Shown: positions 1 through 64,000 of the stretch, in pieces
Layout: the number at the start of each line of letters is the position of its first letter
Numbering within the stretch: position 1 is the first letter of the stretch
Assembly (NCBI GenBank): GCA_020073665.1
Contig: JAIQEU010000005.1
Coordinates: 124,001 to 188,000, forward strand
Direction: 5' to 3'
DNA: 64,000 nt
Source: Terriglobia bacterium
Lineage (GTDB): Bacteria > Acidobacteriota > Terriglobia > Terriglobales > Acidobacteriaceae
Notes under the pieces: model-generated
The model's database searches: none
The model's input: only the letters and a program-made list of their open reading frames with translations
What the model was told of the DNA's origin: nothing
Made by a program: the position numbers and the translations under genes

Positions 1-987
1 ATCGCCGGTGAAGCCAAACGCATCCGCCAGACCGCGCTGGCCCTGGCCGAGGTGGACGTGCTGGCCTCGCTGGCTCACCTCGCTGCTCTGCGCAACTATT
101 GCCGCCCCCAGTTCGATGAGTCGGCAGACATCGAGATCGTGGAAGGCCGCCATCCGGTCATCGAACAACAGGATTTCGCCGGCACCGCCGAACGCTTCGT
201 GCCCAACGACCTGTTTCTGAATTCCACCACTCACACCGTGCTGGTATTGACCGGGCCCAACATGGGCGGCAAATCGACCTACCTGCGGCAGGCGGCCCTG
301 ATCGTGATCCTGGCGCAGATGGGATCATTCGTCCCCGCGCGCTCCACACGACTTGGCATTGTGGACCGCGTGTTCACCCGCATCGGCGCCAGCGACAATC
401 TGGCTCGCGGACGCTCCACCTTCATGGTGGAGATGACCGAGACCGCGGCTATCCTGCACACGGCGACGCCGAAGTCGCTCATCCTGCTCGACGAAGTGGG
501 CCGTGGCACTTCGACCTACGACGGCCTGGCGATCGCGTGGGCGGCGATCGAGCACATCCACGCCCGCACCCGCGCGAAAGCCTTGTTCGCCACCCACTAC
601 TTCGAGCTGACGGAGTTGGCCGACCGGCTGTCTGGGGTGAAGAACTATCATGTTTCGGTAAAAGAAACCGGCGGGGGCATCGTCTTTCTGCGCCGGGTCG
701 AGCCGGGCGCTGCCGACCGCAGCTACGGAATCGAAGTCGCCAAACTGGCGGGTCTGCCGCACGAAGTCATCGAACGCGCGCGCGAAGTGCTGGCCGAGCA
801 CGAAAACGCCGAGCATCAAGTGACGGGACATCTATCGCCGGGCGCTGACCCTCCGCCCGCGCAATTGACGATATTCACCCCGCTGTCGCAGCCGGTGCTG
901 GAGAAGCTGCGTGAAGTGGACTTGAATCGCTTGACGCCTTTGGAGGCATTGAACCTGCTGGCCGAGTTGAAGAGGCAGATCGATTAG
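1..987 (+). CDS. mutS: DNA mismatch repair ATPase MutS, C-terminal part (5' end outside window)
   Basis: This is the C-terminal part of MutS, the clamp-like ATPase that recognises mismatches and recruits MutL. The reading frame is open from base 1, so the gene begins upstream of the window. The Walker A motif GPNMGGKST is encoded at 253-279. The Walker B and signature stretch [12 protein letters not shown] is at 481-516, followed by the [10 protein letters not shown] segment typical of MutS domain V. The tail ends in a helical region ([18 protein letters not shown]), as in the MutS C-terminal dimerisation part. Stop is TAG at 985-987. Identification is secure; only the N-terminal mismatch-binding half is not visible. 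Confidence 0.97.
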
Positions 988-1000
988 ACAGATCAACGTG

Positions 1001-2110
1001 ATGAAAAGAGCCACGCCTTCCCCCGGCCACATCGGCCAACTTCTCATCGTCGGTTTCGACGGCACCCAACTCTCGTCCCAACTCCGTTCTCTGCTCACCC
1101 GCCTGCAGCCCGCCGGCGTAATCCTGTTCGCGCGCAACATCGTTACTTCCGACCAGACGCACCAGCTGCTCACAGACTGCCAGGCCTGTGTCACCACTCC
1201 CCTGTTCACCTGTGTAGACATGGAAGGCGGTCGGGTGGACCGCTTGAAGAACGCCATCGCCCCTGCCCCGTCCGCCGCCGAGGTGTTTGCCGCCGCTGAT
1301 CGCCGCCTGTTTCGCACTCACGGCAGGCTGATTGGGGAATCCTGTCGAGCACTGGGGTTCAACACCGACTTCGCCCCGGTCGTGGACCTCGCGTTTGAGG
1401 CCTCAAGTACCGTCATGGGCTCACGCGCCGTCTCCGCCAATCCCAAGCAGGTGGTCATTTATGCCCGTGAATTCCTCGCCGGGCTTCGTTCCGCGGGCGT
1501 GCTGGGAGCAGCCAAGCATTTCCCCGGGCTGGGCGAAGCAAACCTCGATACTCACCACGAACTCCCGAACGTGAATAAATCGTTCAAGAAACTCTGGGAC
1601 CAGGACCTCTATCCCTACCGCGCCATGCGCCGCGAGTTGCCAATGGTGCTGGTCGGACATGCCAGCTACCCAGCGGTCACGCCCCGCGGCACTCCGGCCT
1701 CGCTCTCGAAGAAATGGATCTCGGATATTCTGCGCAAGAAGATCGGATACCGCGGCCTGGTAGTCTCCGACGACCTGGAAATGGGAGGCGTTCTCAAGGC
1801 CGCGCCAATCGAGCAAGCAGCGGTCGCACACATCCGCGCCGGCGGCGACCTCTGCCTCATCTGCCACCAGTACGAGCACATCGTGCGTTCTTACGAGACT
1901 CTTATCAAAGAAGCAGAACGCGATCGCAAGTTCGCCGCGCGGGTGGCGGAGTCATCGGCGCGCGTGCTGGCCTTCAAGAAGAAATCGCGGGAACTGAAAC
2001 GGCGTGTCCCTCCCCCTGCCCAGGCGAGGCTCGACCGGCTCTCGCGGCAGTTGTGGGAGTTTGGCGAGCAAGTGCGCATGCAGACCATCACGCGGCAGGG
2101 CCAGGCATGA
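1001..2110 (+). CDS. nagZ: Beta-N-acetylhexosaminidase, glycoside hydrolase family 3 (NagZ-like)
   Basis: Family 3 glycosidase expected to remove N-acetylglucosamine from GlcNAc-anhydroMurNAc peptides during cell-wall recycling. The (beta/alpha)8 domain shows LQPAGVILFARN near residue 38. It also has the KHFPGLGEANLDTHHELP loop, a variant of the NagZ motif KHFPGHG..D.H that carries the Asp-His dyad, and VVSDDLEMGGV with the nucleophilic Asp. The His of the usual PGHG is Leu here. A GTG at 998 lies directly before the ATG at 1001, so the exact start is uncertain by one codon; no clear Shine-Dalgarno is seen. The last bases overlap the next gene (anmK) by 4 nt, which supports a peptidoglycan-recycling operon. 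It has about 369 residues and no obvious signal peptide, so it is probably cytoplasmic. Confidence 0.88.
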   Translation: MKRATPSPGHIGQLLIVGFDGTQLSSQLRSLLTRLQPAGVILFARNIVTSDQTHQLLTDCQACVTTPLFTCVDMEGGRVDRLKNAIAPAPSAAEVFAAADRRLFRTHGRLIGESCRALGFNTDFAPVVDLAFEASSTVMGSRAVSANPKQVVIYAREFLAGLRSAGVLGAAKHFPGLGEANLDTHHELPNVNKSFKKLWDQDLYPYRAMRRELPMVLVGHASYPAVTPRGTPASLSKKWISDILRKKIGYRGLVVSDDLEMGGVLKAAPIEQAAVAHIRAGGDLCLICHQYEHIVRSYETLIKEAERDRKFAARVAESSARVLAFKKKSRELKRRVPPPAQARLDRLSRQLWEFGEQVRMQTITRQGQA

Positions 2111-3258
2111 TCGTCGCTGGAGTGATGAGCGGCACGTCCGCCGACGGCATTAACGTAGCGCTGGTGCGGATTACTAGGACAGCGCGGCGCGATTGGCCGC
2201 GCTTCCGCCTGCTCGCGCACGCGGAGTACCCCTACTCGCAGCGCGTACGTCGAGCGGTGCTGGCCGCCATGAACGCGAAACAGGCGTCCGTGGCAGATCT
2301 TGGCCGCCTCAACTTCCTGCTCGCTGAGCTTTACGCAGAAGCTGTGATGGCCACCCAGCGTCGTTTCCGAACCAAGGTAGAACTGATCGGCAGCCATGGC
2401 CAGACGCTTTATCACCAAGGCGAACCCACTGCCTATCTTGGACGCAAGCTGGCCGTCACCTGGCAGACCGGCGATGGTGCGGTCCTCGCTGCGCGTGTGG
2501 GCGTTCCGGTGGTTTCTGATTTCCGGCCCGCCGACATGGCGGCCGGCGGCAAGGGCGCACCGCTGGTTCCCTTCCTGGACTATCTGCTCTATCGCGACCA
2601 GCGTGTGGGACGCGTCGTCCAAAACATCGGCGGCATCGCCAACCTGACCGCAATTCCGGCTGGAGCCTCCGCCAAACAGGTGCTGGCCTTCGACACCGGC
2701 CCCGGCAACATGGTGATCGACGCCGTGACCGAGCGCCTGTTCGGCAAACCCTACGATCGCGACGGCCGCATCGCCGCCGTCGGCAGTGTGCTCGAACCCG
2801 TGCTGACCCGCACCCTGCGCGCCCCGTTTTTCCAGCGCAAGCCGCCCAAGACTGCGGGCCGGGAACAATTTGGCCGAGAATTTGTGAGTGCGTTTCTGAA
2901 GCACTGCGGCCGCGCCGGGAAAAACGACAGTGTGGCTACCGCGACTGGGCTGACGGCGCGCTCCATTGGCCTGGCACTGCGTCTGTTTGTCGTGAAGCGC
3001 CCGGGCAAATACCGCGACTTCGTCGTCTCTGGCGGTGGTGCTAAGAATCCCACGCTGCTGGCGATGCTGGCCAATGAGCTACGCCCGCTCGGACTGCAGG
3101 TTCGCTTGTCCGACGAGTTCGGATTGCCCTCCGACGCCAAAGAAGCCGCGGCCTTCGCCCTGCTCGCGTATCAGACGTGGAACCGCCAGCCCTCGAACAT
3201 TCCCTCGGCAACGGGAGCACAGCGAGCGGCCATCCTGGGAAAGATTTCGTATGCGTGA
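2107..3258 (+). CDS. anmK: Anhydro-N-acetylmuramic acid kinase
   Basis: AnmK phosphorylates 1,6-anhydro-MurNAc and opens the anhydro ring to give MurNAc-6-phosphate, the step after NagZ in peptidoglycan recycling. The protein has 383 residues, the usual family length. Family motifs are the N-terminal GVMSGTSADGINVAL, SHGQTLYHQ, FDTGPGNMVIDA and the C-terminal VSGGGAKNPTLL phosphate-binding segment. The ATG at 2107 overlaps the nagZ stop (ATGA), which fixes this start over longer in-frame options upstream. Its own stop at 3256-3258 overlaps the next gene, so the three genes are probably translationally coupled. Confidence 0.95.
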   Translation: MIVAGVMSGTSADGINVALVRITRTARRDWPRFRLLAHAEYPYSQRVRRAVLAAMNAKQASVADLGRLNFLLAELYAEAVMATQRRFRTKVELIGSHGQTLYHQGEPTAYLGRKLAVTWQTGDGAVLAARVGVPVVSDFRPADMAAGGKGAPLVPFLDYLLYRDQRVGRVVQNIGGIANLTAIPAGASAKQVLAFDTGPGNMVIDAVTERLFGKPYDRDGRIAAVGSVLEPVLTRTLRAPFFQRKPPKTAGREQFGREFVSAFLKHCGRAGKNDSVATATGLTARSIGLALRLFVVKRPGKYRDFVVSGGGAKNPTLLAMLANELRPLGLQVRLSDEFGLPSDAKEAAAFALLAYQTWNRQPSNIPSATGAQRAAILGKISYA

Positions 3259-4792
3259 GCCCGCTGTGCCTACGTGGTTGGTAACGCTGCTTGTCGTGGT
3301 CTTGTCCCTTGCCTTGCTCTCCTGCTCCGGCAAGCCTGATCCCTCCACCGTGGTCATGATTATCGAAAGCAGCCCGACCAATCTCGATCCACGGGTGGGG
3401 CTGGACGCACAATCGGAGCGCATTGATGACCTGCTGTTCGACGACCTGCTGACCCGCGATGAGCATCTCAACGTCGGGCCTGGGCTTGCGCACAGCTGGG
3501 AGATTCCCGATCCCCTCACCTATATATTTCACCTGCACCCGGGAGTGAAGTTTCACGACGGGCGGCCCCTGACAGCGCGCGACGTCAAGTGGACATTCGA
3601 TTCCCTGCTGCAAGGCAAAATTCGCAGCACCAAGGCCGCTGCCTACCGCTTAGTGGATCACATTGATGCGCCCGATGACTTGACCGTCATCTTCCACTTG
3701 AAGGAACCGTTCGCGACGTTGCTGTGGAACCTTTCCGGCGGGGCCATGGGCATTGTCCCTTACGGCAGCCTCGACGAAATCAGCCGCCAGCCCATCGGCT
3801 CCGGGCCTTTTCGTTTTGTCCGCTCCGAACAGGACCGCGATGTGGCCATCGCCCGCAACGATGACTACTGGGGACTAAAAGCGCGCCTGGCTCGCGTGGT
3901 GTTCAACGTGGTCCCCGACACGACTACGCGCGCCCTCGAGTTGCGCAAAGGCAGCGCCGACATCGCCATCAATGCGTTCACTTCCGATACCGTGCTGACC
4001 CTGGAGCGCGAACCGAGCCTCCAGGTACTGCGCGCTCCCGGCACCGTACTCAGCTACATGGCGTTTAACATGCGCGATCCCATTCTGAAGGACGCACGGG
4101 TCCGCCAGGCGCTGGCCTACGCCATCGACCGCAGGCCCATGCTGCAGTACTTAAGTCGCGGCTTCGCCCGTCCTGCCTACAGCATCCTCCCGCCCGAGAG
4201 CTGGGCCTACAACGGGGACGTCCCTCGTTACGACTACAGTCCAGAGAAAGCGCGGCAGCTGCTGGATGCAGCCGGTTACCCGGTGGTGAACGGGGTGCGC
4301 TTTCATCTCGCCATGAAGACCTCGACCGAGGAAAGCACGCGCCTGATGACCGCGGTCCTGCAGCAGCAACTGCGGGTGGTGAACATCGTGCTCGACATTC
4401 GTAGCTTCGAGTTCGCTACCTTCTTCTCCGACGTTACCCACGGAAGCTTCCAGCTTTATTCCTTGCGCTGGATCGGCGGCAACGAAGATCCCGACATCTT
4501 CGAATATGTTTTTCACTCCGCGAAATTTCCGCCCAACGGCGCCAACCGCAGCTACTACGCCAACCCGCGGCTTGACGCCCTCATCGATCAGGCCCGCGCC
4601 GAACTCGACCAAAACACCCGCAAGCAGCTGTACGCGGAAATCCAGATGATCCTGGCCGAGCAGCTTCCCTACATCAATCTGTGGTACCAGGACAACGTGC
4701 TGGTCAGTTCCCGGAGGGTGAAGAACCTGACGTTGAATCCCTCCGGCAACTACGATTTTCTGAAGACGGCAGAACTGGTGGTTGGTCGCTAG
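3251..4792 (+). CDS. ABC transporter substrate-binding lipoprotein, oligopeptide family (SBP_bac_5)
   Basis: Extracytoplasmic peptide-binding protein of the OppA/DppA family, 513 residues. The N terminus is a lipoprotein signal: a hydrophobic stretch followed by LALLSC with the lipidated Cys near residue 24. The mature part begins with the family-typical SSPTNLDPRVG and continues with LAHSWEIPDPLTYIFHLHPGVKFHDG and the C-terminal LYAEIQMILAEQLPYINLWY. The ATG at 3251 overlaps the end of anmK by 8 nt, and the longer frame upstream is only anmK read in another frame. Being coupled to nagZ and anmK suggests, by inference, that it binds cell-wall peptides as MppA does. No permease or ATPase genes lie beside it. 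Confidence 0.9.
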   Translation: MREPAVPTWLVTLLVVVLSLALLSCSGKPDPSTVVMIIESSPTNLDPRVGLDAQSERIDDLLFDDLLTRDEHLNVGPGLAHSWEIPDPLTYIFHLHPGVKFHDGRPLTARDVKWTFDSLLQGKIRSTKAAAYRLVDHIDAPDDLTVIFHLKEPFATLLWNLSGGAMGIVPYGSLDEISRQPIGSGPFRFVRSEQDRDVAIARNDDYWGLKARLARVVFNVVPDTTTRALELRKGSADIAINAFTSDTVLTLEREPSLQVLRAPGTVLSYMAFNMRDPILKDARVRQALAYAIDRRPMLQYLSRGFARPAYSILPPESWAYNGDVPRYDYSPEKARQLLDAAGYPVVNGVRFHLAMKTSTEESTRLMTAVLQQQLRVVNIVLDIRSFEFATFFSDVTHGSFQLYSLRWIGGNEDPDIFEYVFHSAKFPPNGANRSYYANPRLDALIDQARAELDQNTRKQLYAEIQMILAEQLPYINLWYQDNVLVSSRRVKNLTLNPSGNYDFLKTAELVVGR

Positions 4793-4801
4793 TCGTTGGT
4801 C

Positions 4802-4853
4802 GCTTTCAGCTCTCAGCTATCAGCAACATCGGAAAGAGCTGAGAGCGGAAAGC
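4802..4853 (+). terminator. Imperfect 17-bp inverted repeat after the nagZ-anmK-SBP genes
   Basis: The left arm at 4802-4818 (GCTTTCAGCTCTCAGCT) pairs with 4837-4853 (AGCTGAGAGCGGAAAGC) with a single mismatch and an 18-nt loop. It begins 10 bases after the lipoprotein stop codon and is followed only by a short T-rich stretch, so it could be a transcription terminator, an mRNA-stabilising hairpin, or a copy of a dispersed palindrome. The structure is read directly from the sequence; its role is inferred. Confidence 0.5.
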
Positions 4854-4914
4854 TCAACTTTTCCGCGTGTTACCATCAAACAACACCAGAAACTAGAAAC
4901 CGGAAATTGTCTTC

Positions 4915-5703
4915 ATGCGCATTCTTTTTATCGGCGACATTTTTGGCCGGCCCGGCCGGACGATCGTCAAAGATCGCCTGCCCGGCCTGGTGCAGGAATT
5001 CGCCATTGATCTCATTATTGCCAACGGCGAGAACGCTGCCGCCGGATTCGGGATTACGCCCCCGCTGGCCGAAGACCTGTTTGAGATCGGTATTGATGTC
5101 ATCACCACCGGCAACCACATCTGGGACAAGCGCGAAATTGTCGACTACTTCCAGGCTGCCGACAACAATCACAGCGTCGCCCGGCGTCTGCTGCGACCCG
5201 CGAACTATCCCGCCGGATTACCCGGCTGGGGCGTCTACGAGGGGCGCAAGAAGGACGTCCCCTATGCCGTCATCAACCTGCAAGGGCGCGTGTTCATGAC
5301 CTCCAACGACGACCCGTTTCGCGTCGCCGACGAGTTACTGAAGACCGTGAAAGCCAAAGTCGTGTTCGTGGATTTTCACGCCGAGGCAACGTCGGAAAAG
5401 ATCTCTATGGGCTGGTACCTCGATGGACGGGTCACCACTGTGGTTGGAACTCACACCCACGTGCCCACCGCGGACGAGCGCGTGCTGCCGGGCGGAACCG
5501 CGTATATCACCGACGTCGGCATGACCGGGCCCTACGACAGCGTCATCGGCGTCAAGAAAGAACAGATCGTGGCGCGCTTCCTCAACAACATGCCCGTCCG
5601 CTTTGAGGCGGCGACCGCTGATGTCCGGCTGTGCGCCGTGGTCATCGACTGTGACGAGACCACCGGCCGGGCGCGGAAGATCCAGAGAGTGATGCTGGAG
5701 TAA
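4915..5703 (+). CDS. YmdB-type metallophosphoesterase (TIGR00282 family)
   Basis: 262-residue calcineurin-like phosphoesterase of the YmdB family. In Bacillus this family hydrolyses 2',3'-cyclic nucleotides and influences biofilm and motility decisions. All metal-binding motifs are present in order: GDIFGRPGR at the N terminus, NGENAAAGFG near residue 38, GNHIWD near 66, DFHAEATSEK near 155, and GTHTHVPTADE near 177. It is followed without a gap by the HAD phosphatase gene (stop 5701-5703, next ATG 5704). No strong ribosome binding site precedes the ATG, but the motif spacing from the N terminus fits this start. Confidence 0.9.
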   Translation: MRILFIGDIFGRPGRTIVKDRLPGLVQEFAIDLIIANGENAAAGFGITPPLAEDLFEIGIDVITTGNHIWDKREIVDYFQAADNNHSVARRLLRPANYPAGLPGWGVYEGRKKDVPYAVINLQGRVFMTSNDDPFRVADELLKTVKAKVVFVDFHAEATSEKISMGWYLDGRVTTVVGTHTHVPTADERVLPGGTAYITDVGMTGPYDSVIGVKKEQIVARFLNNMPVRFEAATADVRLCAVVIDCDETTGRARKIQRVMLE

Positions 5704-6411
5704 ATGACACCGATCCCGCAGCACTCCAATGGTTTCCGCTGGTTCGACGCCGATGCCTATCTGTTCGATATCGACGGAACCCTGCTCAACAACGGCGATC
5801 ACGTCCACTACAACGCCCTGAACCAAGCCATGCTCGATGTTTACGGCGTCGACTCCACGATTGCCGGAATTGCCTACCATGGGAAGACCGACGTGGGGAT
5901 TTTGCGCGCGGCCCTGGAGCGCGCTGGCGTATCGACGCTGGCGTTCGAGGCCAAACTTTCAGATGCGCTCGAATCTGTACGTAGCCATGTTCGAGACAAC
6001 GCCCATACCCTGACGCCCCGTGTTTGTGCCGGCATACCCGAGGTGCTGGCCCAGGTGAAGGCTGCGGGAAAACTCATCGGCATAGCTTCAGGCAACCTGG
6101 AATCGGTGGGGTGGCAGAAAGTGAAAGCCACCGGCCTGCAAGATTTCTTTCAATTCGGCTGTTTCTGCGATCAGCGCGAGCTGCGGAAAGACATTTTTCG
6201 CCAGGCCGTGGCTGAGGTACACACCCGGCTCGGGTACACTGCGACCGCTTGTTTCATCGGCGATACCCCCGACGATATTCAAGCCGCGCAACACGCCGGC
6301 GCCAGGGTGATTGCAGTTGGTACCGGGATTTTCAAACCTGAAGACCTGGGCCCCTACCAGCCCGACGTTTGCGTCGCCTCGTGTGCCGAGTTGATCGCTG
6401 AGCGAGGGTAA
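5704..6411 (+). CDS. HAD-superfamily phosphatase, phosphoglycolate-phosphatase-like
   Basis: 235-residue haloacid dehalogenase hydrolase. Motif I is FDIDGTLLNN near residue 20 with the two catalytic Asp. Motif II is the Ser of GIASGN near residue 122, a Lys follows near 159, and motif IV is FIGDTPDDIQAAQHAG near residue 180. An alpha-helical cap lies between motifs I and II, as in the Gph/beta-phosphoglucomutase subgroup. The substrate cannot be told from sequence. It starts directly after the YmdB-like gene and is likely cotranscribed with it. The C-terminal part (VGTGIFKPEDL) resembles Gph-type proteins. Confidence 0.85.
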   Translation: MTPIPQHSNGFRWFDADAYLFDIDGTLLNNGDHVHYNALNQAMLDVYGVDSTIAGIAYHGKTDVGILRAALERAGVSTLAFEAKLSDALESVRSHVRDNAHTLTPRVCAGIPEVLAQVKAAGKLIGIASGNLESVGWQKVKATGLQDFFQFGCFCDQRELRKDIFRQAVAEVHTRLGYTATACFIGDTPDDIQAAQHAGARVIAVGTGIFKPEDLGPYQPDVCVASCAELIAERG

Positions 6412-6418
6412 CCGTAGC

Positions 6419-6435
6419 GCCGGCGTCCCGCCGGC
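6419..6435. terminator. Short GC hairpin between convergent genes
   Basis: A perfect 7-bp stem GCCGGCG / CGCCGGC around a 3-nt loop sits 8 bases after the HAD stop and 18 bases before the end of the opposing cytochrome gene. It has no T run. It could act as a bidirectional terminator, or be one copy of a dispersed GC-rich palindrome. Confidence 0.45.
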
Positions 6436-6453
6436 CACCAAGGGCCCTCACGG

Positions 6454-6906
6454 TTAGTGCGGAGCTTTCTCGTCCGGCGGATTCTTCTTGGGTGAGAATG
6501 TACGAATGTAGTTCACCAGGTTCCACAGCTCGTCCGGCTTCAGACGATCTCCCTCGGGTGGCATGGAACCTTTGCCGTTCTTGATGATGTAGAAGAGCTC
6601 TCCGTCCGTCCTGTCTTTCAGAGTCGCCAGGGCAGAAAAGTCGCTGACCTTCACTTTCATATCCGTTCCCACTTCACCCTTGCCATCGCCGTCCTTGCCG
6701 TGGCACATGGCGCAGTCGTAGCCATACCACTTCTTGCCCTTGGCAATCGACTCCGGGGTTGACTTAACGGGATTGGCCTGGCGTGCTGCGGCGACGGGAA
6801 TGACGTCAGACGCGGGCGGCGCCGACTTAGCGGGGGCCTGAGTTTCTTGCGCTGATGCAGAAAAGCCAAACAAGAACGCCGAGAAGATCAGGAAATGCCT
6901 CAACAT
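6454..6906 (-). CDS. Small secreted c-type cytochrome
   Basis: 150-residue monohaem cytochrome c. An N-terminal signal peptide (hydrophobic FLIFSAFLFGFSASA) directs export. The haem attachment site CAMCH lies in YGYDCAMCHGKDG near residue 67. The likely distal Met ligand is in GSMPPEGDRL near residue 118, and the C-terminal helix is DELWNLVNYIRTF. This is the class I layout used for periplasmic electron transfer. The gene stands alone, convergent to the HAD gene, so its redox partner is not evident here. Confidence 0.88.
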   Translation of the reverse strand: MLRHFLIFSAFLFGFSASAQETQAPAKSAPPASDVIPVAAARQANPVKSTPESIAKGKKWYGYDCAMCHGKDGDGKGEVGTDMKVKVSDFSALATLKDRTDGELFYIIKNGKGSMPPEGDRLKPDELWNLVNYIRTFSPKKNPPDEKAPH

Positions 6907-6988
6907 TGCGGCCTCCCGTGAGCAAACTTTCGATGCTCGAAGCCATTTTACGCCCCAGAGACATCAATGACGATCAGACCGCCGGTTA

Positions 6989-7858
6989 TCACCTGTTTGC
7001 CGCAGGTGCTGCTAGCACTTTCCCAAGCTGCTTCCGCTCCCGCGCAGGCAAATATCGTAGTGCAGCGCGTGCCAAGGCCAGGTACAGATCCCGTGCCGGG
7101 GGAACTTTCTTCAGCACTTGCAAATGTTGCCGCACCACCCCGGCATCACCCCTCACCAGCGGCCCGCTGAAGGCACCCGCTGGTCCCAGGAAGGCATAGT
7201 TTGCCAAGGTCTGGTTCACGATCGGCAGCATCCGTCTGCGAGCTTGCGCCGGAGGAATGCCGGCGGCTTTCGCTACCCGCTCACCCGTCACCAGCGCGGC
7301 CACTAGCAACGGAGAAGTGAATGCGCCCCAGGCGTGGTAGGCCGCCTTGTTCTTCTTGGAAATGAGGAACGTTTCACCGCCCAGGTCAGCAACGATCTTG
7401 CGCGCCTGTCGTACCGCCGCCCTCTCTCCTTCTACCGCGAAGGAAACCCCTTTCAACGACGGCTTCGAACCGCCGACAAAAGTCATCAACGGATGGACCG
7501 AAGCCACGGCCGCGCCTCGACTCCGCAGCACGTCCAGTTTGTCGCTGGCGAGCGCGCCGCTCGAGTGGAAGGCCGTCTTCCCCTTCCAGTCGATCAGCGA
7601 GGCCAGTTCACGGGCCGCATCCGCAATCTCGCGATCGGCGACGCAGAACCAGATGACGTCTGCGTCCAGGCGGGCGCTGGCGCGAGTCACGGTGCGGGCC
7701 CGGACCGAGCGAGCCAGCGCACGCGCCTTATTCTGTGAGCCAGCAGCCGTGCGGGAGACTACCTCGCGGATGGTGTACCCCGCGCCCTTCAGCCGAAGCG
7801 CCAGCGCACTTCCCAGCCTTCCCGGTCCCACGATCGCAATCTGTGGCTTTCGCGCCAT
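6989..7858 (-). CDS. Rossmann-fold NAD(P)-binding protein with DUF2520 domain
   Basis: 289-residue protein related to pyrroline-5-carboxylate reductase and F420-dependent NADP oxidoreductases. The N-terminal dinucleotide-binding motif is IAIVGPGRLGSAL (residues about 7-19). A conserved FHSSGAL...HPLMTF region follows, and an all-helical DUF2520 dimer domain with AYHAWGAFTSPLLVAL lies near residue 175. The family is widespread but its substrate is not established. It is often listed as an oxidoreductase; that activity is not shown by the sequence. Confidence 0.82.
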   Translation of the reverse strand: MARKPQIAIVGPGRLGSALALRLKGAGYTIREVVSRTAAGSQNKARALARSVRARTVTRASARLDADVIWFCVADREIADAARELASLIDWKGKTAFHSSGALASDKLDVLRSRGAAVASVHPLMTFVGGSKPSLKGVSFAVEGERAAVRQARKIVADLGGETFLISKKNKAAYHAWGAFTSPLLVAALVTGERVAKAAGIPPAQARRRMLPIVNQTLANYAFLGPAGAFSGPLVRGDAGVVRQHLQVLKKVPPARDLYLALARAALRYLPARERKQLGKVLAAPAANR

Positions 7859-7948
7859 CGCCGCAGCATATCAGACAACACCAGCTAACCCTCCCGTGCC
7901 GCACTCGGTACTCGGTACTAGGTACTCGAATCTCTATATATTGTTCGC

Positions 7949-8545
7949 ATGCCCAAATTAGCTCGCCGCATTCAGAAGTCACCGCGCAGTAAGTCCAAGA
8001 CTCGCGTTCTCTCCTCGGTCGAAGTTTTCCGCGGACCAGTTTTCCGGGTCACTACCGACCAGGTGCTGGAACCGGCCGGCATACGCGCTCGTCGCGACAT
8101 CGTGCGCCACTCCGGCTCCGTGGTTATCCTGGCGCTGGAAGAGAGCCACTCGCAGCCGCGCATCCTGCTGGAGCGCCAGTACCGCCACGCGGCCAAGAGT
8201 TACATGTGGGAACTGCCCGCCGGCCGTATTGACGAGGGCGAGCGCGAGCTGGCCGCCGCCAAGCGCGAGTTGCTCGAAGAGACCGGCTACACCGCCGCCC
8301 GATGGCGGCGCATTCTGAAGTTCTACGCCAGCCCCGGGTTCATCGACGAAACCATGGCGGTCTACCTGGCCCGCGGCCTGCGTGCCGGCATCGCCAAGCC
8401 TGAGGCGGACGAATTCATCAAGCTGCGTCTGTTCCCACTCTCCGATGCCGTACGCATGGTGATGAAGGGCGACATCCACGATGCCAAGACCATTTCTTCC
8501 GTCTTGTGGTTGTCCCAGAATAGGGCTGGGAAGGTGCGTCGTTAG
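7949..8545 (+). CDS. Nudix hydrolase, ADP-ribose pyrophosphatase-like
   Basis: 198-residue Nudix enzyme that probably hydrolyses ADP-ribose or related nucleoside diphosphates. The Nudix box G-x5-E-x7-REUxEExGU is present as GRIDEGERELAAAKRELLEETGY (about residues 91-113), preceded by MWELPAG as in the ADPRase subgroup, and followed by YASPGFIDE, which contributes substrate and metal contacts in NudF enzymes. The first 25 or so residues are basic and low in complexity, so a later start is possible. The gene is monocistronic, divergent from the DUF2520 gene. Confidence 0.87.
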   Translation: MPKLARRIQKSPRSKSKTRVLSSVEVFRGPVFRVTTDQVLEPAGIRARRDIVRHSGSVVILALEESHSQPRILLERQYRHAAKSYMWELPAGRIDEGERELAAAKRELLEETGYTAARWRRILKFYASPGFIDETMAVYLARGLRAGIAKPEADEFIKLRLFPLSDAVRMVMKGDIHDAKTISSVLWLSQNRAGKVRR

Positions 8546-8566
8546 CGGTCTTGCGTTGATGTTGGC

Positions 8567-8595
8567 TTGACAGCCCATGGCAACAGCAGCACAAT
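8567..8595 (+). promoter_or_regulatory. Candidate sigma-70 promoter for the cold-shock gene
   Basis: A perfect -35 TTGACA at 8567-8572 and a -10-like CACAAT at 8590-8595 are separated by 17 bp. This predicts a leader of roughly 55 nt before the GTG start at 8657. Only the -35 box is a full match, so this is a moderate prediction. Confidence 0.45.
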
Positions 8596-8656
8596 GAGGC
8601 TCAAGCAGCAAGGCACGGCCTCGAAGCGAAAGAGTACGTGCTCGAGGGGGGCGTAA

Positions 8657-8866
8657 GTGGAACGTTTGAAAGGAATTGTGAAGTGGTTTAACAATGCCAA
8701 GGGTTTCGGTTTTATTGGCCGCGACGACGGACCCGATGTCTTCGTGCACTACAGCGCGATCGCGTCGGAAGGTTACAAGAGCCTGCAGGAAAACGACAAG
8801 GTGGAGTTCGAGATCATCCAGGGCCAGAAAGGCCCGCAGGCGGCCAACGTAACCAAGGTAGAGTAG
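8657..8866 (+). CDS. cspA: Cold-shock protein, CspA family
   Basis: 69-residue single-domain cold-shock protein that binds single-stranded RNA and DNA. It shows the RNP1 motif KGFGFI (about 14-19), the RNP2 motif VFVHY (about 28-32) and the N-terminal KGIVKWFN. The start is GTG at 8657, preceded by a strong purine-rich ribosome binding site (GAGGGGGG) 7 bases upstream. A terminator hairpin follows about 45 bases after the stop. It is an independent transcription unit. Confidence 0.95.
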
Positions 8867-8911
8867 CTAGCACCGGGCTCATCAACGATTCGTTTTTGTG
8901 CGAGTTCCCCC

Positions 8912-8944
8912 AAACCCAGCACCACGCTTGGGTTTTGTCTTTTG
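8912..8944 (+). terminator. Rho-independent terminator of the cold-shock gene
   Basis: Stem AAACCCA (8912-8918) pairs with TGGGTTT (8929-8935) around a 10-nt loop and is followed by the T-rich TTGTCTTTT. This is a standard intrinsic terminator for the upstream cold-shock gene. Confidence 0.7.
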
Positions 8945-9020
8945 CAACCCTGCTTCGCTCCACTCTCTCGCCCGCAGCAATTTGGCTCTCTTGCCCCAAC
9001 TTGTTTAATCTCTATGGCAC

Positions 9021-10763
9021 ATGGACAACAAAGCCATCGCCGGCATTCTCTATGAAACTGCCGACCTGCTCGAAATCGACGGCCAGGACTCATTTCGTAT
9101 CCGCTCCTATCGCAACGCCGCCGAGGCCATCGAAGCCCTGCCACAGCAAATCGCTGACCTGATCCCCGAACCGAAAAAGGTGCTGGAGATCCCCGGCATC
9201 GGCAAGGGCATGCTGGCCAACCTGCAGGAGATTTTCAAAGAAGGCCGGCTGAGCGTTCACGCCGACCTGCTCAAGAAATACCACTCCTCCATGCTCGACC
9301 TGCTCAAGATCCAGGGGCTTGGGCCCAAGACCATTGCGCTGATCTGGAGCGCCTACCAGGTGAGTGACCTCGAAGGGGTGGAAAAACTGGCTCGTGAGGG
9401 CAAGATCCGCATCCTGCCGCGCATGGGCGAGAAGCACGAGCAAAAACTGCTGAAGGCTATCGAGGACTACCGCCGCATCGCCGGTCGATTCCTGCTCGAC
9501 GCGGCGGAAAGCCAGGCAGAGAAAATCATCGAGCACCTGCGCCACTTCCCCGGCGTGGAGAAGATCACTCCCGCTGGATCCTTGCGCCGCGGCCGCGAGA
9601 CCGTTGGCGACCTCGATGTCCTGGTGACCGGCAAAGCCTGCGCCAGCGATGCGCAACGCGAGAAGTGCATCGAGCACATCGTCAAGTTGCCCGGCCTGAT
9701 GGAAGTCATTGCCCGTGGCGACAACAAGATCAGCTTCCGGGTTCGTGGCGGCATGCAAGTAGACGTCCGCTTGCTCGCTCCCAACTCGTTTGGCGCCGCC
9801 ATGCAGTACTTCACTGGCTCCAAGGCGCACAATGTCGCGCTTCGCCAGCGCGCGCTGAAGATGGGCTACACTCTCAGCGAGTACAGCCTGGCCCGCCTGG
9901 ACAACGAAAAAGCTGTGGCCGGGAAAACCGAGGAAGAAATCTATGCCAAGCTCAAGCTGGATTATATTCCCCCAGAGCTGCGCGAAAACCAGGGTGAGAT
10001 CGACGCCGCCGAAGAACACGCGCTACCCGCGCTGATCGAGCAATCCGACCTGCAGGGTGACGTCCACATGCACACCGTCGAGACCGACGGTCGCAACACT
10101 ATCGAAGAAATGGCGGAGGCCGCCCAGGCCCACGGCTACAAGTACATGGCCATCACCGACCATTCCAAGAACCTCGCCTTTGCCAACGGACTCGACGACA
10201 AGCGTGCCCAGGAACACGTCAAGCGGATTCGCAAGGCCAACGAAAAGAGCGATGGCATCCGCATCTTCGCCGGCGTCGAAGTAGACATCCTGGCCGATGG
10301 CACGCTCGACCTCTCCGATTCTGTGCTGGAGCAGATGGACCTGGTCATCGCCAGCGTGCACTCGCACTTCAACCAAAGCGCGGCGGAAATGACCGACCGC
10401 CTGCTGAAGGCGGTCGAAAATCCGAACACGTCGATGATCGGACATCCCACCGGGAGACTGCTGCTGCGCCGCGATGCCTACCAGTTCGATGTGGACGCGG
10501 TGTTAAAGGTCGCCGCCCAGCGCAAAGTGGCCATGGAACTGAACGCCTATCCTGACCGCCTGGACCTGTGCGACCGGCATCTGCGCCTGGCCAAGCAGCA
10601 CGGGGTCAAGATCGTGATCAACACCGACTCTCACCATACCTCCCACCTGGACAAGATCCGTTACGGCGTGCTGCAGGCGCGGCGGGCATGGCTGACCAAA
10701 CAGGATGTCCTCAACACTCTGCCGGCAGAGAAGTTCGCCAAGGCCATGCGACACGCGTGGTAG
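9021..10763 (+). CDS. polX: Family X DNA polymerase with PHP exonuclease domain (PolX)
   Basis: 580-residue bacterial PolX, a gap-filling polymerase of base excision repair with a 3'-5' exonuclease/AP-endonuclease PHP domain. The order is an N-terminal helical 8-kDa-like domain (ETADLLEIDGQDSFRIRSY), two helix-hairpin-helix motifs (LEIPGIGKGML near 55, KIQGLGPKTIAL near 96), and the polymerase palm GSLRRGRETVGDLDVLVTG near 185-203 with the metal-binding Asp pair. The C-terminal PHP domain starts at DVHMHTVETDGRN near residue 350 and includes ITDHSKNL, GVEVDILADG, and the terminal NTDSHHTSHL. All PHP metal ligands look intact, so both activities are expected. Confidence 0.95.
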   Translation: MDNKAIAGILYETADLLEIDGQDSFRIRSYRNAAEAIEALPQQIADLIPEPKKVLEIPGIGKGMLANLQEIFKEGRLSVHADLLKKYHSSMLDLLKIQGLGPKTIALIWSAYQVSDLEGVEKLAREGKIRILPRMGEKHEQKLLKAIEDYRRIAGRFLLDAAESQAEKIIEHLRHFPGVEKITPAGSLRRGRETVGDLDVLVTGKACASDAQREKCIEHIVKLPGLMEVIARGDNKISFRVRGGMQVDVRLLAPNSFGAAMQYFTGSKAHNVALRQRALKMGYTLSEYSLARLDNEKAVAGKTEEEIYAKLKLDYIPPELRENQGEIDAAEEHALPALIEQSDLQGDVHMHTVETDGRNTIEEMAEAAQAHGYKYMAITDHSKNLAFANGLDDKRAQEHVKRIRKANEKSDGIRIFAGVEVDILADGTLDLSDSVLEQMDLVIASVHSHFNQSAAEMTDRLLKAVENPNTSMIGHPTGRLLLRRDAYQFDVDAVLKVAAQRKVAMELNAYPDRLDLCDRHLRLAKQHGVKIVINTDSHHTSHLDKIRYGVLQARRAWLTKQDVLNTLPAEKFAKAMRHAW

Positions 10764-10868
10764 GAGACCCCGGACTTCAGACTCAGACCCTGGACCCAGG
10801 CTCTGCGGCTTGAGGTCCGCTTCCAGAAGCTTTTTCTTGGCTATAAGGTTAGAATCACTGCCAACACC

Positions 10869-11459
10869 ATGCCAGATGAAACGCCGTCTATGCCCGCGGG
10901 CCCTCCCACCCCCCCGACTCCGGGGGAGCCCAAGCCTTTGCCTCACCTGGAAGAGGAGTTTGGCACAGCGGGCAAGAGCCTGCCTCCCACCAAGATTGTG
11001 CTCCTCGGGGTGGCGGCCGTCGTCCTGGTAGCCTTGATTTGGGCCGTAGTGCAGCGCCCCCAGTCTTCGGCGACCGGCACCATCGACGATATTGTCTCCG
11101 TCGAGGTCCCCAACCAGAATTCCACGATGGTGGGGATCAACGTTTCCGTCCACAATCACGGGCAAAAACCGTTTTGGGTTAAATCCATTGAGGTTGACCT
11201 CGATGCCGCGGGCAGCAAGTTCACCGACGAGGCGGCCTCGGCCGCGGACTTCGACCGCTACTTCCAGGCTTTCCCGACGCTCAAGGAACACGCGCTCCCG
11301 GCTCTGAAGCCCGAGACCATGATTGAGCCCAACGGCGACGCCAGGGGAACCATCATCGTGAGCTTCCCGGTCACGCCCGACGGGTTCGCCAGCCGCAAGT
11401 CGATCCAGGTGACCATCCGCCCGTACGACCAGCCAAAGTCGCTGGTGATCACGAAGTAA
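10869..11459 (+). CDS. Membrane-anchored protein of unknown function
   Basis: 196 residues. A proline-rich cytoplasmic N terminus (about 1-45) is followed by one membrane helix (KIVLLGVAAVVLVALIWAVV, about 44-63) and an extracytoplasmic beta-rich domain. The segment SVEVPNQNSTMVGINVSVHNHGQKPFWVKSIEVDL reads like an immunoglobulin-like or DUF4352-like fold. No catalytic motif is visible. The tail ends in a strand pattern (VTIRPYDQPKSLVITK). Convergent to the DUF421 gene. The function is not recognised; a role in envelope protein interaction is only a guess. Confidence 0.65.
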   Translation: MPDETPSMPAGPPTPPTPGEPKPLPHLEEEFGTAGKSLPPTKIVLLGVAAVVLVALIWAVVQRPQSSATGTIDDIVSVEVPNQNSTMVGINVSVHNHGQKPFWVKSIEVDLDAAGSKFTDEAASAADFDRYFQAFPTLKEHALPALKPETMIEPNGDARGTIIVSFPVTPDGFASRKSIQVTIRPYDQPKSLVITK

Positions 11460-11491
11460 ACATCCTTCTAGAGTCGTGGTGCAGGCTGTCT

Positions 11492-12019
11492 CTACTGGTG
11501 TTTCTGCAGGAATTTTCTGCGGGCCAGATGGCTGCCCGCGGTGGGCTTGATCTCGTCGTACTTCAAACAGCTGATGGAACCATCCACCTCGAGCACGGCC
11601 AGCGCGACGTCGTGATAGCTGGAAATCCCGTGCTCCCGCAGCGCGCGTTGCAATTCATCCATGCTGACGTGCTCTTTCGCCATGTGCGATTCGATGATCT
11701 TGCCGTCGTGTACCAGCAGGCTGGGCTGTCCTTGCACGAACTTGCGGAAGCTGCGGTTTCCGCCGGAGACTTCGGCCACCAGGTAGTTCAGCAGCAGCAG
11801 CGTCGCCGCCGCCACCACGCCGCCCATGAGGGACGTGTCCGTTCCTGTCATGGCATTCTGCACGGCGTTACTGATCAGCAACAGTAAGGTGAGGTCGAAG
11901 GGCGTCATCTGCCCGACTTCGCGCTTCCCGCTCAAGCGCACGCCCGCCAGCACCGCGATATAGACCACCGCGGTTCGCAGCGTGATTTCGAGCAGAACGC
12001 GCCCTCCGGCTGGCAACAT
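11492..12019 (-). CDS. DUF421 (YetF-family) membrane protein
   Basis: 175-residue member of the DUF421/YetF family. Three N-terminal membrane helices (about 8-30, 39-57, 64-82) contain the family signature RLSGKREVGQMTPFDLTLLLLISNAVQNAM. They are followed by the conserved cytoplasmic domain with GQPSLLVHDGKI and LREHGISSYHDVALAVLEVDGSISCL. The biochemical role of the family is not established. It ends 5 bases from the next gene upstream on the same strand (start 12019 versus stop 12025), so the two are likely cotranscribed. Confidence 0.85.
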   Translation of the reverse strand: MLPAGGRVLLEITLRTAVVYIAVLAGVRLSGKREVGQMTPFDLTLLLLISNAVQNAMTGTDTSLMGGVVAAATLLLLNYLVAEVSGGNRSFRKFVQGQPSLLVHDGKIIESHMAKEHVSMDELQRALREHGISSYHDVALAVLEVDGSISCLKYDEIKPTAGSHLARRKFLQKHQ

Positions 12020-12024
12020 GTCGG

Positions 12025-12849
12025 TTATTGCGGCGTGACCGGCACTGGAGCACCCTTCGGCGTACTCAGGTACCCGACCGCCTTGTTCTTGTCTACCGAC
12101 CAGACCACCATCTCGTACAGCAAGTGATCCCGTCCGGTATAGAACTGGATGGGCTCGCTGACGTTGCGGTCTTTCTTTTCGATGGTTTTGTCGTCCGCGG
12201 TCACGTTCAAGGTGAACTTGCCCTTCTTCTGATCGGTCTTCTTGAGTTGCAGGCTGACGGTGGAAACCGGCTGTGGCCGGGCACCTTTCAAAAGGGTGAA
12301 CTCGTAGTAGTTCCGGTCGCCCTTGTGCTTGAGCAATTCGAGATCGTCGCGGGTGTGGGCGATCAACCCGCTCTGCACCCCCAAGTCGCCAATCGTGCTT
12401 TCCAGTTTGGCCTTGGTGGCTGCCAGGTCTGCCTTGGTGGAAGCCACGTCGGTCTTAACTCCGCCCACGTCGGTCTTCACTCCGGCCACTTCGCCGGTGA
12501 CCGCGCTGATCTGTTGTTTCTGCTCCTCCGCTAGACGCGCTTCCGCGGCCCGCTGCTGCCGCTGCAATTCGGCGGCGCGCGCGGCCAGATCTTTCTTGGT
12601 TATACCGACCTGCTGGCCCAGGGTCTCGGCTTCGGCTTCGGCGGACTGCATCCGCTTGGTCAGGTCGGCAATCTCGGCCTTGCTGGCCGCCTGGTCCTTG
12701 CCCAGGGACGTGACTTGAGCCCGGAGATCGAAGAGGAAATACAACGATCCAGCAACATAAATGACCGCCAGCAAAAGCAGAATCCACTTCCCTGCACTGC
12801 TGTCCGTCGCAGGATGCATCTCCGCGACCGGTGCGCCCTCGTCCGGCAT
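12025..12849 (-). CDS. Single-pass membrane protein with long coiled coil
   Basis: 274 residues. One membrane helix near the N terminus (WILLLLAVIYVAGSLYFLF, about 22-40) is followed by a long heptad-rich coiled coil (about 45-165) with repeated AEIADLTKRM-type and VAGVKTDVGGVKTDVASTKADLAATKAKL segments, reminiscent of apolipoprotein- or tropomyosin-like repeats. A C-terminal globular beta-rich domain (about 180-270) carries NYYEFTLLKGARPQPVSTVSLQLKK. No enzymatic motif. It may be a structural envelope protein. A candidate promoter lies 37-65 bases upstream. Function unknown. Confidence 0.7.
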   Translation of the reverse strand: MPDEGAPVAEMHPATDSSAGKWILLLLAVIYVAGSLYFLFDLRAQVTSLGKDQAASKAEIADLTKRMQSAEAEAETLGQQVGITKKDLAARAAELQRQQRAAEARLAEEQKQQISAVTGEVAGVKTDVGGVKTDVASTKADLAATKAKLESTIGDLGVQSGLIAHTRDDLELLKHKGDRNYYEFTLLKGARPQPVSTVSLQLKKTDQKKGKFTLNVTADDKTIEKKDRNVSEPIQFYTGRDHLLYEMVVWSVDKNKAVGYLSTPKGAPVPVTPQ

Positions 12850-12885
12850 ACACGCCTCCCTTGGTTGTAATCGGGTGTTGACTTA

Positions 12886-12914
12886 ATTGTTAAGCAGGGA
12901 GGCGAGGGTGTCAA
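12886..12914 (-). promoter_or_regulatory. Candidate sigma-70 promoter for the coiled-coil/DUF421 operon
   Basis: On the minus strand a perfect -35 TTGACA (12914-12909) is followed after 17 bp by AACAAT (12891-12886). The start codon at 12849 is about 37 bases further. The -10 element is imperfect. Confidence 0.4.
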
Positions 12915-12953
12915 TTGCTACGCTGGTGCGGATGGTGCGAGTCGGGTTCCCGA

Positions 12954-13610
12954 TTACGCGCGGACCAGGGTTCGAGAAGCGGCCCCGGATTCACTTCCTT
13001 TCCCGCGGCTGCGAAGCCCGGGCGTCCAGAGGTTCGCTCTAGCCTGGGCAATGCAGATCACGTGAAAGATGAAGAACAGGGGCACCAGAAACGTTGGCAC
13101 CAGGCTCAAGGGCAACACGGTCATTGGGCCCATGGGAACGCCGCTTGGATTGATCAAGCCAGCAGTGGTACCGAGACCTACGGCCATGACTAGATCGGCC
13201 ATTCCCAAGGCCTGCCAGAGAATGAAGCTGGTGCGGTGAGTTGGCTCCGCTAGTTTGAGCGCCACCAATGCCGCCGTCGCCCCAATGGCCATGTCGCCGT
13301 AGCCTGCGGGCAGCGCAAAGATGGCGGGCAAAACTCCGCGTGCCTTCAGGATGACGAAGACCACGCCCATGATTCTCCAGGAATGAGCCAAGGTCAAAAT
13401 GCGGGAATTAAGCGACAGCGCGAACTGGCGGAACCCCGAGGAAAACGCAGCCCATACCGCGAAGATGAGAATTGGTGCAAGCGAGCCCACCGCAACCGCA
13501 AGCCCTATGCGGTTCGAATTGTTTTGGAATACGTGCATCGCCGAAGCGAAGAGTGCAGAGGCGAACCAGACCACAATCAGCCAACTGGTGAATTTTCCGT
13601 AGCTTTTCAT
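12954..13610 (-). CDS. Polytopic membrane protein of unknown function, coupled to MarR regulator
   Basis: 218 residues with about six predicted hydrophobic helices, for example WLIVVWFASALFASAMHVF, IGLAVAVGSLAPILIFAVWAAF and LPLSLVPTFLVPLFFIFHVI. No transport or enzyme motif is recognised. The ATG at 13610 overlaps the stop of the marR-like gene (ATGA), giving strong evidence for translational coupling; longer in-frame starts lie inside that gene and are less likely. Its placement suggests that it is regulated by, or functions with, the MarR protein. Confidence 0.72.
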   Translation of the reverse strand: MKSYGKFTSWLIVVWFASALFASAMHVFQNNSNRIGLAVAVGSLAPILIFAVWAAFSSGFRQFALSLNSRILTLAHSWRIMGVVFVILKARGVLPAIFALPAGYGDMAIGATAALVALKLAEPTHRTSFILWQALGMADLVMAVGLGTTAGLINPSGVPMGPMTVLPLSLVPTFLVPLFFIFHVICIAQARANLWTPGLRSRGKGSESGAASRTLVRA

Positions 13611-14056
13611 ATCGAGTCTCCTTGAGTGATAGCAATGTCTGTTAATTGATTGGTGAGTTGAAACAGGTTCTGCCAGACCTGCTCCCCGACCCGGCGGCGC
13701 AACCCGGCCTGTGCTTTCTCCCAAGCCGGCTGAGCGCGCTTGAATTGCGCCTCTCCCGCTTTGGTCAGGCGCAGCCATCGTTGGCGACGATCTTCGCCAC
13801 GGCGCTCCGCGACCCAGCCGCGCCGGACCATGATGGCGAGGGTTCGAGTCAAGGTCGTACTGTCCATGGCGAGTATTTCCCCGAGCTGGCCCTGGGTCGT
13901 TTCATTCACGTGCACCAGAACCTGCAGGATGGTGAATTGCGTGGCCCGCAGCCCAAAGGGGCGCAGAGCCTGCTCATAGAGCTGAGTCAGGGCCCTCGAG
14001 GTGCGGCGAAAGCTGCTGCACATGCACGGCAGAGCCGGAAGTGGAGATGCGCTCAT
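13607..14056 (-). CDS. MarR-family transcriptional regulator
   Basis: 149-residue winged-helix regulator. The N-terminal helix is SRALTQLYEQALRPFGL, the helix-turn-helix is TQGQLGEILAMDSTTLTRTLAIMVRRGWV (about 54-82), and the wing is ERRGEDRRQRWLRLT. This is the standard MarR layout. A perfect 12-bp palindrome lies 11 bp upstream of the start codon and is a plausible operator for autorepression. The gene overlaps the downstream membrane-protein gene by 4 nt. The ligand is unknown. Confidence 0.87.
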   Translation of the reverse strand: MSASPLPALPCMCSSFRRTSRALTQLYEQALRPFGLRATQFTILQVLVHVNETTQGQLGEILAMDSTTLTRTLAIMVRRGWVAERRGEDRRQRWLRLTKAGEAQFKRAQPAWEKAQAGLRRRVGEQVWQNLFQLTNQLTDIAITQGDSI

Positions 14057-14066
14057 GGCATGATAG

Positions 14067-14078
14067 ATGTATATACAT
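14067..14078. promoter_or_regulatory. Perfect palindrome upstream of the marR-like gene (candidate operator)
   Basis: ATGTATATACAT is a perfect 12-bp palindrome 11 bp upstream of the MarR start codon. MarR dimers bind AT-rich palindromes of this kind, typically overlapping their own promoter or ribosome binding site. No other copy was noticed nearby. Confidence 0.5.
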
Positions 14079-14126
14079 GTGATTGGGATGCAGAAAGATT
14101 ATGGCGGCTTTATGCGGAAATCGGGA

Positions 14127-14423
14127 TTACCCGCCGGCGATGGCGCCGATGACCAGGAAGGGCTCCTTCCCAGAGGCGACTGCCTCGGGCAAAGGGGCGT
14201 CGGGCGGCTCGTGGGAGAGATCTTCTTCGCACGCGAAGAAGCGCAGGAAGGGGCGGCGCTCCAGGGTAACATGGTCGCGGATGGCGCCGCGCAGCATGGG
14301 ATAGCGGGCTTCGAGCGCGTCCAGCACTGAGCGCTGTGTGACTGGACCATCGACGTCGAGCGTCAGTTCGCTGCCGACGTGGGCCAGGGTGCGGAGGTGT
14401 TGCGGGAGTATGACGCGGATCAT
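14127..14423 (-). CDS. MoaD/ThiS-family ubiquitin-like protein with C-terminal Gly-Gly
   Basis: 98-residue beta-grasp protein. It starts [14 protein letters not shown], has the central [20 protein letters not shown] helix, and ends in IGAIAGG with the exposed Gly-Gly that MoaD, ThiS and ubiquitin use for adenylation and thiocarboxylate or conjugate formation. The ATG at 14423 was chosen because the family N terminus begins there; an upstream in-frame extension is less likely. No other molybdopterin or thiamine genes are nearby, so its route is open. On the same strand upstream, beyond an inserted toxin-antitoxin cassette, lies an Asp-box propeller gene that is often this family's neighbour. 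Confidence 0.8.
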
Positions 14424-14454
14424 TTGAGAACTTATCCTCGGGTGTTGAGATGCT

Positions 14455-14937
14455 CTACAGTGGTTGACCACTCCTCAGGCACTGTATCGCTGATCCATCG
14501 TAGTCAGCTTTCAATATGCCAGACTGATCGGAGCAGAATGCTGGCATCCCCGGAAGCAGCGGACTTGCAGTCAAGTGGTACGTTGCGTTCGATCTGTTTC
14601 CGACCGTCGCTTCACAGTCGCGGATCTCAAACATGTATCCGTTGTTCCGACCGCTCGCGATTTTCGAATCGCCCGCAATATCGGCTAACTTACATGTGAA
14701 TCCGATCGCCGGATGAACCTCCGCGAACTTGTTTTCATTAGCCGCTAGAGTCCTCATTGTGCCTATCGCAGAATCAACGTATCCCAAGTTCCGCAACCCT
14801 ACAAAATACCTCACAGCAAGCCAACCTAATCCCCCGACTAGAATTAGTCCCAGGATCGAAAAGAGCACAGGGATCGGCTTCTTTCCCCTCATCGGGGTGA
14901 TCGTGTCTAATTCATTGCGATTGACAAATACCATCAT
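14455..14937 (-). CDS. Single-pass exported protein resembling pilin/pseudopilin-like proteins
   Basis: 160 residues. A short N terminus is followed by a membrane helix ([23 protein letters not shown], about 23-45) and an extracytoplasmic domain with four Cys and segments such as [19 protein letters not shown] and [25 protein letters not shown]. These recall type IV pilin-like proteins of Acidobacteria, although no canonical prepilin peptidase site is seen. The first ATG (14937) overlaps the vapC stop as ATGA, implying translational coupling. An internal ATG at 14892 would also leave a sensible membrane protein. Function not recognised. Confidence 0.62.
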
Positions 14938-15338
14938 CGGAACGGATTTCGAATCGTCAGTTGCCGATTGATTACCTGTCCGTCCTGCAAATCCTCGGAG
15001 TAGAGCGTTTTACAGCCAGCCTCCAGAGCGGCGGAAACGACCAGAGCATCGTAGACGCCATATCCGTACTTCTCTGCGATGGCCACGGCCGCCTTGTGCG
15101 TGTCGAGCGAGATCGGAACTGGGTCGGGGCACAGAATACAAATGGCATCCAACAGCTCTTTTACTTCTTTCCAGGACATATCCAGCTTGCGACGCGCGAC
15201 CGACACGAACTCGTTCAATGATTGAATACTTACAATCCCGCCGCTTGCCAGCAGTGCCTCCGCTTGGGACGCGCGGAGATCATTCTTCGCCACCGCGTAG
15301 ATCAATACGTTTGTATCGAGGAAGTCTTTAGCGGGCAT
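14934..15338 (-). CDS. vapC: PIN-domain ribonuclease toxin, VapC family
   Basis: 134-residue PIN-domain protein expected to cleave RNA when released from its antitoxin. The acidic metal-binding residues are in place: D8 (FLDTNVLIY), E43 (SLNEF), D97 (YDALV) and D116 (SEDLQDG). The ATG at 15338 overlaps the 3' end of the antitoxin gene by 11 nt, which is typical of toxin-antitoxin operons and decides the start over a longer frame. Its stop in turn overlaps the start of a pilin-like gene by 4 nt. Confidence 0.9.
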   Translation of the reverse strand: MPAKDFLDTNVLIYAVAKNDLRASQAEALLASGGIVSIQSLNEFVSVARRKLDMSWKEVKELLDAICILCPDPVPISLDTHKAAVAIAEKYGYGVYDALVVSAALEAGCKTLYSEDLQDGQVINRQLTIRNPFR

Positions 15339-15558
15339 TGGCTTCGGCCCGGTCGAACACAAAGCCCGCGGGCAAAGGACGACGCAGCCGCCGTAAGCGT
15401 TCGAGGGCCCGCTGCCGGGCGGGGTCGCGGCGTACTTCAAATTCGCGCGTGTCGGCTATCCTGATTTCGATCTGGTCGCCCTCTTTCAGGTGGAGTGCTT
15501 CCACAACCTCCGATGGTAGCCGTACCGCTAAACTATTGCCCCACTTTGAGACCTGCAT
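15328..15558 (-). CDS. vapB: AbrB/MazE-type antitoxin, partner of the VapC toxin
   Basis: 76-residue swapped-hairpin AbrB-family DNA-binding antitoxin. It begins MQVSKWGNSLAVRLPSEVVEAL, the standard SpoVT-AbrB/MazE N terminus, continues with LHLKEGDQIEIRI, and has a basic C-terminal tail that would wrap the toxin. The ATG at 15558 has a strong GGAGGT ribosome binding site, so it is preferred to the upstream frame. A 23-bp inverted-repeat operator overlaps the promoter just upstream, fitting autorepression by the VapBC complex. Confidence 0.9.
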   Translation of the reverse strand: MQVSKWGNSLAVRLPSEVVEALHLKEGDQIEIRIADTREFEVRRDPARQRALERLRRLRRPLPAGFVFDRAEANAR

Positions 15559-15579
15559 GATTACCTCCACTCCCACTAT

Positions 15580-15611
15580 GATATACATTTACATTGTATA
15601 TCTTATGTCAA
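15580..15611 (-). promoter_or_regulatory. VapBC promoter with inverted-repeat operator
   Basis: The inverted repeat GATATACA (15580-15587) / TGTATATC (15595-15602) has perfect 8-bp arms around a 7-nt centre. On the minus strand a perfect -35 TTGACA lies at 15611-15606, and the near arm provides a TATA-like -10 about 18 bp away. The operator therefore covers the -10 region, as expected for autoregulation by the antitoxin-toxin complex. This is directly visible; binding is inferred from AbrB-type antitoxins in general. Confidence 0.68.
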
Positions 15612-15632
15612 GCGAAAGTCGATAATCTTTAG

Positions 15633-15664
15633 GGCTTCAACAGCAGCCCTCATGGGCTGAAGCC
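15633..15664. repeat. Short inverted repeat between the BNR gene and vapB
   Basis: GGCTTCA (15633-15639) and TGAAGCC (15658-15664) form a 7-bp stem, and GGGCT/AGCCC units inside can extend it. It lies after the end of the propeller gene and before the VapBC promoter. It may be a terminator or a dispersed palindrome; there is no T run. Confidence 0.35.
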
Positions 15665-15733
15665 AACTTGCATGAGCTGCATGCGGCATGGCTAAAGCTC
15701 CACACCTTCCCGCGGAGTTCGCCGCGGCACTGC

Positions 15734-16906
15734 TCACGCCAGCGTTTGCACCTCCACACTCAGCACCGCCGGCAAATCTCGCACAATCGGGTTCCAGCTG
15801 TCCCCCGCGTCGGCCGATGCGTACACCTGCCCGCCGGTCGTCCCGAAATAAATGCCGCACTTATCGAGCGAATCCACCGCCATGGCGTCGCGCAGCACGT
15901 TCACGTAGCAGTCTTTTTGAGGGAGGCCTTTGGTGAGCGCTTCCCACTCGTTGCCGCCGCTGCGGCTGCGGTAGACGCGTAGTTTGCCGTCGGGCGGAAA
16001 GTGCTCGCCGTCACTTTTGATTGGGACCACGTAAATCGTCTCGGGCTCGTGGGCGTGCACATCAATGACAAAACCAAAGTCGGTGGGCAAGTTGCCGCTG
16101 ACTTCTTTCCAGTTGTCGCCGGCGTCGTCCGAGCGCATGACGTCCCAGTGCTTCTGCATGAACAGCACGTTTGGGCGCTTGGGATGCATGGCGACGTGGT
16201 GCACGCAGTGTCCGACCTCGGCGTTCGGATCGGGGATGTACTGCGATTTCAGGCCGCGATTGATCGGCTTCCAGGTCTTGCCGCCATCGTCGGTGCGAAA
16301 CGCGCCCGCCGCCGAAATGGCGATGAGCATCCGCTGGGGATTGCTGGGATCGAGAATAATGGTGTGCAGACACATGCCGCCCGCGCCCGGCTGCCACTTG
16401 GGGCCGGTGCCGTGGCCGCGCAGGCCAGGAAGTTCGTGCCAGTTCTCGCCTCCGTCGGTGGAACGGAAGATAGCAGCGTCTTCCACCCCGGCGTACACCA
16501 TGTTGGGGTCGGTGAGCGACGGCTCCAGATGCCACACCCGCTTGAACTCCCACGGATGCTGGGTGCCGTCGTACCACTGGTGCGTGGTCAACGGCTTGGC
16601 GGCCGCGTCGTAAACGAACTTGTTACTGGCGGCCTTCGGAGGTCCTGGAGGTGGTTCCTGTCCGGGCGGCGTTCCCGGCTGGTGCCAGGTTTTGCCGCCG
16701 TCGTCGGAGCGCTGAATGATTTGCCCGAACCAGCCGCTGGTCTGCGAGGCATAAATGCGGTTGGGGTCGGCAGGCGAGCCCTTAAGGTGATACATCTCCC
16801 ATCCAGCGAAATGCGGGCCGCTGACGCTCCAGTTTTGGCGCTTGCCGTCCGACTCCAGAATGAATGCGCCCTTACGTGTACCTGCCAGAACTCGTACCTT
16901 GCTCAT
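15734..16906 (-). CDS. Asp-box (BNR/sialidase-like) beta-propeller protein
   Basis: 390 residues with six Asp-box-like motifs spread through the protein: [45 protein letters not shown] and ASADAGDSW. This predicts a six-bladed propeller of the exo-sialidase/Ycf48-like type. There is no signal peptide ([17 protein letters not shown]), so it is probably cytoplasmic, and sialidase catalytic residues are not evident; it should not be called a sialidase. Family members are commonly listed as WD40/YVTN/BNR-like. A MoaD/ThiS-like gene lies on the same strand downstream, beyond a toxin-antitoxin cassette. Confidence 0.78.
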
Positions 16907-17018
16907 CCTCGCTCCTTCCCAGGTTTTGCAGACCGCATGAATTTACCCTGCAGACGGAATTTTAGTCTAGAGACGGGCCTCAGGCCGCTATAGCCCGCAT
17001 CATTTGGATGCCCGGAGC

Positions 17019-17038
17019 GGCACGGCTGATGCCGTGCC
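17019..17038. repeat. Perfect short hairpin downstream of the DGPF operon
   Basis: GGCACGGC (17019-17026) and GCCGTGCC (17031-17038) form a perfect 8-bp stem with a TGAT loop, 24 bases after the end of the gene ending at 17062. It could be the terminator of the minus-strand operon or a dispersed GC palindrome. No T run follows on either strand. Confidence 0.4.
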
Positions 17039-17061
17039 CTCCCACTCAAGCGATTTAGTTC

Positions 17062-17523
17062 TTAAGCTGCCTTTGTCCCCTGCGCGCGCATCTGCTTTAT
17101 GAACTCGCGCATGGTGGCGATGTGCCCGGGGGAACGCTTTTCGATCCAGGTTTCATATCGCTGGACAGCCTTCTCCATCTCTGCCAGGTACAGCTTGTAG
17201 GCGAATTTCTCGCGGGCATAGGGGACAATCGCCTTGCAGCGCTCCCAGATTCCAAAAAACTCACCGGAGGTCTGGAAGAACAGTTCTTCGTTGAGCAAGC
17301 CGCTGTTGAGCAATGCGCACGCCTGCTCCCAATAGCCGAGGACCATCCCTACAAACGCGCCGCCTTCTGTTCCGGGAGCGGCCAGTCGCATGGCGTCGTC
17401 CAGGTTTTCTACGAAGTAGTTCTTAAAGAACCAATCGCGTGCCTGGCGCAGGCGGGCCTCGCGGCGAAGATCATAGACTTGCAGGTGAAGTTGTGCCTGT
17501 TCGTGTGTCGGTTTCGTTTCCAT
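17062..17523 (-). CDS. Helical protein of unknown function in the DGPF/ECF42 cluster
   Basis: 153 residues, mostly alpha-helical (LRREARLRQARDWFFKNYFVENLDDAMRL..., GYWEQACALLNSGLLNEELFFQT). It resembles DUF4760-type proteins in pattern, but this is not certain. There is no membrane segment. It lies 45 bp after a DGPF-domain gene on the same strand and is probably the last gene of the operon controlled from the promoter near 18400. A part in the ECF42 response is inferred from this position only. Confidence 0.62.
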   Translation of the reverse strand: METKPTHEQAQLHLQVYDLRREARLRQARDWFFKNYFVENLDDAMRLAAPGTEGGAFVGMVLGYWEQACALLNSGLLNEELFFQTSGEFFGIWERCKAIVPYAREKFAYKLYLAEMEKAVQRYETWIEKRSPGHIATMREFIKQMRAQGTKAA

Positions 17524-17568
17524 GATGGTGTGTCTCCTTTTCTATTAGTTCCTTTACGTTTTGCTGAT

Positions 17569-17958
17569 TTAACTGCATTGCGCGCCATTCGGAGAGGTGT
17601 CGAACATCGGACGAATCTCCAACTCACCGTCGTAAGACGGTCCCAGTATGTCGGCGTGGACCTGCATGAACCGGGTTCCCGCCTGGACCGCCTCTTCCTT
17701 CGACTGCAAGTCGAAAATCGCGAAGCCGCCGACCAGTTCCTTGGTTTCCGCGAAGGGGCCATCGACGACCGAGGTTTTTCCTCCCGACACACGAATGCGT
17801 GCGCCCTGCGAACTGGGTAGGAGTCCACCGGCGCTGACCATCACGCCGCGCTGGGTCGCCTCTTCCGCCATTTTCGCGACTGCGGCCATCAACTCGGGCT
17901 TGGGAGGGAGGCCGGCTTCGGATTCCCTGTTCGCCTTTACGATCATCATGAATCGCAT
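17569..17958 (-). CDS. YCII/DGPF-domain protein
   Basis: 129-residue YCII-related (DGPF) protein: MRFMMIVKAN start, the signature VVDGPFAETKELVGGFAIFDL (about 63-83), and a C-terminal strand GELEIRPMFD. These ferredoxin-like dimeric proteins are genomic partners of ECF42 sigma factors, and their biochemical role is unsettled. The 50-bp gap to the upstream DGPF gene lacks the TGTCGA motif, so it is probably cotranscribed with that gene. Confidence 0.85.
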   Translation of the reverse strand: MRFMMIVKANRESEAGLPPKPELMAAVAKMAEEATQRGVMVSAGGLLPSSQGARIRVSGGKTSVVDGPFAETKELVGGFAIFDLQSKEEAVQAGTRFMQVHADILGPSYDGELEIRPMFDTSPNGAQCS

Positions 17959-18008
17959 TCATTACTCTCCTTGAAAAGGTTACGTGCAAAATAAATAGTT
18001 CCGATGGA

Positions 18009-18365
18009 CTAGCTTGTCGGCAGGTCCGGCAGCTCGACCACCGGGCGGATTTCGACGGTGCCTTTGCGCGCGCCTGGAATGCGACCGGCAATGTCGATGG
18101 CCTCGTCGAGGTTCTTGGCGTCAACCATGAAGTAGCCGCCCAACTGCTCGCGCGTCTCCGCGAAAGGACCATCGGTCACCAGACGCTTTCCCTCCCGTAC
18201 CCTGACGCTGGTAGCCGTCGACACCGGCTGCAGCGGAGAGGCGTCCAGGTAATGGCCGTTCTGCTTGAGCGCGTGCGCAAGCTGCGTGGATTCCCCGTAG
18301 CATTGCTCACGCTCGGGCTCGGTCCAGGCTTGCTCGTCGGCGTAAATCAGCAGCATGTATTTCAT
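18009..18365 (-). CDS. YCII/DGPF-domain protein
   Basis: 118 residues, second DGPF protein of the cluster, starting MKYMLLIYADEQAWTEPE with the motif VTDGPFAETREQLGGYFMVD and an ending EIRPVVELPDLP. The ATG at 18365 was chosen because it matches the family N terminus and has a GGAGG ribosome binding site. A candidate ECF42 promoter lies 21-47 bp upstream. The longer in-frame extension runs back across that promoter and is rejected. Confidence 0.87.
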   Translation of the reverse strand: MKYMLLIYADEQAWTEPEREQCYGESTQLAHALKQNGHYLDASPLQPVSTATSVRVREGKRLVTDGPFAETREQLGGYFMVDAKNLDEAIDIAGRIPGARKGTVEIRPVVELPDLPTS

Positions 18366-18385
18366 TTCTGGGCCTCCATCGGTTA

Positions 18386-18412
18386 ATCGAACAGCAGACG
18401 TCAAAATCGACA
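18386..18412 (-). promoter_or_regulatory. Candidate ECF42-dependent promoter (TGTCGA-N17-CGAT), copy 1
   Basis: On the minus strand TGTCGA (18412-18407) is followed after exactly 17 bp by CGAT (18389-18386), and the gene start is 21 bases further. The same two blocks with the same spacing occur before the DGPF gene starting at 18840, and the first spacer bases (TTTkGAC) are shared too. ECF42 sigma factors are reported to use TGTCGA/CGA-type promoters upstream of DGPF genes. Confidence 0.72.
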
Positions 18413-18420
18413 GTTGGCCA

Positions 18421-18840
18421 TCATTTCTTTCTTGCCACCTGGGCGCGCCAACGCTGCTCATTTTCCCTGGACTCAGGGGTGAGCGAGGGGCCGAGGTCCT
18501 CCAGCTCGAACACTTGGCGAATCTCGACTTCAGTCCCCTCATCAAACGGAGCGCGCTTGAGCCACTCGATTGCTTCTTCCTTCGACTTCACTTTCCACAT
18601 CCAGAAGCCGCCGATGAGTTCTTTGGTCTCCGCGAAGGGGCCGTCGATTACCGTCCGCTTCCCACCGAAGAACTTTACGCGCGCACCTTTGGAACTCGCG
18701 TGCAGCCCCTCGGCTGCGAGCATCACGCCAGCCTTTACCAGTTCTTCGTTGAACTTCGCCATCGCGGTGAGAAGCTCCTTGCTGGGGAGAAGGCCTGCCT
18801 CCGAGTCCTTGCTTGCCTTGACTATCACCATGACCCGCAT
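18421..18840 (-). CDS. YCII/DGPF-domain protein
   Basis: 139 residues, third DGPF protein: MRVMVIVKASKDSEAG start, motif VIDGPFAETKELIGGFWMW, and a charged C-terminal extension ending RWRAQVARKK. It lies nearest to the divergent sigma-factor gene and has its own candidate ECF42 promoter 53-79 bp upstream of the ATG. It is closely similar to the 129-residue copy, suggesting a local duplication. Function of the family is not established. Confidence 0.86.
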   Translation of the reverse strand: MRVMVIVKASKDSEAGLLPSKELLTAMAKFNEELVKAGVMLAAEGLHASSKGARVKFFGGKRTVIDGPFAETKELIGGFWMWKVKSKEEAIEWLKRAPFDEGTEVEIRQVFELEDLGPSLTPESRENEQRWRAQVARKK

Positions 18841-18892
18841 GATCTCCGTCTCCTTTGGTTGGAAGCTCCTGTTTGGATGCCTCTATGGGTAA

Positions 18893-18919
18893 ATCGGATG
18901 AAGGAAGTCCAAATCGACA
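18893..18919 (-). promoter_or_regulatory. Candidate ECF42-dependent promoter (TGTCGA-N17-CGAT), copy 2
   Basis: On the minus strand TGTCGA (18919-18914) and CGAT (18896-18893) are separated by 17 bp in the divergent spacer between the sigma gene and the DGPF gene. It points toward the DGPF genes and not toward the sigma gene, so the sigma factor does not seem to be autoregulated through this motif. Confidence 0.72.
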
Positions 18920-18948
18920 CCTCACCGCAAGAAATTTACAATCAATAG

Positions 18949-20205
18949 ATGTCGTTGGATGCCACTCAGGCTGTGGAAGAAGTTTACCGAGAAGATTGGG
19001 GCCGGATTGTTGCTGCCCTCATCAGCCTGGTCGACGACTTCGACTTGGCCGAAGAATCTGCCCAGGAGGCCTTCGCCGCTGCTGTAGACCAATGGCGAGA
19101 ATCGGGCGTGCCGGAGTTTCCGCGCGCCTGGATCATCTCTACCGCCCGGCACAAGGCCATCGACCGCATCCGGCGCAAAGTTCGGTTCGAGGAGAAACTG
19201 GAATCGTACGCCAGCAGCGGCCTGGTCCGCACCGTGGAAGAGCCGGACTACGACACCGGTGAGATCCCCGACGACCGTCTTCGCCTGGTCTTCACCTGCT
19301 GCCACCCGGCGCTGGCCCCGGACGCGCAAGTGGCACTGACCCTGCGCACCTTGTGCGGGCTGGAGACCGACGAGATTGCGCGCGCGTTTCTGGCACCCCC
19401 GACGACCATGGCGCAGCGACTGGTGCGCGCCAAGCGCAAGATTCGGGACGCAGGCATTCCGTACGTGGTGCCCGAGACCAGTGACATGGCCGCACGGCTC
19501 GACGCTGTGCTGACCGTAATCTACCTGGTTTTCAACGAAGGTTACGCAGCCACTCGCGGTGGACCGCTGGTGAGGACGGACCTGTGCGCCGAAGCCATTC
19601 GCCTGGGACGCCTGGTCAGGTCGCTGATGGCGCCGCAGCCTCCGGCCGAAGCTACTGCGCTGCTGGCGCTCATGCTGCTTCACGACGCCCGCCGCGATGC
19701 CCGCATCGATGAGGCCGGCGATCTGGTCACTCTCGAAGAACAGGATCGCAGCCGCTGGAACCAAGCACAGATCGCCGAGGCGTTGCCGCTCGTGACAGAG
19801 GCGTTTCGTGGCGGCGTCGGGCCATTTGCTCTGCAGGCAGCGATTTCAGCGGTGCATTGCCAGGCATCGCGCCCCGAAGACACGGACTGGCCGCAGATCG
19901 TCCTGCTGTACAACCTCCTTGAGCGCATGCAGCCATCGCCCATCGTGTCGCTGAACCGTGCAGTAGCGGTTGCGATGATGGAGGGCCCGCAGACCGGGCT
20001 CGCACTGATCGATCAACTGGCCGCAACCAACCATCTCGACAACTATCACCTGCTGCATGCCGCGCGTGCCGATCTGCTGCGGCGAATCGGGTCCGCAGAA
20101 GAAGCGGCGGAGAGCTACAAGCGAGCACTCGAGTTGGCCACCAATGACAGCGAGCGCCGATTCCTTGAGCGCCGCCTGCGCGAGGTTCAGTCGCCGGCCG
20201 CCTGA
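18949..20205 (+). CDS. ECF sigma factor of the ECF42 type with C-terminal helical extension
   Basis: 418 residues, much longer than the usual 170-200 of ECF sigma factors. Region 2 lies at about 12-80 (RIVAALISLVDDFDLAEESAQEAFAAA, FPRAWIISTARHKAIDRIRR). Region 4 is at about 110-165 (LTLRTLCGLETDEIARAFLAPPTTMAQRLVRAKRKI). A TPR-like extension of about 230 residues (DUF6596-like, NEGYAATRGGPLVRTDLCAEAIRLGRL onward) ends in FLERRLRE. No anti-sigma gene is nearby; in this group the C-terminal extension is thought to control activity. It is divergent from three DGPF genes carrying TGTCGA-N17-CGAT promoters. Confidence 0.92.
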   Translation: MSLDATQAVEEVYREDWGRIVAALISLVDDFDLAEESAQEAFAAAVDQWRESGVPEFPRAWIISTARHKAIDRIRRKVRFEEKLESYASSGLVRTVEEPDYDTGEIPDDRLRLVFTCCHPALAPDAQVALTLRTLCGLETDEIARAFLAPPTTMAQRLVRAKRKIRDAGIPYVVPETSDMAARLDAVLTVIYLVFNEGYAATRGGPLVRTDLCAEAIRLGRLVRSLMAPQPPAEATALLALMLLHDARRDARIDEAGDLVTLEEQDRSRWNQAQIAEALPLVTEAFRGGVGPFALQAAISAVHCQASRPEDTDWPQIVLLYNLLERMQPSPIVSLNRAVAVAMMEGPQTGLALIDQLAATNHLDNYHLLHAARADLLRRIGSAEEAAESYKRALELATNDSERRFLERRLREVQSPAA

Positions 20206-20242
20206 CGTGCATCAATCGGGCCGGGGGCAACGCGCACACACC

Positions 20243-22903
20243 TCATAGCTGCACTTTCCGCAAGCGCAGCGAGTTGGTGATCACCGAAACTGAGCTGAAG
20301 CTCATGGCCGCCGCGGCCAATATTGGGCTCAGCAGAATTCCGAACAGCGGGTACAGCACGCCCGCCGCCACCGGCACTCCCGCAGAGTTGTAGATGAAAG
20401 CGAAGAACAGGTTCTGGCGGATGTTGCGCATGGTGGCGCGGCTGAGTTTGCGAGCGCGTACGATCCCGGCCAAATCGCCCTTCACCAAGGTCACGCCGCC
20501 GCTCTCCATCGCGACGTCGGTGCCTGTGCCCATGGCGATGCCCACGTGCGCCTGCGCCAGCGCCGGAGCGTCGTTGATGCCGTCGCCCGCCATGGCCACT
20601 ACCCGGCCTTCTTTCTGCAGCCGCCGGATTACCTCGGATTTTTTTCCGGGCAGGACTTCCGCTTCAAACTTTTCAATCCCCAACTGGCGCGCCACCGCCG
20701 CGGCTGTGGCGCGACTGTCGCCAGTGAGCATCACGATACGCAGGCCTTCCGCTCTCAAGTCGCGCAGCGCCTGCGGCGTGGTCGTCTTGACCGGATCGGC
20801 AATGCCGATTAGTCCTGCCGGACGTCCGTCCAAAGCCACGAACACGACAGTTTTTCCGTCAAGGCGCATGGCCTCAGCCTGAGGCAACAAAGTGTCCACG
20901 GCCACTCCGGAGTCGGCCAATAACTTCTCGTTTCCGGCGGTTACCGACTTGCCGTCCACCTTGCCGCGAACTCCACCTCCGGTTACGGACTGAAACTCGC
21001 TCGCACTCGCCATCGCAAGTCCGTTTTCTTTCGCTGCCGCCACGATGGCGGCCCCCAGCGGATGTTCGCTTCCCTGCTCCAAGCTGGCCACCAGGCGCAC
21101 TAGTTCGGAATCGATCACACCGCCGGCGGTCACAACCGTTTCCACGCTGGGTCTTCCTTCGGTTAGGGTTCCGGTCTTGTCGACCACCAGGGTGTCTACT
21201 TTTTCCAGGACTTCCAGCGCCTCCGCGTTCTTGATCAGCACTCCGGCATGGGCGCCGCGCCCCGTTCCCACCATGATGGCCATCGGGGTTGCCAGGCCTA
21301 GCGCGCAAGGACACGCGATGATCAGCACCGCCACGGCGTTGACCAGCGCGTGCGCCAGACGCGGCTCCGGCCCGAGGAAACTCCACGCGATGAACGTCAC
21401 CACCGCGATTCCGATCACTGCCGGTACAAACCATCCTGCCACTCGGTCGGCCAGTCGCTGAATCGGAGCCCGGCTGCGTTGGGCCTGGCTCACCAACCGC
21501 ACGATCTGCGCCAGCAGGGTCTCACTGCCTACATGCTCAGCCTGCATGATGAACGACCCGGTCCCGTTGACCGTCGCCCCAATCACGTGGCTGCGGGCTT
21601 CCTTGCGCACCGGCATCGACTCGCCCGTGATCATCGATTCGTCAATGGCACTGCTGCCTTCAAGCACCATGCCGTCCACGGGCACCTTTTCACCGGGCCG
21701 TACTCGCAGCCGGTCTCCCTTTTGCACCTGCTCCAAGCGAATGTCCTCTTCCCGCCCATCGCGCAGCAAGCGTGCTGTCTTGGGAGTCAAGTCCAGCAGC
21801 GCGCGGATCGCCGCCCCGGTGCGGCTGCGGGCTCGCAACTCCAGGACTTGCCCCATCAGCACCAGTGTGGTGATCGCCGCGGCCGCCTCGAAATACACTG
21901 GCACGGTGCCGCTCACCTCGCGGAACGCGGAAGGAAAAACCTGCGGCGCAATCGTTGCCACCAGGCTGTACGAGTAAGCCACCCCCGTGCCCATGGCAAT
22001 GAGGGTGAACATGTTGGTGGAGCGGTTCACCACCGAAGCCCATCCGCGCTGAAAGAACGGCCACCCGCCCCAGAGCACCACGGGCGTGGCCAACACCAGT
22101 TCCAGCCACGGCAGCCAGCCGTCTTGCAAGGCGTGTTGCACCGGCATACCCGGCAGCATGTCCGCCATGGCGACGGCCAGCAGCGGCAAGGTCAGCGCCG
22201 CGCTAATCCACAAGCGCCGCGTCATGTCTGTCAGCTCAGGATTCTCTTCAGCTGCCGCCGCTACCGTGCGTGGTTCGAGCGCCATCCCGCAAATAGGGCA
22301 CGTCCCCGGCCCCGGACGCAGCACTTCCGGATGCATCGGGCAGGTGTACTCAACCCGCGTGGTGGCAACGGGCGTCTCGGGTTCGAGGGCCATGCCGCAA
22401 CTTGGGCACGCCACGGCCTTGGTCTCACGCACTTCCGGACACATGGGGCAAACGTAGGCGGGCTGAGCGAGGACCGTACTCACAGCTCGCGACGCGCGAC
22501 CTGGCCCCTGCGCAGGCTTCGCAGTTGGCCCGCCGAGGTACTGTTCAGGTTTTTCCCGAAACTTCCCCAGGCAGCCTGCGCTGCAAAAATAGTAGGTCTT
22601 TCCCGAGTAGTTGGATTTGTACTTCGCCGCGGCGGGATCTACGTCCATCCCGCATACCGGGTCTTTCGCTTTGGAACCGGCTGCGGGCTTGGCGGCTCCC
22701 AGCATAACCAGGCCAGGGGCCACAGATTGCGGCGGGTTCAGATACTTCTGCGGATCAGCTCTAAACTTCTCCGCGCAGTGGCCGCAGCAGAAGTAATAGG
22801 TTTTTCCCGCCTGATCGGCCTTGTGCTTTGCGGTCGCCGGGTCAACGGTCATCCCGCACACTGGATCTTTTACTGCCGTCGCGGACTTATGAGAGCTTTC
22901 CAT
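20243..22903 (-). CDS. copA: Copper/silver-type P1B ATPase with YHS and metal-binding domains
   Basis: 886-residue heavy-metal exporting ATPase. N-terminal half: two YHS domains ([11 protein letters not shown] near 12 and [11 protein letters not shown] near 81), then two Cys-rich metal-binding segments (YVCPMCPEV...[10 protein letters not shown] and YTCPMHPEV...[10 protein letters not shown]). The ATPase core has the transmembrane metal site [11 protein letters not shown] (CPC type, Cu+/Ag+), the phosphorylation site [25 protein letters not shown], and the hinge [23 protein letters not shown]. There is no N-terminal HMA domain. A small HMA-like protein is encoded divergently beside it. The ATG at 22903 starts the conserved part; upstream in-frame sequence is not conserved in character. 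Confidence 0.93.
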
Positions 22904-23000
22904 AGTGGTGTTGCGGCCAGCCGTGGCCGACCACAACCATATTAGATTCCCGGACGTGCCCCGTCGATTGTTGTATCTTGGAAGCAGAGGCAAAGCAGAA

Positions 23001-23228
23001 ATGACGCAACTGGAAGTCGCCTACCGTTACGCTACCCCCCCGCACCAGGGCACCCTGCGCGCCCTCGACGGCGTACGCGAAGTCTATGGCATTCGCCGCA
23101 TCACGTTCGACCCGAAGGACCAAGTCGTGCGCGTAGAGTTCGACGCTTCCCGCCTCAAGGAGCCGGCGGTCGCCAGGTTATTGCGCGGCGCGGGAGTTGA
23201 TCTGGTGGAAAAGCTGGTGCTGGCCTGA
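23001..23228 (+). CDS. Small HMA-like ferredoxin-fold protein lacking the CxxC metal site
   Basis: 75 residues. The pattern strand-helix-strand-strand-helix-strand ([57 protein letters not shown]) matches heavy-metal-associated domains, but the metal-binding CxxC loop is replaced by TPPHQGT. The ATG at 23001 is preferred to a longer frame that would run back into the spacer of the divergent ATPase. The head-to-head arrangement with copA suggests a regulatory or chaperone-like role, but without Cys it may not carry copper. Confidence 0.6.
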
Positions 23229-23671
23229 TTGGGCGAAGAACTCGCGTCCAATATTCTTCCCAGGGCAACACATGCGTGCCGTTCGGGCGCATGGGTCTAT
23301 CCCAAGTGTAAGACCAAATCCAGGTGAGACAGGGTAACCGCGGGAGTGCTTCGGAGAGCTGAACCGCTTGCAGGAAATGCAAAGGGGCGCTCAAGAAAAC
23401 CTCTGGCCGAAGTTTATTCTCAAGAGCGCCCCGTTGCGCGCCACTTCGTCTGCCTGCTTCTGTAGCATCCGCTATGCCAATCTCAACTCTCTGAAAACAC
23501 AAGCCGGGATTGGTTTCCCGACGGGTAGGAATTGCCAGATGCCGGGAAAGATTTACTTTGGCGACGGTTCTCGGCACGCGGCGTGCCCAATTGCTGTTGA
23601 AATTCCTGAACTTTCCAATCACCAGGGATGCAAGAAGATTCGGCGCATTACCGAGGCCTGTTCGAAATGCC
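23229..23671. other. Non-coding spacer with a stable long-range hairpin
   Basis: No convincing gene is seen in this 440-bp spacer; reading frames here run through the adjacent tRNA. It contains a perfect 9-bp inverted repeat, GGGGCGCTC (23384-23392) / GAGCGCCCC (23424-23432). With a one-base mismatch this extends by GCAA/TTGC to about 13 bp (23379-23437). The loop is 31 nt and no T run follows. It could be a structured RNA or a dispersed palindromic repeat. Confidence 0.45.
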
Positions 23672-23748
23672 TGGCGGACCCGGAGAGACTTGAACTCCCA
23701 ACCCCTGCGTTCGAAGCGCAGTGCTCTATCCACTTGAGCTACGGGTCC
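23672..23748 (-). tRNA. tRNA-Arg (anticodon UCG)
   Basis: The minus strand folds as a full cloverleaf. The acceptor stem is GGACCCG/CGGGTCC with discriminator G and encoded CCA. The anticodon stem is CTGCG/CGCAG with loop CTTCGAA, giving anticodon TCG, which reads CGA (Arg). The T arm has GTTCAAGTC. Length is 77 nt with CCA. Confidence 0.93.
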
Positions 23749-23943
23749 GAGTTTCCTGCAAAGCTTAACAGGTTTTAGGGTGCCAACCCAATCCGCCGAA
23801 AATTAGAATTTAGAATAAAGAGCACGCCTCTTGTTTGTGTCGGTGTGAAGGATGAAGCAGCAAACACCCAATGTACCCACACCGCCGGAGCTAAAACAAA
23901 GTCGAAATTGCGTGGTAAACAGTTGCGAGAAAAGAGCTAAAGA

Positions 23944-24020
23944 TGGTGCGCCCTGAGAGATTCGAACTCCCGACCTTCTGGTTCGTAGCCAGACGCTCTA
24001 TCCAACTGAGCTAAGGGCGC
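23944..24020 (-). tRNA. tRNA-Arg (anticodon ACG)
   Basis: The minus strand shows the acceptor stem GCGCCCT/AGGGCGC with discriminator A and encoded CCA. The anticodon stem is TCTGG/CCAGA with loop CTACGAA, giving anticodon ACG (ICG after deamination), reading CGU/CGC/CGA. The T arm has GTTCGAATC. It lies about 195 bp upstream of the other arginine tRNA on the same strand. Confidence 0.94.
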
Positions 24021-24162
24021 GGCCTGGTGCGGTTACGAGCGGGTGAACCGATTATAGCGGAAACTCCAAAATTGGTGTATTTTCCTGCTGCTGGAAATCA
24101 CGGCTTGCAACACTCTCCTCCTCGGATAACCCATCGTACTTCGCATTTTGAAGGAGCCGCCC

Positions 24163-24810
24163 ATGCCTGCGGTCGCAAGCAAACTCAAATTCAAGTCCAA
24201 ATCGCTCTACAGCGTTCACCCCGGCGTCGCCATGATCCAGAAGTGGATCGCGGAACTAGCGCAAAAAACCGGGCGTTCCCTGGAACAGTGGATCGCACTA
24301 GCTAGAGAATCAGGACCGGCCACGGAAAAAGACTGTCGTGAGTGGTTGAAGCGGGAATACCAGCTCGGCACCAACAGCGCCTGGTGGATTGCAGAACGCG
24401 CGGTGGGCAAAGACCAAGGTGACGGCGACGGCGACCCCGAAGCCTACCTGCGCGCCGCCGACGCCTACGTGGAAGCTATGTTCAGCGGCAAGAAGGCAGC
24501 GTTGCGTCCGCTTTACGATCAACTCTTAAAGTCCGGCTTACGCCTCGGCAAAGACGTCAAGGCCTGCCCCTGCAAAACCATTGTGCCTTTGTACCGTAAC
24601 CATGTCTTCGCTCAGATCAAACCCACAACCAACACGCGCATCGACCTGGGATTCGCTCTGGGTGATCGCAAGGCGCCGAAGCGCCTGATCGCTACTGGTG
24701 GTTACGCCAAGGGCGACCGCATCACCCACCGCATCGAGATCACCAAGATTTCGGATATTGATAACGAAGTAAAACGCTGGATGGAAATTGCCTACCGGCT
24801 GGACGCCTGA
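24163..24810 (+). CDS. DUF4287/DUF5655-domain protein
   Basis: 215 residues. The N-terminal DUF4287-like helical part (about 28-80) contains WIAELAQKTGRSLEQWIALARESG and WLKREYQLGTNSAWWIAERA. The C-terminal DUF5655-like part (about 95-212) has FSGKKAALRPLYDQLLKSG, RNHVFAQIKPTTNTRIDLGFALG, and a terminal helix EVKRWMEIAYRLDA. The ATG at 24163 has an AAGGAG ribosome binding site, so a TTG five codons earlier is rejected. The family occurs widely in soil bacteria; its biochemical function is not known. Monocistronic. Confidence 0.83.
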   Translation: MPAVASKLKFKSKSLYSVHPGVAMIQKWIAELAQKTGRSLEQWIALARESGPATEKDCREWLKREYQLGTNSAWWIAERAVGKDQGDGDGDPEAYLRAADAYVEAMFSGKKAALRPLYDQLLKSGLRLGKDVKACPCKTIVPLYRNHVFAQIKPTTNTRIDLGFALGDRKAPKRLIATGGYAKGDRITHRIEITKISDIDNEVKRWMEIAYRLDA

Positions 24811-25466
24811 CGCGGCGCATGCGAGAAAAAACGCATTTAAATTAAGAAGCGCCCCAGACTCTTACGAGTCGTGGGACGCCCGAACAGCCCTCCCCCAGAA
24901 CTGCTCGAGGACAGGGTACGTTTGCCTTCACAATCTGTAAATCCCACGTTCGTGCCACTTCTGTAGCACGAATTGGCTAAGCCGCTTTGTAACCGTAGGG
25001 TTAGCATCCGGGAAGATGCCCGACGTTCTATGGTGTTTCCGGCTTGATAAATTTCCCCAGTTGAAGTCTACTTGCCCATCGCACCTTGCGGATCTCGTTT
25101 GGGAGCTCCGCAACATAATTTCTGCTGCCGGGTTTAAGCAGCAACAGTGGGGTTCCCAGGCTTCGACTGGTAAGCTGCGGACTGCCTTCTTTGTCCTCTT
25201 CTGCCGGTCCGGCACCAAAAGTTGACTCCGAGCTTGGTGCAAAGTGCAGGTCGCTGTTGTGAATTTATTTGCACACCGGCTGCTGTGCCCTGCTGGCGAA
25301 CTGTCTGTAAGCGATTGGTTTTAAAGAATGTGCATTCCGTCTTTCTTTGGCAGTTGAGGTGCAGGAGTAAGTGCCGGTGGGTTGTGTGGTGTGGGGTTGA
25401 ATCACTGGCATCATTTTTGAGGATCGCAATCCCAGGATCAGGTTACGAGTTTCCCCAGGAGGAGTT
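24811..25466. other. 656-bp intergenic stretch with a hairpin and a promoter-like site
   Basis: No supported gene is seen. Just after the DUF5655 stop there is a small hairpin GACTC-TTAC-GAGTC near 24857-24870, possibly the end of that transcript. The rest is non-coding in character with short accidental frames. Near the 3' end there is a sigma-54-like site (25347-25363) and an AGGAGG ribosome binding site before the PEP-CTERM gene. Confidence 0.5.
25347..25363 (+). promoter_or_regulatory. Candidate sigma-54 promoter for the PEP-CTERM gene
   Basis: TTGGCAGTTGAGGTGCA has GG and GC dinucleotides with exactly 10 bp between them, the invariant -24/-12 layout of RpoN promoters (consensus TGGCAC-N5-TTGC), with two mismatches. 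The start codon lies about 100 bp downstream. RpoN control of PEP-CTERM genes through PrsK/PrsR is known in other bacteria; here it is an inference from the motif. Confidence 0.42.
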
Positions 25467-26066
25467 ATGCGGCGAGTATTCTTGTTGACTCTGCTGGCTT
25501 TGGCGCTGCCAATGGCAGCCTTCGCAAACAGTAGCGTTGATTTCACCAACTCGGGTGGAACCTTGGTAGGGACGAGCGGTGGCATGACCCTTACCAATTC
25601 AACTCTGATTGCGGTCAATGGTCTCGGCGGCGGCGGATTAATCACCGGTTCCAATCTCGGAACCGTGGACTTCACGACCGGCGCGCTGACTAGCGGATCG
25701 CTACAGATGGGCGGCACATTTGCAGCCGGGGGCACATTCACCATTACCGGCAATGGAACCAACGGCGTTCCCAACGGTGTGATCTTTACCGGCACCTTTA
25801 GCGGTCCAGTTACCTGGACCCTGGTGACCCTGGCGAACGGTACCCACAACTACACCCTGACTGGTGCCCTCAGCGGGTCGATGGGCGGTGGCAGCGGTGT
25901 CACCGTGCAGTTGACGGTCAACACGGGCAAGGGCTTCTTCAACGGTTCGACCACCATTTCGAGCGGTGATACCAACATTGTAGTTCCCGAGCCGGGCACC
26001 CTGGGGTTGCTAGGGACAGGCTTGGTGGGTATTGCCGGACTCATTCGCCGCAAGTTTATCGGGTAA
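25467..26066 (+). CDS. PEP-CTERM sorting-domain secreted protein
   Basis: 199 residues. A signal peptide (MRRVFLLTLLALALPMAAFANS) is followed by a Gly/Thr/Ser-rich low-complexity body with many NGTN- and GGGG-type segments. The C-terminal PEP-CTERM signal is VPEPGTLGLLGTG, then a hydrophobic helix and basic IRRKF. Such proteins are exported and processed by an exosortase, usually together with exopolysaccharide production. No exosortase gene is in this window. A strong AGGAGG ribosome binding site precedes the ATG, and a classic terminator follows the stop. The body gives no hint of enzymatic function. Confidence 0.88.
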   Translation: MRRVFLLTLLALALPMAAFANSSVDFTNSGGTLVGTSGGMTLTNSTLIAVNGLGGGGLITGSNLGTVDFTTGALTSGSLQMGGTFAAGGTFTITGNGTNGVPNGVIFTGTFSGPVTWTLVTLANGTHNYTLTGALSGSMGGGSGVTVQLTVNTGKGFFNGSTTISSGDTNIVVPEPGTLGLLGTGLVGIAGLIRRKFIG

Positions 26067-26098
26067 GCGCCGAAACCGGCTTGCCAGCAAAACCATTT

Positions 26099-26131
26099 GC
26101 CCCGTCGTTCTTCGGCGGGGCTGTTTTTTTT
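26099..26131 (+). terminator. Rho-independent terminator of the PEP-CTERM gene
   Basis: A 9-bp stem (GCCCCG plus three inner pairs including a T-G wobble, 26099-26107 with 26113-26121) around a TTCTT loop is followed by a run of eight T residues at 26124-26131. It is a textbook intrinsic terminator about 35 bases after the stop codon. Confidence 0.88.
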
Positions 26132-26364
26132 CACCATCATCTGTGCTCTCGGGCGATCACGTCGAGGTAACCCCTCAACCTCTCCCACATTGGGCTAGGC
26201 ATATCCACCGTCCATTCTGGCCCAAGTGGCGTCCTTGCATACACTTGGTCATGCTCCCCGGACCTGAAAGTGCGGGGCAGTCAGTTACTGCCGTAATCTT
26301 CCTGGCGGGGAATACGATTGACCTGTACCCCCCTACATCCTTAAATTCGCCTGCAGGGGGTTGT

Positions 26365-26613
26365 ATGAAGGATATCCATGAGGTTTTGCGCCATAAGCAA
26401 GCCAGATACGCGCAACTAGCCAAACAGATTGAAGCCTTGCAGCAAGCCGCCGAAAAGCTGCGGGAAGTGGCCCCGCTGCTGACCGAGAACGACGAAGACG
26501 ACAGCGTGGTTCTGGCGGAGGCTGACGAGCCCAACACCATGGCAAAAGCCGCTTCCGCGAATTCGGCTCCAGCTGCCCCCGCCAAGCGTGGCACGGCCCC
26601 GCGTTGGCCGTAA
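26365..26613 (+). CDS. Small coiled-coil protein of unknown function
   Basis: 82 residues. The first 45 form a likely amphipathic helix or coiled coil (MKDIHEVLRHKQARYAQL, IEALQQAAEKLREVAPLL), followed by an acidic segment (ENDEDDS) and an Ala/Pro-rich basic tail. The ATG at 26365 is chosen because the coiled coil starts there; the longer frame upstream runs through spacer DNA. It lies 38 bp before the PilZ gene on the same strand and is probably cotranscribed with it. Function not recognised. Confidence 0.65.
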   Translation: MKDIHEVLRHKQARYAQLAKQIEALQQAAEKLREVAPLLTENDEDDSVVLAEADEPNTMAKAASANSAPAAPAKRGTAPRWP

Positions 26614-26651
26614 GGGGTACAGCCAACCACTAACGACACTCGGGCGCTCTC

Positions 26652-27785
26652 ATGACTTTTCAGGCATTGTTGGTTTCCAAAGACGAAGAGGCCACTGCGG
26701 TTCTGGGCCCGGTCCTGTCCGGGTTCGGGGTGGGTGTGCAGTCCTGCGGATATCCGGACGCCATCTGCCGGCTGACGGAACAGAACTTCGATGCGGTGAT
26801 CGTGGACTACGACGATCCGCACAGCGCCGCACTCGTGCTGCAGAACGCCTATCAGGCCTCGGCGCGAAATAATGCCGTCACCATCGCCCTGTTGAGCGAC
26901 AAGACCAAAGTACGCAACGTGTTCGGCGAGGGCGCAAACTTCGTGCTGTACAAGCCGGTGTCTGAGCCGCAGGCCCAAGCTAGCCTGCGTGCCGCCACCG
27001 CTCTTATCAAGCGCGAACGCCGCCGTTCCTTCCGCGTGCCGGTACAAATCCCGGTGCAGCTACGGGTACAGAACGGGCCCGATTTGGAAGGCATCCTCCT
27101 GGATCTGAGTGAGGACGGAATGGATGTCCTGGCGGCCCAGCCGCTGTGCCCCGCAGCTGGTATCAGCGCCAGTTTCACCTTGCCCGACGGCACCACCGAA
27201 ATGGAAGTGCGTGGCGAAGTAGCGTGGGCCAACCCCAACGGGCAGTCGGGCGTGCGCTTCGTCGATCTTTCCGAAAATACGCACAGCACCTTGCGACAAT
27301 GGGTCACTGCCAATGCTCCCGAGCTTCCCCCGGACGACCCCGAGCCGGTTTCGCAGTGCAAGCTGACCGACCTCAGCCTGGGCGGATGCTACGTGGAGAC
27401 CGAATCGCCGTTCCCGGAGAAATCCGGCATCGTGCTCTGCCTGAAAGCGGAGGACATGGAAGTGCAGGCCGAGGGCATGGTGCGAGTGATGCACCCGGAA
27501 TTTGGCATGGGCATCGAATTCGCCTCGCGCACGGCGGAACAGCGGGCGCAGGTAGGCAGCTTCATCGATTTTCTGACCAGCCGTCCGGGGACCCTTCCCG
27601 AATTGCTCGTCACCCCGCGGACTTTGACGGTCGCCGACGATTACGACGGCCACGCGTCTGCGAACGGAGAGGAACTCGAGGATTCCCTGCTCCAACTTCT
27701 CCGCCAGCACGAATCCATGAGCCTGGAACAATTCGTCCAAGCCCTGCGCCGGCAGCGCAACTCCGAAGAAGTCGCCTCTTCCTAG
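26652..27785 (+). CDS. Receiver-like protein with two PilZ domains
   Basis: 377 residues. An N-terminal receiver-like domain (about 1-115: FQALLVSKDEEATAVL, FDAVIVDYDDPH, FVLYKPVSEPQA) keeps the final Lys but may lack a full phosphorylation pocket. Two PilZ domains follow. The first has RRRSFRVPVQ and LDLSEDGMDVL (about 120-225), matching the c-di-GMP RxxxR...[D/N]xSxxG pattern. The second has CKLTDLSLGGCYVE (about 235-320), where the Arg part is less clear. It is likely a c-di-GMP effector in surface behaviour. The C terminus ends in a helical tail. It follows a small coiled-coil gene. Confidence 0.82.
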   Translation: MTFQALLVSKDEEATAVLGPVLSGFGVGVQSCGYPDAICRLTEQNFDAVIVDYDDPHSAALVLQNAYQASARNNAVTIALLSDKTKVRNVFGEGANFVLYKPVSEPQAQASLRAATALIKRERRRSFRVPVQIPVQLRVQNGPDLEGILLDLSEDGMDVLAAQPLCPAAGISASFTLPDGTTEMEVRGEVAWANPNGQSGVRFVDLSENTHSTLRQWVTANAPELPPDDPEPVSQCKLTDLSLGGCYVETESPFPEKSGIVLCLKAEDMEVQAEGMVRVMHPEFGMGIEFASRTAEQRAQVGSFIDFLTSRPGTLPELLVTPRTLTVADDYDGHASANGEELEDSLLQLLRQHESMSLEQFVQALRRQRNSEEVASS

Positions 27786-28088
27786 CAGGGCGCGAAGAGA
27801 AGCAATCCCTCAAAAACCAAAAGACCCGCACGCCGTCTCTCGTGCGAGCCTCTCAGTGCCCTCGCGGGCGGTTCCACCTCGTAATGCAGGCAGTGTAGTG
27901 CGTCGGCATTACTCCAAGGTTTCAGGCAGGTTAATTCTTCGTGAATAAGCCGCTGGTTTTTTCACATTTGCCCCAGCGGCCAATCCCTCACATGCGCTCG
28001 TGATGGCAATCACCGCCGAACCGCGGCCACAGCGTTATACCAGAGGTGCTGGGTCTCCATTCCGCACAGGCCTGCGACGAGGTGTCCC
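27786..28088. other. 303-bp intergenic stretch with small hairpins
   Basis: No gene is supported. Soon after the PilZ stop codon an arm GCACG pairs with CGTGC (about 27829-27847), a possible terminator-like element without a clear T run. The remainder up to the universal stress gene shows no recognised motif. Confidence 0.4.
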
Positions 28089-28976
28089 ATGCAAGTCCCA
28101 AAAGCCAATCTCCGCCTTTCCCTGAAGAACGTCCTGTTTACCACCGACTTCACGTCCGCGTCCGTAGCCGCGCTGCCCTACGTGACGGCCCTGGCCGGTT
28201 GGTATGGAGCCAAGATCGTGGTGGTGCATTGTGTCGAACCGGAACCCGTCCTCAGCATGCCCATGGAACCAATGCCCCAGGACATGGATTTCAACTGGCG
28301 CAACGCGAAAATAAAGATGGGCGAGTTTCTCCGCTCCCGTCCGCTGGAAGGCACCGCGCACGAAACTCTCGTGCTCCAAGGCGACCTCTGGCCCGTCCTC
28401 GAGGACGTCATCCGGCGTCACGAAATCGATCTGATTGTGCTCGGCACCCACGGCCGGGAAGGAATCAAGAAGCTGGTGATGGGCTCCTCCGCCGAGCAGA
28501 TCTTCCGGCGCGCTGCCTGCCCGGTTCTTACGGTCGGGCCGAAGGCCATCCATCCCTCGGTCCGCTTCGAGAACTGGAAACACATCCTGTTCGCCACCGA
28601 CTTCTCGGCGGGCTCGCTGGGGGCGCTCCCCTACGCACTTTCCCTCGCCGAAGAGAACCAGGCTGCGCTGACCCTACTGCATATGATCTCGTTGGTTCCG
28701 ATGCAGCGGGAGCAGTTCGTGATTGAAGCCGCCCGCAAGCGGCTCGAACTACTGGTGCCGCTCGAAGCGGCCGCGTGGTGCAATCCGGAATTCGTGGTGC
28801 AGCTGGGATTCCCCACGGACGGCATTCTGCGAGTAGCCGAGGAGCGCGGCGCCGATCTTATCGTTATGGGAGTCCATACCCCGCGTTCTCCCCGGGCTTC
28901 TGTGCATCTTCCCTGGGCGATCGCCCACGAGGTGGTCAGCCGCTCGCATTGCCCAGTGCTGACCGTACGCGGATAG
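28089..28976 (+). CDS. Tandem-domain universal stress protein
   Basis: 295 residues with two UspA domains. Domain 1 (about 12-152) begins KNVLFTTDFTSAS and ends GTHGREGIKKLVMGSSAEQIFRRAACPVLTVGP, carrying the G-x2-G-x9-G(S/T) ATP-binding motif. Domain 2 (about 160-295) begins KHILFATDFSAGS and ends HEVVSRSHCPVLTVRG; its loop (GVHTPRSPRASVHLPW) departs from the ATP motif, so only the first domain may bind nucleotide. No neighbour suggests the trigger. Confidence 0.9.
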   Translation: MQVPKANLRLSLKNVLFTTDFTSASVAALPYVTALAGWYGAKIVVVHCVEPEPVLSMPMEPMPQDMDFNWRNAKIKMGEFLRSRPLEGTAHETLVLQGDLWPVLEDVIRRHEIDLIVLGTHGREGIKKLVMGSSAEQIFRRAACPVLTVGPKAIHPSVRFENWKHILFATDFSAGSLGALPYALSLAEENQAALTLLHMISLVPMQREQFVIEAARKRLELLVPLEAAAWCNPEFVVQLGFPTDGILRVAEERGADLIVMGVHTPRSPRASVHLPWAIAHEVVSRSHCPVLTVRG

Positions 28977-29053
28977 GGTAGCTGGCGGACAGCGCCGGAG
29001 CTGTTAACAGGGGCGTGGGCTCGGTGGGTCTCTACCAGGCCTGAGGGCGTGCC

Positions 29054-29929
29054 TTACCGCGCCTGCGGCTTCCACTTGTTCAGAAACTGCAGCAGGTCTT
29101 CCGGCGCCAGCGCGCGAGCTTTTTCAAACTCGCCGTTCCTCTGGCTGTAGAGCAGTTTGCCATCGTTCTCGAGCACGGCGAGGCCAGGAATACCTTTCGT
29201 CATCGGCACTCCGTAGAGCTGCATCAAGTCCTGGTTCTTGTCGCCTTGCCCTACGTCAACGTGCACCACTTCGTAATTCCTCTGGAGCACCGGTGCAAGC
29301 TCTGCGCGATGGAACGCCAGGTCCAGCACGTGACAGTCGTAGCACCAGTTGGCTCCGAAAACCAGCAGAACCCGCTTGTGCGCGCTGAGCGCACGCCCCA
29401 GTGCGGCCTTGATTTCGGCCTTGGCGTCCACTCCGTCCTCGTAAATATCCTTGTTCTCGGTGGGCTGCTGCAGACGGGTGACGTCGGTGCGCTTGGCGAC
29501 GGTAATCCGCCACTGCTCACCTTGCTGTTGCCAGAGTTGCCCTTCCTCCACGTAAATCGTGCGCGTTGCGCTACCGGCCTTGGATTTAACTTCTGCCTGG
29601 AAGACCACTTGTTGCACGCCCGGCTTCGGCGACACCGACTGCAGAACATCCAGATCAATGCTTCGCGCTTTCAGTCCGTTCCAAAAAGTAACTTCCGCAG
29701 CAGCGTCGCTTCCACCGCTGGCGCTGCTCACCTGGGCCGCAGGATTCGCGCTATACAGCCCATTCAGAGCCGCCGTGTCCCCGGCCACGATCGCCTTTTT
29801 CCATTGCTCCAGCGGAGCAAACGCCGCGCCAGGCGAAGGGGAGTTCTGCGCCAGCGGGGCCGTCGAAATTAACGCTACCCCTGCCAAAGCAGCTATCCAA
29901 CGCACACTTGACTGCCAACCGAAAGACAT
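29054..29929 (-). CDS. Secreted thioredoxin-fold protein with NTF2-like N-terminal domain
   Basis: 291 residues. A signal peptide (about 1-28) is followed by an NTF2/DUF4440-like domain (about 35-148: EQWKKAIVAGDTAALNGLYS, WRITVAKRTDVTRL). The thioredoxin domain (about 165-291) carries the active site WCYDC (C196 and C199) in VLLVFGANWCYDCHVLDL, and the cis-Pro loop in GIPGLAVLENDGKLLYSQ. It is probably a periplasmic thiol-disulfide or redox protein. The pairing of an NTF2-like domain with thioredoxin is uncommon. Single gene. Confidence 0.82.
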   Translation of the reverse strand: MSFGWQSSVRWIAALAGVALISTAPLAQNSPSPGAAFAPLEQWKKAIVAGDTAALNGLYSANPAAQVSSASGGSDAAAEVTFWNGLKARSIDLDVLQSVSPKPGVQQVVFQAEVKSKAGSATRTIYVEEGQLWQQQGEQWRITVAKRTDVTRLQQPTENKDIYEDGVDAKAEIKAALGRALSAHKRVLLVFGANWCYDCHVLDLAFHRAELAPVLQRNYEVVHVDVGQGDKNQDLMQLYGVPMTKGIPGLAVLENDGKLLYSQRNGEFEKARALAPEDLLQFLNKWKPQAR

Positions 29930-30138
29930 GAATCTCTCCCTTTCAGAGGCGCCCCATAGGGCTGCCCGAGCCTGTTCTGAGCCGAACCGGAAGGGCTGTC
30001 GGACGCGTGCCAGCCCAGTGATTTGCCAAAGTTGCAGTATATCCGACCGGCTGTTTTGCTCTATCCTGTTCCGTCACCGTCCCCGAGGAGCTTGCTCTGA
30101 ACCACCGCATCCAGGGCTCACCGACCGCGCGGTTAAAG

Positions 30139-32415
30139 TTGTTCCCGCTCCCCGCGTTGGTTGTCGCGCTCACAGCCTTCGCGGTGGTCGCTCCAACGCT
30201 ATGGCTGGGCATTCCTTCCGGGCACGATTTCGAGTTTCACATGAATTCCTGGATGGAGGTACTGCAGCAATGGCACCAGTTTGTTCTCTATCCGCGCTGG
30301 GCGGCCTCGGCCCATTACGGCTACGGTGAAGCGCGATTTGTTTTCTATCCCCCGGCTTCCTGGACGCTAGGGGCGGCACTGGGCGCGCTACTGCCCTGGG
30401 AACTCGTACCCGGCGCCTACAGCTGGCTGGTGCTCACGTTTTCCGGTTGTTCCATGTTCCTGCTGGCACGCCGCTGGCTGCCTCGGGGCGACGCCATCTT
30501 CGCGGCTGCTCTTTACGCCGCCAACCCCTATTACATCGTTGTCGTCTACTGGCGAAGCGCCAACGCCGAACTACTGGCGGGCGCGCTGTTGCCCCTACTG
30601 CTGCTGTTCGCGCTCCGCACCGACGAGGAGCCCGGCAAGGTAGTCCTTCCCCTCGGCCTGATTGTCGCGGCAGCATGGCTCACCAACGCCCCCGCAGCCG
30701 TCATGGTGAACTACTCCCTGGCCTTGCTGCTGGTGGTAATGGCGATCGTCCGCCGCTCCCCCCGGGTTCTGCTCTATGGCGCAATGGCAATCGTTTTAGG
30801 TGCTGCCCTGGCAGCGTTCTACATCTTCCCGGCGGCCTACGAAGAGAAGTGGGTGAACATCGCAGAAGTGCTTTCCCCGGGGGTGCGCCCGCAGGACAAC
30901 TTTCTGTTCACCATCATCCCTGACCCCGATCACAACCGTTTCAACTGGCTGGTTTCGCTCGTAGCCCTAGCCGAGATGATTGCGTTGGCTGGAGCCGCGC
31001 TGCTCACATCCAGGCGACCCAAAGCCCTCAAAGTACCTGGGACACGGTCATCCCTGCGTGTGACCCTGTTCTCATGGTCTGCCGTCGCCATGCTCCTCAT
31101 GTTTCCCATCACCTTCCTGGCCTGGCAGTATCTGCCCGAGCTGCGGTTTGTGCAGCTCCCCTGGCGCTGGCTGCTGTGTCTGAACGTGGCCTTCGCGCTG
31201 CTGGCCACTATGGCCTGGCGGCGATGGATCATGCGGGCTCTAATCTGCGCTGTGATGGTGGGCGTGCTGGCGCTGGTTTGGTTCCGGGTGCAAGCGCCTT
31301 GGTGGGACGCCGCCGCCGACATCGCCTTAATGCAGAACAGCTTGGTCAGCGGTGAGGGCTACCAAGGCACGGACGAATACGTCCCCGCAGGCGCCGATCC
31401 CTATGAAATCAAGCAGGACGCGCGCCGCGTCACCTTCGCCGGCGAGGGCCAGGCGCGCATCCATGTGCTCGCGTGGGATCCCGAATCCAAGCGCTTTTCC
31501 GCCATTGTCAGTCAGCCGGGAGAACTGATCCTTCGCCTGTTCAACTACCCCGCATGGCAGGTGGAGGTCAACGGACGCCGCGTCACCGCCGGAAGCCAAG
31601 ACGTGACCGGACAGATGCTGATCCCCGTCGAAGCCGGCGAGAACCTCATCCAGGTGAACTTCAGCCGCACCTGGGACCGCACCGTGGGAGGCATGGTTTC
31701 GGGCGTGACTGCGTTCCTGTTATTGGGATTCACCATGTTCCGGCGGAGGCTTGGGAGCGCCGCTGGAGCAGCAGCGCCACGAAAACCGATGAAACACGTA
31801 CTCATCGCCACCTCCAACCCCGGCAAGCTGCGCGATTTCGCCGGCGCGGCTGCGGCACATAACATCGAGGTAGCCGCCATCCCTGACTTCTCGTCGCTTC
31901 CCACCGTGGTCGAGGATGGACTGACCTTTGAAGCCAACGCCCGCAAGAAAGCGGAGGCCTACAGCCGCTCCGTGCCTGGAGAAATCGTGTTGGCGGACGA
32001 CTCCGGCCTCGAGGTAGATGCCTTGGGCGGCGCTCCCGGGGTGCATTCCGCCCGCTACGCCGCCGACCAACCGCACCAGGCAGAGAATAATACCGACGAC
32101 GAAGCCAACAACGCCCGCCTCATCCGTGAGCTCGCCCCCATTCCCGCCGACCGGCGCACCGGCCGCTTCGTTTGCGTGATCGCCGCCGCTCGCGACGGCC
32201 AAACTCTCGGCGTCTTCCACGGAAAAGCGGAGGGGATCATTCTCGATAGCCCACGCGGAACGAATGGTTTCGGCTACGATCCCCTCTTTTACTTTCCCCA
32301 GATTCAAAAGACCTTTGCTGAACTGACCGCCCAGGAAAAATCCCGCTATAGCCACCGCGGAAAAGCTTTTCGCGAGTTCCTGTCGTGGTGCGAAGCCCAC
32401 GTCGGCTGCTGCTGA
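30139..32415 (+). CDS. In-frame fusion: polytopic membrane protein (PTPS-related family) with RdgB/HAM1 dITPase
   Basis: One uninterrupted frame of 758 codons. Residues about 1-550 form a multi-helix membrane protein of the 6-pyruvoyl-tetrahydropterin-synthase-related type (GHDFEFHMNSWMEVLQQW, AYEEKWVNIAEVL), with an extracytoplasmic beta domain and a last helix ending FTMFRRRL. Residues about 551-758 are a complete RdgB/HAM1 pyrophosphatase that removes ITP/dITP/XTP (IATSNPGKLRDF, VLADDSGLEVDALGGAPGVHSARYA, GTNGFGYDPLF, SHRGKAF). No stop separates them. An internal ATG at 31789 could start RdgB separately, without a clear ribosome binding site. The listed start is TTG at 30139. A CTG at 30097 with GAGGAG 6 bases upstream is an alternative start. 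Confidence 0.78.
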   Translation: MFPLPALVVALTAFAVVAPTLWLGIPSGHDFEFHMNSWMEVLQQWHQFVLYPRWAASAHYGYGEARFVFYPPASWTLGAALGALLPWELVPGAYSWLVLTFSGCSMFLLARRWLPRGDAIFAAALYAANPYYIVVVYWRSANAELLAGALLPLLLLFALRTDEEPGKVVLPLGLIVAAAWLTNAPAAVMVNYSLALLLVVMAIVRRSPRVLLYGAMAIVLGAALAAFYIFPAAYEEKWVNIAEVLSPGVRPQDNFLFTIIPDPDHNRFNWLVSLVALAEMIALAGAALLTSRRPKALKVPGTRSSLRVTLFSWSAVAMLLMFPITFLAWQYLPELRFVQLPWRWLLCLNVAFALLATMAWRRWIMRALICAVMVGVLALVWFRVQAPWWDAAADIALMQNSLVSGEGYQGTDEYVPAGADPYEIKQDARRVTFAGEGQARIHVLAWDPESKRFSAIVSQPGELILRLFNYPAWQVEVNGRRVTAGSQDVTGQMLIPVEAGENLIQVNFSRTWDRTVGGMVSGVTAFLLLGFTMFRRRLGSAAGAAAPRKPMKHVLIATSNPGKLRDFAGAAAAHNIEVAAIPDFSSLPTVVEDGLTFEANARKKAEAYSRSVPGEIVLADDSGLEVDALGGAPGVHSARYAADQPHQAENNTDDEANNARLIRELAPIPADRRTGRFVCVIAAARDGQTLGVFHGKAEGIILDSPRGTNGFGYDPLFYFPQIQKTFAELTAQEKSRYSHRGKAFREFLSWCEAHVGCC

Positions 32416-32572
32416 CTGCCAACCAAGCCTTACGCTTTCAAGTACGGTTACGCCGGCTGGGCGGTTTGCCGGCGATAAAAACCGGGGCGTATATTGAAAG
32501 GTTTGGCCGACAGTGTCGGCCGGTACAGTTTCGGACCTACTACTACTAATCCTTTCCTTCTACGGAGTCCTC

Positions 32573-34666
32573 ATGAAACGCGTCTTATTGCTTTCCAGTT
32601 TGTTATGTGTTTTCGCCTGTTCCATTGCCGTCGCTGATGAAGGCATGTGGCTGTACAACGCTTTTCCCAAGGACAAGGTTAAAGCCAGCTACGGATTTGA
32701 ACCCACGCAGGCGTGGCTGGACCATATTCGGCTGTCCTCGGTGCGTTTTAACAATGGCGGTTCGGGATCGTTTGTTTCGCCCTATGGGTTGACCTTCACC
32801 AACCATCACGTGGGTGCGGAGTGCGTACAGCAACTTTCGACCGGCGGCAAAGACTTCATGAAAGCTGGTTTCTACGCCGCGACCCAGGCGGAAGAGGCCA
32901 AGTGCCCTAATCTCGAACTCAACCAGTTAGTTGGGATCGAAGACGTGACCGCGAAGGTGAATGCCGACGTGACGGACGGAATGTCGACGGCGGAAATAGG
33001 ACAGGCCCAGCGTGCGGCCATGTCGAAGGTGGAGAACGAATGCACTATCTCAACCGGCCTGCGCTGTGATGTGGTCACATTCTATTCCGGAGAGGTTTAC
33101 CAGTTGTATAAGTACAAGAAGTACACCGACGTGCGACTGGTGTTCGCCCCGGAATTTGATATGGCGTTTTTTGGAGGCGATCCTGACAATTTCACCTTTC
33201 CGCGCTATGACCTGGATATCACCTTCTTTCGGGTATACGAGAATGACAAGCCTGCCCACATCGAGAACTATCTAGCCTGGTCCCGTACGGGGGTGAAGGA
33301 GGGCGACCTGATCTTCGTTTCCGGCAACCCTGGGACAACAGGACGCTTACGAACCATGGTGCAACTGGCATTTCTGCGCGACCTCGACTATCCCTCCCGG
33401 CTGGACAACTACAAGCGCCGCATCAACCTGCTCAAGAATTTCAGCGCCGAGTCGGACGAGAACGCCCGCATCGCCAAGGAATGGCTTTTCAGTTACCAGA
33501 ACTCCCAGAAGGCAATTACCGGATACCTGGCTGGCATGGACGAACCTACGATGGCGCGTAAGGCTGCGGAAGAAGCACGGTTGCAAACTGAGTTCAAAGC
33601 CAATCCCAAGAACACCGGCGTTACCGATCCTTGGGAGCAGATTGCCAGCGCCACGAAACGGCAGCGGGAGCTCTACCTGCCCCTGACCTATGTCGAACGC
33701 ATGCGCGGCTTCAGCGGCGATCTGAGCACCAGGGCTCGTGTGCTGGTACGAGCGACGGCGGAGAAGACTCGCCCCAACCAGCAGCGTCTGCGCGAGTACC
33801 GTGATTCCAACCTGCGGTCAATTGAACAGGACCTGTTCTCCACGGCACCCATCTACAAATCGCTGGAGACGGTGATGCTGGCCGACTCGCTGGCACAGAT
33901 GCAGGAGGCGCTGGGCAGCGACAATCCAGTGGTCAAGAAAGCTCTCGGCGGGAAGACTGCCGCGGAAGCCGCCAAGGACCTGATTGCCAACACCAAACTG
34001 GAGGACGTGAGTTTCCGCAGACAGCTCTACCAGGGTGGCACGGCGGCGATCGAAGCCAGCACCGATCCGCTGATCGTCCTGATGAGCAGCATTGATCCCG
34101 ATGCACGGCAGATACGAAAGAGATTCGAGGACGAGGTCGACTCCGTAGAACGCCGAGAAGGCGCGGTAATCGCCAAGGCCCGCTTTGCCCACCACGGCTT
34201 CACCGTCCCTCCCGACGCCACGTTCACCCTGCGCCTGAGCTACGGAGCGGTGCGCGGCTACAAAGAGAATGGCAAGCCGGTTCCCTACTTCACCATGATC
34301 GGCGGCGCTTACCGGCATGCGGCGGAGAACGGGAATAAGCCGCCCTACCAACTTCCGGACAGCTGGGTGAAGGCCAAGACCAAACTGAATCTGAAGACTC
34401 CCCTGAACTTCGTCTCCACTGCGGACATCATTGGAGGCAACTCCGGCAGCCCGACCCTGAACAAGGCCGGCGATGTCGTTGGCATTATCTTTGACGGCAA
34501 CATTCCGTCCCTGGCCTGGAATTTTGCCTACAGCGACGAGCAGGCGCGCGCAGTAAGCGTAGATGCCCGGGGAATCCAGGAGGCCCTGCGAACGATTTAT
34601 GGGGCGACCGCACTGGCCGATGAACTGATGGGAAAGTCCCACAAGGGTGTTGCCGCCGAGCGGTAG
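32573..34666 (+). CDS. S46-family dipeptidyl-peptidase (DPP7-like)
   Basis: 697-residue serine dipeptidyl-peptidase that removes dipeptides from oligopeptide N termini, expected in the periplasm. A signal peptide (about 1-21) is followed by the family start ADEGMWLYNAFP. The catalytic His is in LTFTNHHVG (about 74-81) and the catalytic Ser is S624 in GGNSGSP. Eighteen residues after it is Gly (FDGN), as in DPP7 enzymes preferring hydrophobic P1 residues; DPP11 has Arg there. The ATG at 32573 starts the signal peptide, so an upstream in-frame extension is rejected. Monocistronic. Confidence 0.93.
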   Translation: MKRVLLLSSLLCVFACSIAVADEGMWLYNAFPKDKVKASYGFEPTQAWLDHIRLSSVRFNNGGSGSFVSPYGLTFTNHHVGAECVQQLSTGGKDFMKAGFYAATQAEEAKCPNLELNQLVGIEDVTAKVNADVTDGMSTAEIGQAQRAAMSKVENECTISTGLRCDVVTFYSGEVYQLYKYKKYTDVRLVFAPEFDMAFFGGDPDNFTFPRYDLDITFFRVYENDKPAHIENYLAWSRTGVKEGDLIFVSGNPGTTGRLRTMVQLAFLRDLDYPSRLDNYKRRINLLKNFSAESDENARIAKEWLFSYQNSQKAITGYLAGMDEPTMARKAAEEARLQTEFKANPKNTGVTDPWEQIASATKRQRELYLPLTYVERMRGFSGDLSTRARVLVRATAEKTRPNQQRLREYRDSNLRSIEQDLFSTAPIYKSLETVMLADSLAQMQEALGSDNPVVKKALGGKTAAEAAKDLIANTKLEDVSFRRQLYQGGTAAIEASTDPLIVLMSSIDPDARQIRKRFEDEVDSVERREGAVIAKARFAHHGFTVPPDATFTLRLSYGAVRGYKENGKPVPYFTMIGGAYRHAAENGNKPPYQLPDSWVKAKTKLNLKTPLNFVSTADIIGGNSGSPTLNKAGDVVGIIFDGNIPSLAWNFAYSDEQARAVSVDARGIQEALRTIYGATALADELMGKSHKGVAAER

Positions 34667-34678
34667 GAGGAAGCCCAA

Positions 34679-34705
34679 TCACCAACATGCCCGCATGTTG
34701 GGTGA
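34679..34705. terminator. Hairpin between convergent S46 and S8 peptidase genes
   Basis: TCACCAACATGC (34679-34690) pairs with GCATGTTGGGTGA (34693-34705) with one bulged G. It begins 12 bases after the S46 stop and could end that transcript. There is no strong T run. Confidence 0.45.
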
Positions 34706-34808
34706 GGTTACGCCAGGTGACGTGATTGCTGGTGTAAACGCCCGGTTTCGACACTAGTTTCGCCGCGCAGCGTTTCCCGTTACGCAGCAACTTCCGGCTG
34801 TGCAGTGC

Positions 34809-37800
34809 TCAGCGGGTTGCGGTCAGCGAGACTGACGTCTCTTGGCTGATTGTGGCCGACGTGCCGACCACGGTGATGGTGTACTTCTGCCCCTGAACTC
34901 CCCCGCCGCCACCACCCGGTCCACCACCACCTCCCCCACACGCGGCTGGCATTCCAAGCAATATTACCGCCAGAATGAGCGCGAGGAAGATACCTGCCTT
35001 TGCCTTTTTCCCGCCGGGCAAGACTCCTCCCGCAGCGAGCATCCCGAGCATGGGCAAAGCCACCCAAAAGGCGAACAAGGGGGCGCGCGCGCCGGGTTTT
35101 TCCAGGCGAGCGAGGCTTGCGGTAGCTACGGTAAGCGTGACCGAAGCCGCGACACTGCCCAGAGTGACGGTCGGTTGAGAGAACCCGCAGGTTGGGCCAA
35201 CGGGCTCAACGTAGCAAGACAGTGCGATCGGATCGTTGAAGCTGCCCGACACCGGGTTGAGCCTGATTGTGTAGGTGGCGGGCGAACCACGCGACACGGT
35301 GTTAGTAGGCGGATTGGCCGCGAGTGTGAACCCGGGCCCCACGTTCAGATTAAACACCAGCGTGCCGGTGGTTCCTATGTACCGTGTGGAGACTATAAAG
35401 TGGATGGGGGCTGCTGAGTTGACAGGGAAGCTCAGCGACCCGAGCATGTAGTTGCCGTACGGGTTATAGCTGCAGCCGAGGTGGACAAAATTACCCGGCG
35501 ATCCCGTCCACGCCGACACGTCGTTGCCATAGTTACTGCCTAGAGTATCCGCAGTCACAAAGCCGCCACCCGCGGGCGGAGTGAAACTGAACCACACACT
35601 CTCCTCAACGTTTGGAGGCGACACAATGCAGGGCGGTTTCGGGTCCAGGGCGTCGGCAGTTGCGCCAGGTGTGTTCTCAGTTAAAGTGAATGGATAAGTG
35701 GGGATAACGGTGGCATCGGCAAACTTGTCGTTTGCCGGCGGCGTGATGATCGAAACCGTCAATGGATTTGAGGTGTCGCCACCTGGCGCGGGATTGAATA
35801 CCGTGACCTGTGCTGTGCCCAGCGATGCGACATCGGTGGCGGGAATTGACGCCGCCAAGAATATAGCATTGCCAAACTGAGTCGAGCGATCGCTGCCGTT
35901 CCAGCGTACTACTGACGCGGGCGTAAAGCCGGTGCCGTACGCCCGCAGAGTGAACGCCGGAGCGCCAGCGCCCACGAAGCGAGGAAAAGGGTATCCAGGA
36001 GAAAGCACCGGGGCGGGATTGACGACGCTGACCGTCAGCGCATTCGAAGTGCCACCGCCGGGCGCGGGGCTGAAAACCGTGACCTGATGCGCTCCGATGG
36101 ACATGATGTCGCTGGTCACGGTGGCCTGCAACTGCGTGCTGCTGAGTGCCGTAGTGCGAAGGTTGGTACCATTCCAACGCACGACCGAGCCGACGACGAA
36201 ATTGGTGCCGGTCAGAGTAACCTTGACGCTGGCGCGCGAGGACTCGACTGGAAGTTGAAGTGGAACGGGGTTCGGGGCGATATCGGTCAGCGTCGGCACA
36301 GGATAGGAAGAATAAACGTGGAAGAACGCGGGGGCGGATTCGCTGCCGCCGTTCGGTGGCGGGTTGAAAACGGTGATTTGCGCGGTACCGGCTGCGGCGA
36401 GATCGCTGGCGGTGATGTTTGCCGTCAACTCGCCGGCGTTCACGAACGTGGTTGACAAGTCCTTGCCGTTCCAGCGGATCACGGCGCCCGGTAGAAAACT
36501 CCGACCGATCACGTGCAGAGAAACCCCGGGGTTGGCGGCCAGCACACTGAAGGGCGAGAGCTGCGTGATCACGGGCGTCAGTTGGCCAGTTTGCCAGAGG
36601 ATGGAAGAGTTGTCGGTCAAGCTGGCTGTGTTGAAGCTGAACTGGTTCGCTGCGCTGCTGTTGGACTGCACACCGACGGTGGCGCTGGCGCCTCCGTTCA
36701 CCTCCTCGGCGCACCCTCGCCACGGGTCATTCGGGTCATATGCGCCCAGTTCTACATCCGCGTAGTTAAACAGGATGTCGCTGGAGTTTTCGAAAAAGAC
36801 AATCTGAAATGTCGCGTAATCTCTGGGCGATTCCGACCACAGGCAGGCCATGGCGAAGGCATTGCGCCACTCGATTACGAGTTCGCGGTTGGGTGCGGTT
36901 CCGGTCACCTCCCAGCGCACACTGCCAGAAAGGTCGTCCCAGAAGGGGGCGACCAAAGTCGCGGCGCCCGAAGCTGGGAGCGGCGAGTTGTCCCATTCGG
37001 CGAACGGCGCGAAGAAAGTGACGTTGCCGTTGCTGCTCGCATTCAGGGTCGGGAAACTGGCGTCGCCGAATTGAATGGGGAACGGCGGGCGGATCGTGGT
37101 GCTGTCGTCGTCTCGTAAATGCAAATCCGTTCCCACGATGTCGCGGTAATGGAAAGGAACAGCGGTGGAGTATGTGTAGGCAGATAGCGGAGGGAGGACA
37201 TGAACAGTAACAACATCGTTGTTCGGAAATGCCAGGGTGTGGTTGCCGATCTCCGAGGCGAGCCATTGCCGCTGGGCCACATAGATCCCGTCATTGGCTT
37301 CGACATCGGGCGAAACGCCGTCGTCAGCCAGAGTGATTGTCTCCGGGCCTCCGTCGAGGGCCACTTCCAGCAAGCCGTTCGGGGCCCCGCAGTTGATGTT
37401 GAGGACCGTAAACGTCAAAAAGTCGCCGCCCAATAGGTAAACATCCGCGTCCTGCGGCTGCAGTCGCGATTGGAGTACGGAGTGTGAGCAGGTCATCGCA
37501 CCGTACGCGTTGAGCCGCTTTTGCGCAATGGTGTTGGCGACCGAGGGCACGGCGTCACCACCCGCTAGAAGCAGGTTCTTGATGGTTTTCCAATCGCGTG
37601 CCGGGTCTTGCGCCTTTAGCAGGGCAGCGACACCGGTGACGTGCGGTGCGGCCATGGAGGTGCCGGAGTACACAGCATAACTCTTAGGAAGGATGGTACT
37701 CAAAATCTCGTTGCCCGGCGCTCCGAGATGAACACTATGGCGGCCGTAGTTGGAGAAATCCGCCAGCGCATCGTTGCGGTCAGTGGCGGCGACCGTAATC

Positions 37801-38837
37801 ATGTGAGGGAGGCCGTAGTTGGCGGGATAAAAAGATAGAAGATCGTTATTAGCCCCCGCATTTCCGGCGGCGGCAATGAAAAGAATGCCGCGTTGGCGAT
37901 GGGAGTCAACGGCGTCCTTCTCGGCCTGCGAGAAACCAGCGCCGCCGTAACTGTTATTGGTAGCCACCAGGTTGACGCCGTTGTCTTTCATCAGCGCGAC
38001 ATATTCCAGGCAGGTGATCATGGCTGAACTGGTTCCCTCGCCACCAGAGTCCAGAAACTTGCAGGCCATCACCTGCACGCGCCAGTTGATCCCCACCACG
38101 CCGGTGCCGTTGTCGCCCCTGGCGCCGATGGTGCCGGCAACGTGGGTGCCGTGACTGTTGTCGTCAAGCGGATTGCAAGTCATCGTGATCGCGTTGAATC
38201 CATGCGTGCCCGCGGCACATGTGATCGATCTGCCGTTGAGCGTCACTGTATAACCGGTGGGACTTGACCAGACGTTCGCGGCCAGATCCACGTGAGTGGA
38301 AGCCATCCCTGTGTCGATGACAGCTACGACCACGCTCGAGTCGCCGGTGCTGAGGCCCCAGGCCTCTGGTGCGTGGATGTCCGCGCCGGGCGTCCCGCCG
38401 GACTGGCCGGTGTTGTGCAGGTTCCACATGTCCGGATAGAGCGGGTCGGTAGGGGTAAGCGGCGCTTGTGCGGCCTGGCGGAAGTAATTGGGCTCAGCGT
38501 ACAGAACGTCGGGGCGCGAGCGGTAGTAGCGCCTGGCCTGTTCGACCGACATTCCCGCAGGCAGACCGACGAGTTGCAGGTTTTCGACAACGCGGAATTC
38601 CTTCAGGACTGCGGCGCGGACCAGACCATGTTCCGCCTGAATGGCCTGCTTGCTCATCCCGCGGCGGAAACGGACGAGCAGTTGATTCGGCACATACTTC
38701 GCTCGATCGCCCGTTCCACCTTGAGCGGCAGGCGCAATGCGCTGGCCAGCCGGACTCCCCGGGCTGCCGTACGCGATCCCGCCTAACAGTGCCACGCCGA
38801 GCAGACTTGCCACACATACGTGACGATGCCAAAGCAT
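34809..38837 (-). CDS. Large S8 (subtilisin-like) protease with TIG repeats and Gly-rich membrane tail
   Basis: 1342 residues. Signal peptide (about 1-24), inhibitor-like propeptide (about 48-118, NQLLVRFRRGMSKQAI), then the subtilase domain with D175 (VAVIDTGM), H229 (SHGTHVAGTIG) and S394 (SGTSMAAPHVTG). A beta domain follows (about 570-740), then three IPT/TIG repeats with the shared core VxRWNGxxxxTxF and VTVFNPAPGG, and a pre-peptidase C-terminal-like domain (PPANDKFADATVI). The end has two hydrophobic helices, a lipobox-like PAACGGGGG with a Gly/Pro run, and a final short beta unit (YTITVVGTSATISQETSVSLTATR). It is expected at the cell surface or secreted. No neighbour shares its operon. 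Confidence 0.9.
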   Translation of the reverse strand: MLWHRHVCVASLLGVALLGGIAYGSPGSPAGQRIAPAAQGGTGDRAKYVPNQLLVRFRRGMSKQAIQAEHGLVRAAVLKEFRVVENLQLVGLPAGMSVEQARRYYRSRPDVLYAEPNYFRQAAQAPLTPTDPLYPDMWNLHNTGQSGGTPGADIHAPEAWGLSTGDSSVVVAVIDTGMASTHVDLAANVWSSPTGYTVTLNGRSITCAAGTHGFNAITMTCNPLDDNSHGTHVAGTIGARGDNGTGVVGINWRVQVMACKFLDSGGEGTSSAMITCLEYVALMKDNGVNLVATNNSYGGAGFSQAEKDAVDSHRQRGILFIAAAGNAGANNDLLSFYPANYGLPHMITVAATDRNDALADFSNYGRHSVHLGAPGNEILSTILPKSYAVYSGTSMAAPHVTGVAALLKAQDPARDWKTIKNLLLAGGDAVPSVANTIAQKRLNAYGAMTCSHSVLQSRLQPQDADVYLLGGDFLTFTVLNINCGAPNGLLEVALDGGPETITLADDGVSPDVEANDGIYVAQRQWLASEIGNHTLAFPNNDVVTVHVLPPLSAYTYSTAVPFHYRDIVGTDLHLRDDDSTTIRPPFPIQFGDASFPTLNASSNGNVTFFAPFAEWDNSPLPASGAATLVAPFWDDLSGSVRWEVTGTAPNRELVIEWRNAFAMACLWSESPRDYATFQIVFFENSSDILFNYADVELGAYDPNDPWRGCAEEVNGGASATVGVQSNSSAANQFSFNTASLTDNSSILWQTGQLTPVITQLSPFSVLAANPGVSLHVIGRSFLPGAVIRWNGKDLSTTFVNAGELTANITASDLAAAGTAQITVFNPPPNGGSESAPAFFHVYSSYPVPTLTDIAPNPVPLQLPVESSRASVKVTLTGTNFVVGSVVRWNGTNLRTTALSSTQLQATVTSDIMSIGAHQVTVFSPAPGGGTSNALTVSVVNPAPVLSPGYPFPRFVGAGAPAFTLRAYGTGFTPASVVRWNGSDRSTQFGNAIFLAASIPATDVASLGTAQVTVFNPAPGGDTSNPLTVSIITPPANDKFADATVIPTYPFTLTENTPGATADALDPKPPCIVSPPNVEESVWFSFTPPAGGGFVTADTLGSNYGNDVSAWTGSPGNFVHLGCSYNPYGNYMLGSLSFPVNSAAPIHFIVSTRYIGTTGTLVFNLNVGPGFTLAANPPTNTVSRGSPATYTIRLNPVSGSFNDPIALSCYVEPVGPTCGFSQPTVTLGSVAASVTLTVATASLARLEKPGARAPLFAFWVALPMLGMLAAGGVLPGGKKAKAGIFLALILAVILLGMPAACGGGGGGPGGGGGGVQGQKYTITVVGTSATISQETSVSLTATR

Positions 38838-39324
38838 CTCACACCTCCCGGATCTCAGTGGACCTAGGCAGCTGGCCTTGCGCCTGAGTACACCTCAGGG
38901 GGTGCTGCGTCTCAACTGGCGGGAACTGCTCTTCGGAGAGGCGCCCAAAGCTACCTGTTCATTGTCTCGCCCTTCAGCTGTGCTGACTAAGGAAAGGTGG
39001 AGGGGAGCAGACTGGTGACTCCCAAGTTGGAGCCCAGGCTGGTGACTCCCAAATCGGAACCGTTGAGGTGGAGGCAAATCGGGTTCTTATGAGACGTGCT
39101 GAATAGTTAGCTGTCGTAACATTGCCATTGGACCGGCAGCCGCACTAGTCATCCGAAGGATCGAAACGAACTCGACCGCTGGAGCCATCCTGCCGCTCAA
39201 CCCGGGGCTTTCGTGCGCAAGCCCGCCCTACCCGACCGTTCTCCTCCTGGTGATAAACACAGAGGTACCACTCCCTCCGGAAAGCGCTCTGAGGCCGCCC
39301 CATTCCCGGGTACAATCGGGGTGT
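38838..39324. other. 487-bp divergent spacer with a two-copy direct repeat
   Basis: Between the S8 protease and the secretin-like gene no gene is supported. CTGGTGACTCCCAA occurs twice, at 39012-39025 and 39039-39052, a 27-bp period. The spacer must carry promoters for both divergent genes, but no clear -35/-10 pair was picked out. Confidence 0.45.
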
Positions 39325-41166
39325 ATGCGCGGCTGGATGCCTATTCTCGCGGTGGTAGCGCTGGGCGTGGCGGCTTGGTCTACCGACCAGCCACAGGCCG
39401 TGCCGGTCGTGCCCTGCGGCCAGGGTGACCAGCAAGCTGTCGGCTGTAATCCATCTCCAAAGGAATTGAAGGAGGCGCAAGCCGCCTTCGCAAAAGGCTT
39501 GAAACTGCAGAAGGCGGAGCGGGGTGACGAGGCGTTTGAGCGCTTCGAGACTGCGGCTCGGCTGGCTCCCAAGAACGTCGATTACGCCACCATGCGCGAG
39601 ATGTCGCGCCAGCAGTTGGTGTTTGAGCACGTGGAGCGTGGCAACTCCGAGCTGCAGAAAGGCCACCCCGTGGAGGCCCAGGCGGAGTTCCGGAGCGCCC
39701 TGCAGCTTGACCCGCAGAACGAATTTGCCCAGCAGCGCCTGTACGACGCTCTCGGCGAGTGGGCCCCCAGCGTGTCCTCCACTCCGCAGGTACTGGCCGA
39801 CGCAGGCGAAGTGAGGCTCGCTCCCCGCTCCGGGCTACACGATTTCCATTACCGCGGCGATGCCCGCGGGCTGCTCACCCAGATCGCGGAAGCGTTTGGC
39901 GTGTCGGCCATGCTGGACGACTCGGTGGTCGGTCGACAGATACGATTTGATCTGGAGCAAGTAGATTTCTACACGGCCATGCGGGTGGTTTGCGACATGA
40001 CCCGCACCTTCTGGACGCCGCTGGGCACCAGCCAGATTTTCATGGCCGCCGATTCCCCGGATTTCCGCCGCCAGTTCGACGGCTTGTCGCTGCGAACCTT
40101 CTACATCCCGGCGTCGAGTGACCCCAAGGACCTCAACGATATCGTCAACCTGCTGCGGCAGTTGTTCGAAATCCGATTTGTGACCCCGGAACCCAGTACC
40201 AGCACCATCATCGTACGTGCGCCCCAGCGCGTGCTGGATGCGGCCACGCAGTTGCTGGAAAACCTGGGGGACGGGCGCCCGCAACTGATGCTTGATTTGA
40301 ATGTGTACGAGGTCAGCCACACGCTGATGCGGAACATCGGGATGCACATTCCCAACCAGTTCCAGTTGTTCAACATTCCCGCCGGGGCGCTAGCCGCGCT
40401 GGGTGGGCAGAGTATCCAGGACCTGGTCAACCAGTTGATCTCAGGCGGAGGCATCAACCAGGCGGGGTCGCAGGGGATCGCCGCCCTGCTGGCGCAATTG
40501 CAGGGACAGCAGAATTCCATCTTCAGCCAGCCGCTGGCCACGTTTGGTGGCGGGTTGACCTTCATGGGATTGAGCCTGGGCACAGCCAGCGTGCAAGCCT
40601 CTCTGAACGAGAGTTCGGTAAAATCGCTGGAGCACGCTTCCCTGCGCGCCGCCCAGGGAAACCAGGCCAGCTTCAAAGTCGGTTCGCGGTATCCCATCCT
40701 GAACGCCAGCTTTGCCCCAATCTTCAACACCCCGCAGATTTCCCAGGTGCTCCAGAACAACACCTTCCAGGCAGCATTCCCTTCTTTCAATTACGAAGAT
40801 ATCGGGCTGACGCTGAAGTCCAAGCCTACCGTCAACAGCAATCTGGATGTGAGCCTGGAACTGGAAATGCAGATCCGTTCGATTGGAACAGCCAGCTTGA
40901 ATGGTGTACCCGTGATCTCGAATCGTGAATACAAAGGCGCCATCACCCTGATGGATGGACAGCCCGCCGTAGTCGCGGGATCGGTCTCCAGTACCGAACT
41001 GAAAAGCCTGAGTGGAATCCCGGGCCTGGCCCACGTCCCCGGGCTGAACAAGGTGACAGCGACCAATAGCAAAGAAGAGGACGAAGACGAACTTCTAGTC
41101 GTCATCACGCCCCACGTGGTGAGCCGCCCCAACGACAAGACCTCGGAAATCTGGATGGCGAAGTAA
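39325..41166 (+). CDS. Secretin-family protein with N-terminal TPR region (GspD/PilQ-like)
   Basis: 613 residues. N-terminal hydrophobic segment (MPILAVVALGVAAW), then TPR-like helices (about 48-150: AAFAKGLKLQKAERGDEAFERFETAARLAP). A secretin N-domain follows (about 180-330: FHYRGDARGLLTQIAEAFGVSAMLDDSV, STIIVRAPQRVLDAATQLLENL). The C-terminal secretin fold (about 335-605) has LMLDLNVYEVS, ASFKVGSRYPI, YEDIGLTLKSKPTV, and the end LLVVITPHVVS. It would form an outer-membrane ring for type II/IV secretion or pili. The ATG at 39325 gives the signal region; an upstream in-frame part is unlikely. No other secretion gene is adjacent. Confidence 0.85.
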   Translation: MRGWMPILAVVALGVAAWSTDQPQAVPVVPCGQGDQQAVGCNPSPKELKEAQAAFAKGLKLQKAERGDEAFERFETAARLAPKNVDYATMREMSRQQLVFEHVERGNSELQKGHPVEAQAEFRSALQLDPQNEFAQQRLYDALGEWAPSVSSTPQVLADAGEVRLAPRSGLHDFHYRGDARGLLTQIAEAFGVSAMLDDSVVGRQIRFDLEQVDFYTAMRVVCDMTRTFWTPLGTSQIFMAADSPDFRRQFDGLSLRTFYIPASSDPKDLNDIVNLLRQLFEIRFVTPEPSTSTIIVRAPQRVLDAATQLLENLGDGRPQLMLDLNVYEVSHTLMRNIGMHIPNQFQLFNIPAGALAALGGQSIQDLVNQLISGGGINQAGSQGIAALLAQLQGQQNSIFSQPLATFGGGLTFMGLSLGTASVQASLNESSVKSLEHASLRAAQGNQASFKVGSRYPILNASFAPIFNTPQISQVLQNNTFQAAFPSFNYEDIGLTLKSKPTVNSNLDVSLELEMQIRSIGTASLNGVPVISNREYKGAITLMDGQPAVVAGSVSSTELKSLSGIPGLAHVPGLNKVTATNSKEEDEDELLVVITPHVVSRPNDKTSEIWMAK

Positions 41167-41191
41167 GGACCGAGGAGAATGCAACCTCAGC

Positions 41192-42109
41192 TCACTTTGC
41201 TTCCTTCTCCGCAAAATCCACCAGACCCTTGAGAACGTCGTAAGAAATCCCGCCGACATTGTCGATTTTTCGTCCGTTGATGAAAAGGGTGGGTGTACCG
41301 GTAACATCCAGGGAGCGGCCCAATTCGAGGGAGCGTTCCACGCGGCCCGCAGTTTCAGGCTTAGCAGCGCAGACGGCGATGTCGGCACTCTTGGCGCCAG
41401 CCGCATCGGTCAAACCGTTGAGCTTTTCATCTGCGTTGGCGGCGGTAATGTCTTTCTGGGCATCGTAAACGCTGTGGATGAACTTCCAGAATGCGTCGTT
41501 GTTGGTCCGGCCAATGCAATCCGCGTATTCTGCAGCCTTTTGCGCCCAGTCATGCGTCGGGATGGGGAAACTCTGGAACACCAAGCGGGCGTTCTTGGAC
41601 TCGGACATGAGCTTGTCGATGGTGGGCTGTGCCTGTTTGCAGTGCGGACATTGCAGGTCGCTGAACTCGACCACCATGACGGGCGCGCTCGGCGGTCCCT
41701 GGGAGGGCCCGGTCATCTTCTTGCGCAGTTCCGCTTGGGCAGCAGCGAAGGGATGCGGCCCGAAGGGGCTGATCTCGCCGCTGATGGCGTGGGCACCGTC
41801 GGCGGAAACGTAGAACTTAATACTCCGCGGCCCCTGTGGACCCGTGACGATAACATCGACTTCGCTGAGGCCTCGGGCAACCGACGGCTTGATCTCGAGG
41901 ACTTTCCAGCTCACATCGGGGTCGTACGCGAACATGTCGTGCAAGAAACTGTTGACGGTGTCCTCGGATGGCAGGCCGGCAGCACTGGCCCCAGGCGCAG
42001 CGGCGTGGGAGGCAGGCTTGGCGGCCGGTTTCGCCGTCGGTTTTTCCTGCGCGCTCAAGGTCAGGGACGACAGCAATACGCAAAACAAAATGGTCAGTTG
42101 ACGATGCAT
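41192..42109 (-). CDS. Exported DsbA-like thiol oxidoreductase
   Basis: 305 residues. Signal peptide (about 1-20), an Ala/Pro/Lys-rich linker, a small domain (about 48-125: EDTVNSFLHDMFAYDPDVSWKVLEIKPS), then a DsbA-type thioredoxin domain (about 143-305) with the active site CPHC (C154-C157) in VVEFSDLQCPHCKQ. A helical insert with a further Cys and the cis-Pro segment TGTPTLFINGRKID follow. The order and CPHC site fit the family of acidobacterial DsbA-like proteins that oxidise or isomerise disulfides in exported proteins. Convergent to the secretin gene with a 25-bp gap. Confidence 0.87.
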   Translation of the reverse strand: MHRQLTILFCVLLSSLTLSAQEKPTAKPAAKPASHAAAPGASAAGLPSEDTVNSFLHDMFAYDPDVSWKVLEIKPSVARGLSEVDVIVTGPQGPRSIKFYVSADGAHAISGEISPFGPHPFAAAQAELRKKMTGPSQGPPSAPVMVVEFSDLQCPHCKQAQPTIDKLMSESKNARLVFQSFPIPTHDWAQKAAEYADCIGRTNNDAFWKFIHSVYDAQKDITAANADEKLNGLTDAAGAKSADIAVCAAKPETAGRVERSLELGRSLDVTGTPTLFINGRKIDNVGGISYDVLKGLVDFAEKEAK

Positions 42110-42154
42110 GCAAACCTTTCCGTTCCTGATGAGTTGTAAAGCAGTCTCTGTTTC

Positions 42155-43795
42155 CTACACATCCGGCTGGGCGGCGATCGGGAAACGCCGGCCGTAACCA
42201 AAGGCCTTGGCCGAAATCTTCAGTCCCGGGGCAGCCTGCTGGCGCTTGTACTCGCTCCGCTCCACCATGCGAATCACCCGCCGCACCAGGGCAATGTCGA
42301 ATCCGCGGTCAGAAGCAATCTGCTCGGCGGTGTGCGATTCCTCGACGTAGTCTTCCAGAATCGCGTCCAGTACTTCGTACGGCGGCAGCGAATCGCTGTC
42401 TTTCTGGTCGGGCCGAAGTTCAGCCGAGGGCGGCTTCTCCAGGCTAGCTTGCGGAATCACCGGGCGACGCGAATTCACATAATGACTCAACCGGTACACC
42501 ATGGTCTTGGGGACATCGGAGATCACCGCCAGTCCACCCACCATATCACCATAGAGCGTGCAATAGCCTACTCCCAGTTCGCTCTTGTTCCCGGTGCTGA
42601 GGACGATGCCGCCAAACTTATTGGACATCGCCATGAGTAAACTGCCCCGCACGCGCGACTGGATATTCTCCTCGGTCACGTCTTCCTTGCAACCGGCAAA
42701 ACTTTTCTGCAGAGCTTTCTTGTAAGTATCGAAGATTTCTGAAATGCCAATCAACTCGAATCGGATACCCAGGTTTTGCGCCAGGGTGCGGGCATCGTCA
42801 ATCGAGCCAGGCGAGGAATATGGTCCTGGCATGCCGACGCCGATGACGTTTTCCGGCCCCACGGCTTCGGCGGCAATGACGGCAGTCAGAGCAGAATCGA
42901 TCCCGCCGCTCAACCCGATGATGACTTTCTGAAAGCTGCATTTGCGCACGTAGTCGCGCGCGCCCAACACCAGGGCGGCGTAGGCGCTGGCCTCTTCCCC
43001 TTCCAGTTGCGCGTGCATGTCGCCGGTGAGTTGATCGGAATCGAAATAGACGAGGTCCTCTTCAAACGACTTGCCCCGCGCGATGACCTTGCCAGTTGCG
43101 TCCAGAACCATGCTCGATCCGTCGAAGACCAAGCTGTCATTTCCTCCCACCTGGTTCACCATGGCGACCGGGACATGGTAGTTGCGTGCAATCGTGGCCA
43201 GCATGTCGCAACGCAGTTGGCGCTTCCCCAGCCAGAACGGAGAGGCAGAGATGTTGAGCAGGAAGTTGCCGCCGGCGTGGATGAGCGCCTCTACTGGATC
43301 GAAGGTGTACAGGCGTTTGTTCCAGAAATGCTTGTCGTTCCACGCGTCCTCGCAGATGGTGAGGGCCATCTGTTTGCCGCAGAATGGGAATAGGACCTGG
43401 CTCTTGGCGGCGGCAAAGTTGCGCATCTCATCGAAGACGTCGTAGGTCGGCAGCAGCATCTTGGACTGCAGGAATGCGACTCGGCCGTCCTTGAGCAACG
43501 CTGCCGAATTCATCACCGACTTGCCCGTCTCGGCCTGTGCCGGCGTGGCCAGGCCGCAGATCACGGCGATTCCCCGGGTCTCGGCGGCAATGCGTTCCAC
43601 GCTTTCGCGATTGTGTGCGACAAACGAAGGGCGCTCGACCAGGTCGCGCGGCGGATAGCCGCAGACCGAGAGTTCAGGAAACAGGATCAGGCCAGCGCCA
43701 TCCGTTTGCGCGCGGCGCGCAAACTCAATGATGCGGGAGGCGTTGCCCTTGAAATCCCCTACCGTGGGGTTGATCTGCCCCAGCGCGATCTTCAC
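42155..43795 (-). CDS. nadE: Glutamine-dependent NAD+ synthetase
   Basis: 546 residues, the usual two-domain enzyme making NAD+ from nicotinate adenine dinucleotide with glutamine as N donor. The N-terminal nitrilase-type amidase domain has the Glu-Lys-Cys triad: E41 (ILFPELSVCGY), K112 (LQSKMLLPTYDVFDE) and C148 (LTICEDAW). The synthetase domain has the P-loop SGGIDSAL (near 275), STGNKSELGVGY and the C-terminal KISAKAFGYGRRFP. The start is GTG at 43795 with a close GAGAGG site; the longer frame upstream has no family similarity. nadB lies 19 kb away, so the NAD pathway genes are not clustered. Confidence 0.94.
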   Translation of the reverse strand: MKIALGQINPTVGDFKGNASRIIEFARRAQTDGAGLILFPELSVCGYPPRDLVERPSFVAHNRESVERIAAETRGIAVICGLATPAQAETGKSVMNSAALLKDGRVAFLQSKMLLPTYDVFDEMRNFAAAKSQVLFPFCGKQMALTICEDAWNDKHFWNKRLYTFDPVEALIHAGGNFLLNISASPFWLGKRQLRCDMLATIARNYHVPVAMVNQVGGNDSLVFDGSSMVLDATGKVIARGKSFEEDLVYFDSDQLTGDMHAQLEGEEASAYAALVLGARDYVRKCSFQKVIIGLSGGIDSALTAVIAAEAVGPENVIGVGMPGPYSSPGSIDDARTLAQNLGIRFELIGISEIFDTYKKALQKSFAGCKEDVTEENIQSRVRGSLLMAMSNKFGGIVLSTGNKSELGVGYCTLYGDMVGGLAVISDVPKTMVYRLSHYVNSRRPVIPQASLEKPPSAELRPDQKDSDSLPPYEVLDAILEDYVEESHTAEQIASDRGFDIALVRRVIRMVERSEYKRQQAAPGLKISAKAFGYGRRFPIAAQPDV

Positions 43796-43851
43796 CCTCT
43801 CAGTGTAAAGGCGGGGATGCAAAGGAGCCAAATCGCCGGGCCGGCGCCCGC

Positions 43852-46173
43852 TCAGAAGCGGAACAGGTACGAGACCTTGACGAAAAACTGGCGGCCGTCG
43901 TTGATGAAGTCGTCCCGCGTAGTGAGCAGGCCGGTCGGGGTAGGCAGCAGACGACGGTCGAGGTTCTGCAGATTGCTGTTGTATCCCACGTAGATGGCCG
44001 TGCCGGGGCTCACCAGGTAGGTGATGAGGAAATCGGCGTTGAAGTTCTTGGTCGGTGACAGCGAGCTGAGGAACGGATTGGACAGCACTGCGTTGTATTG
44101 GAGGATCACACGGGCTGAGAGTTCGCGATTGAACTGGTAGTTCCACTTGCTGCGCAGAATGTGGTTGGTCACGGCGGTGAGCCGCGTGTCGCGCTCGCGG
44201 ATGTGCTCGAGCAAGTAGGTGTTGTCAACACGCAGTCGCCCGGAAGCATGGAGAGTGAGCGTGAAGTTCCCCGAGTCTTCGTGGCCAATCACGGGAATGC
44301 GGCCGGCCGCAGGGTTGTAATTCACCCCCGCTCCGGAGACGAAAAACCAGTTGAAATCAAACTGCTTGAACCAACTGGTGGCACCCTCGATTCCCCAGAA
44401 TGGCTGCGGATACGACTTTACTCTGGTCAGGCCAACGTAGTCCTCGGGACGGAGGAAGACTCCGTCGTATGCAAAGGGATGAAAGTTGACCCAGGTACCG
44501 CGCGTCATGTCGACGCGGAGGCCGGGCAAAGCAAAGTTGTCGAGTCCTGTGCCGCTGTGGTCCCAGATGCTGAACTGCTGCAGGGTCGGGCCCCAGGAGA
44601 TCAGAAACTTGCCTTCGGGACGGAAGAAGTAGCTCCCGTTCAGGTTCTCCTGGCGAATGTCGACCCGATTGACGAAACCGGTTTCGGTGTCGAAGCCGGG
44701 ACTGTAGTCGAGATAGATGGACTGCAGGTTCAACTGGCGGCCGGAACGCTCGAGATCGACCTTGTATCCCGGTCCGGCCGAGTGAGAGCCGTCGGTATTG
44801 AGAGTGGAACTGGTGACGGCTGCGCCCTGCAGGCGCCAGTTCTGGTTGATCTTGATATTGGCGTCAACGCCGCCGACGCGATTGAACCCGCCTCCGAATT
44901 CTCGGTCGGTAAAGATCGCGCCGATGGTGGATTGGTCCAGAATATCGCGGCTGACGCGCGCGATGGTGAAGGTGGCGTGGTCCCCGCTGTGCGGATCGCT
45001 CGGCGGTACGCTTTCGCCAGGTGCTCGATCGTCACTGGCGAGAATGCCTACGGCCCAAGGCCCGGACTTGCCGGTGAGCCGGAGTCCGAACTCGGGATGC
45101 GCGATGCGGCGCGTAAACACCAGATTGATCGGGGTGGTGAAGTAGTTGCTGTTCTCCAGGAAGAACGGCCGCTTTTCCGGGAAGAAAACTTCGAAACGCT
45201 GGTTCACCGTGATCTGCGGCTGGTCTGACTCTACCTGGCTGAAGTCGGGATTGACCGTGCCATCGAGCACGAACCGGTCATGCAGGATGAACTTGGAGTC
45301 GAGACCGACATCGGGCTTGAGGGTGCGGCCCTCGAAAAAAGGGTTATTGGGGTCGCGCTGGTCAATGTCGCGGAAGCTGCGGAACAGCCCGTAAGGAATC
45401 AGTTGCACGTTGCGGCCAGGGGAAATGTGCTCGATGCCGGTCGCGGTTGCGGACTGGTTGAAGCGTCCCTGGATGCGGTTGGAAATGCGCGGCCAGAAAA
45501 TGTTCTCGTTGGTGCGCGGGATGCTGCGGTTCAGAAGGATTCCCCACTCCTGCCGATCGGTATCAGGGAAGCGTAGGCTCTTGAACGGGATCGCGATCAG
45601 CACTAAGTAGCCGCGGTCGGTGAGGCGTCCCTCGGAGCGCCACACGGTGTCAAAGGAGGAGTCGAATCCGTTGAAATCGCCGGCGCCGCCGGTTCCGATT
45701 GCGCCTTCCGTCCACAGAGCATCCCACTGGATGCCAAAGGGATTGGCGGCGAATGCGTAGCCACGGCGAGCGTCGTGGAAGGTGTCAATCATGATTTCTG
45801 CCGAATCGTCGGAGAAGATGTCTTCCCGCCGGGTCATGCGCGCCCGTATCTTGTCCGGTTCCGTGTCCCAGCAGACGAAGACCGCATAGAGATCATGCTG
45901 GTCGTATGCCAGATAGACGTCGGTGTTCTGCGAGGGCTGCGTGCCGTCGGCAGGCTCACGCACGATAAAGCCTGTGACTTTCAGCATGTGGCCGGCCACG
46001 CGGGCGCTCGGCTGCATGCCGTCAAAGTCGGAAAGCGTCGGCGGCACATCAATGCGAGGGACATGGATAGTCGGAGGAGCGCCGAAGACCCAAGGCGTCA
46101 GGACCAGAACCAGGACAACCACCGAAGCCGCCCTGAGCCGAGATTTCCCGTTGCTTTCGAACCCCAGAAGCAT
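43852..46173 (-). CDS. DUF5916 outer-membrane protein with CBM9-like N-terminal domain
   Basis: 773 residues. N-terminal signal (about 15-31), a CBM9-like sugar-binding domain (about 40-215: DVYLAYDQHDLYAVFVCWDTEP, RREDIFSDDSAEIMIDTFHD), then the long DUF5916 region (about 240-773) rich in alternating beta-strand segments and ending in an aromatic strand (KVSYLFRF), as in outer-membrane barrels. Signature pieces are NPDFSQVESDQPQITVNQRFEVFFPEKRPFFLEN. It may handle polysaccharides or proteins at the surface, but this is inferred from the CBM9-like domain. It lies 57 bp upstream of nadE on the same strand. Confidence 0.83.
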   Translation of the reverse strand: MLLGFESNGKSRLRAASVVVLVLVLTPWVFGAPPTIHVPRIDVPPTLSDFDGMQPSARVAGHMLKVTGFIVREPADGTQPSQNTDVYLAYDQHDLYAVFVCWDTEPDKIRARMTRREDIFSDDSAEIMIDTFHDARRGYAFAANPFGIQWDALWTEGAIGTGGAGDFNGFDSSFDTVWRSEGRLTDRGYLVLIAIPFKSLRFPDTDRQEWGILLNRSIPRTNENIFWPRISNRIQGRFNQSATATGIEHISPGRNVQLIPYGLFRSFRDIDQRDPNNPFFEGRTLKPDVGLDSKFILHDRFVLDGTVNPDFSQVESDQPQITVNQRFEVFFPEKRPFFLENSNYFTTPINLVFTRRIAHPEFGLRLTGKSGPWAVGILASDDRAPGESVPPSDPHSGDHATFTIARVSRDILDQSTIGAIFTDREFGGGFNRVGGVDANIKINQNWRLQGAAVTSSTLNTDGSHSAGPGYKVDLERSGRQLNLQSIYLDYSPGFDTETGFVNRVDIRQENLNGSYFFRPEGKFLISWGPTLQQFSIWDHSGTGLDNFALPGLRVDMTRGTWVNFHPFAYDGVFLRPEDYVGLTRVKSYPQPFWGIEGATSWFKQFDFNWFFVSGAGVNYNPAAGRIPVIGHEDSGNFTLTLHASGRLRVDNTYLLEHIRERDTRLTAVTNHILRSKWNYQFNRELSARVILQYNAVLSNPFLSSLSPTKNFNADFLITYLVSPGTAIYVGYNSNLQNLDRRLLPTPTGLLTTRDDFINDGRQFFVKVSYLFRF

Positions 46174-46488
46174 GGTATCGCCCTGTGCCCTCCCGAGCGG
46201 CTTGCCGTGAGTTCCAGGGCCGTCCCTAAGGGTTGTCGGTCAGTTGGACGTCGACCGAGCCTACCGGAGAGCAGGAGATTGTTGTTGTACACCTTCTCGC
46301 CAACTATGTCAGCGGACGGCGTGGAAGCGATACATGGGATCACCGGGATGGGCGGGACGGGGATCTTTGCAGGCAGGTCATCGTCGAGCGCCAAAGGGTA
46401 CACTCGTGGCACAGCCCAATGCGCCCATTGGGTACTCGGTGATGGCCGACTAGAGAAACTTGAGGACCGCCGGAAAGCGGTCCTCATC
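46174..46488. other. Spacer between the TIG lipoprotein gene and the DUF5916 gene
   Basis: About 300 bp without a supported gene, apart from a terminator hairpin at its end (46462-46485). It probably carries the promoter for the minus-strand DUF5916 gene, but no clear box pair is seen. Confidence 0.45.
46462..46485 (-). terminator. Strong hairpin after the TIG lipoprotein gene
   Basis: GAGGACCGC (46462-46470) and GCGGTCCTC (46477-46485) form a perfect 9-bp stem with a 6-nt loop, three bases beyond the stop codon. On the minus strand it is followed by AAGTTTCTC. It is a likely intrinsic terminator. Confidence 0.68.
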
Positions 46489-46881
46489 CTAGTTAATGGT
46501 AAAGTCCATCGGAGCGGAGGTTTCAGACTGTGTACCGCCGCCGTACGGGCCCCCAGGGGTTCCGGGGTTGGTTACCGTAACCTGCACGGTTCCAGCGGTG
46601 GCGATGTCCGCCGCGCTGATCATGGCGACCAACTGGTTCGCGCCCATGGAGACAGTGGTTCGGACCGAACCGTTCCATTTCACCTGGGCCCCACCTGAAA
46701 AGTTGGTCCCGTCGATGGTCAGCATGAAGGCTTGGCCGCCGGCAATGGTGTTAGGAGGGGAGAGCTGGGTAATGGCGGGAACAGTTCCCGGTTTCGCGGG
46801 GGTTGAAGAGTGCGAGCCGTAGCCGCACGCCAGCGTCGACGCAATCACTCCAGCCAGCAATATTGTTTGTAAGGTTCTCAT
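46489..46881 (-). CDS. Small IPT/TIG-domain lipoprotein
   Basis: 130 residues. The lipoprotein signal ends STLAC (Cys near 19), followed by a Ser/Thr/Pro-rich spacer and one IPT/TIG immunoglobulin-like domain (about 34-128: PAITQLSPPNTIAGGQAFMLTIDGTNF, QVKWNGSVRTT, GTVQVTVTNPG). The core is the same as in the three TIG units of the large S8 protease in this window. It is probably anchored at the membrane as an adhesion or scaffolding domain. Function beyond that is unknown. Confidence 0.8.
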   Translation of the reverse strand: MRTLQTILLAGVIASTLACGYGSHSSTPAKPGTVPAITQLSPPNTIAGGQAFMLTIDGTNFSGGAQVKWNGSVRTTVSMGANQLVAMISAADIATAGTVQVTVTNPGTPGGPYGGGTQSETSAPMDFTIN

Positions 46882-47080
46882 AACTTCCTCAGTGGGCAGT
46901 GGCCCGTATCAGAAGTCTAGGAAAGATAAAGAACCGAAACGTCACCAGCACGTAACTTTGGTGTCAAGATTTTGTCAGGCATAAATTGGCGGGGATACCT
47001 GGGGCCACCACGAAAAGATTTGGGCATGAACTTGCTATCGGACGCATGCTTCTCCCCCACGCGGGTCTCGGATCGCCGCC

Positions 47081-48127
47081 TTAACGGCCGAAAGCAGAAA
47101 CCCAAGTCGATGGTTCCGCCAAATTGGGCCCCGAGGGTGGAGGCCCGGGATCGGGCGGGGGTGGGGGTGGCATGGGCCCTGGCTGACCCGACGGGGTCAT
47201 GGTCGGCGCAGCGTTGGGGACATCTTCTCCGGGACGTCTCAAACTAGGGGCATTGGGCGGGCGTTCCGCCGGCTGGCCCTTGGCGACGCTAGGCTGAGGT
47301 TCTAGGATGACTTCCTTCTCGGTGCGGACAACCTTCTCCCCGCCTACTTTCATGGTCTCCACCCGAATGACTTCGTCGCCCACGAAGCGTACAAACTCGA
47401 CGTCCTGAGGCGGGTCGCCGTAGATCCATTCTTCGTATTCGACGTCGCCATCCTTTTCGCGGTCCTTCTTGGGCGCGCGGCCCTTGGCATAAATCACCAT
47501 ATCGCGGTTCATGCCGACCAGGACCTGGTGAGCCTTAATAGCCTCCTTGATCTTTGGCGGGACGGTCTCGAGATAGGCGTCGAGTGGCGATTTGGAGTCG
47601 AAATCGAAAACCGGGCGAAGCTGATCCTTCAGTTGCTGCGGTGTCAACTCGGGCACGTAGCGGTCAAAAGCCAGGTCAACGTAGGAGCCGCGCGGGTTGG
47701 CACTGGAATCACTCGGCGTAATCGGGGTGGAGCCGCCCGAACCGCTGATCTGGATGCGCTGGTACCACTTGGCTTTCTTGATCGGCCCGCCGTTGATTTC
47801 GAAATGAATGTGGTCGCTCTTGATTTCGATATTGGTGATGCGCGCCTGGTCGCCGGGCTTTACCGCCGGCCCCCACATCGCGATCAACCCCCGGAGTTCC
47901 TCGGTGCGGGGCGAAATCTGGCCGTTCTTGAGCGTGAGCCCCTTCTTCCCCATCGGAAAGGGCGTTCGGATATACACCAGTTCAGCGTTGAAGGCGCGCA
48001 TGAGATCCTGGCGCGTCTCCTTCGACATGGGCGGAAGGGCGGAGGATGGCTTCTGGTCGCCAGCAGCCGCAACAGCTACGCATACCATCAGGAAAGGAAG
48101 GAGAAGCGAAAGGTAGCGTGGCTTCAT
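47081..48127 (-). CDS. Secreted protein of unknown function with Pro-rich C terminus
   Basis: 348 residues. A signal peptide (MKPRYLSLLLPFLMVCVAVAAAG) starts at the ATG at 48127; a longer frame upstream is not supported. The middle (about 40-255) has mixed alpha/beta segments such as LVYIRTPFPMGKKGLTLKNGQI, and EYEEWIYGDPPQDVEFVRFVGDEVIRVETMKVGGE, the latter reminiscent of short acidobacterial domains that bind or measure charged ligands. The last 85 residues are Pro/Gly-rich (GQPGPMPPPPPPDPGPPP), likely unstructured. No known domain is recognised. Confidence 0.65.
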   Translation of the reverse strand: MKPRYLSLLLPFLMVCVAVAAAGDQKPSSALPPMSKETRQDLMRAFNAELVYIRTPFPMGKKGLTLKNGQISPRTEELRGLIAMWGPAVKPGDQARITNIEIKSDHIHFEINGGPIKKAKWYQRIQISGSGGSTPITPSDSSANPRGSYVDLAFDRYVPELTPQQLKDQLRPVFDFDSKSPLDAYLETVPPKIKEAIKAHQVLVGMNRDMVIYAKGRAPKKDREKDGDVEYEEWIYGDPPQDVEFVRFVGDEVIRVETMKVGGEKVVRTEKEVILEPQPSVAKGQPAERPPNAPSLRRPGEDVPNAAPTMTPSGQPGPMPPPPPPDPGPPPSGPNLAEPSTWVSAFGR

Positions 48128-48229
48128 GCGACACCCCGGGGCCGATATTAAGCTGATTATAACGCCGATTGCCCCGCGCGGCTCGCGGCAAATCGGCGGC
48201 CCGAACATTGGGCAGGACGAGGTCCTGTC

Positions 48230-49267
48230 TCAGACCGAAGAGCTGAAGCGCAGTCCGTCCCGCGCCACTTGCAGCGGAAGCACGCGCCCGCCGTTATCCC
48301 CGATGGCGGTGGCCACGCGGCTGGCGGCGCCTTTCTCTACCAGGAAGATGACGCAGCCCCCTCCGCCCGCGCCGCAGGCTTTGGCCGCGAGGCCTCCGTT
48401 CTTCGCGGCCGCGGTCACCAGTTTGTCGATCAGCGGCGTGGTAATGCCGGGCGCGTTAGTGCGTCGGAATTTCCATTCTTCGCGCAGCAACTTGGCAACG
48501 TCCTGCCAGTCTCCGCGGACCAAAGCCTGATGCATGGCGCGGGCGATGCTCGAAATACGCTCGAAATTGCGGAACACGCGTTTGTCGCCGTTAATGTGGG
48601 CCTTGAAGACTTCCCAGTTATTGATGCCCGACTGCCGCGGTGCGCCAGTGTAGGCAAGTACAAAACGGGATTCGATTTCCTCCGGCGCGACCGGCACGGC
48701 TTCCCGGTGAATGCCGTCGGCATCGAGGTGGATAGCGCTTACCGACCCGTAGAGCGCCGGGTAGTAGTCCTGGCAGCCGGTGGGAACCTGGATAATCTGG
48801 GCCTCGACGTTCTGCGCGATTACACGCATTTGCTCAAGTGTTAGATTACGGTCGGTAAAGCGCGCCAGGGCTGCAGTGGCAGCGATCATCAGGGCAGACG
48901 ATCCGGAGATTCCAGCGCCGGCCGGTGACTCCGAGTTGGTCTCGATGAGCAGCCCTTCCTTGGGCGCAAAGAACTGCAACAGCCGGGCCGCCAACGGAAG
49001 GCGGAAGCTGCTTGTCCGGCGGAGGTCGTCGAAGCTGGCGAAATTCTCTTCCTTGTTGGTGTCGAGCGAGCGCAGGTGGACCTGCTTGCCCTTGAGCGGA
49101 GTGACGCGGCATGTGGTCAGGATATTGACCGCGAAATTCAGGGTAAGCGCGCCGGGATGAAACAGGTACAGCGGCCAGAGGTCGATGGTGCCTCCGGCCA
49201 GATCGGCGCGGCAGGGCGCCTGAGCTACGATCGTGGGCCCGGCTGGGCTGTAGGTCGGTTTGCGCAT
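48230..49267 (-). CDS. GHMP-family sugar kinase (heptose-phosphate/galactokinase type)
   Basis: 345 residues. GHMP motifs: motif 1 APCRADLAGGTIDLWP near residue 16, motif 2 SPAGAGISGSSALMIAA (ATP loop) near 108, and motif 3 KACGAGGGGCVIFL near 300. The layout resembles D-glycero-D-manno-heptose-7-phosphate kinases (HddA) and L-fucokinase/galactokinase-like enzymes, but no other heptose genes lie here, so the substrate is open. ATG at 49267 chosen; the nine-codon upstream extension is not needed. A PLP decarboxylase gene lies 88 bp upstream on the same strand. Confidence 0.82.
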   Translation of the reverse strand: MRKPTYSPAGPTIVAQAPCRADLAGGTIDLWPLYLFHPGALTLNFAVNILTTCRVTPLKGKQVHLRSLDTNKEENFASFDDLRRTSSFRLPLAARLLQFFAPKEGLLIETNSESPAGAGISGSSALMIAATAALARFTDRNLTLEQMRVIAQNVEAQIIQVPTGCQDYYPALYGSVSAIHLDADGIHREAVPVAPEEIESRFVLAYTGAPRQSGINNWEVFKAHINGDKRVFRNFERISSIARAMHQALVRGDWQDVAKLLREEWKFRRTNAPGITTPLIDKLVTAAAKNGGLAAKACGAGGGGCVIFLVEKGAASRVATAIGDNGGRVLPLQVARDGLRFSSSV

Positions 49268-49354
49268 GCAGTGTTTGTACCACGATGGCTGCATGCCCGC
49301 GCAGTGCTTTGGCGGGCGCGGCCCGGAGCGATTACAAGTCGCGGGAGCAGGGTG

Positions 49355-50764
49355 CTACTTCACAGCGGCCAGGACTTCCGGCACTACACTATCCACATCA
49401 GCTTCGCTGGTGCGGTGGTTGACGAGGCAGGCTCGCAGGCAGAACTTGCCGCCCAGCACGGCGTTCGAAAGATAGATGCGTCCGCGTTGCACAACCCGTT
49501 GCAACAGCTCCCGGTTGATGCGATTGAGGTCCTCTTCGGAAACTGGCTCGCTCCCTTTGTAGCGGAAGCAGACCGCGCTCAACCCCACGGGGGCGAGCAC
49601 TTCCAGTTCAGGCTGTGCGGTGATGGCTGCGGCCAGGCGCTGCGCCAGATCCAGATCCTTCCGGATGGCGGCGCGGAAGGCGGGCAGGCCGTGATAGCGC
49701 AGCGATAGCCACAGCTTCAGCGCGCGGAATCGGCGGGACAGCTCCAACGATTCTTCAAAGAATGCAAACCCTTCGATGGGGTCAGCGCTGAGCGTCCGAG
49801 CATAGTCGCCGGTGTGCGAGAAGGCGGTGCGGGCGGCAGCCGCGTCACGATACAGCAGGCAACCGCAATCCAGGGGCTGGTAAAGCCATTTGTGCGGGTC
49901 GAGCGAAAGCGAGTCAGCCAGCTCAAGACCACGGAATTTTTCAGGCATCGCCATGGCCGCCAGGGCCCCGTAGGCGCCGTCCACATGCAGCCAGATCCGG
50001 TGACGCTTCGCGATTTCGGCGATTTCGGGCAGCGGATCAATCGCGCCAGTGTTTACTGTGCCAGCAGACGCAACAATCGCTACGGGCGTCTTCCCCGCCG
50101 CGAGATCGCGCTCGATGCTGTGCTCAAGCTCCGCGGTGATCATGCGGAAGTCATCGCCCGATGGGATCAGGCGCAGGTTCTCGCGGCCAACCCCCAGCAA
50201 GGCGATGCTCTTCGGAATCGACATGTGGACTTCGGTGGAAGCATAGAACGTGCCTTGCGGAGCACTGCGCAGTCCACGCTCGTTGGCCGGGAGCTGGGCC
50301 TCACGCGCCATCGCCAGGGCCATCAGATTGGCGGAAGAGCCGCCGCCGGTGAGAGTGCCATGAAAGCCGGTGCATCCGATCGACCGGGACAGCCATTCGA
50401 GCACGGTGCGCTCGATGGTGACGGCCGCCGGCCCAGATCGCCATGCGGTCACATTCTGGTTCAGCACGCTGGCAAACAAGTCGGCCAGGGCGCCCACCGG
50501 TTCCCCCGACCCCAGCACGTATCCGAAGAAGCGGCCGTTCTGTTTCCGGGAGTAGTCGGCGACCTGCTTCAGCGTGTCCAAAGCGGCTCCGCCCAAGCCC
50601 ACCTCCGGAGGGGCAGTGTGGAACAACTGCTCCACCTCAGCAGCGTTGGTGGAAGGAAAGGTAGGGGTTGAATCCAGGTCAGCCAGATAGTTGGCAGCCA
50701 TCTCCGTTACTTGGCCGGCCAGACGGCGGAATTCGTCAGGGGAGATACCGAGCGGGGATGCCAT
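49355..50764 (-). CDS. PLP-dependent amino acid decarboxylase (group II, aromatic type)
   Basis: 469 residues of the group II decarboxylase family (aromatic-L-amino-acid, glutamate or tyrosine decarboxylases). PLP-binding features: TGGGSSANLMAL, HVDGAYGALAAM, and SLDPHKWLYQP with the Schiff-base Lys (near 290). The typical NGRFFGYVLGSGEPVGALADL segment is at about 75. The substrate is not determined; aromatic amino acids are likely by family. The ATG at 50764 begins the conserved N terminus; the upstream extension is spacer DNA. No cofactor-linked neighbour suggests a pathway. Confidence 0.87.
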   Translation of the reverse strand: MASPLGISPDEFRRLAGQVTEMAANYLADLDSTPTFPSTNAAEVEQLFHTAPPEVGLGGAALDTLKQVADYSRKQNGRFFGYVLGSGEPVGALADLFASVLNQNVTAWRSGPAAVTIERTVLEWLSRSIGCTGFHGTLTGGGSSANLMALAMAREAQLPANERGLRSAPQGTFYASTEVHMSIPKSIALLGVGRENLRLIPSGDDFRMITAELEHSIERDLAAGKTPVAIVASAGTVNTGAIDPLPEIAEIAKRHRIWLHVDGAYGALAAMAMPEKFRGLELADSLSLDPHKWLYQPLDCGCLLYRDAAAARTAFSHTGDYARTLSADPIEGFAFFEESLELSRRFRALKLWLSLRYHGLPAFRAAIRKDLDLAQRLAAAITAQPELEVLAPVGLSAVCFRYKGSEPVSEEDLNRINRELLQRVVQRGRIYLSNAVLGGKFCLRACLVNHRTSEADVDSVVPEVLAAVK

Positions 50765-50938
50765 GGTCGGGATTCTACACGCCGCCGGACGGGGTGGCCG
50801 GACTGCTTGTCTGGCGTGGTTTTTCCACGCATTACGCCGTTGACAACTGGGCCGGTTTGGAGGAAACTCTGCCCACGTTCCACTTCGCTGCATCCAGCCT
50901 GAAGCAGCGAATCTGACTCTGGCCGCTTAGTTGTCGCG

Positions 50939-52387
50939 ATGGCTTATTCCCCGTTACCGACTCCACCTCCCCCCGGGGTGCCGGAAGCGAAGTCTTTCCT
51001 GCAGCGACGCTCTCTTGTTGCCCAAAACAAGGAGGTAGCGCCGCCGAGTGACACCTCTACCACCCTCAGAACTTTGAACCAGGCGATTGCCGCAAACACC
51101 TTCGACCCGGACGTGATCCTGGGCACGATTGCGGAAGCCGCCCAGGCGTTGACCCAGGCAAGTGCGGCGGCGGTGGCCCTGTACCGCGACGGGGCGGTGA
51201 TCTGCCGCGGCCGGAGCGGAGAGATTGCCCCGGAAATCGGCTCACGGCTCAGCGTGGATTCAGGCGTCTCCGGCGAATGCCTTCGTACTGGGAAAATCCT
51301 GCGCTGTGACGATACCCAGCGCGACTACCGTGCCGATCCCGAGGTGTGCCGCCGCTTGGGATTGCGGTCGATCGCCGTGGTTCCGGTGCGCAGAGAACAT
51401 CAGACCATCGGCATCGTGGAAGCGTTCTCGACTCGCACCTACGCCTTTGCTGAAGAACACATGGATGCGCTCCGCCACCTGGCGGATCTGGCCGAAACCG
51501 CCTACGCGCGGGAATTCGGCGTTCCTGCTCCGGCAGAAGCTCGGCCGCCTCAAGCTCCTATTGAAAGCGCACCGGTTGCGGGCGTCATGGCTCGCGCCGG
51601 AGATGTGGTCGCTAGCGGGCTTCGAGTAGGGTTCTCTGAAAAAAATCGGCGATACCTGATAGCGGGAACAGCCGCGGTGATGCTGTTGTTGCTGGTGATG
51701 GTGGGTCTACGGTTCTGGCCCAAACCGGCGGCCGAAACTACAGCGCAGGCTGCGGCCGCGCCCTCAACGGTGGAAGTCAGCACACCGGCGGCGGCCGCCT
51801 CCCTAGTATGGAAGCCCAGTCCGGGGCGCGTCGACGCATCCAAGTCTAGGGGCTTGCCTAGCGGCGTCCAACCCGCCTCTGTGGTGGAGAAGCTAGCTCT
51901 GGACAGCCCCAAGACTGCCGCCCCAACGCAAGAAAATACCGCGCCAGATTCGACAATTGCGGCTCCGTCGAGCGCGGCCAACGTGCCCCCTTCGCCACAA
52001 CCGGGCGCGGGCGACGTCGATGCGCCCAAACTGGTAGCCACAAGTCCGGATGCGGCACCCATCGGGAATTTGGTCTCCGTCCCGGCGACTATTCCCGCCT
52101 TCGGGTCTCCAGTCTCGGAGGGCGTTTCGCCAGGGGTACTCATTCATAGGGTTCAGCCGATTTATCCGGTCGAAGCCCTTCCCTCCCGACTGGAAGGCGC
52201 CGTCGTTCTGCAGGCGACCATTGCCGAGAACGGAAACGTCCGGGACCTGAAGATCGTTAGCGGACATCCGACGCTCGCCCGGGCGGCCGCCGATGCGGTT
52301 TCGCAATGGCGTTACCGGCCGTATCTGCTGAACGGCAAACCCATTGCCATGCAAACGCAGATCACGATTACCTTCAAGGCACAGTAG
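50939..52387 (+). CDS. GAF-domain protein fused to membrane helix and TonB C-terminal domain
   Basis: 482 residues. A GAF domain (about 42-190: LGTIAEAAQALTQASAAAVALYRDG, GLRSIAVVPVRREHQTIGIVEAFS) lies on the cytoplasmic side. One membrane helix (YLIAGTAAVMLLLLVMVGLRFW, about 238-259) is followed by a long Pro/Ala/Ser-rich periplasmic stretch (about 262-395) and a TonB C-terminal domain (about 397-482: VLIHRVQPIYPVEALPSRLEGAVVLQATIAENGNV, WRYRPYLLNGKPIAMQTQITITF). It could couple a cytoplasmic GAF signal to an outer-membrane receptor. No ExbB/ExbD genes are nearby. Confidence 0.82.
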   Translation: MAYSPLPTPPPPGVPEAKSFLQRRSLVAQNKEVAPPSDTSTTLRTLNQAIAANTFDPDVILGTIAEAAQALTQASAAAVALYRDGAVICRGRSGEIAPEIGSRLSVDSGVSGECLRTGKILRCDDTQRDYRADPEVCRRLGLRSIAVVPVRREHQTIGIVEAFSTRTYAFAEEHMDALRHLADLAETAYAREFGVPAPAEARPPQAPIESAPVAGVMARAGDVVASGLRVGFSEKNRRYLIAGTAAVMLLLLVMVGLRFWPKPAAETTAQAAAAPSTVEVSTPAAAASLVWKPSPGRVDASKSRGLPSGVQPASVVEKLALDSPKTAAPTQENTAPDSTIAAPSSAANVPPSPQPGAGDVDAPKLVATSPDAAPIGNLVSVPATIPAFGSPVSEGVSPGVLIHRVQPIYPVEALPSRLEGAVVLQATIAENGNVRDLKIVSGHPTLARAAADAVSQWRYRPYLLNGKPIAMQTQITITFKAQ

Positions 52388-52410
52388 AGGTCTGGGGCAG
52401 GGCTCGCTGG

Positions 52411-52971
52411 CTAGGACAAATTCAGCGCCTGCTTGAACGATCCGCGCTGCTTTTGGATCTTTTCCTGCAGCAAGGTGATGGCGTAGATCAACTGCTCAGG
52501 ACGCGGAGGGCATCCTGGAACGTACACATCCACGGGAATTACCTGGTTCACGCTCTGCACCAGCGCGTAGTTGTTGAATACCCCTCCCGACGTCGCGCAA
52601 GCTCCCATCGAGATCACCCATTTGGGTTCGGGCATCTGTTCCCAGAGTTGGCGGATGACGGGTGCCATCTTGTTGGAGACGCGTCCGGCTATGATGATCA
52701 AGTCTGATTGCCGGGGCGAGGGACGAAACACTTCCGCGCCGAAGCGTGCGATGTCGAAACGCGAGGCGCCCATGGACATCATTTCGATGGCGCAGCAGGC
52801 CAGTCCAAACGTCATCGGCCAGATGGAGTTCTTGCGCGTCCAGTTGACCGCGGAATCCAGAGTCGTCAACACGATCCCCTCAGGCGCAGGGTTGCCGTAA
52901 GTAAGTTCCTTGACGACTTTCTTGCCGTTCTCGGTAGTGACGTAGCTGCCGAAGCTGAGTTCGCCGGGCAT
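52411..52971 (-). CDS. nuoB: NADH-quinone oxidoreductase subunit B (solitary)
   Basis: 186 residues. NuoB carries the N2 Fe-S cluster of complex I. The cluster Cys pattern is visible in [20 protein letters not shown] and VPGCPPRPE, together with [23 protein letters not shown]. Start ATG 52971 fits the family; six upstream codons also read in frame. Unlike most bacteria no nuoA, nuoC or nuoD gene is next to it. It is flanked by an inverted-repeat element and a dehydrogenase gene. Confidence 0.94.
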
Positions 52972-52989
52972 GTTCCCTATTGTACCCAA

Positions 52990-53087
52990 CCTAAACCAAA
53001 ACCGCAGGAGACGCTGAGGACTCTTCTCAAGAAAAAAGAATTCAAATTGCTCTGTGTCCCCCGCGTCCCCTGCGGTTTTGGTTTAGG
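52990..53087. repeat. 98-bp element with perfect 19-bp terminal inverted repeats
   Basis: The arm at 52990-53008 (CCTAAACCAAAACCGCAGG) is an exact reverse complement of the arm at 53069-53087. Inside, GACGCTGAGG and the reverse complement of CCCGCGTCC continue the pairing imperfectly. The right arm overlaps the last codons of the downstream-listed dehydrogenase gene. Element size and perfect ends fit a small palindromic or MITE-like insertion, or a very strong bidirectional terminator; the centre is A-rich. Confidence 0.72.
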
Positions 53088-54105
53088 GGTTGAGTACGAT
53101 CTTTCCGAACATCTGGCTCTTTTCCATGTGCTCGTGGGCGGCGCGAACGTCCTTCAGCGGGAACGCATGATCCACCACCGGCTTGAGGCGTCCGGCGAAG
53201 ACGTGACCCAGCACTTCGTACAACTCGCCCATGGTGCCCATATAAGAGCCCAGGATCGAGAGTTGCCGGGAATAGACGAAACGCAGTTCAGTGGCGACGT
53301 TCGGCCCTGTAGTGGCTCCACATGTCACCACCGTTCCTGCGGGCTTGACTGACTTCATGCTTTCGTCCCAGGTGGCGGCGCCAACATGCTCTACCACAAT
53401 ATCCACACCTTCTTTATTCGTGATTCGCTTCACTTCGTCGGAGATTTTTTGTTTGTAGTGATTGATGCCGTGGTCGGCGCCGAGCGCGCGGGCTTTTGCC
53501 AGCTTGTTTTCGTCCCCGGCGGTGGTGATCACGCGGCAGTGAAACAGCTTCGCAATCTGGATGGCAGCGATGCCTACGCCCGAACCTCCTCCGAGCACCA
53601 GCACCGTCTGACCTGGACGAATGCTGGCGCGGCCAACCAGCATGTGCCAGGCAGTCAGGAATACCAGCGGGACGCTGGCAGCCTGGTTGAAGTCCAAGCT
53701 GTCGGGAATAGGGATCACGTTCACGGCCGGGATGGCGATCAACTCGCAATTGCCACCGTCGACGCGATTACCCAGCACTGTGAACTGCGCGCACTGGTTC
53801 TGGCGCGCAGAGGTACAGTCCGCGCAAGTATTGCAGAAATGCATGGGCACCAGCAGAACGCGCTGGCCCGGCATGAAGCCGGAAACGTATTCGCCCACCT
53901 CGACAATTTCCCCAGCGATGTCGCTGCCGAGAATATGGGGCAGGTTCACGCCCGGGAGTCCCTTGCGCACCCAGATATCCAGATGGTTCATGGCACACGC
54001 CCGGATGCGCACCAGCACCTGGTCCTTGCGCAGCTTTGGATCCGGGGCATCTTCGTAGCGTAGAACTTCCGGACCACCAAATTCGTGGATGCGGACGGCT
54101 TTCAT
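53083..54105 (-). CDS. Zinc-binding dehydrogenase (MDR superfamily)
   Basis: 340-residue medium-chain dehydrogenase/reductase. The N-terminal GroES-like domain has CAMNHLDIWVRKG and LGSDIAGEI. The structural-zinc ligands C91, C94, C97 and C105 are present (CNTCADC...NQC), while the usual catalytic-zinc residues are not evident. The Rossmann domain has VLVLGGGSGVGIAAIQIAKL near 166. It resembles the quinone oxidoreductase/zinc-binding alcohol dehydrogenase type. Substrate not determined. The C terminus overlaps the right arm of the inverted-repeat element. Confidence 0.86.
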   Translation of the reverse strand: MKAVRIHEFGGPEVLRYEDAPDPKLRKDQVLVRIRACAMNHLDIWVRKGLPGVNLPHILGSDIAGEIVEVGEYVSGFMPGQRVLLVPMHFCNTCADCTSARQNQCAQFTVLGNRVDGGNCELIAIPAVNVIPIPDSLDFNQAASVPLVFLTAWHMLVGRASIRPGQTVLVLGGGSGVGIAAIQIAKLFHCRVITTAGDENKLAKARALGADHGINHYKQKISDEVKRITNKEGVDIVVEHVGAATWDESMKSVKPAGTVVTCGATTGPNVATELRFVYSRQLSILGSYMGTMGELYEVLGHVFAGRLKPVVDHAFPLKDVRAAHEHMEKSQMFGKIVLNP

Positions 54106-54152
54106 GAGAGCGCTCCTGAAAAAAGATGGAAAGTCTAAACTAGCACGACTCG

Positions 54153-55121
54153 CTACTCAATCGGATCGATGACCGTCACTGGCTCCCGCGAGGTTCGATC
54201 CGGCATTTGCACTAGCATAATCGCTACCAGCACAATCACGATTCCCAATGTCTGCACTAACCCCATGACCTCACCCAGTGCGACCGCCGCGATGACGATA
54301 GAGAACACCGGTTCCAGGCAGCTGACCACGATAGCGCGGGTGGGCTCCAGATGCTGCAACCCGGCGAAATACAGCGAAAACGGCGCCAGCACTGACACCA
54401 GGGAGAACACCAGTAGGAACAACCATTGCATTCCGGAGTAATGGGCGGCGGCCACTTTCCACGGCGGGTTTAGCACGATCCAGAACGCCGAGGCCGCCAG
54501 CAGGGTCCAGAGCAGAACAATCCAGCGATCGTAGCGCGCCAAAATGTCGTGCCCGCCAACGTTGTAAAAGGCAAACGAAAAGGCGGCCACCAGCGCGGCC
54601 ATGACCCCGACCGCGTCCAAGCGCAATTTGCCCGACCCGATCACACCGATGACCATGGCACTTCCGGCCACGGCCAGGGTAACCGCCGAGACGCGTGACA
54701 CCGTTGCTTTCTGCCGCCCTCGCACCACCATGTAGATCAGGACCCAGACCGGTGCCGTGTATTGCAGGATGATCGCGGTGGCCACGTTGGTCCGCTGGAT
54801 CGCCAGGTAGTAGAGATAATTGGAAGCGGCCACACCCAATACTCCCAGCAGGAAAGTTTGCACGACGTCCGCTGCGGGCAGAAGCAACTTACGGCCACCG
54901 CGTTGCCAGGTCAGGACGGGGAGCAGGACCAACAGTGAGAACGTAGTGCGGGTCTGGGAGAGAATTAAGGGATCAATGGGACGCAAGGCCTGTGTGGGCA
55001 ATAAGCGTCCGGTAAATGCCGCGCGTCCCAGGCTGGCGGCGATTCCCCACAAAAACGCGGCGGTGGCAATGTAGACATACCCCCGGACGGGGTGCGTTCG
55101 ATTGGGCGAGGTGTGGGGCAA
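54153..55121 (-). CDS. EamA-family (DMT) transporter
   Basis: 322 residues with ten predicted helices in two EamA halves (for example YVYIATAAFLWGIAASLGRAAF near 15, YLYYLAIQRTNVATAIILQY near 103, LEPTRAIVVSCLEPVFSIVIAAVALGEV near 257). This is the layout of drug/metabolite exporters of amino acids or other metabolites. The substrate cannot be deduced. It is followed 21 bp downstream... on the minus strand its upstream neighbour is the OsmC gene, so the three genes OsmC, EamA and dehydrogenase may be cotranscribed. Confidence 0.85.
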   Translation of the reverse strand: MPHTSPNRTHPVRGYVYIATAAFLWGIAASLGRAAFTGRLLPTQALRPIDPLILSQTRTTFSLLVLLPVLTWQRGGRKLLLPAADVVQTFLLGVLGVAASNYLYYLAIQRTNVATAIILQYTAPVWVLIYMVVRGRQKATVSRVSAVTLAVAGSAMVIGVIGSGKLRLDAVGVMAALVAAFSFAFYNVGGHDILARYDRWIVLLWTLLAASAFWIVLNPPWKVAAAHYSGMQWLFLLVFSLVSVLAPFSLYFAGLQHLEPTRAIVVSCLEPVFSIVIAAVALGEVMGLVQTLGIVIVLVAIMLVQMPDRTSREPVTVIDPIE

Positions 55122-55142
55122 TGGAGACCGGAAAGCGAATTC

Positions 55143-55544
55143 CTAACCCTCAGCGTATTCGATTTCATAGCTGATCCGGGTAGTCTTTTTCAGCATCGCA
55201 GCTACGGAACAATAAGTTTCTTCCGACAACCGCACCGCATCTTCCATGGCTTTGCGGGATACCTTGCCGCCCACGCGGTAGATCAGCCTGATTTCAGTAT
55301 AGACGGTAGGCGGGCTGGGAGCGCGTTCCGCTACGGCGCGAACCGCGAGGCTGCGGAAGGGTTCGCGTTTCTTCCGCAGGATGCTAGCCACATCGTAGCC
55401 GGTACACGCGCACAACCCCATGAGCACCAGCTCCATGGGGCTGTTCGCAGTTTTCTTGTCGCCGTCGATCGCGATGGCGTGTCCGCTGGAGGATTCGCCG
55501 AGGAAACGCTGATTGTCAATCCAAGTAGCGCGGGCTTCGGTCAT
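55143..55544 (-). CDS. OsmC-family peroxide-detoxifying protein
   Basis: 133 residues. The OsmC fold with the two conserved Cys: the first in LMGLCACTGYDV (near 47), the second in SEETYCSVAAML (near 115). Peroxidatic activity against organic hydroperoxides is known for the family. It lies between the EamA and cation-transporter genes, 5 bp after the end of the latter, so they are likely in one operon. Confidence 0.88.
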   Translation of the reverse strand: MTEARATWIDNQRFLGESSSGHAIAIDGDKKTANSPMELVLMGLCACTGYDVASILRKKREPFRSLAVRAVAERAPSPPTVYTEIRLIYRVGGKVSRKAMEDAVRLSEETYCSVAAMLKKTTRISYEIEYAEG

Positions 55545-55549
55545 GGTGC

Positions 55550-56989
55550 TTATCTCCGGTTATCGGTGCTGGGTTCGGGATGAATGAGCACGCGGAACAA
55601 TTCCGGCGCTGCCTGCTTGAAACGGATTTCAAGATCGGTCTGGATATCGTGCACGCGCGACAGGGGCAGATCGTCCGACAGAGTGCAATGACAGGACACA
55701 TACAGGCGATCGCGCACCCGCTTGAACTGGACATCGTGCATGTCCACGATCTCCGGGAACTCCGCTGCGATTGCCTTCAGACGTTTTTCCAGGGCGGCAT
55801 CCCGCAGGACTTCGTCGCCGGTCTCGATGGTGGCCGGCTCGCTTTCGATATGCGTGAGGATGGACGAAATCTCGGGCACGTCATGACGGATCTCGGCTTC
55901 CAGCACGGTGACGCGGTCGTGGGCTTCTTTCAGGCTCAAACGCTCATCGAGTTCCAAGTGCTGTTCCACGTGCAAGCGCCCGTTCAGGGCCTGCACGCTG
56001 ACGTCGTGGACGTTGAAGTTGTTGCGGGTGGCGACGGCCCGCACCCGGTCGAAGATATTTTCTGTTTGCCCGGCTCGCGGAACCGAGTGCACCACCACGT
56101 CGGCATCGGGCAGCACGGAATGTACGGCGGCCCGCACCGCATCGGCCATCTGCTCCGAACGCTGGAAGGTAACGTTGCGCGCCAGCCCAACGGAAAGGTC
56201 AGCAAAGTACCGGTTGCCGGCGCGTCGAATCCGCACGCGATCGACTTCCAGCAAGCCATTCACTTCTGACACCGCAGCAATGATCTGGTTGCGCACTCCG
56301 GCGGGCGCGGCATCGAGCAAGGCGTCAATGGTTTTGCGGGCCAGCCGCCAGCTCACGTACACCACCACCCCCGCTACAAACAGGGCGGCAACCGGATCGG
56401 CGTCGCGCAACCAGCCAACCCCGTAGACCCTCCCCAGCTGTACCAGCAGCAGACCCAGGATCACGACTGCACTCGACCAGATATCGGTAGAGAAGTGGAG
56501 GGCATCGGCTTCCAGCGCCTGGCTGTCGTACTTCACGGCAATTCTTCCCAAAGCCCGTGAACGCCAGAAGTCCACGGCCATGGAAAAAAACATCACCACG
56601 AAGGCGGCGATGCTGGGCTCGATTTCGACGTGGTGGAAGAACAGGCGTTTGACCGCCTCGTAAATGATCCAGACGCAGGTCAGCAGAAGCAGGCCGGTTT
56701 CGATGAAGGCGGAGAAATTTTCTACTTTGCCATGCCCATACTGGTGGTCCGCATCGGCGGGCTTGTCGGAGACCCGCACCGACAGAAAAGTGATGACGGC
56801 GGCCACCAGGTCCAACCCCGAATGCGCTGCTTCGGAGAGAATGCCCAAACTACCGGTCGTGAAACCCACCACAATCTTCAAGGCGGTGATGGCGATGGCC
56901 GCAAGCACCGAATTCCCGGCGACGGCGCGCTTCTCTTCGCGCATCGACTTCGAGCTATACAGCAACGGGGAATCGGCCATATAGGGCAT
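55550..56989 (-). CDS. Cation diffusion facilitator with extended, repeated C-terminal domain
   Basis: 479 residues, longer than the usual 290-320 of CDF transporters. Six helices span about 20-210. The zinc-site motifs are AAHSGLD (TM2) and ALHFSTDIWSS (TM5), the HxxxD pair typical of Zn2+/Cd2+ type. After the membrane part there are three similar cytoplasmic segments of about 90 residues ending VVVHSVPR, ILTHIESEP and VLIHPEPS, each resembling a CDF dimerisation domain. The ATG at 56989 is favoured; a TTG nine codons earlier is possible. Proton-coupled efflux is expected. Confidence 0.86.
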   Translation of the reverse strand: MPYMADSPLLYSSKSMREEKRAVAGNSVLAAIAITALKIVVGFTTGSLGILSEAAHSGLDLVAAVITFLSVRVSDKPADADHQYGHGKVENFSAFIETGLLLLTCVWIIYEAVKRLFFHHVEIEPSIAAFVVMFFSMAVDFWRSRALGRIAVKYDSQALEADALHFSTDIWSSAVVILGLLLVQLGRVYGVGWLRDADPVAALFVAGVVVYVSWRLARKTIDALLDAAPAGVRNQIIAAVSEVNGLLEVDRVRIRRAGNRYFADLSVGLARNVTFQRSEQMADAVRAAVHSVLPDADVVVHSVPRAGQTENIFDRVRAVATRNNFNVHDVSVQALNGRLHVEQHLELDERLSLKEAHDRVTVLEAEIRHDVPEISSILTHIESEPATIETGDEVLRDAALEKRLKAIAAEFPEIVDMHDVQFKRVRDRLYVSCHCTLSDDLPLSRVHDIQTDLEIRFKQAAPELFRVLIHPEPSTDNRR

Positions 56990-57115
56990 TATCGTCGCAT
57001 GCCGCTTTCCCGCCAAGTCACCAGCGAGTTCGGTCGATCGAGTTACCTCGCGGGAACGGGTATGCTAGGATTCTGTGTACGTCTGATCGATCTTCTCCTG
57101 GAGGAAACCCTTTCT

Positions 57116-58186
57116 ATGACCCATCGTGGGTTGCTATGTCTGCTGCTTGGCACCCTGGCCTGGGGACAGGCAGCCAACTCAAACCCCGCCCCGGCTGCAC
57201 CGGCGCAGGCGGCTCAATCAAGTTCTGCGACCGCACCCAAGGCCGCGGAAACTACGGTCGCGCCCGATGCCGTCGTCATGACCATCCCGGGCCTATGTGA
57301 AGGCTCCGCCGACCAGCCCGCACCGGCAGACTGCAAGACGGGAGTGACCCGGGCCGAGTTTGAGGCCGTGATAAACGCTGTTGCCCCCACCATGCCCGCG
57401 GTCGCCCGCAAGCAGTTCGCCTCGCGCTATGCCATGGGACTGGTCATGGCCAGCGAAGCTCACCAGATGGGCCTCGACAAAGGCGAGCACTATGAGCAAA
57501 TGCTCAAGCTCTCTCGCATGCAGGTGCTCATGCAGATGATGGGCGATTCCATGCGGGAAAAAGCGTCACAGGTTTCCGACAAGGACATCGACGATTTCTA
57601 CAAGAACAACACCGCGACTTACGAGGAAATCGCCCTGCAACGCCTGGTGATTCCCCACTCCAAGCAATTGCCACCGTCGAAGATAAAGCTGACTCCCGCC
57701 GCCACCAAGAAGCGCCAGGAAGACGCTGACGCCTCCATGAAGGTCGAAGCTGCGGCCCTGCGCAAGCGCGCCGCCGCGGGAGAAGACTTCACCAAGCTGC
57801 AGAATGAAGCCTTCACCTTTGCCGGGATCAAGGCCAAGGCCCCGAACCCGGACATGGGCAAGGTGCGGAAGGGCAACGTGCCCCTGGCCCATCAGTCTGT
57901 GCTTCAGCTCAAAGAGGGTACGGTCTCCGATTTAATCACGGACCCTTCTGGATACTACGTGTACAAAGTGGGGGCCCGGGATACCCTGACGCAGGAGCAG
58001 GTGCGAGAGGAAATCCTGAATACGCTAAAGGGGCAGCGGACACAGGAAGCGATGCAGGCGCTGCAGAAGAAAGCGGCCCCGACGCTCAACGATAGCTATT
58101 TTGCCCCACCCACTCCGCCCGCGCCCCAGGGTGAACCAGCGCAAAGCAAACCACCGTCCGGACCGGACTCGTCCGAGCATAAGTAA
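57116..58186 (+). CDS. Periplasmic peptidyl-prolyl isomerase, parvulin/SurA-like
   Basis: 356 residues. Signal peptide (about 1-20), a Pro/Ala-rich linker, a SurA-N-like helical part (about 80-175, AVARKQFASRYAMGLVMASEAH, MGDSMREKASQVSDKDIDDFYKNN), and a parvulin-like domain (about 178-300: IALQRLVIPHSKQLPP, AAALRKRAAAGEDFTKLQNEAF, KGNVPLAHQSVLQLKEGTVSDLI). It assists folding of exported or outer-membrane proteins. The ATG at 57116 with GGAGGA upstream is the start. The stop overlaps the next gene (TAATG). Confidence 0.84.
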   Translation: MTHRGLLCLLLGTLAWGQAANSNPAPAAPAQAAQSSSATAPKAAETTVAPDAVVMTIPGLCEGSADQPAPADCKTGVTRAEFEAVINAVAPTMPAVARKQFASRYAMGLVMASEAHQMGLDKGEHYEQMLKLSRMQVLMQMMGDSMREKASQVSDKDIDDFYKNNTATYEEIALQRLVIPHSKQLPPSKIKLTPAATKKRQEDADASMKVEAAALRKRAAAGEDFTKLQNEAFTFAGIKAKAPNPDMGKVRKGNVPLAHQSVLQLKEGTVSDLITDPSGYYVYKVGARDTLTQEQVREEILNTLKGQRTQEAMQALQKKAAPTLNDSYFAPPTPPAPQGEPAQSKPPSGPDSSEHK

Positions 58187-59271
58187 TGGCAGTTGCCAAG
58201 CCAGTTGTGGTGGTTACCGGTGTTGCCGGAAATCTCGGGCTCCGGCTGTTGCCGCAGTTGGCGGATTTTGAGGTCATTGGAATCGACCTCAATCCGCCAA
58301 CCACCAAGCTTCCCTTACGTTTCGTGCCCATGGATCTCGGCCGGGAGGAGTCCTGCCGCGAGCTCTACCTGCTGCTGCGCGAATCGCGTGCCGCCGCCGT
58401 GGTCCACCTGGCGTTCGTGATCGACCCGGTGCGTACCGGGGTGCTGGACGTGGACCGCATGTGGCACATCAACGTGGCCGGCACGGCGCGAGTGATGGAG
58501 GCGATTACCGAGGCCAACCGCGACGAGGTCACGGTACAGAAGTTCGTCTTTCCCAGCAGCGTCTCGGCCTACGGTCCCGATCTCCCGGGCCCGGTCACCG
58601 AGGAATTCCCGCTGGGGGCGCATACCTTGCCCTACGCGATTCACAAAATGGAGTCCGACAAAGTGGTGCAGCAGCGGGCGCCCGCCTTGCGGGGATGCAG
58701 CGCCTACATGCTGCGGCCGCATATTCTCACCGGCGCCAGCGTACAAAATTATCTGCTGGGTGCTTTTCGGGGCACCCCTAACGGCCGAGGCGCGCGCGCG
58801 GCCAGGATGCGCGCCGAGGGTAAGCGGCTGCCCTGCGTGCTGCCTGCAGGCAGGCAGTACCTTGAAAACAAGATCCAGTTCGTGCACGTCGACGACACCG
58901 GGCGCTTGATCGCCTACGTCCTGCGCAAGACTGAGCCGGAAGCGCAGCGCCTGACCGTGCTGAACGTCGCCGGCCGCGGTGAAGCTTTGACCTTCGCACG
59001 TTGCATCGAGATGGCCCAGGCAAAGCTGGTACGTGTGCCCGGCAAGTGGGGGCTGGGTGTAGCCCTGCAGCTAATGTGGAAGCTGGGGATTTCCGCCATC
59101 CCGCCGGAAGCGCTGCCCTACATGACCGGCGAATACATCATGAATACCGATCGCCTGCAGAAGTTCCTGGGTCCGGAGTATCAAAACGTAATCCGCTACA
59201 CCATTGCGGATGCGTTTGCGGACAGTTTTTCTTCTGATGCGGCCGCCGCGCGCGACTCAGCAGCCGGCTAG
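58186..59271 (+). CDS. NAD-dependent epimerase/dehydratase family protein
   Basis: 361-residue extended short-chain dehydrogenase. GVAGNLG (about 12-18) binds NAD, and the catalytic YxxxK is YAIHK (about 158-162) with SSVS upstream. Substrates of this family are usually nucleotide sugars or related compounds; none can be assigned here. The ATG at 58186 overlaps the PPIase stop by one base, so they are translationally coupled. The 3' end faces the cytochrome remnant on the opposite strand. Confidence 0.82.
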   Translation: MAVAKPVVVVTGVAGNLGLRLLPQLADFEVIGIDLNPPTTKLPLRFVPMDLGREESCRELYLLLRESRAAAVVHLAFVIDPVRTGVLDVDRMWHINVAGTARVMEAITEANRDEVTVQKFVFPSSVSAYGPDLPGPVTEEFPLGAHTLPYAIHKMESDKVVQQRAPALRGCSAYMLRPHILTGASVQNYLLGAFRGTPNGRGARAARMRAEGKRLPCVLPAGRQYLENKIQFVHVDDTGRLIAYVLRKTEPEAQRLTVLNVAGRGEALTFARCIEMAQAKLVRVPGKWGLGVALQLMWKLGISAIPPEALPYMTGEYIMNTDRLQKFLGPEYQNVIRYTIADAFADSFSSDAAAARDSAAG

Positions 59272-59455
59272 CGTCCCTCGCCGCCATCACCGCCGGTTCT
59301 CCCAGGCTGCCCTTGGGCGGCCGATGCCGCAGGTAAACCACGATCTGCCAGATTTCCTCATCATTGAGAATGCCCTTGGATGCAGGCATGCCCGAGGGAA
59401 AGATGCCGTTGTCGATCAGGTCGTCCGTCAAGCTTAGCGGCGCATCCCTCGGCAT
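59270..59455 (-). pseudogene. Remnant of a c-type cytochrome gene (C-terminal part only)
   Basis: The minus-strand frame reads IDNGIFPSGMPASKGILNDEEIWQIVVYLRHRPPKGSLGEP, a close match in pattern to the C-terminal part of monohaem cytochromes c, with the Met ligand in SGMPAS. Upstream on this strand no CxxCH haem site or signal sequence is found in any frame, so the N-terminal half is missing. It reads as a decayed or truncated copy between the epimerase and the sigma-factor gene; the 3' end touches the epimerase stop. Confidence 0.68.
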
Positions 59456-59557
59456 GGGCGTACTCTACTCGGCCCCTTCCCGCGGCTGCGGCTGGGGGCG
59501 AAGTAAGCGAGTTCTTCGATTATCCGGTTTGCAACCTGGATAACCGGCCGTGAACAA

Positions 59558-59614
59558 TTTATTCCCTGAATATTTTGAAATGCAGAGGGAATAAATCCGC
59601 GGTTCGCTGGTTTA
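59558..59614 (+). promoter_or_regulatory. Inverted repeat and ECF-type promoter before the sigma gene
   Basis: Perfect 10-bp arms TTTATTCCCT (59558-59567) and AGGGAATAAA (59586-59595) enclose an 18-nt centre. The right arm supplies a GGAATAA-type ECF -35 element, and GGTTTA (59609-59614) lies about 15 bp on, as for self-activating ECF sigma genes. The start codon follows within 5 bases, so the message would be leaderless or the true start lies further in. Confidence 0.52.
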
Positions 59615-59618
59615 CTCT

Positions 59619-60158
59619 ATGGAGGTGGCGGAAGAACGCTTGACGGCGGCGACGTTTGAACAGCTGGCAATGCCGCTCTTTGACCAGCTTTACAATTTCG
59701 CGCGGTGGTTGACCCAAGACACGGCCGAGGCCGAAGACCTGGTGCAGGAGACCTACGCCAAGGCGCTGCGCGGTTTCCCCACGTTCCAGCCGGGCACGAA
59801 TTTCCGGGCTTGGATCTATCGCATCCTGCGCAACACGTTCCTTACCTCACGCAGCGGAATGAAGGCGGCCGTGGTGCCGCTCGACGAGGAGACAAGCACG
59901 GAACTGCCCGCGGCAACGCCGAGTCCGGAGGCCATCCTCATTGAACGCTCGCAGCAACAGCTTCTGCAGAATGCCATGGAGGACCTGCCGGTGCACTTTC
60001 GCGAAATCCTTCTGCTCTGCGAAGTGGAAGAGATGTCCTATCAGGAAATCGCGGAGACCCTGTCGGTGCCGATCGGAACGGTAATGTCGCGCCTGTCGCG
60101 GGCCCGCACTGCGCTGCGTGACCAACTCCGTCAAAAGTTGGGGAGCAAACATGGCTGA
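59619..60158 (+). CDS. ECF sigma factor (RpoE/SigW-like)
   Basis: 179 residues. Region 2 (about 15-85: LYNFARWLTQDTAEAEDLVQETYAKALRGF, NFRAWIYRILRNTFL) and region 4 (about 118-172: EDLPVHFREILLLCEVEEMSYQEIAETLSVPIGTVMSRLSRAR) are complete. It overlaps the anti-sigma gene by 8 nt. The ATG at 59619 sits directly after the candidate promoter. A GGAGGTGG sequence inside the frame at 59621-59628 and a TTG at 59640 offer an alternative start that would give the protein MTAATFEQL. Trigger unknown. Confidence 0.92.
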   Translation: MEVAEERLTAATFEQLAMPLFDQLYNFARWLTQDTAEAEDLVQETYAKALRGFPTFQPGTNFRAWIYRILRNTFLTSRSGMKAAVVPLDEETSTELPAATPSPEAILIERSQQQLLQNAMEDLPVHFREILLLCEVEEMSYQEIAETLSVPIGTVMSRLSRARTALRDQLRQKLGSKHG

Positions 60159-60906
60159 CGCCTGGACGCCAAAACTCGACACCTACCTCGACGGGGAGCT
60201 TGCGGGCAGCGAGATGCAGGCTCTGGATGCGCACCTGCGAGGTTGTCCCGCGTGTGCGGCAGATATTCTGAACCGCGTGCAACTCCGGCGTGCCACGCAA
60301 TCCGCCGGCCGGCGCTACCAGCCCAGCGGCGACTTTCGCCAGCGGGTGCAACAAGCCGTTGCCCCGCGCCGTGCGTGGTCTCCCTGGCGAGCTTGGCTGT
60401 CTGCGGCCACGGCAGTCTGTGTGCTGGTGTTTGCCGGCCTGGTCGTGACCTACATGGGCCGGGCTGCGCTGGAGCGGAAGCAGACGTTCAGCGAGGTCGC
60501 CGACCTCCACGTGGCTACGCTCGCCAGCAGCACTCCGGTGGATGTGGTTTCCACCGACCGCCACACGGTGAAGCCGTGGTTTGCGGGCAAGATCCCCTTC
60601 ACCTTCAACTTGCCCGAGTTGCAGAACTCGGATTTCACCCTGGTGGGAGGCCGGGTAACGTATCTCGGACAAGCGCCAGGTGCGCACCTGATCTACCAGG
60701 TGCGCAAGCATCAAATGTCAGTTTTCATTTTTCAGGATCGCGACATAGTTCGCGGACTTGGTTCAGATTCCGGTCCGGAAAAGAAGTTGTCGTTCAACCT
60801 GCAGACCTGGCGGCAAGATGACCTTCGCTATTTTGTGGTCGGGGATGCGAGCCCCGAGGACATTGGGAAGTTGGTTGACTTGCTGAAGGCCGCGGCGAGG
60901 TCATGA
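60151..60906 (+). CDS. Membrane-bound anti-sigma factor with zinc-finger (ZAS) motif
   Basis: 251 residues. The N-terminal anti-sigma zinc-binding motif H-x3-C-x2-C is present in LDAHLRGCPAC (about 31-38), following LDTYLDGEL. One membrane helix (AWLSAATAVCVLVFAGLVVTYMG, about 82-104) and an extracytoplasmic domain (about 110-251, including PEDIGKLVDLLK) follow. It should sequester the sigma factor encoded just upstream until an envelope signal is sensed. The ATG at 60151 with GGGGAG upstream overlaps the sigma gene by 8 nt. Confidence 0.9.
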   Translation: MADAWTPKLDTYLDGELAGSEMQALDAHLRGCPACAADILNRVQLRRATQSAGRRYQPSGDFRQRVQQAVAPRRAWSPWRAWLSAATAVCVLVFAGLVVTYMGRAALERKQTFSEVADLHVATLASSTPVDVVSTDRHTVKPWFAGKIPFTFNLPELQNSDFTLVGGRVTYLGQAPGAHLIYQVRKHQMSVFIFQDRDIVRGLGSDSGPEKKLSFNLQTWRQDDLRYFVVGDASPEDIGKLVDLLKAAARS

Positions 60907-60928
60907 GCAAGGCCGCGTTTCCTTCGTG

Positions 60929-61702
60929 TCACTTTTTTCCGCGATAGAGTCCCGCAATTCCAAAAGTGTACGGCGTCCACGCAGCCTCGCGAAAACCGAC
61001 GCGTCGCATGCGCTCGAGCATCTCCGCCGGCTCCGGGAAGCGCTCCACGGATGCGGGCAAGTAAGCGTAAGGCCCACGCACCCCGGAAATCAGCGTACCC
61101 ACGGCAGGCAGCACCCTTTTGAAATAGATCCGGTAAAACCTGCCGATCAACCCTCGGGGCTCACCGAAGTCGAGGATTCCACACTCCCCTGCGGGGCCCA
61201 AGACCCGGGCAATCTCGCGCAGTCCGGCGTCATAGTCCGCCAGATTGCGGAAGCCGAATGCGGAAGTGACGAGGTCGAACTGGCTGTCGGCAAAGGGCAA
61301 GCGGAGCGCATCGGCTTCCACCCAGCGCAGCGGTGTGCCTTTGAATTTATCGCCGGCGCGTAGCAGCATGGCATGGGAAAAGTCCGCACCCAGGATTTGG
61401 GCGGATTTTGCTGCCTGCCGGTCCAGGGCAAACGTCATGTCCCCAGTCCCGCAACACAGATCGAGCACGCGGACATCGGGCCGGGCCAGAAGATCAGCAA
61501 ACGTTCGTGCCACCCGACGCCACCACAGCCGGTCCACGTTGAACGAGAGAACGTGGTTCAGCAAATCGTACCGAGGCGCAATCGCGGTGAACATCTGCTG
61601 TACCGCGCGCGCCGCCGACTGCTTGTCGCCCGCACCTTCGGGCGCGGCCCCAACTACTGCGCTTTTCATGTGATCGTTCAATTCAGGCAAAACCGCGCTC
61701 AC
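60929..61702 (-). CDS. menG: Demethylmenaquinone/ubiquinone methyltransferase UbiE/MenG
   Basis: 257 residues from the GTG start at 61702. SAM-binding motif LDLCCGTGDM (near 82), then DFSHAMLL and GPAGECGILDF, the UbiE/MenG family pattern, with IAPRYDLLNHVLS near the N terminus. It methylates a demethylquinone to (mena)quinone. The GTG at 61702 is preceded by AGGAA 5 bases upstream and sits directly after the aroB stop; an ATG at 61669 with no ribosome binding site is the alternative. Coupling to aroB places quinone and aromatic synthesis side by side. Confidence 0.9.
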   Translation of the reverse strand: MSAVLPELNDHMKSAVVGAAPEGAGDKQSAARAVQQMFTAIAPRYDLLNHVLSFNVDRLWWRRVARTFADLLARPDVRVLDLCCGTGDMTFALDRQAAKSAQILGADFSHAMLLRAGDKFKGTPLRWVEADALRLPFADSQFDLVTSAFGFRNLADYDAGLREIARVLGPAGECGILDFGEPRGLIGRFYRIYFKRVLPAVGTLISGVRGPYAYLPASVERFPEPAEMLERMRRVGFREAAWTPYTFGIAGLYRGKK

Positions 61703-61703
61703 C

Positions 61704-62804
61704 CTAATTCCTGGCTGACAATCTTCGCAACTCACTCACGGCTTCGGCAATGACATTTTCGGGCACGTGGCTCGAGACTTCGACTTTGCCAATGTCGGTG
61801 GGAAGGACGAAGTGAACCGTGCCATTCAGCGTTTTCTTGTCGGCCTGTAAACGCCGCACAATGTTGCCGGGCTTGACGTCCACTTTGGGCAGCGGTCCCA
61901 GACCCAGGACAGCGTCGGCGATCCGTCCGGCGGTTACGCTCCCGATTTTCCCCATCGCCAGAGCGATTTTGGTGACCGCGACCATGCCCCACGCCACGGC
62001 TTCCCCATGCAGTACCTTTCGGTAGCCGGTCTCGGCCTCGAGCGCGTGTCCAATGGTGTGGCCGAAGTTGAGCACGCGACGCAGGCCGCCTTCCCGCTCA
62101 TCCGCGGAAACCACCTCAGCCTTCAGCTTCACCGAATCGGCAATCACCTTCTCCAGCACTTCAGCGTCCCGTTTCAGAATCTTGTCTTTATGATCTTCAA
62201 ACTGGCGGAACAACTCCGGGTTGCCGATCACTCCGCATTTCAGCGCCTCGTACAATCCGGCACGAAATTCGCGGTCGGGCAGAGTCGAGAGCAAATTGGG
62301 ATCGATCAGGACGACCCGCGGCTGGTGAAAGGTCCCCACCAGATTCTTTCCCGCGCGAAGATTCACACCGGTCTTGCCGCCGATCGAGGCGTCTACCTGT
62401 GCCAGCACTGTGGTCGGCAGCTGCACCACGTCAACTCCACGCATGTAGAGGGAGGCCAGCAACCCAGCAACATCACCGACTACCCCGCCTCCGAAGGCAA
62501 CCACGACAGCATTCCGGTCCGCACCCAGGCTGCTCAACTTCTCCGCCAGTTGCTCCACCGTGGCCAGCTTCTTGTGGCTCTCGCCATCGGGCATTTCCAC
62601 AATCCTGGCCGAGAAACCCGCGGTGGCGAGCGACGCCAGCAGCTTCTTCGCCCATTTGCGCCGCACTGGCGAAACCGTAACGAGGAACAAGCGATTGCGC
62701 TCGCCCAGGACTGCGCGCAGGTGCGCCCCGGCACGCAGCAACAGGCCGCTATCGATCACCGCCTCGTAGGGTCGAGGCGGAACCGCAATATTGACGCGGA
62801 TCAT
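61704..62804 (-). CDS. aroB: 3-dehydroquinate synthase
   Basis: 366 residues, shikimate pathway enzyme making 3-dehydroquinate from DAHP with NAD and a divalent metal. Family motifs GGGVVGDVAGLLASLYMRG (near 105), PTTVLAQVDASIGGKTGVN (near 130), the metal-binding RVLNFGHTIGHALE (near 244), and HGEAVAWGM (near 267). The start ATG 62804 matches the family. Its stop is followed one base later by the methyltransferase start codon, so the two are translationally linked. Confidence 0.96.
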   Translation of the reverse strand: MIRVNIAVPPRPYEAVIDSGLLLRAGAHLRAVLGERNRLFLVTVSPVRRKWAKKLLASLATAGFSARIVEMPDGESHKKLATVEQLAEKLSSLGADRNAVVVAFGGGVVGDVAGLLASLYMRGVDVVQLPTTVLAQVDASIGGKTGVNLRAGKNLVGTFHQPRVVLIDPNLLSTLPDREFRAGLYEALKCGVIGNPELFRQFEDHKDKILKRDAEVLEKVIADSVKLKAEVVSADEREGGLRRVLNFGHTIGHALEAETGYRKVLHGEAVAWGMVAVTKIALAMGKIGSVTAGRIADAVLGLGPLPKVDVKPGNIVRRLQADKKTLNGTVHFVLPTDIGKVEVSSHVPENVIAEAVSELRRLSARN

Positions 62805-62870
62805 GAGTCATCATCATAACGTAGAGCCGAGAGAAGTCACTGCCGCGGCGCGTGGTAACATTTCCGGCAG

Positions 62871-64000
62871 ATGAAGGGCGTACCTACAGAAACCGACTTT
62901 GTTGTGATTGGAGCCGGCGTTGCAGGATTGCGCGCTGCCATCGAACTGGCGGATGCCGGGCAGGTGGTGGTCTTGGCCAAACGCGAGGTCGAGGACTCCG
63001 CCACACACTTGGCCCAGGGTGGCATCGCCGCCGCCCTCAGCGACGAAGATGAGATCAGCCTGCACCTGCAGGACACCCTGAATGCCGGCGACGGCCTGTG
63101 CAATCTCGAAGCCGCCAAGGTACTGGTAGAGGAAGGGCCGGAGCGCATTGAGGAACTCATCCAGTGGGGCACAGAGTTCGATCGCCAGGGCACCAAGCTG
63201 GTTTTTGCCCGCGAAGGCGCGCACAGCCGCAATCGCATCCTGCACGCGCACGGTGATTCCACGGGACGCGAAATCCTGCGCGCCCTCTACGCCAAAGCCA
63301 AAACCCTGAAGAACATCTCGGTCCGCGAGTTCGAGTTCTCCACCGATCTGGATGTGGAAGGCGGCCGCGTCTGCGGCGTTCACCTGCTCAGCGACAAAGC
63401 TACTCCGGAGCACGTGGCGGCATCGGCGGCTCTGCTGGCCACCGGAGGCCTGGGCCAGTTGTATCGCAACACCACCAACCCGGGAGTCGCGACCGGCGAT
63501 GGCGTCGCCATGGCGTTTCGTGCGGGTGCCGACATCAGCGACATGGAGTTTGTGCAGTTTCATCCCACTGCGCTGTACCTGAAAAAGGCGCCGCGCTTTC
63601 TGCTCTCCGAAGCGCTGCGCGGAGAAGGCGCCTACCTGCGCAATCTGGAACTGCACCGCTTCATGCCCAAGTACCATCCCATGGGTGAGCTTGCTCCACG
63701 CGACGTGGTGGCGCGCGCCATTGTGCACGAACTGGAAGTGAGCCGGGCCAAAGAGCCCATGGTGTATCTGGATCTCACCCACCTCGACGCCGAACACGTG
63801 AAAGCGCGCTTCCCGCGCATCTACTCCACCTGCCTGCAATACAACATCGACATCACCACCGAACTGATTCCTATTCGTCCCGCAGCCCACTACGCCATGG
63901 GGGGCGTACATACCGATCTCCACGGACGTGCGACTCTGGCCGGTTTGTACGCGGCTGGAGAAGCTGCCGCCACCGGAGTCCACGGAGCCAATCGCCTGGC
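62871..64000 (+). CDS. nadB: L-aspartate oxidase, N-terminal part (3' end outside window)
   Basis: The frame runs from ATG at 62871 to the window end, 376 codons seen. NadB oxidises L-aspartate to iminoaspartate, the first step of de novo NAD synthesis. FAD binding: VIGAGVAGLRAA (residues about 11-22); the flavoprotein active-site region GGIAAAL, HSRNRILHAHGDSTGREI and the HPTALY segment follow. The last codons visible are HGANRLA, the conserved pattern near the FAD-binding end of the family. Divergent from aroB with a 66-bp spacer that must hold both promoters. Confidence 0.95.
   Translation, partial: MKGVPTETDFVVIGAGVAGLRAAIELADAGQVVVLAKREVEDSATHLAQGGIAAALSDEDEISLHLQDTLNAGDGLCNLEAAKVLVEEGPERIEELIQWGTEFDRQGTKLVFAREGAHSRNRILHAHGDSTGREILRALYAKAKTLKNISVREFEFSTDLDVEGGRVCGVHLLSDKATPEHVAASAALLATGGLGQLYRNTTNPGVATGDGVAMAFRAGADISDMEFVQFHPTALYLKKAPRFLLSEALRGEGAYLRNLELHRFMPKYHPMGELAPRDVVARAIVHELEVSRAKEPMVYLDLTHLDAEHVKARFPRIYSTCLQYNIDITTELIPIRPAAHYAMGGVHTDLHGRATLAGLYAAGEAAATGVHGANRL

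Follow-up and report, generated by a model that had tools for sequence, protein, structure and literature searches.

Which genes answer to an ECF42-type sigma factor encoded opposite a row of YCII/DGPF genes, and what sets the level of the sigma factor itself? ECF42 factors are widespread and, to our knowledge, no anti-sigma factor is known for them; beside the gene studied here no anti-sigma gene was found either, the nearest genes scanned being those for YCII proteins, DUF4760, a BNR-repeat protein and a P-type ATPase. The locus (Table 1) lies in a 64,000-nucleotide stretch of DNA from a Terriglobia bacterium, the whole of which is referred to as the window. An earlier note on this stretch had described a 418-residue ECF sigma factor facing three DGPF genes and a helical gene, and all these genes were found in place. 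On comparative grounds, we consider it rather probable that the locus forms part of a one-component ECF42 regulon, in which a target promoter and the promoter of the sigma gene would share a -35 box, with exclusion between polymerases and self-limitation as the outcome.

Table 1. Genes and predicted promoters of the locus, in window coordinates
Feature	Position	Strand	Description
DUF4760 gene, 153 aa	17062..17523	-	Pfam; all-helical by low-confidence structure model
YCII/DGPF gene 3, 129 aa	17569..17958	-	YCII domain, Pfam
YCII/DGPF gene 2	18009..18365	-	YCII domain, Pfam; ATG at 18365
Predicted ECF42 promoter P2, before YCII gene 2	18386..18412	-	TGTCGA, N17, CGAT; 22.1 bits, E 0.001 in genome (model R1)
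YCII/DGPF gene 1, 139 aa	18421..18840	-	YCII domain, Pfam
Predicted ECF42 promoter P1, before YCII gene 1	18893..18919	-	TGTCGA (18914-18919), N17, CGAT (18893-18896); 16.2 bits, E 0.08 in genome (model R1)
Sigma70-type promoter match of sigma gene	18914..18942	+	TCGACA (18914-18919), N17, TACAAT (18937-18942)
ECF42-type sigma gene, 418 aa	18949..20205	+	Sigma70_r2, Sigma70_r4_2, DUF6596 and C-terminal extension

The sigma factor and its predicted target promoters

Both ECF domains, sigma2 (PF04542) and sigma4 (PF08281), were matched by Pfam in the sigma protein, followed by DUF6596 (PF20239) at residues 183-285, after which the chain runs on to residue 418; no TPR model was matched in the C-terminal extension at E 0.01. 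DUF6596, which we take to be the marker of the ECF42 family, has one match in the genome, namely this gene, and the identity of the protein as an ECF42 factor is supported. The three YCII genes of the window are all divergent from it. The two minus-strand sites TGTCGA-N17-CGATT that had drawn attention to the locus are both exact, with a spacer of 17 and a T after each CGAT, and fit TGTCGA / CGA[TC], presumably the published ECF42 target-promoter motif; a TGTCGA-type promoter is, we assume, a feature of the Sven_0747 and ECF-10 systems as well. Within the window, TGTCGAN{16,18}CGAT has two matches where shuffling gives 0.38 on average, and two or more turned up in 6 of 100 shuffles, so that the pair by itself is just suggestive.

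In the whole genome the same pattern has 58 matches, 13 of them with spacer 17, which is not the most frequent spacing; exact pattern counts were therefore ruled out as proof by themselves, and the case rests on comparison. The genome search proposed in the earlier note, run as TGTCGA-N17-CGAT, did recover three sites before YCII genes, together with ten that all fall within ORFs of at least 110 aa (this ORF check covered the ten with spacer 17 out of the 55 matches that remain once the three YCII promoters are set aside). Further, a model (R1) was built from 50 sites of other genomes, leaving out our own, and 150 of the 2726 first-look candidates were scored with it; its independence is incomplete, because its training sites were picked by the cores of the finding itself, TGTCGA and CG[AT][CT]. 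Its top three matches in the genome are P1, P2 and a third site on another contig (E 0.15), directly before the sole further YCII gene found in the genome. The fourth match (C6:151983, E 1.0) lacks the first -35 bases and was not taken into the predicted regulon. Each of the four YCII genes is preceded by a site or lies within the P2 gene row, and the predicted regulon comprises three promoters, four YCII genes and DUF4760: P1 would serve YCII gene 1, P2 would serve YCII genes 2 and 3 and DUF4760, and the distant site would serve the fourth YCII gene. The earlier note had mentioned neither this distant target nor the -35 box shared with the sigma gene.

Comparison with other genomes is what makes the pair of sites convincing. 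The comparison covered 123 stretches that carry ECF42 or YCII genes, among them our own. Of their 185 YCII genes, 104 have a site no more than 220 bp away and 81 have none, and the 110 sites found in these stretches divide into 73 with spacer 17, 32 with spacer 16, and 5 with 18 or 19, against 15 sites on the opposite strand and 6 in the reversed control. At 42 of 155 loci no ECF42 site was detected. These comparisons also support the earlier assignment of the sigma factor to ECF42 and of the DGPF promoters to this factor. The claim that the following TTTkGAC is conserved held only between P1 and P2: among the relatives' 52 N17 sites, each of the three T is common (42, 36 and 37 sites), as is the G in position 5 of the spacer (36 sites), while the next A (11 sites) and the next C (21 sites) are not.

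Regarding the two main spacer classes, genomes with two labelled clusters differ in class between them in 11 of 13 cases, three of which (G203, G287, G130) depend on a weak site (L261, L264, L268). Mixed classes occur at 5 of 155 loci, and the cluster pairs come mostly from different clades. Given the weak sites, the mixed loci and the different-clade pairs, selection for insulation by spacer length was not retained as an explanation. Neither an alignment column nor a linker length of the sigma protein cleanly split the 16 from the 17 class.

The -35 hexamer between P1 and the sigma gene

The sigma gene had been described as lacking the motif, which holds for the ECF42 motif; nevertheless, a promoter scan revealed a sigma70-type match, TCGACA/TACAAT, whose -35 box is that of P1, since TGTCGA and TCGACA are the same six base pairs on opposite strands. 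On one side of this hexamer CGAT lies at 17, and on the other TACAAT lies at 17, an arrangement that fits polymerase in both directions, and a single hexamer seems to serve both. The sigma ATG follows 6 nt past TACAAT, and the sigma mRNA is predicted to be leaderless. TCGACA is one base off TTGACA; in nine relatives, TCGACA-N17-TACAAT-N5-ATG also precedes a different gene, one that is alike by eye among them, and TCGACA is thus probably usable as a -35 box in those relatives.

In the mechanism we propose, a housekeeping (sigma70-type) leaderless promoter would make the sigma factor, whose C-terminal extension would replace an anti-sigma factor, and the active factor would guide RNA polymerase to its three TGTCGA-N17-CGAT promoters. 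P1 and the sigma-gene promoter would stand back to back from their common -35 hexamer, which should leave room for one holoenzyme at a time; from this limit, active ECF42 polymerase should exclude the housekeeping polymerase and so restrict sigma synthesis, a negative feedback.

A rather unlikely alternative is that both holoenzymes use the shared -35 box and that the outcome is coupling, not repression, with low occupancy and either space saved or a fixed ratio maintained. PMC12825309 lends it some weight, since at the five E. coli bidirectional promoters tested there, basal activity did not suffice for competition. According to the same paper, however, polymerase on one direction excludes the opposed one, and opposed transcription is constrained once one direction is activated; we infer that active ECF42 should bring about such an activation.

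It is unlikely that the locus is an ordinary ECF42-DGPF module in which TCGACA/TACAAT is a chance product of a compact intergenic region, the sigma-gene promoter being unrelated or weak and without competition. The TCGA core of TGTCGA is palindromic, which places TCGACA opposite every ECF42 -35 box; the scan that revealed the match gave 2 promoter-like sites against 0.7 by shuffles; and the little basal competition at the E. coli promoters would suit this explanation too. Against chance, the complete sigma-promoter pattern has one match in the genome, at its own site (reversed control, 1), and 22 of the 30 divergent ECF42 loci, from Acidobacteriota, Myxococcota and one bin labelled Pseudomonadota, share the geometry. 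TAnnnT lies 4-9 nt before the start codon in 24/30 divergent loci, 22 of which have TCGACA 17-19 nt upstream; among the 126 other loci, where the divergent site is absent by definition, 8 have such a -10 and 0 have TCGACA. With spacing 16-19, TAnnnT is found in 23 of the 30 loci, compared with a mean of 1.9 and a maximum of 6 in 500 shuffles. The boxes are kept among the 22 loci and the spacer is not (identity 0.33); the -10 identity of 0.78 is partly built in, because TA...T was a selection requirement. Nevertheless, the 22 loci are akin to each other, with 7 changes on the tree, and the full arrangement is absent at 8/30 loci, including L090 (spacing 31) and both cyanobacterial ones. The control for a -10 on the other side gave 0/30, a weak control because CGAY already occupies that place.

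A broader reading is conceivable, and we put it forward tentatively: a conserved two-sigma switch on one -35 hexamer, which ECF42 would read toward its target and the housekeeping sigma factor, on the opposite strand, toward a leaderless ECF42 gene, with repressor-free negative autoregulation. In addition, the ECF42 family would have divided into promoter classes one base pair apart in spacer length (16 or 17), a difference that could prevent crosstalk when a cell has two ECF42 factors.

Extent of the P2 gene row

The helical gene, which the earlier note called unknown and proposed as a new operon and regulon member, belongs to DUF4760, a known Pfam family of unknown function. YCII 2, YCII 3 and DUF4760 lie on the same strand with gaps of 50 and 45 bp, and a simple scan found no terminator-like site on this strand; P2 is likely the promoter of a YCII-YCII-DUF4760 operon. 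It is improbable that DUF4760 and YCII gene 3 escape sigma control, through a promoter of their own or an earlier stop of the P2 transcript, even though the family is common anyway (244/298 genomes of the order) and whole DUF4760 genes stand beside an ECF42 gene at four distinct loci only, including ours, plus a fragment in L088. In YCII clusters, it was found only in L085, L095 and L097 besides the window (163 stretches scanned); these copies share 59-69% identity with ours, compared with at most 39% for the remaining copies (31 stretches compared), so the ECF42-linked copies are closer to each other than to the rest. The proposed membership is accordingly favored by this likeness, with thinner support from few loci. 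The structure model reached a mean pLDDT of 59.8 with two sequences as input, and searching its sequence against structures already solved yielded a single match (E 0.22).

Comparison with known systems

Provisionally, we regard the association of ECF42 with YCII genes as a known module and the shared -35 arrangement as new; among the matches listed from the open-access literature we found no earlier report of an ECF factor with a shared -35 box, nearly all matches being on bidirectional promoters. Such a box would offer a concrete, testable route for ECF42 self-limitation that needs no regulator, and two sigma factors, facing opposite ways, would compete there for the same box. The predicted regulon is a small target set, useful toward DGPF protein function.

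ECF42 factors with YCII/DGPF genes include Sven_0747 of S. venezuelae and ECF-10 of P. putida, as described in excerpts of PMC8999054, according to which the C-terminal extension has about 200 residues and is rich in TPR. Our locus resembles them in its sigma2-sigma4 architecture, the extension of about 200 residues, the lack of an anti-sigma gene and the YCII neighbor, and differs, as far as those excerpts go, in its divergent layout, the -35 hexamer that the sigma-gene promoter has in common with a target promoter, the distant orphan YCII target and DUF4760 in the gene row. RpoE10 of S. meliloti, also an ECF42 factor, has TGTCGG-N17-CGTC at two targets (spacer counted from a table in PMC6180224). 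Similarities to our system are the N17 promoters, a target operon located there on another replicon, and self-activation not being evident; in contrast to the divergent layout here, the YCII gene of that system precedes rpoE10, and the two are believed to be cotranscribed; the excerpts of PMC6180224 do not describe a shared box. Finally, as in the E. coli bidirectional promoters of PMC12825309, for which mutual exclusion is reported, one DNA element would act in both directions; in the excerpts of that work the shared element is the -10, whereas here the -35 would be shared, and by two different sigma factors.

The ECF42 module and its sites

The genome from which the window derives (5.4 Mb, 62 contigs) contains one DUF6596 match and four YCII (DGPF-type) matches, and the locus was correctly recognized in the earlier note as a known kind of module. 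Among the best 80 of 587 confirmed loci from named genomes, the closest match of the sigma protein (81%) belongs to a Terriglobia (Acidobacteriota) assembly (L222), which makes it probable that the source organism is a member of this class too.

Features of the locus and its surroundings
Feature	Position	Strand	Remarks
PIN-domain protein and MazE/AbrB-type partner	14934-15558	-	likely toxin-antitoxin pair
BNR/sortilin-repeat gene	15734-16906	-	downstream of DUF4760; could be co-transcribed
Perfect 8-bp inverted repeat	17019-17038		between DUF4760 and BNR genes, no T run (by eye)
DUF4760 gene	17062-17523	-	leftwards of YCII gene 3
YCII gene 3	17569-17958	-	leftwards of YCII gene 2
YCII gene 2	18009-18365	-	leftwards of YCII gene 1
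P2, TGTCGA-N17-CGATT	18386-18412	-	exact match
YCII gene 1	18421-18840	-	leftwards of sigma gene
P1, TGTCGA-N17-CGATT	18893-18919	-	exact match
TCGACA	18914-18919	+	complementary strand of the TGTCGA of P1
ECF42-type sigma gene	18949-20205	+	Sigma70_r2, Sigma70_r4_2, DUF6596
P-type metal ATPase	20243-22993	-	adjoins sigma gene; two YHS and two heavy-metal-binding stretches

Since two or more site matches occurred in 6 of 100 shuffled windows, the pair formed by P1 and P2 is weak by count alone. The sigma protein was used as query against 397 genomes of the order Terriglobales, with a match at E 1e-60 in 181; stretches were taken from 79 of the order matches listed, one orphan YCII gene and 80 loci of named genomes (best 80 of 587 confirmed). 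Three sets were then examined for TGTCGN-N14-19-CG[AT][CT] within 220 bp upstream of YCII genes: 41 loci from the order, among them the window; the 80 from named genomes; and two YCII-only stretches. Two duplicate loci were retained. A site was present at 104 of 185 YCII genes and absent from that interval at 81, and the 110 sites had spacers of 16 (32 sites), 17 (73), 18 (2) and 19 (3). Controls gave 6 sites in reversed sequence and 15 on the opposite strand (the -35 core is palindromic).

A genome-wide search such as the earlier note had proposed returned 13 exact TGTCGA-N17-CGAT matches: three precede YCII genes and ten fall inside ORFs of at least 110 aa. We also built a 30-column promoter model from 50 N17 sites, those of the window's own genome being absent (52 different sites that precede YCII genes across 79 order loci, less the weak L261 and L268). 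As the cores TGTCGA and CG[AT][CT] guided the choice of sites, the model is not wholly independent of the finding. In the own genome, where scoring covered 150 of 2726 first-look candidates, it gave four matches at E <=10: P2 (22.1 bits, E 0.001), P1 (16.2 bits, E 0.08), a site on another contig (C6:21235-21263; 15.4 bits, E 0.15) lying 33 nt upstream of the fourth YCII gene's ATG, and a partial match (12.8 bits, E 1.0). This distant YCII gene (locus L084, 5236-5655), which carries its N17 site with no sigma gene adjoining, encodes a protein 84% identical to that of L266, whose gene also has an N17 site and no sigma gene found within the surrounding 7.6-kb stretch. The distant protein is also 64-79% identical to the YCII proteins of L101, L102 and L104-L108, whose genes immediately precede that of another ECF42 sigma, itself 57-61% identical to the sigma of the window. 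The distant gene thus seems to be a target that a second ECF42 module left behind or from which it was moved.

A -35 box common to opposing predicted promoters

When 15700-19000 was scanned for promoters, two sigma70-like sites emerged where 0.7 would be expected. One of them, TCGACA-N17-TACAAT on the plus strand, ends 6 nt before the sigma ATG, and its -35 hexamer is that of P1 read on the other strand. A divergent ECF42 site lies no more than 150 bp from the start of the sigma gene in 32 of 160 loci (30 without two duplicates). In 23 of these 30 divergent loci TAnnnT, with at least 4/6 match to TATAAT, follows TCGACA by 16-19 nt; 500 mononucleotide shuffles averaged 1.9 such loci and never exceeded 6. 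A -10 with a start codon 4-9 nt downstream occurs in 24 of the 30, 22 of them with TCGACA at 17-19; among the other ECF42 loci, a set defined by lacking the divergent site, such a -10 was found in 8 of 126 and TCGACA in none. The full arrangement is absent from L090 (spacing 31), the cyanobacterial L155 and L160, L156, L159, L188 (a -10 with the start codon 12 nt beyond), L252 and L258.

Acidobacteriota and Myxococcota are represented among the 22 loci, as is a single bin labelled Bordetella. Their first ten spacer bases have a mean identity of 0.33, near chance; the value for the -10 hexamers is 0.78, in part a consequence of selecting for TA...T. In a quickly built tree covering 155 sigma proteins the shared-box label requires at least 7 changes versus 17-22 in 200 shuffles; restricted to the 30 divergent loci, the label is only loosely clustered (5 changes versus a shuffled mean of 7.1). 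The shared box is a feature long kept, not 22 independent events. In L161, a bin doubtfully labelled Bordetella parapertussis, the ECF42 locus is 71% identical to the window's.

In the own genome the sigma gene has the single match of the pattern TCGACA-N16-19-TANAAT-N5-6-RTG (reversed control: one, elsewhere). The 298 order genomes give 36 matches (reversed control: 10), six of the 36 at ECF42 sigma genes when positions were compared with the sigma search. Nine others (L279-L287), chosen because their sequences resembled each other, read TCGACA-N17-TACAAT-N5-ATG before genes for 167-187-residue proteins whose N-terminal parts look similar and hydrophobic by eye. This occurrence before alike genes in nine relatives suggests that polymerase in this lineage can use TCGACA as a -35 box. 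By eye, the nine promoters appear leaderless and the proteins are probably membrane-anchored. We regard the shared -35 box as a new variant on a known module, and as the part worth testing.

Spacer classes and accessory genes

In the order loci, the spacer-16 class reads TGTCGATTTTCC...ACGACTAT (28 sites) and the spacer-17 class TGTCGAT...GTTCGA[CT] (52 sites); the two promoter classes, seen across L085-L123 and L154-L273, differ in the bases beside the -10. Spacer class changes 10 times on the sigma tree versus 26-34 in 200 shuffles (36 N16 and 72 N17 rows; 42 unlabelled and 5 mixed left out), and of the 13 genomes that have two labelled clusters, 11 combine both classes, three of the 11 through a weak site; the paired clusters fall mostly in different clades. 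Because ECF factors reportedly demand a rigid spacer (PMC6411747), the difference may be relevant. Unlike spacers (15 or 16 next to 17) occur among the YCII sites of L090, L252, L254 and L258, a pattern that could reflect dual control.

The DUF4760 family occurs in 244 of 298 order genomes. A scan of 163 stretches with ECF42 or YCII genes located complete copies in the window, L085, L095 (with its duplicate L158) and L097, those outside the window being 59-69% identical to the window copy; L088 holds a fragment only, and other copies are at most 39% identical (31 stretches compared). In ten clusters of relatives that were scanned, further products are PhnB/glyoxalase-like, DUF899, DoxX-like, RibD_C, DUF1428 and DinB proteins. 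In the own genome, two tandem DUF4760 genes also lie on a contig other than that of the ECF42 locus (C31, 20795-21731; L081). The BNR/sortilin-repeat protein has relatives of 81-90% identity close to the ECF42 clusters of L085, L087, L088 and L092.

Proposed mechanism and known systems

We propose that the housekeeping polymerase would make a leaderless sigma mRNA, and that active ECF42 polymerase would occupy the shared -35 hexamer in the opposite orientation and transcribe YCII gene 1. Polymerases facing opposite ways are mutually exclusive at shared elements (PMC12825309), so ECF42 activity should limit sigma synthesis. The sequence arrangement and its recurrence are observed, and from them we infer binding, exclusion, feedback, the leaderless start and the operon extent. 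According to PMC8999054, ECF42 factors require their C-terminal extension, and a partner protein, possibly YCII, is presumed to control them by interaction. As proposed for the window sigma, RpoE10 of S. meliloti apparently does not activate its own gene, but its gene layout is another one (PMC6180224).
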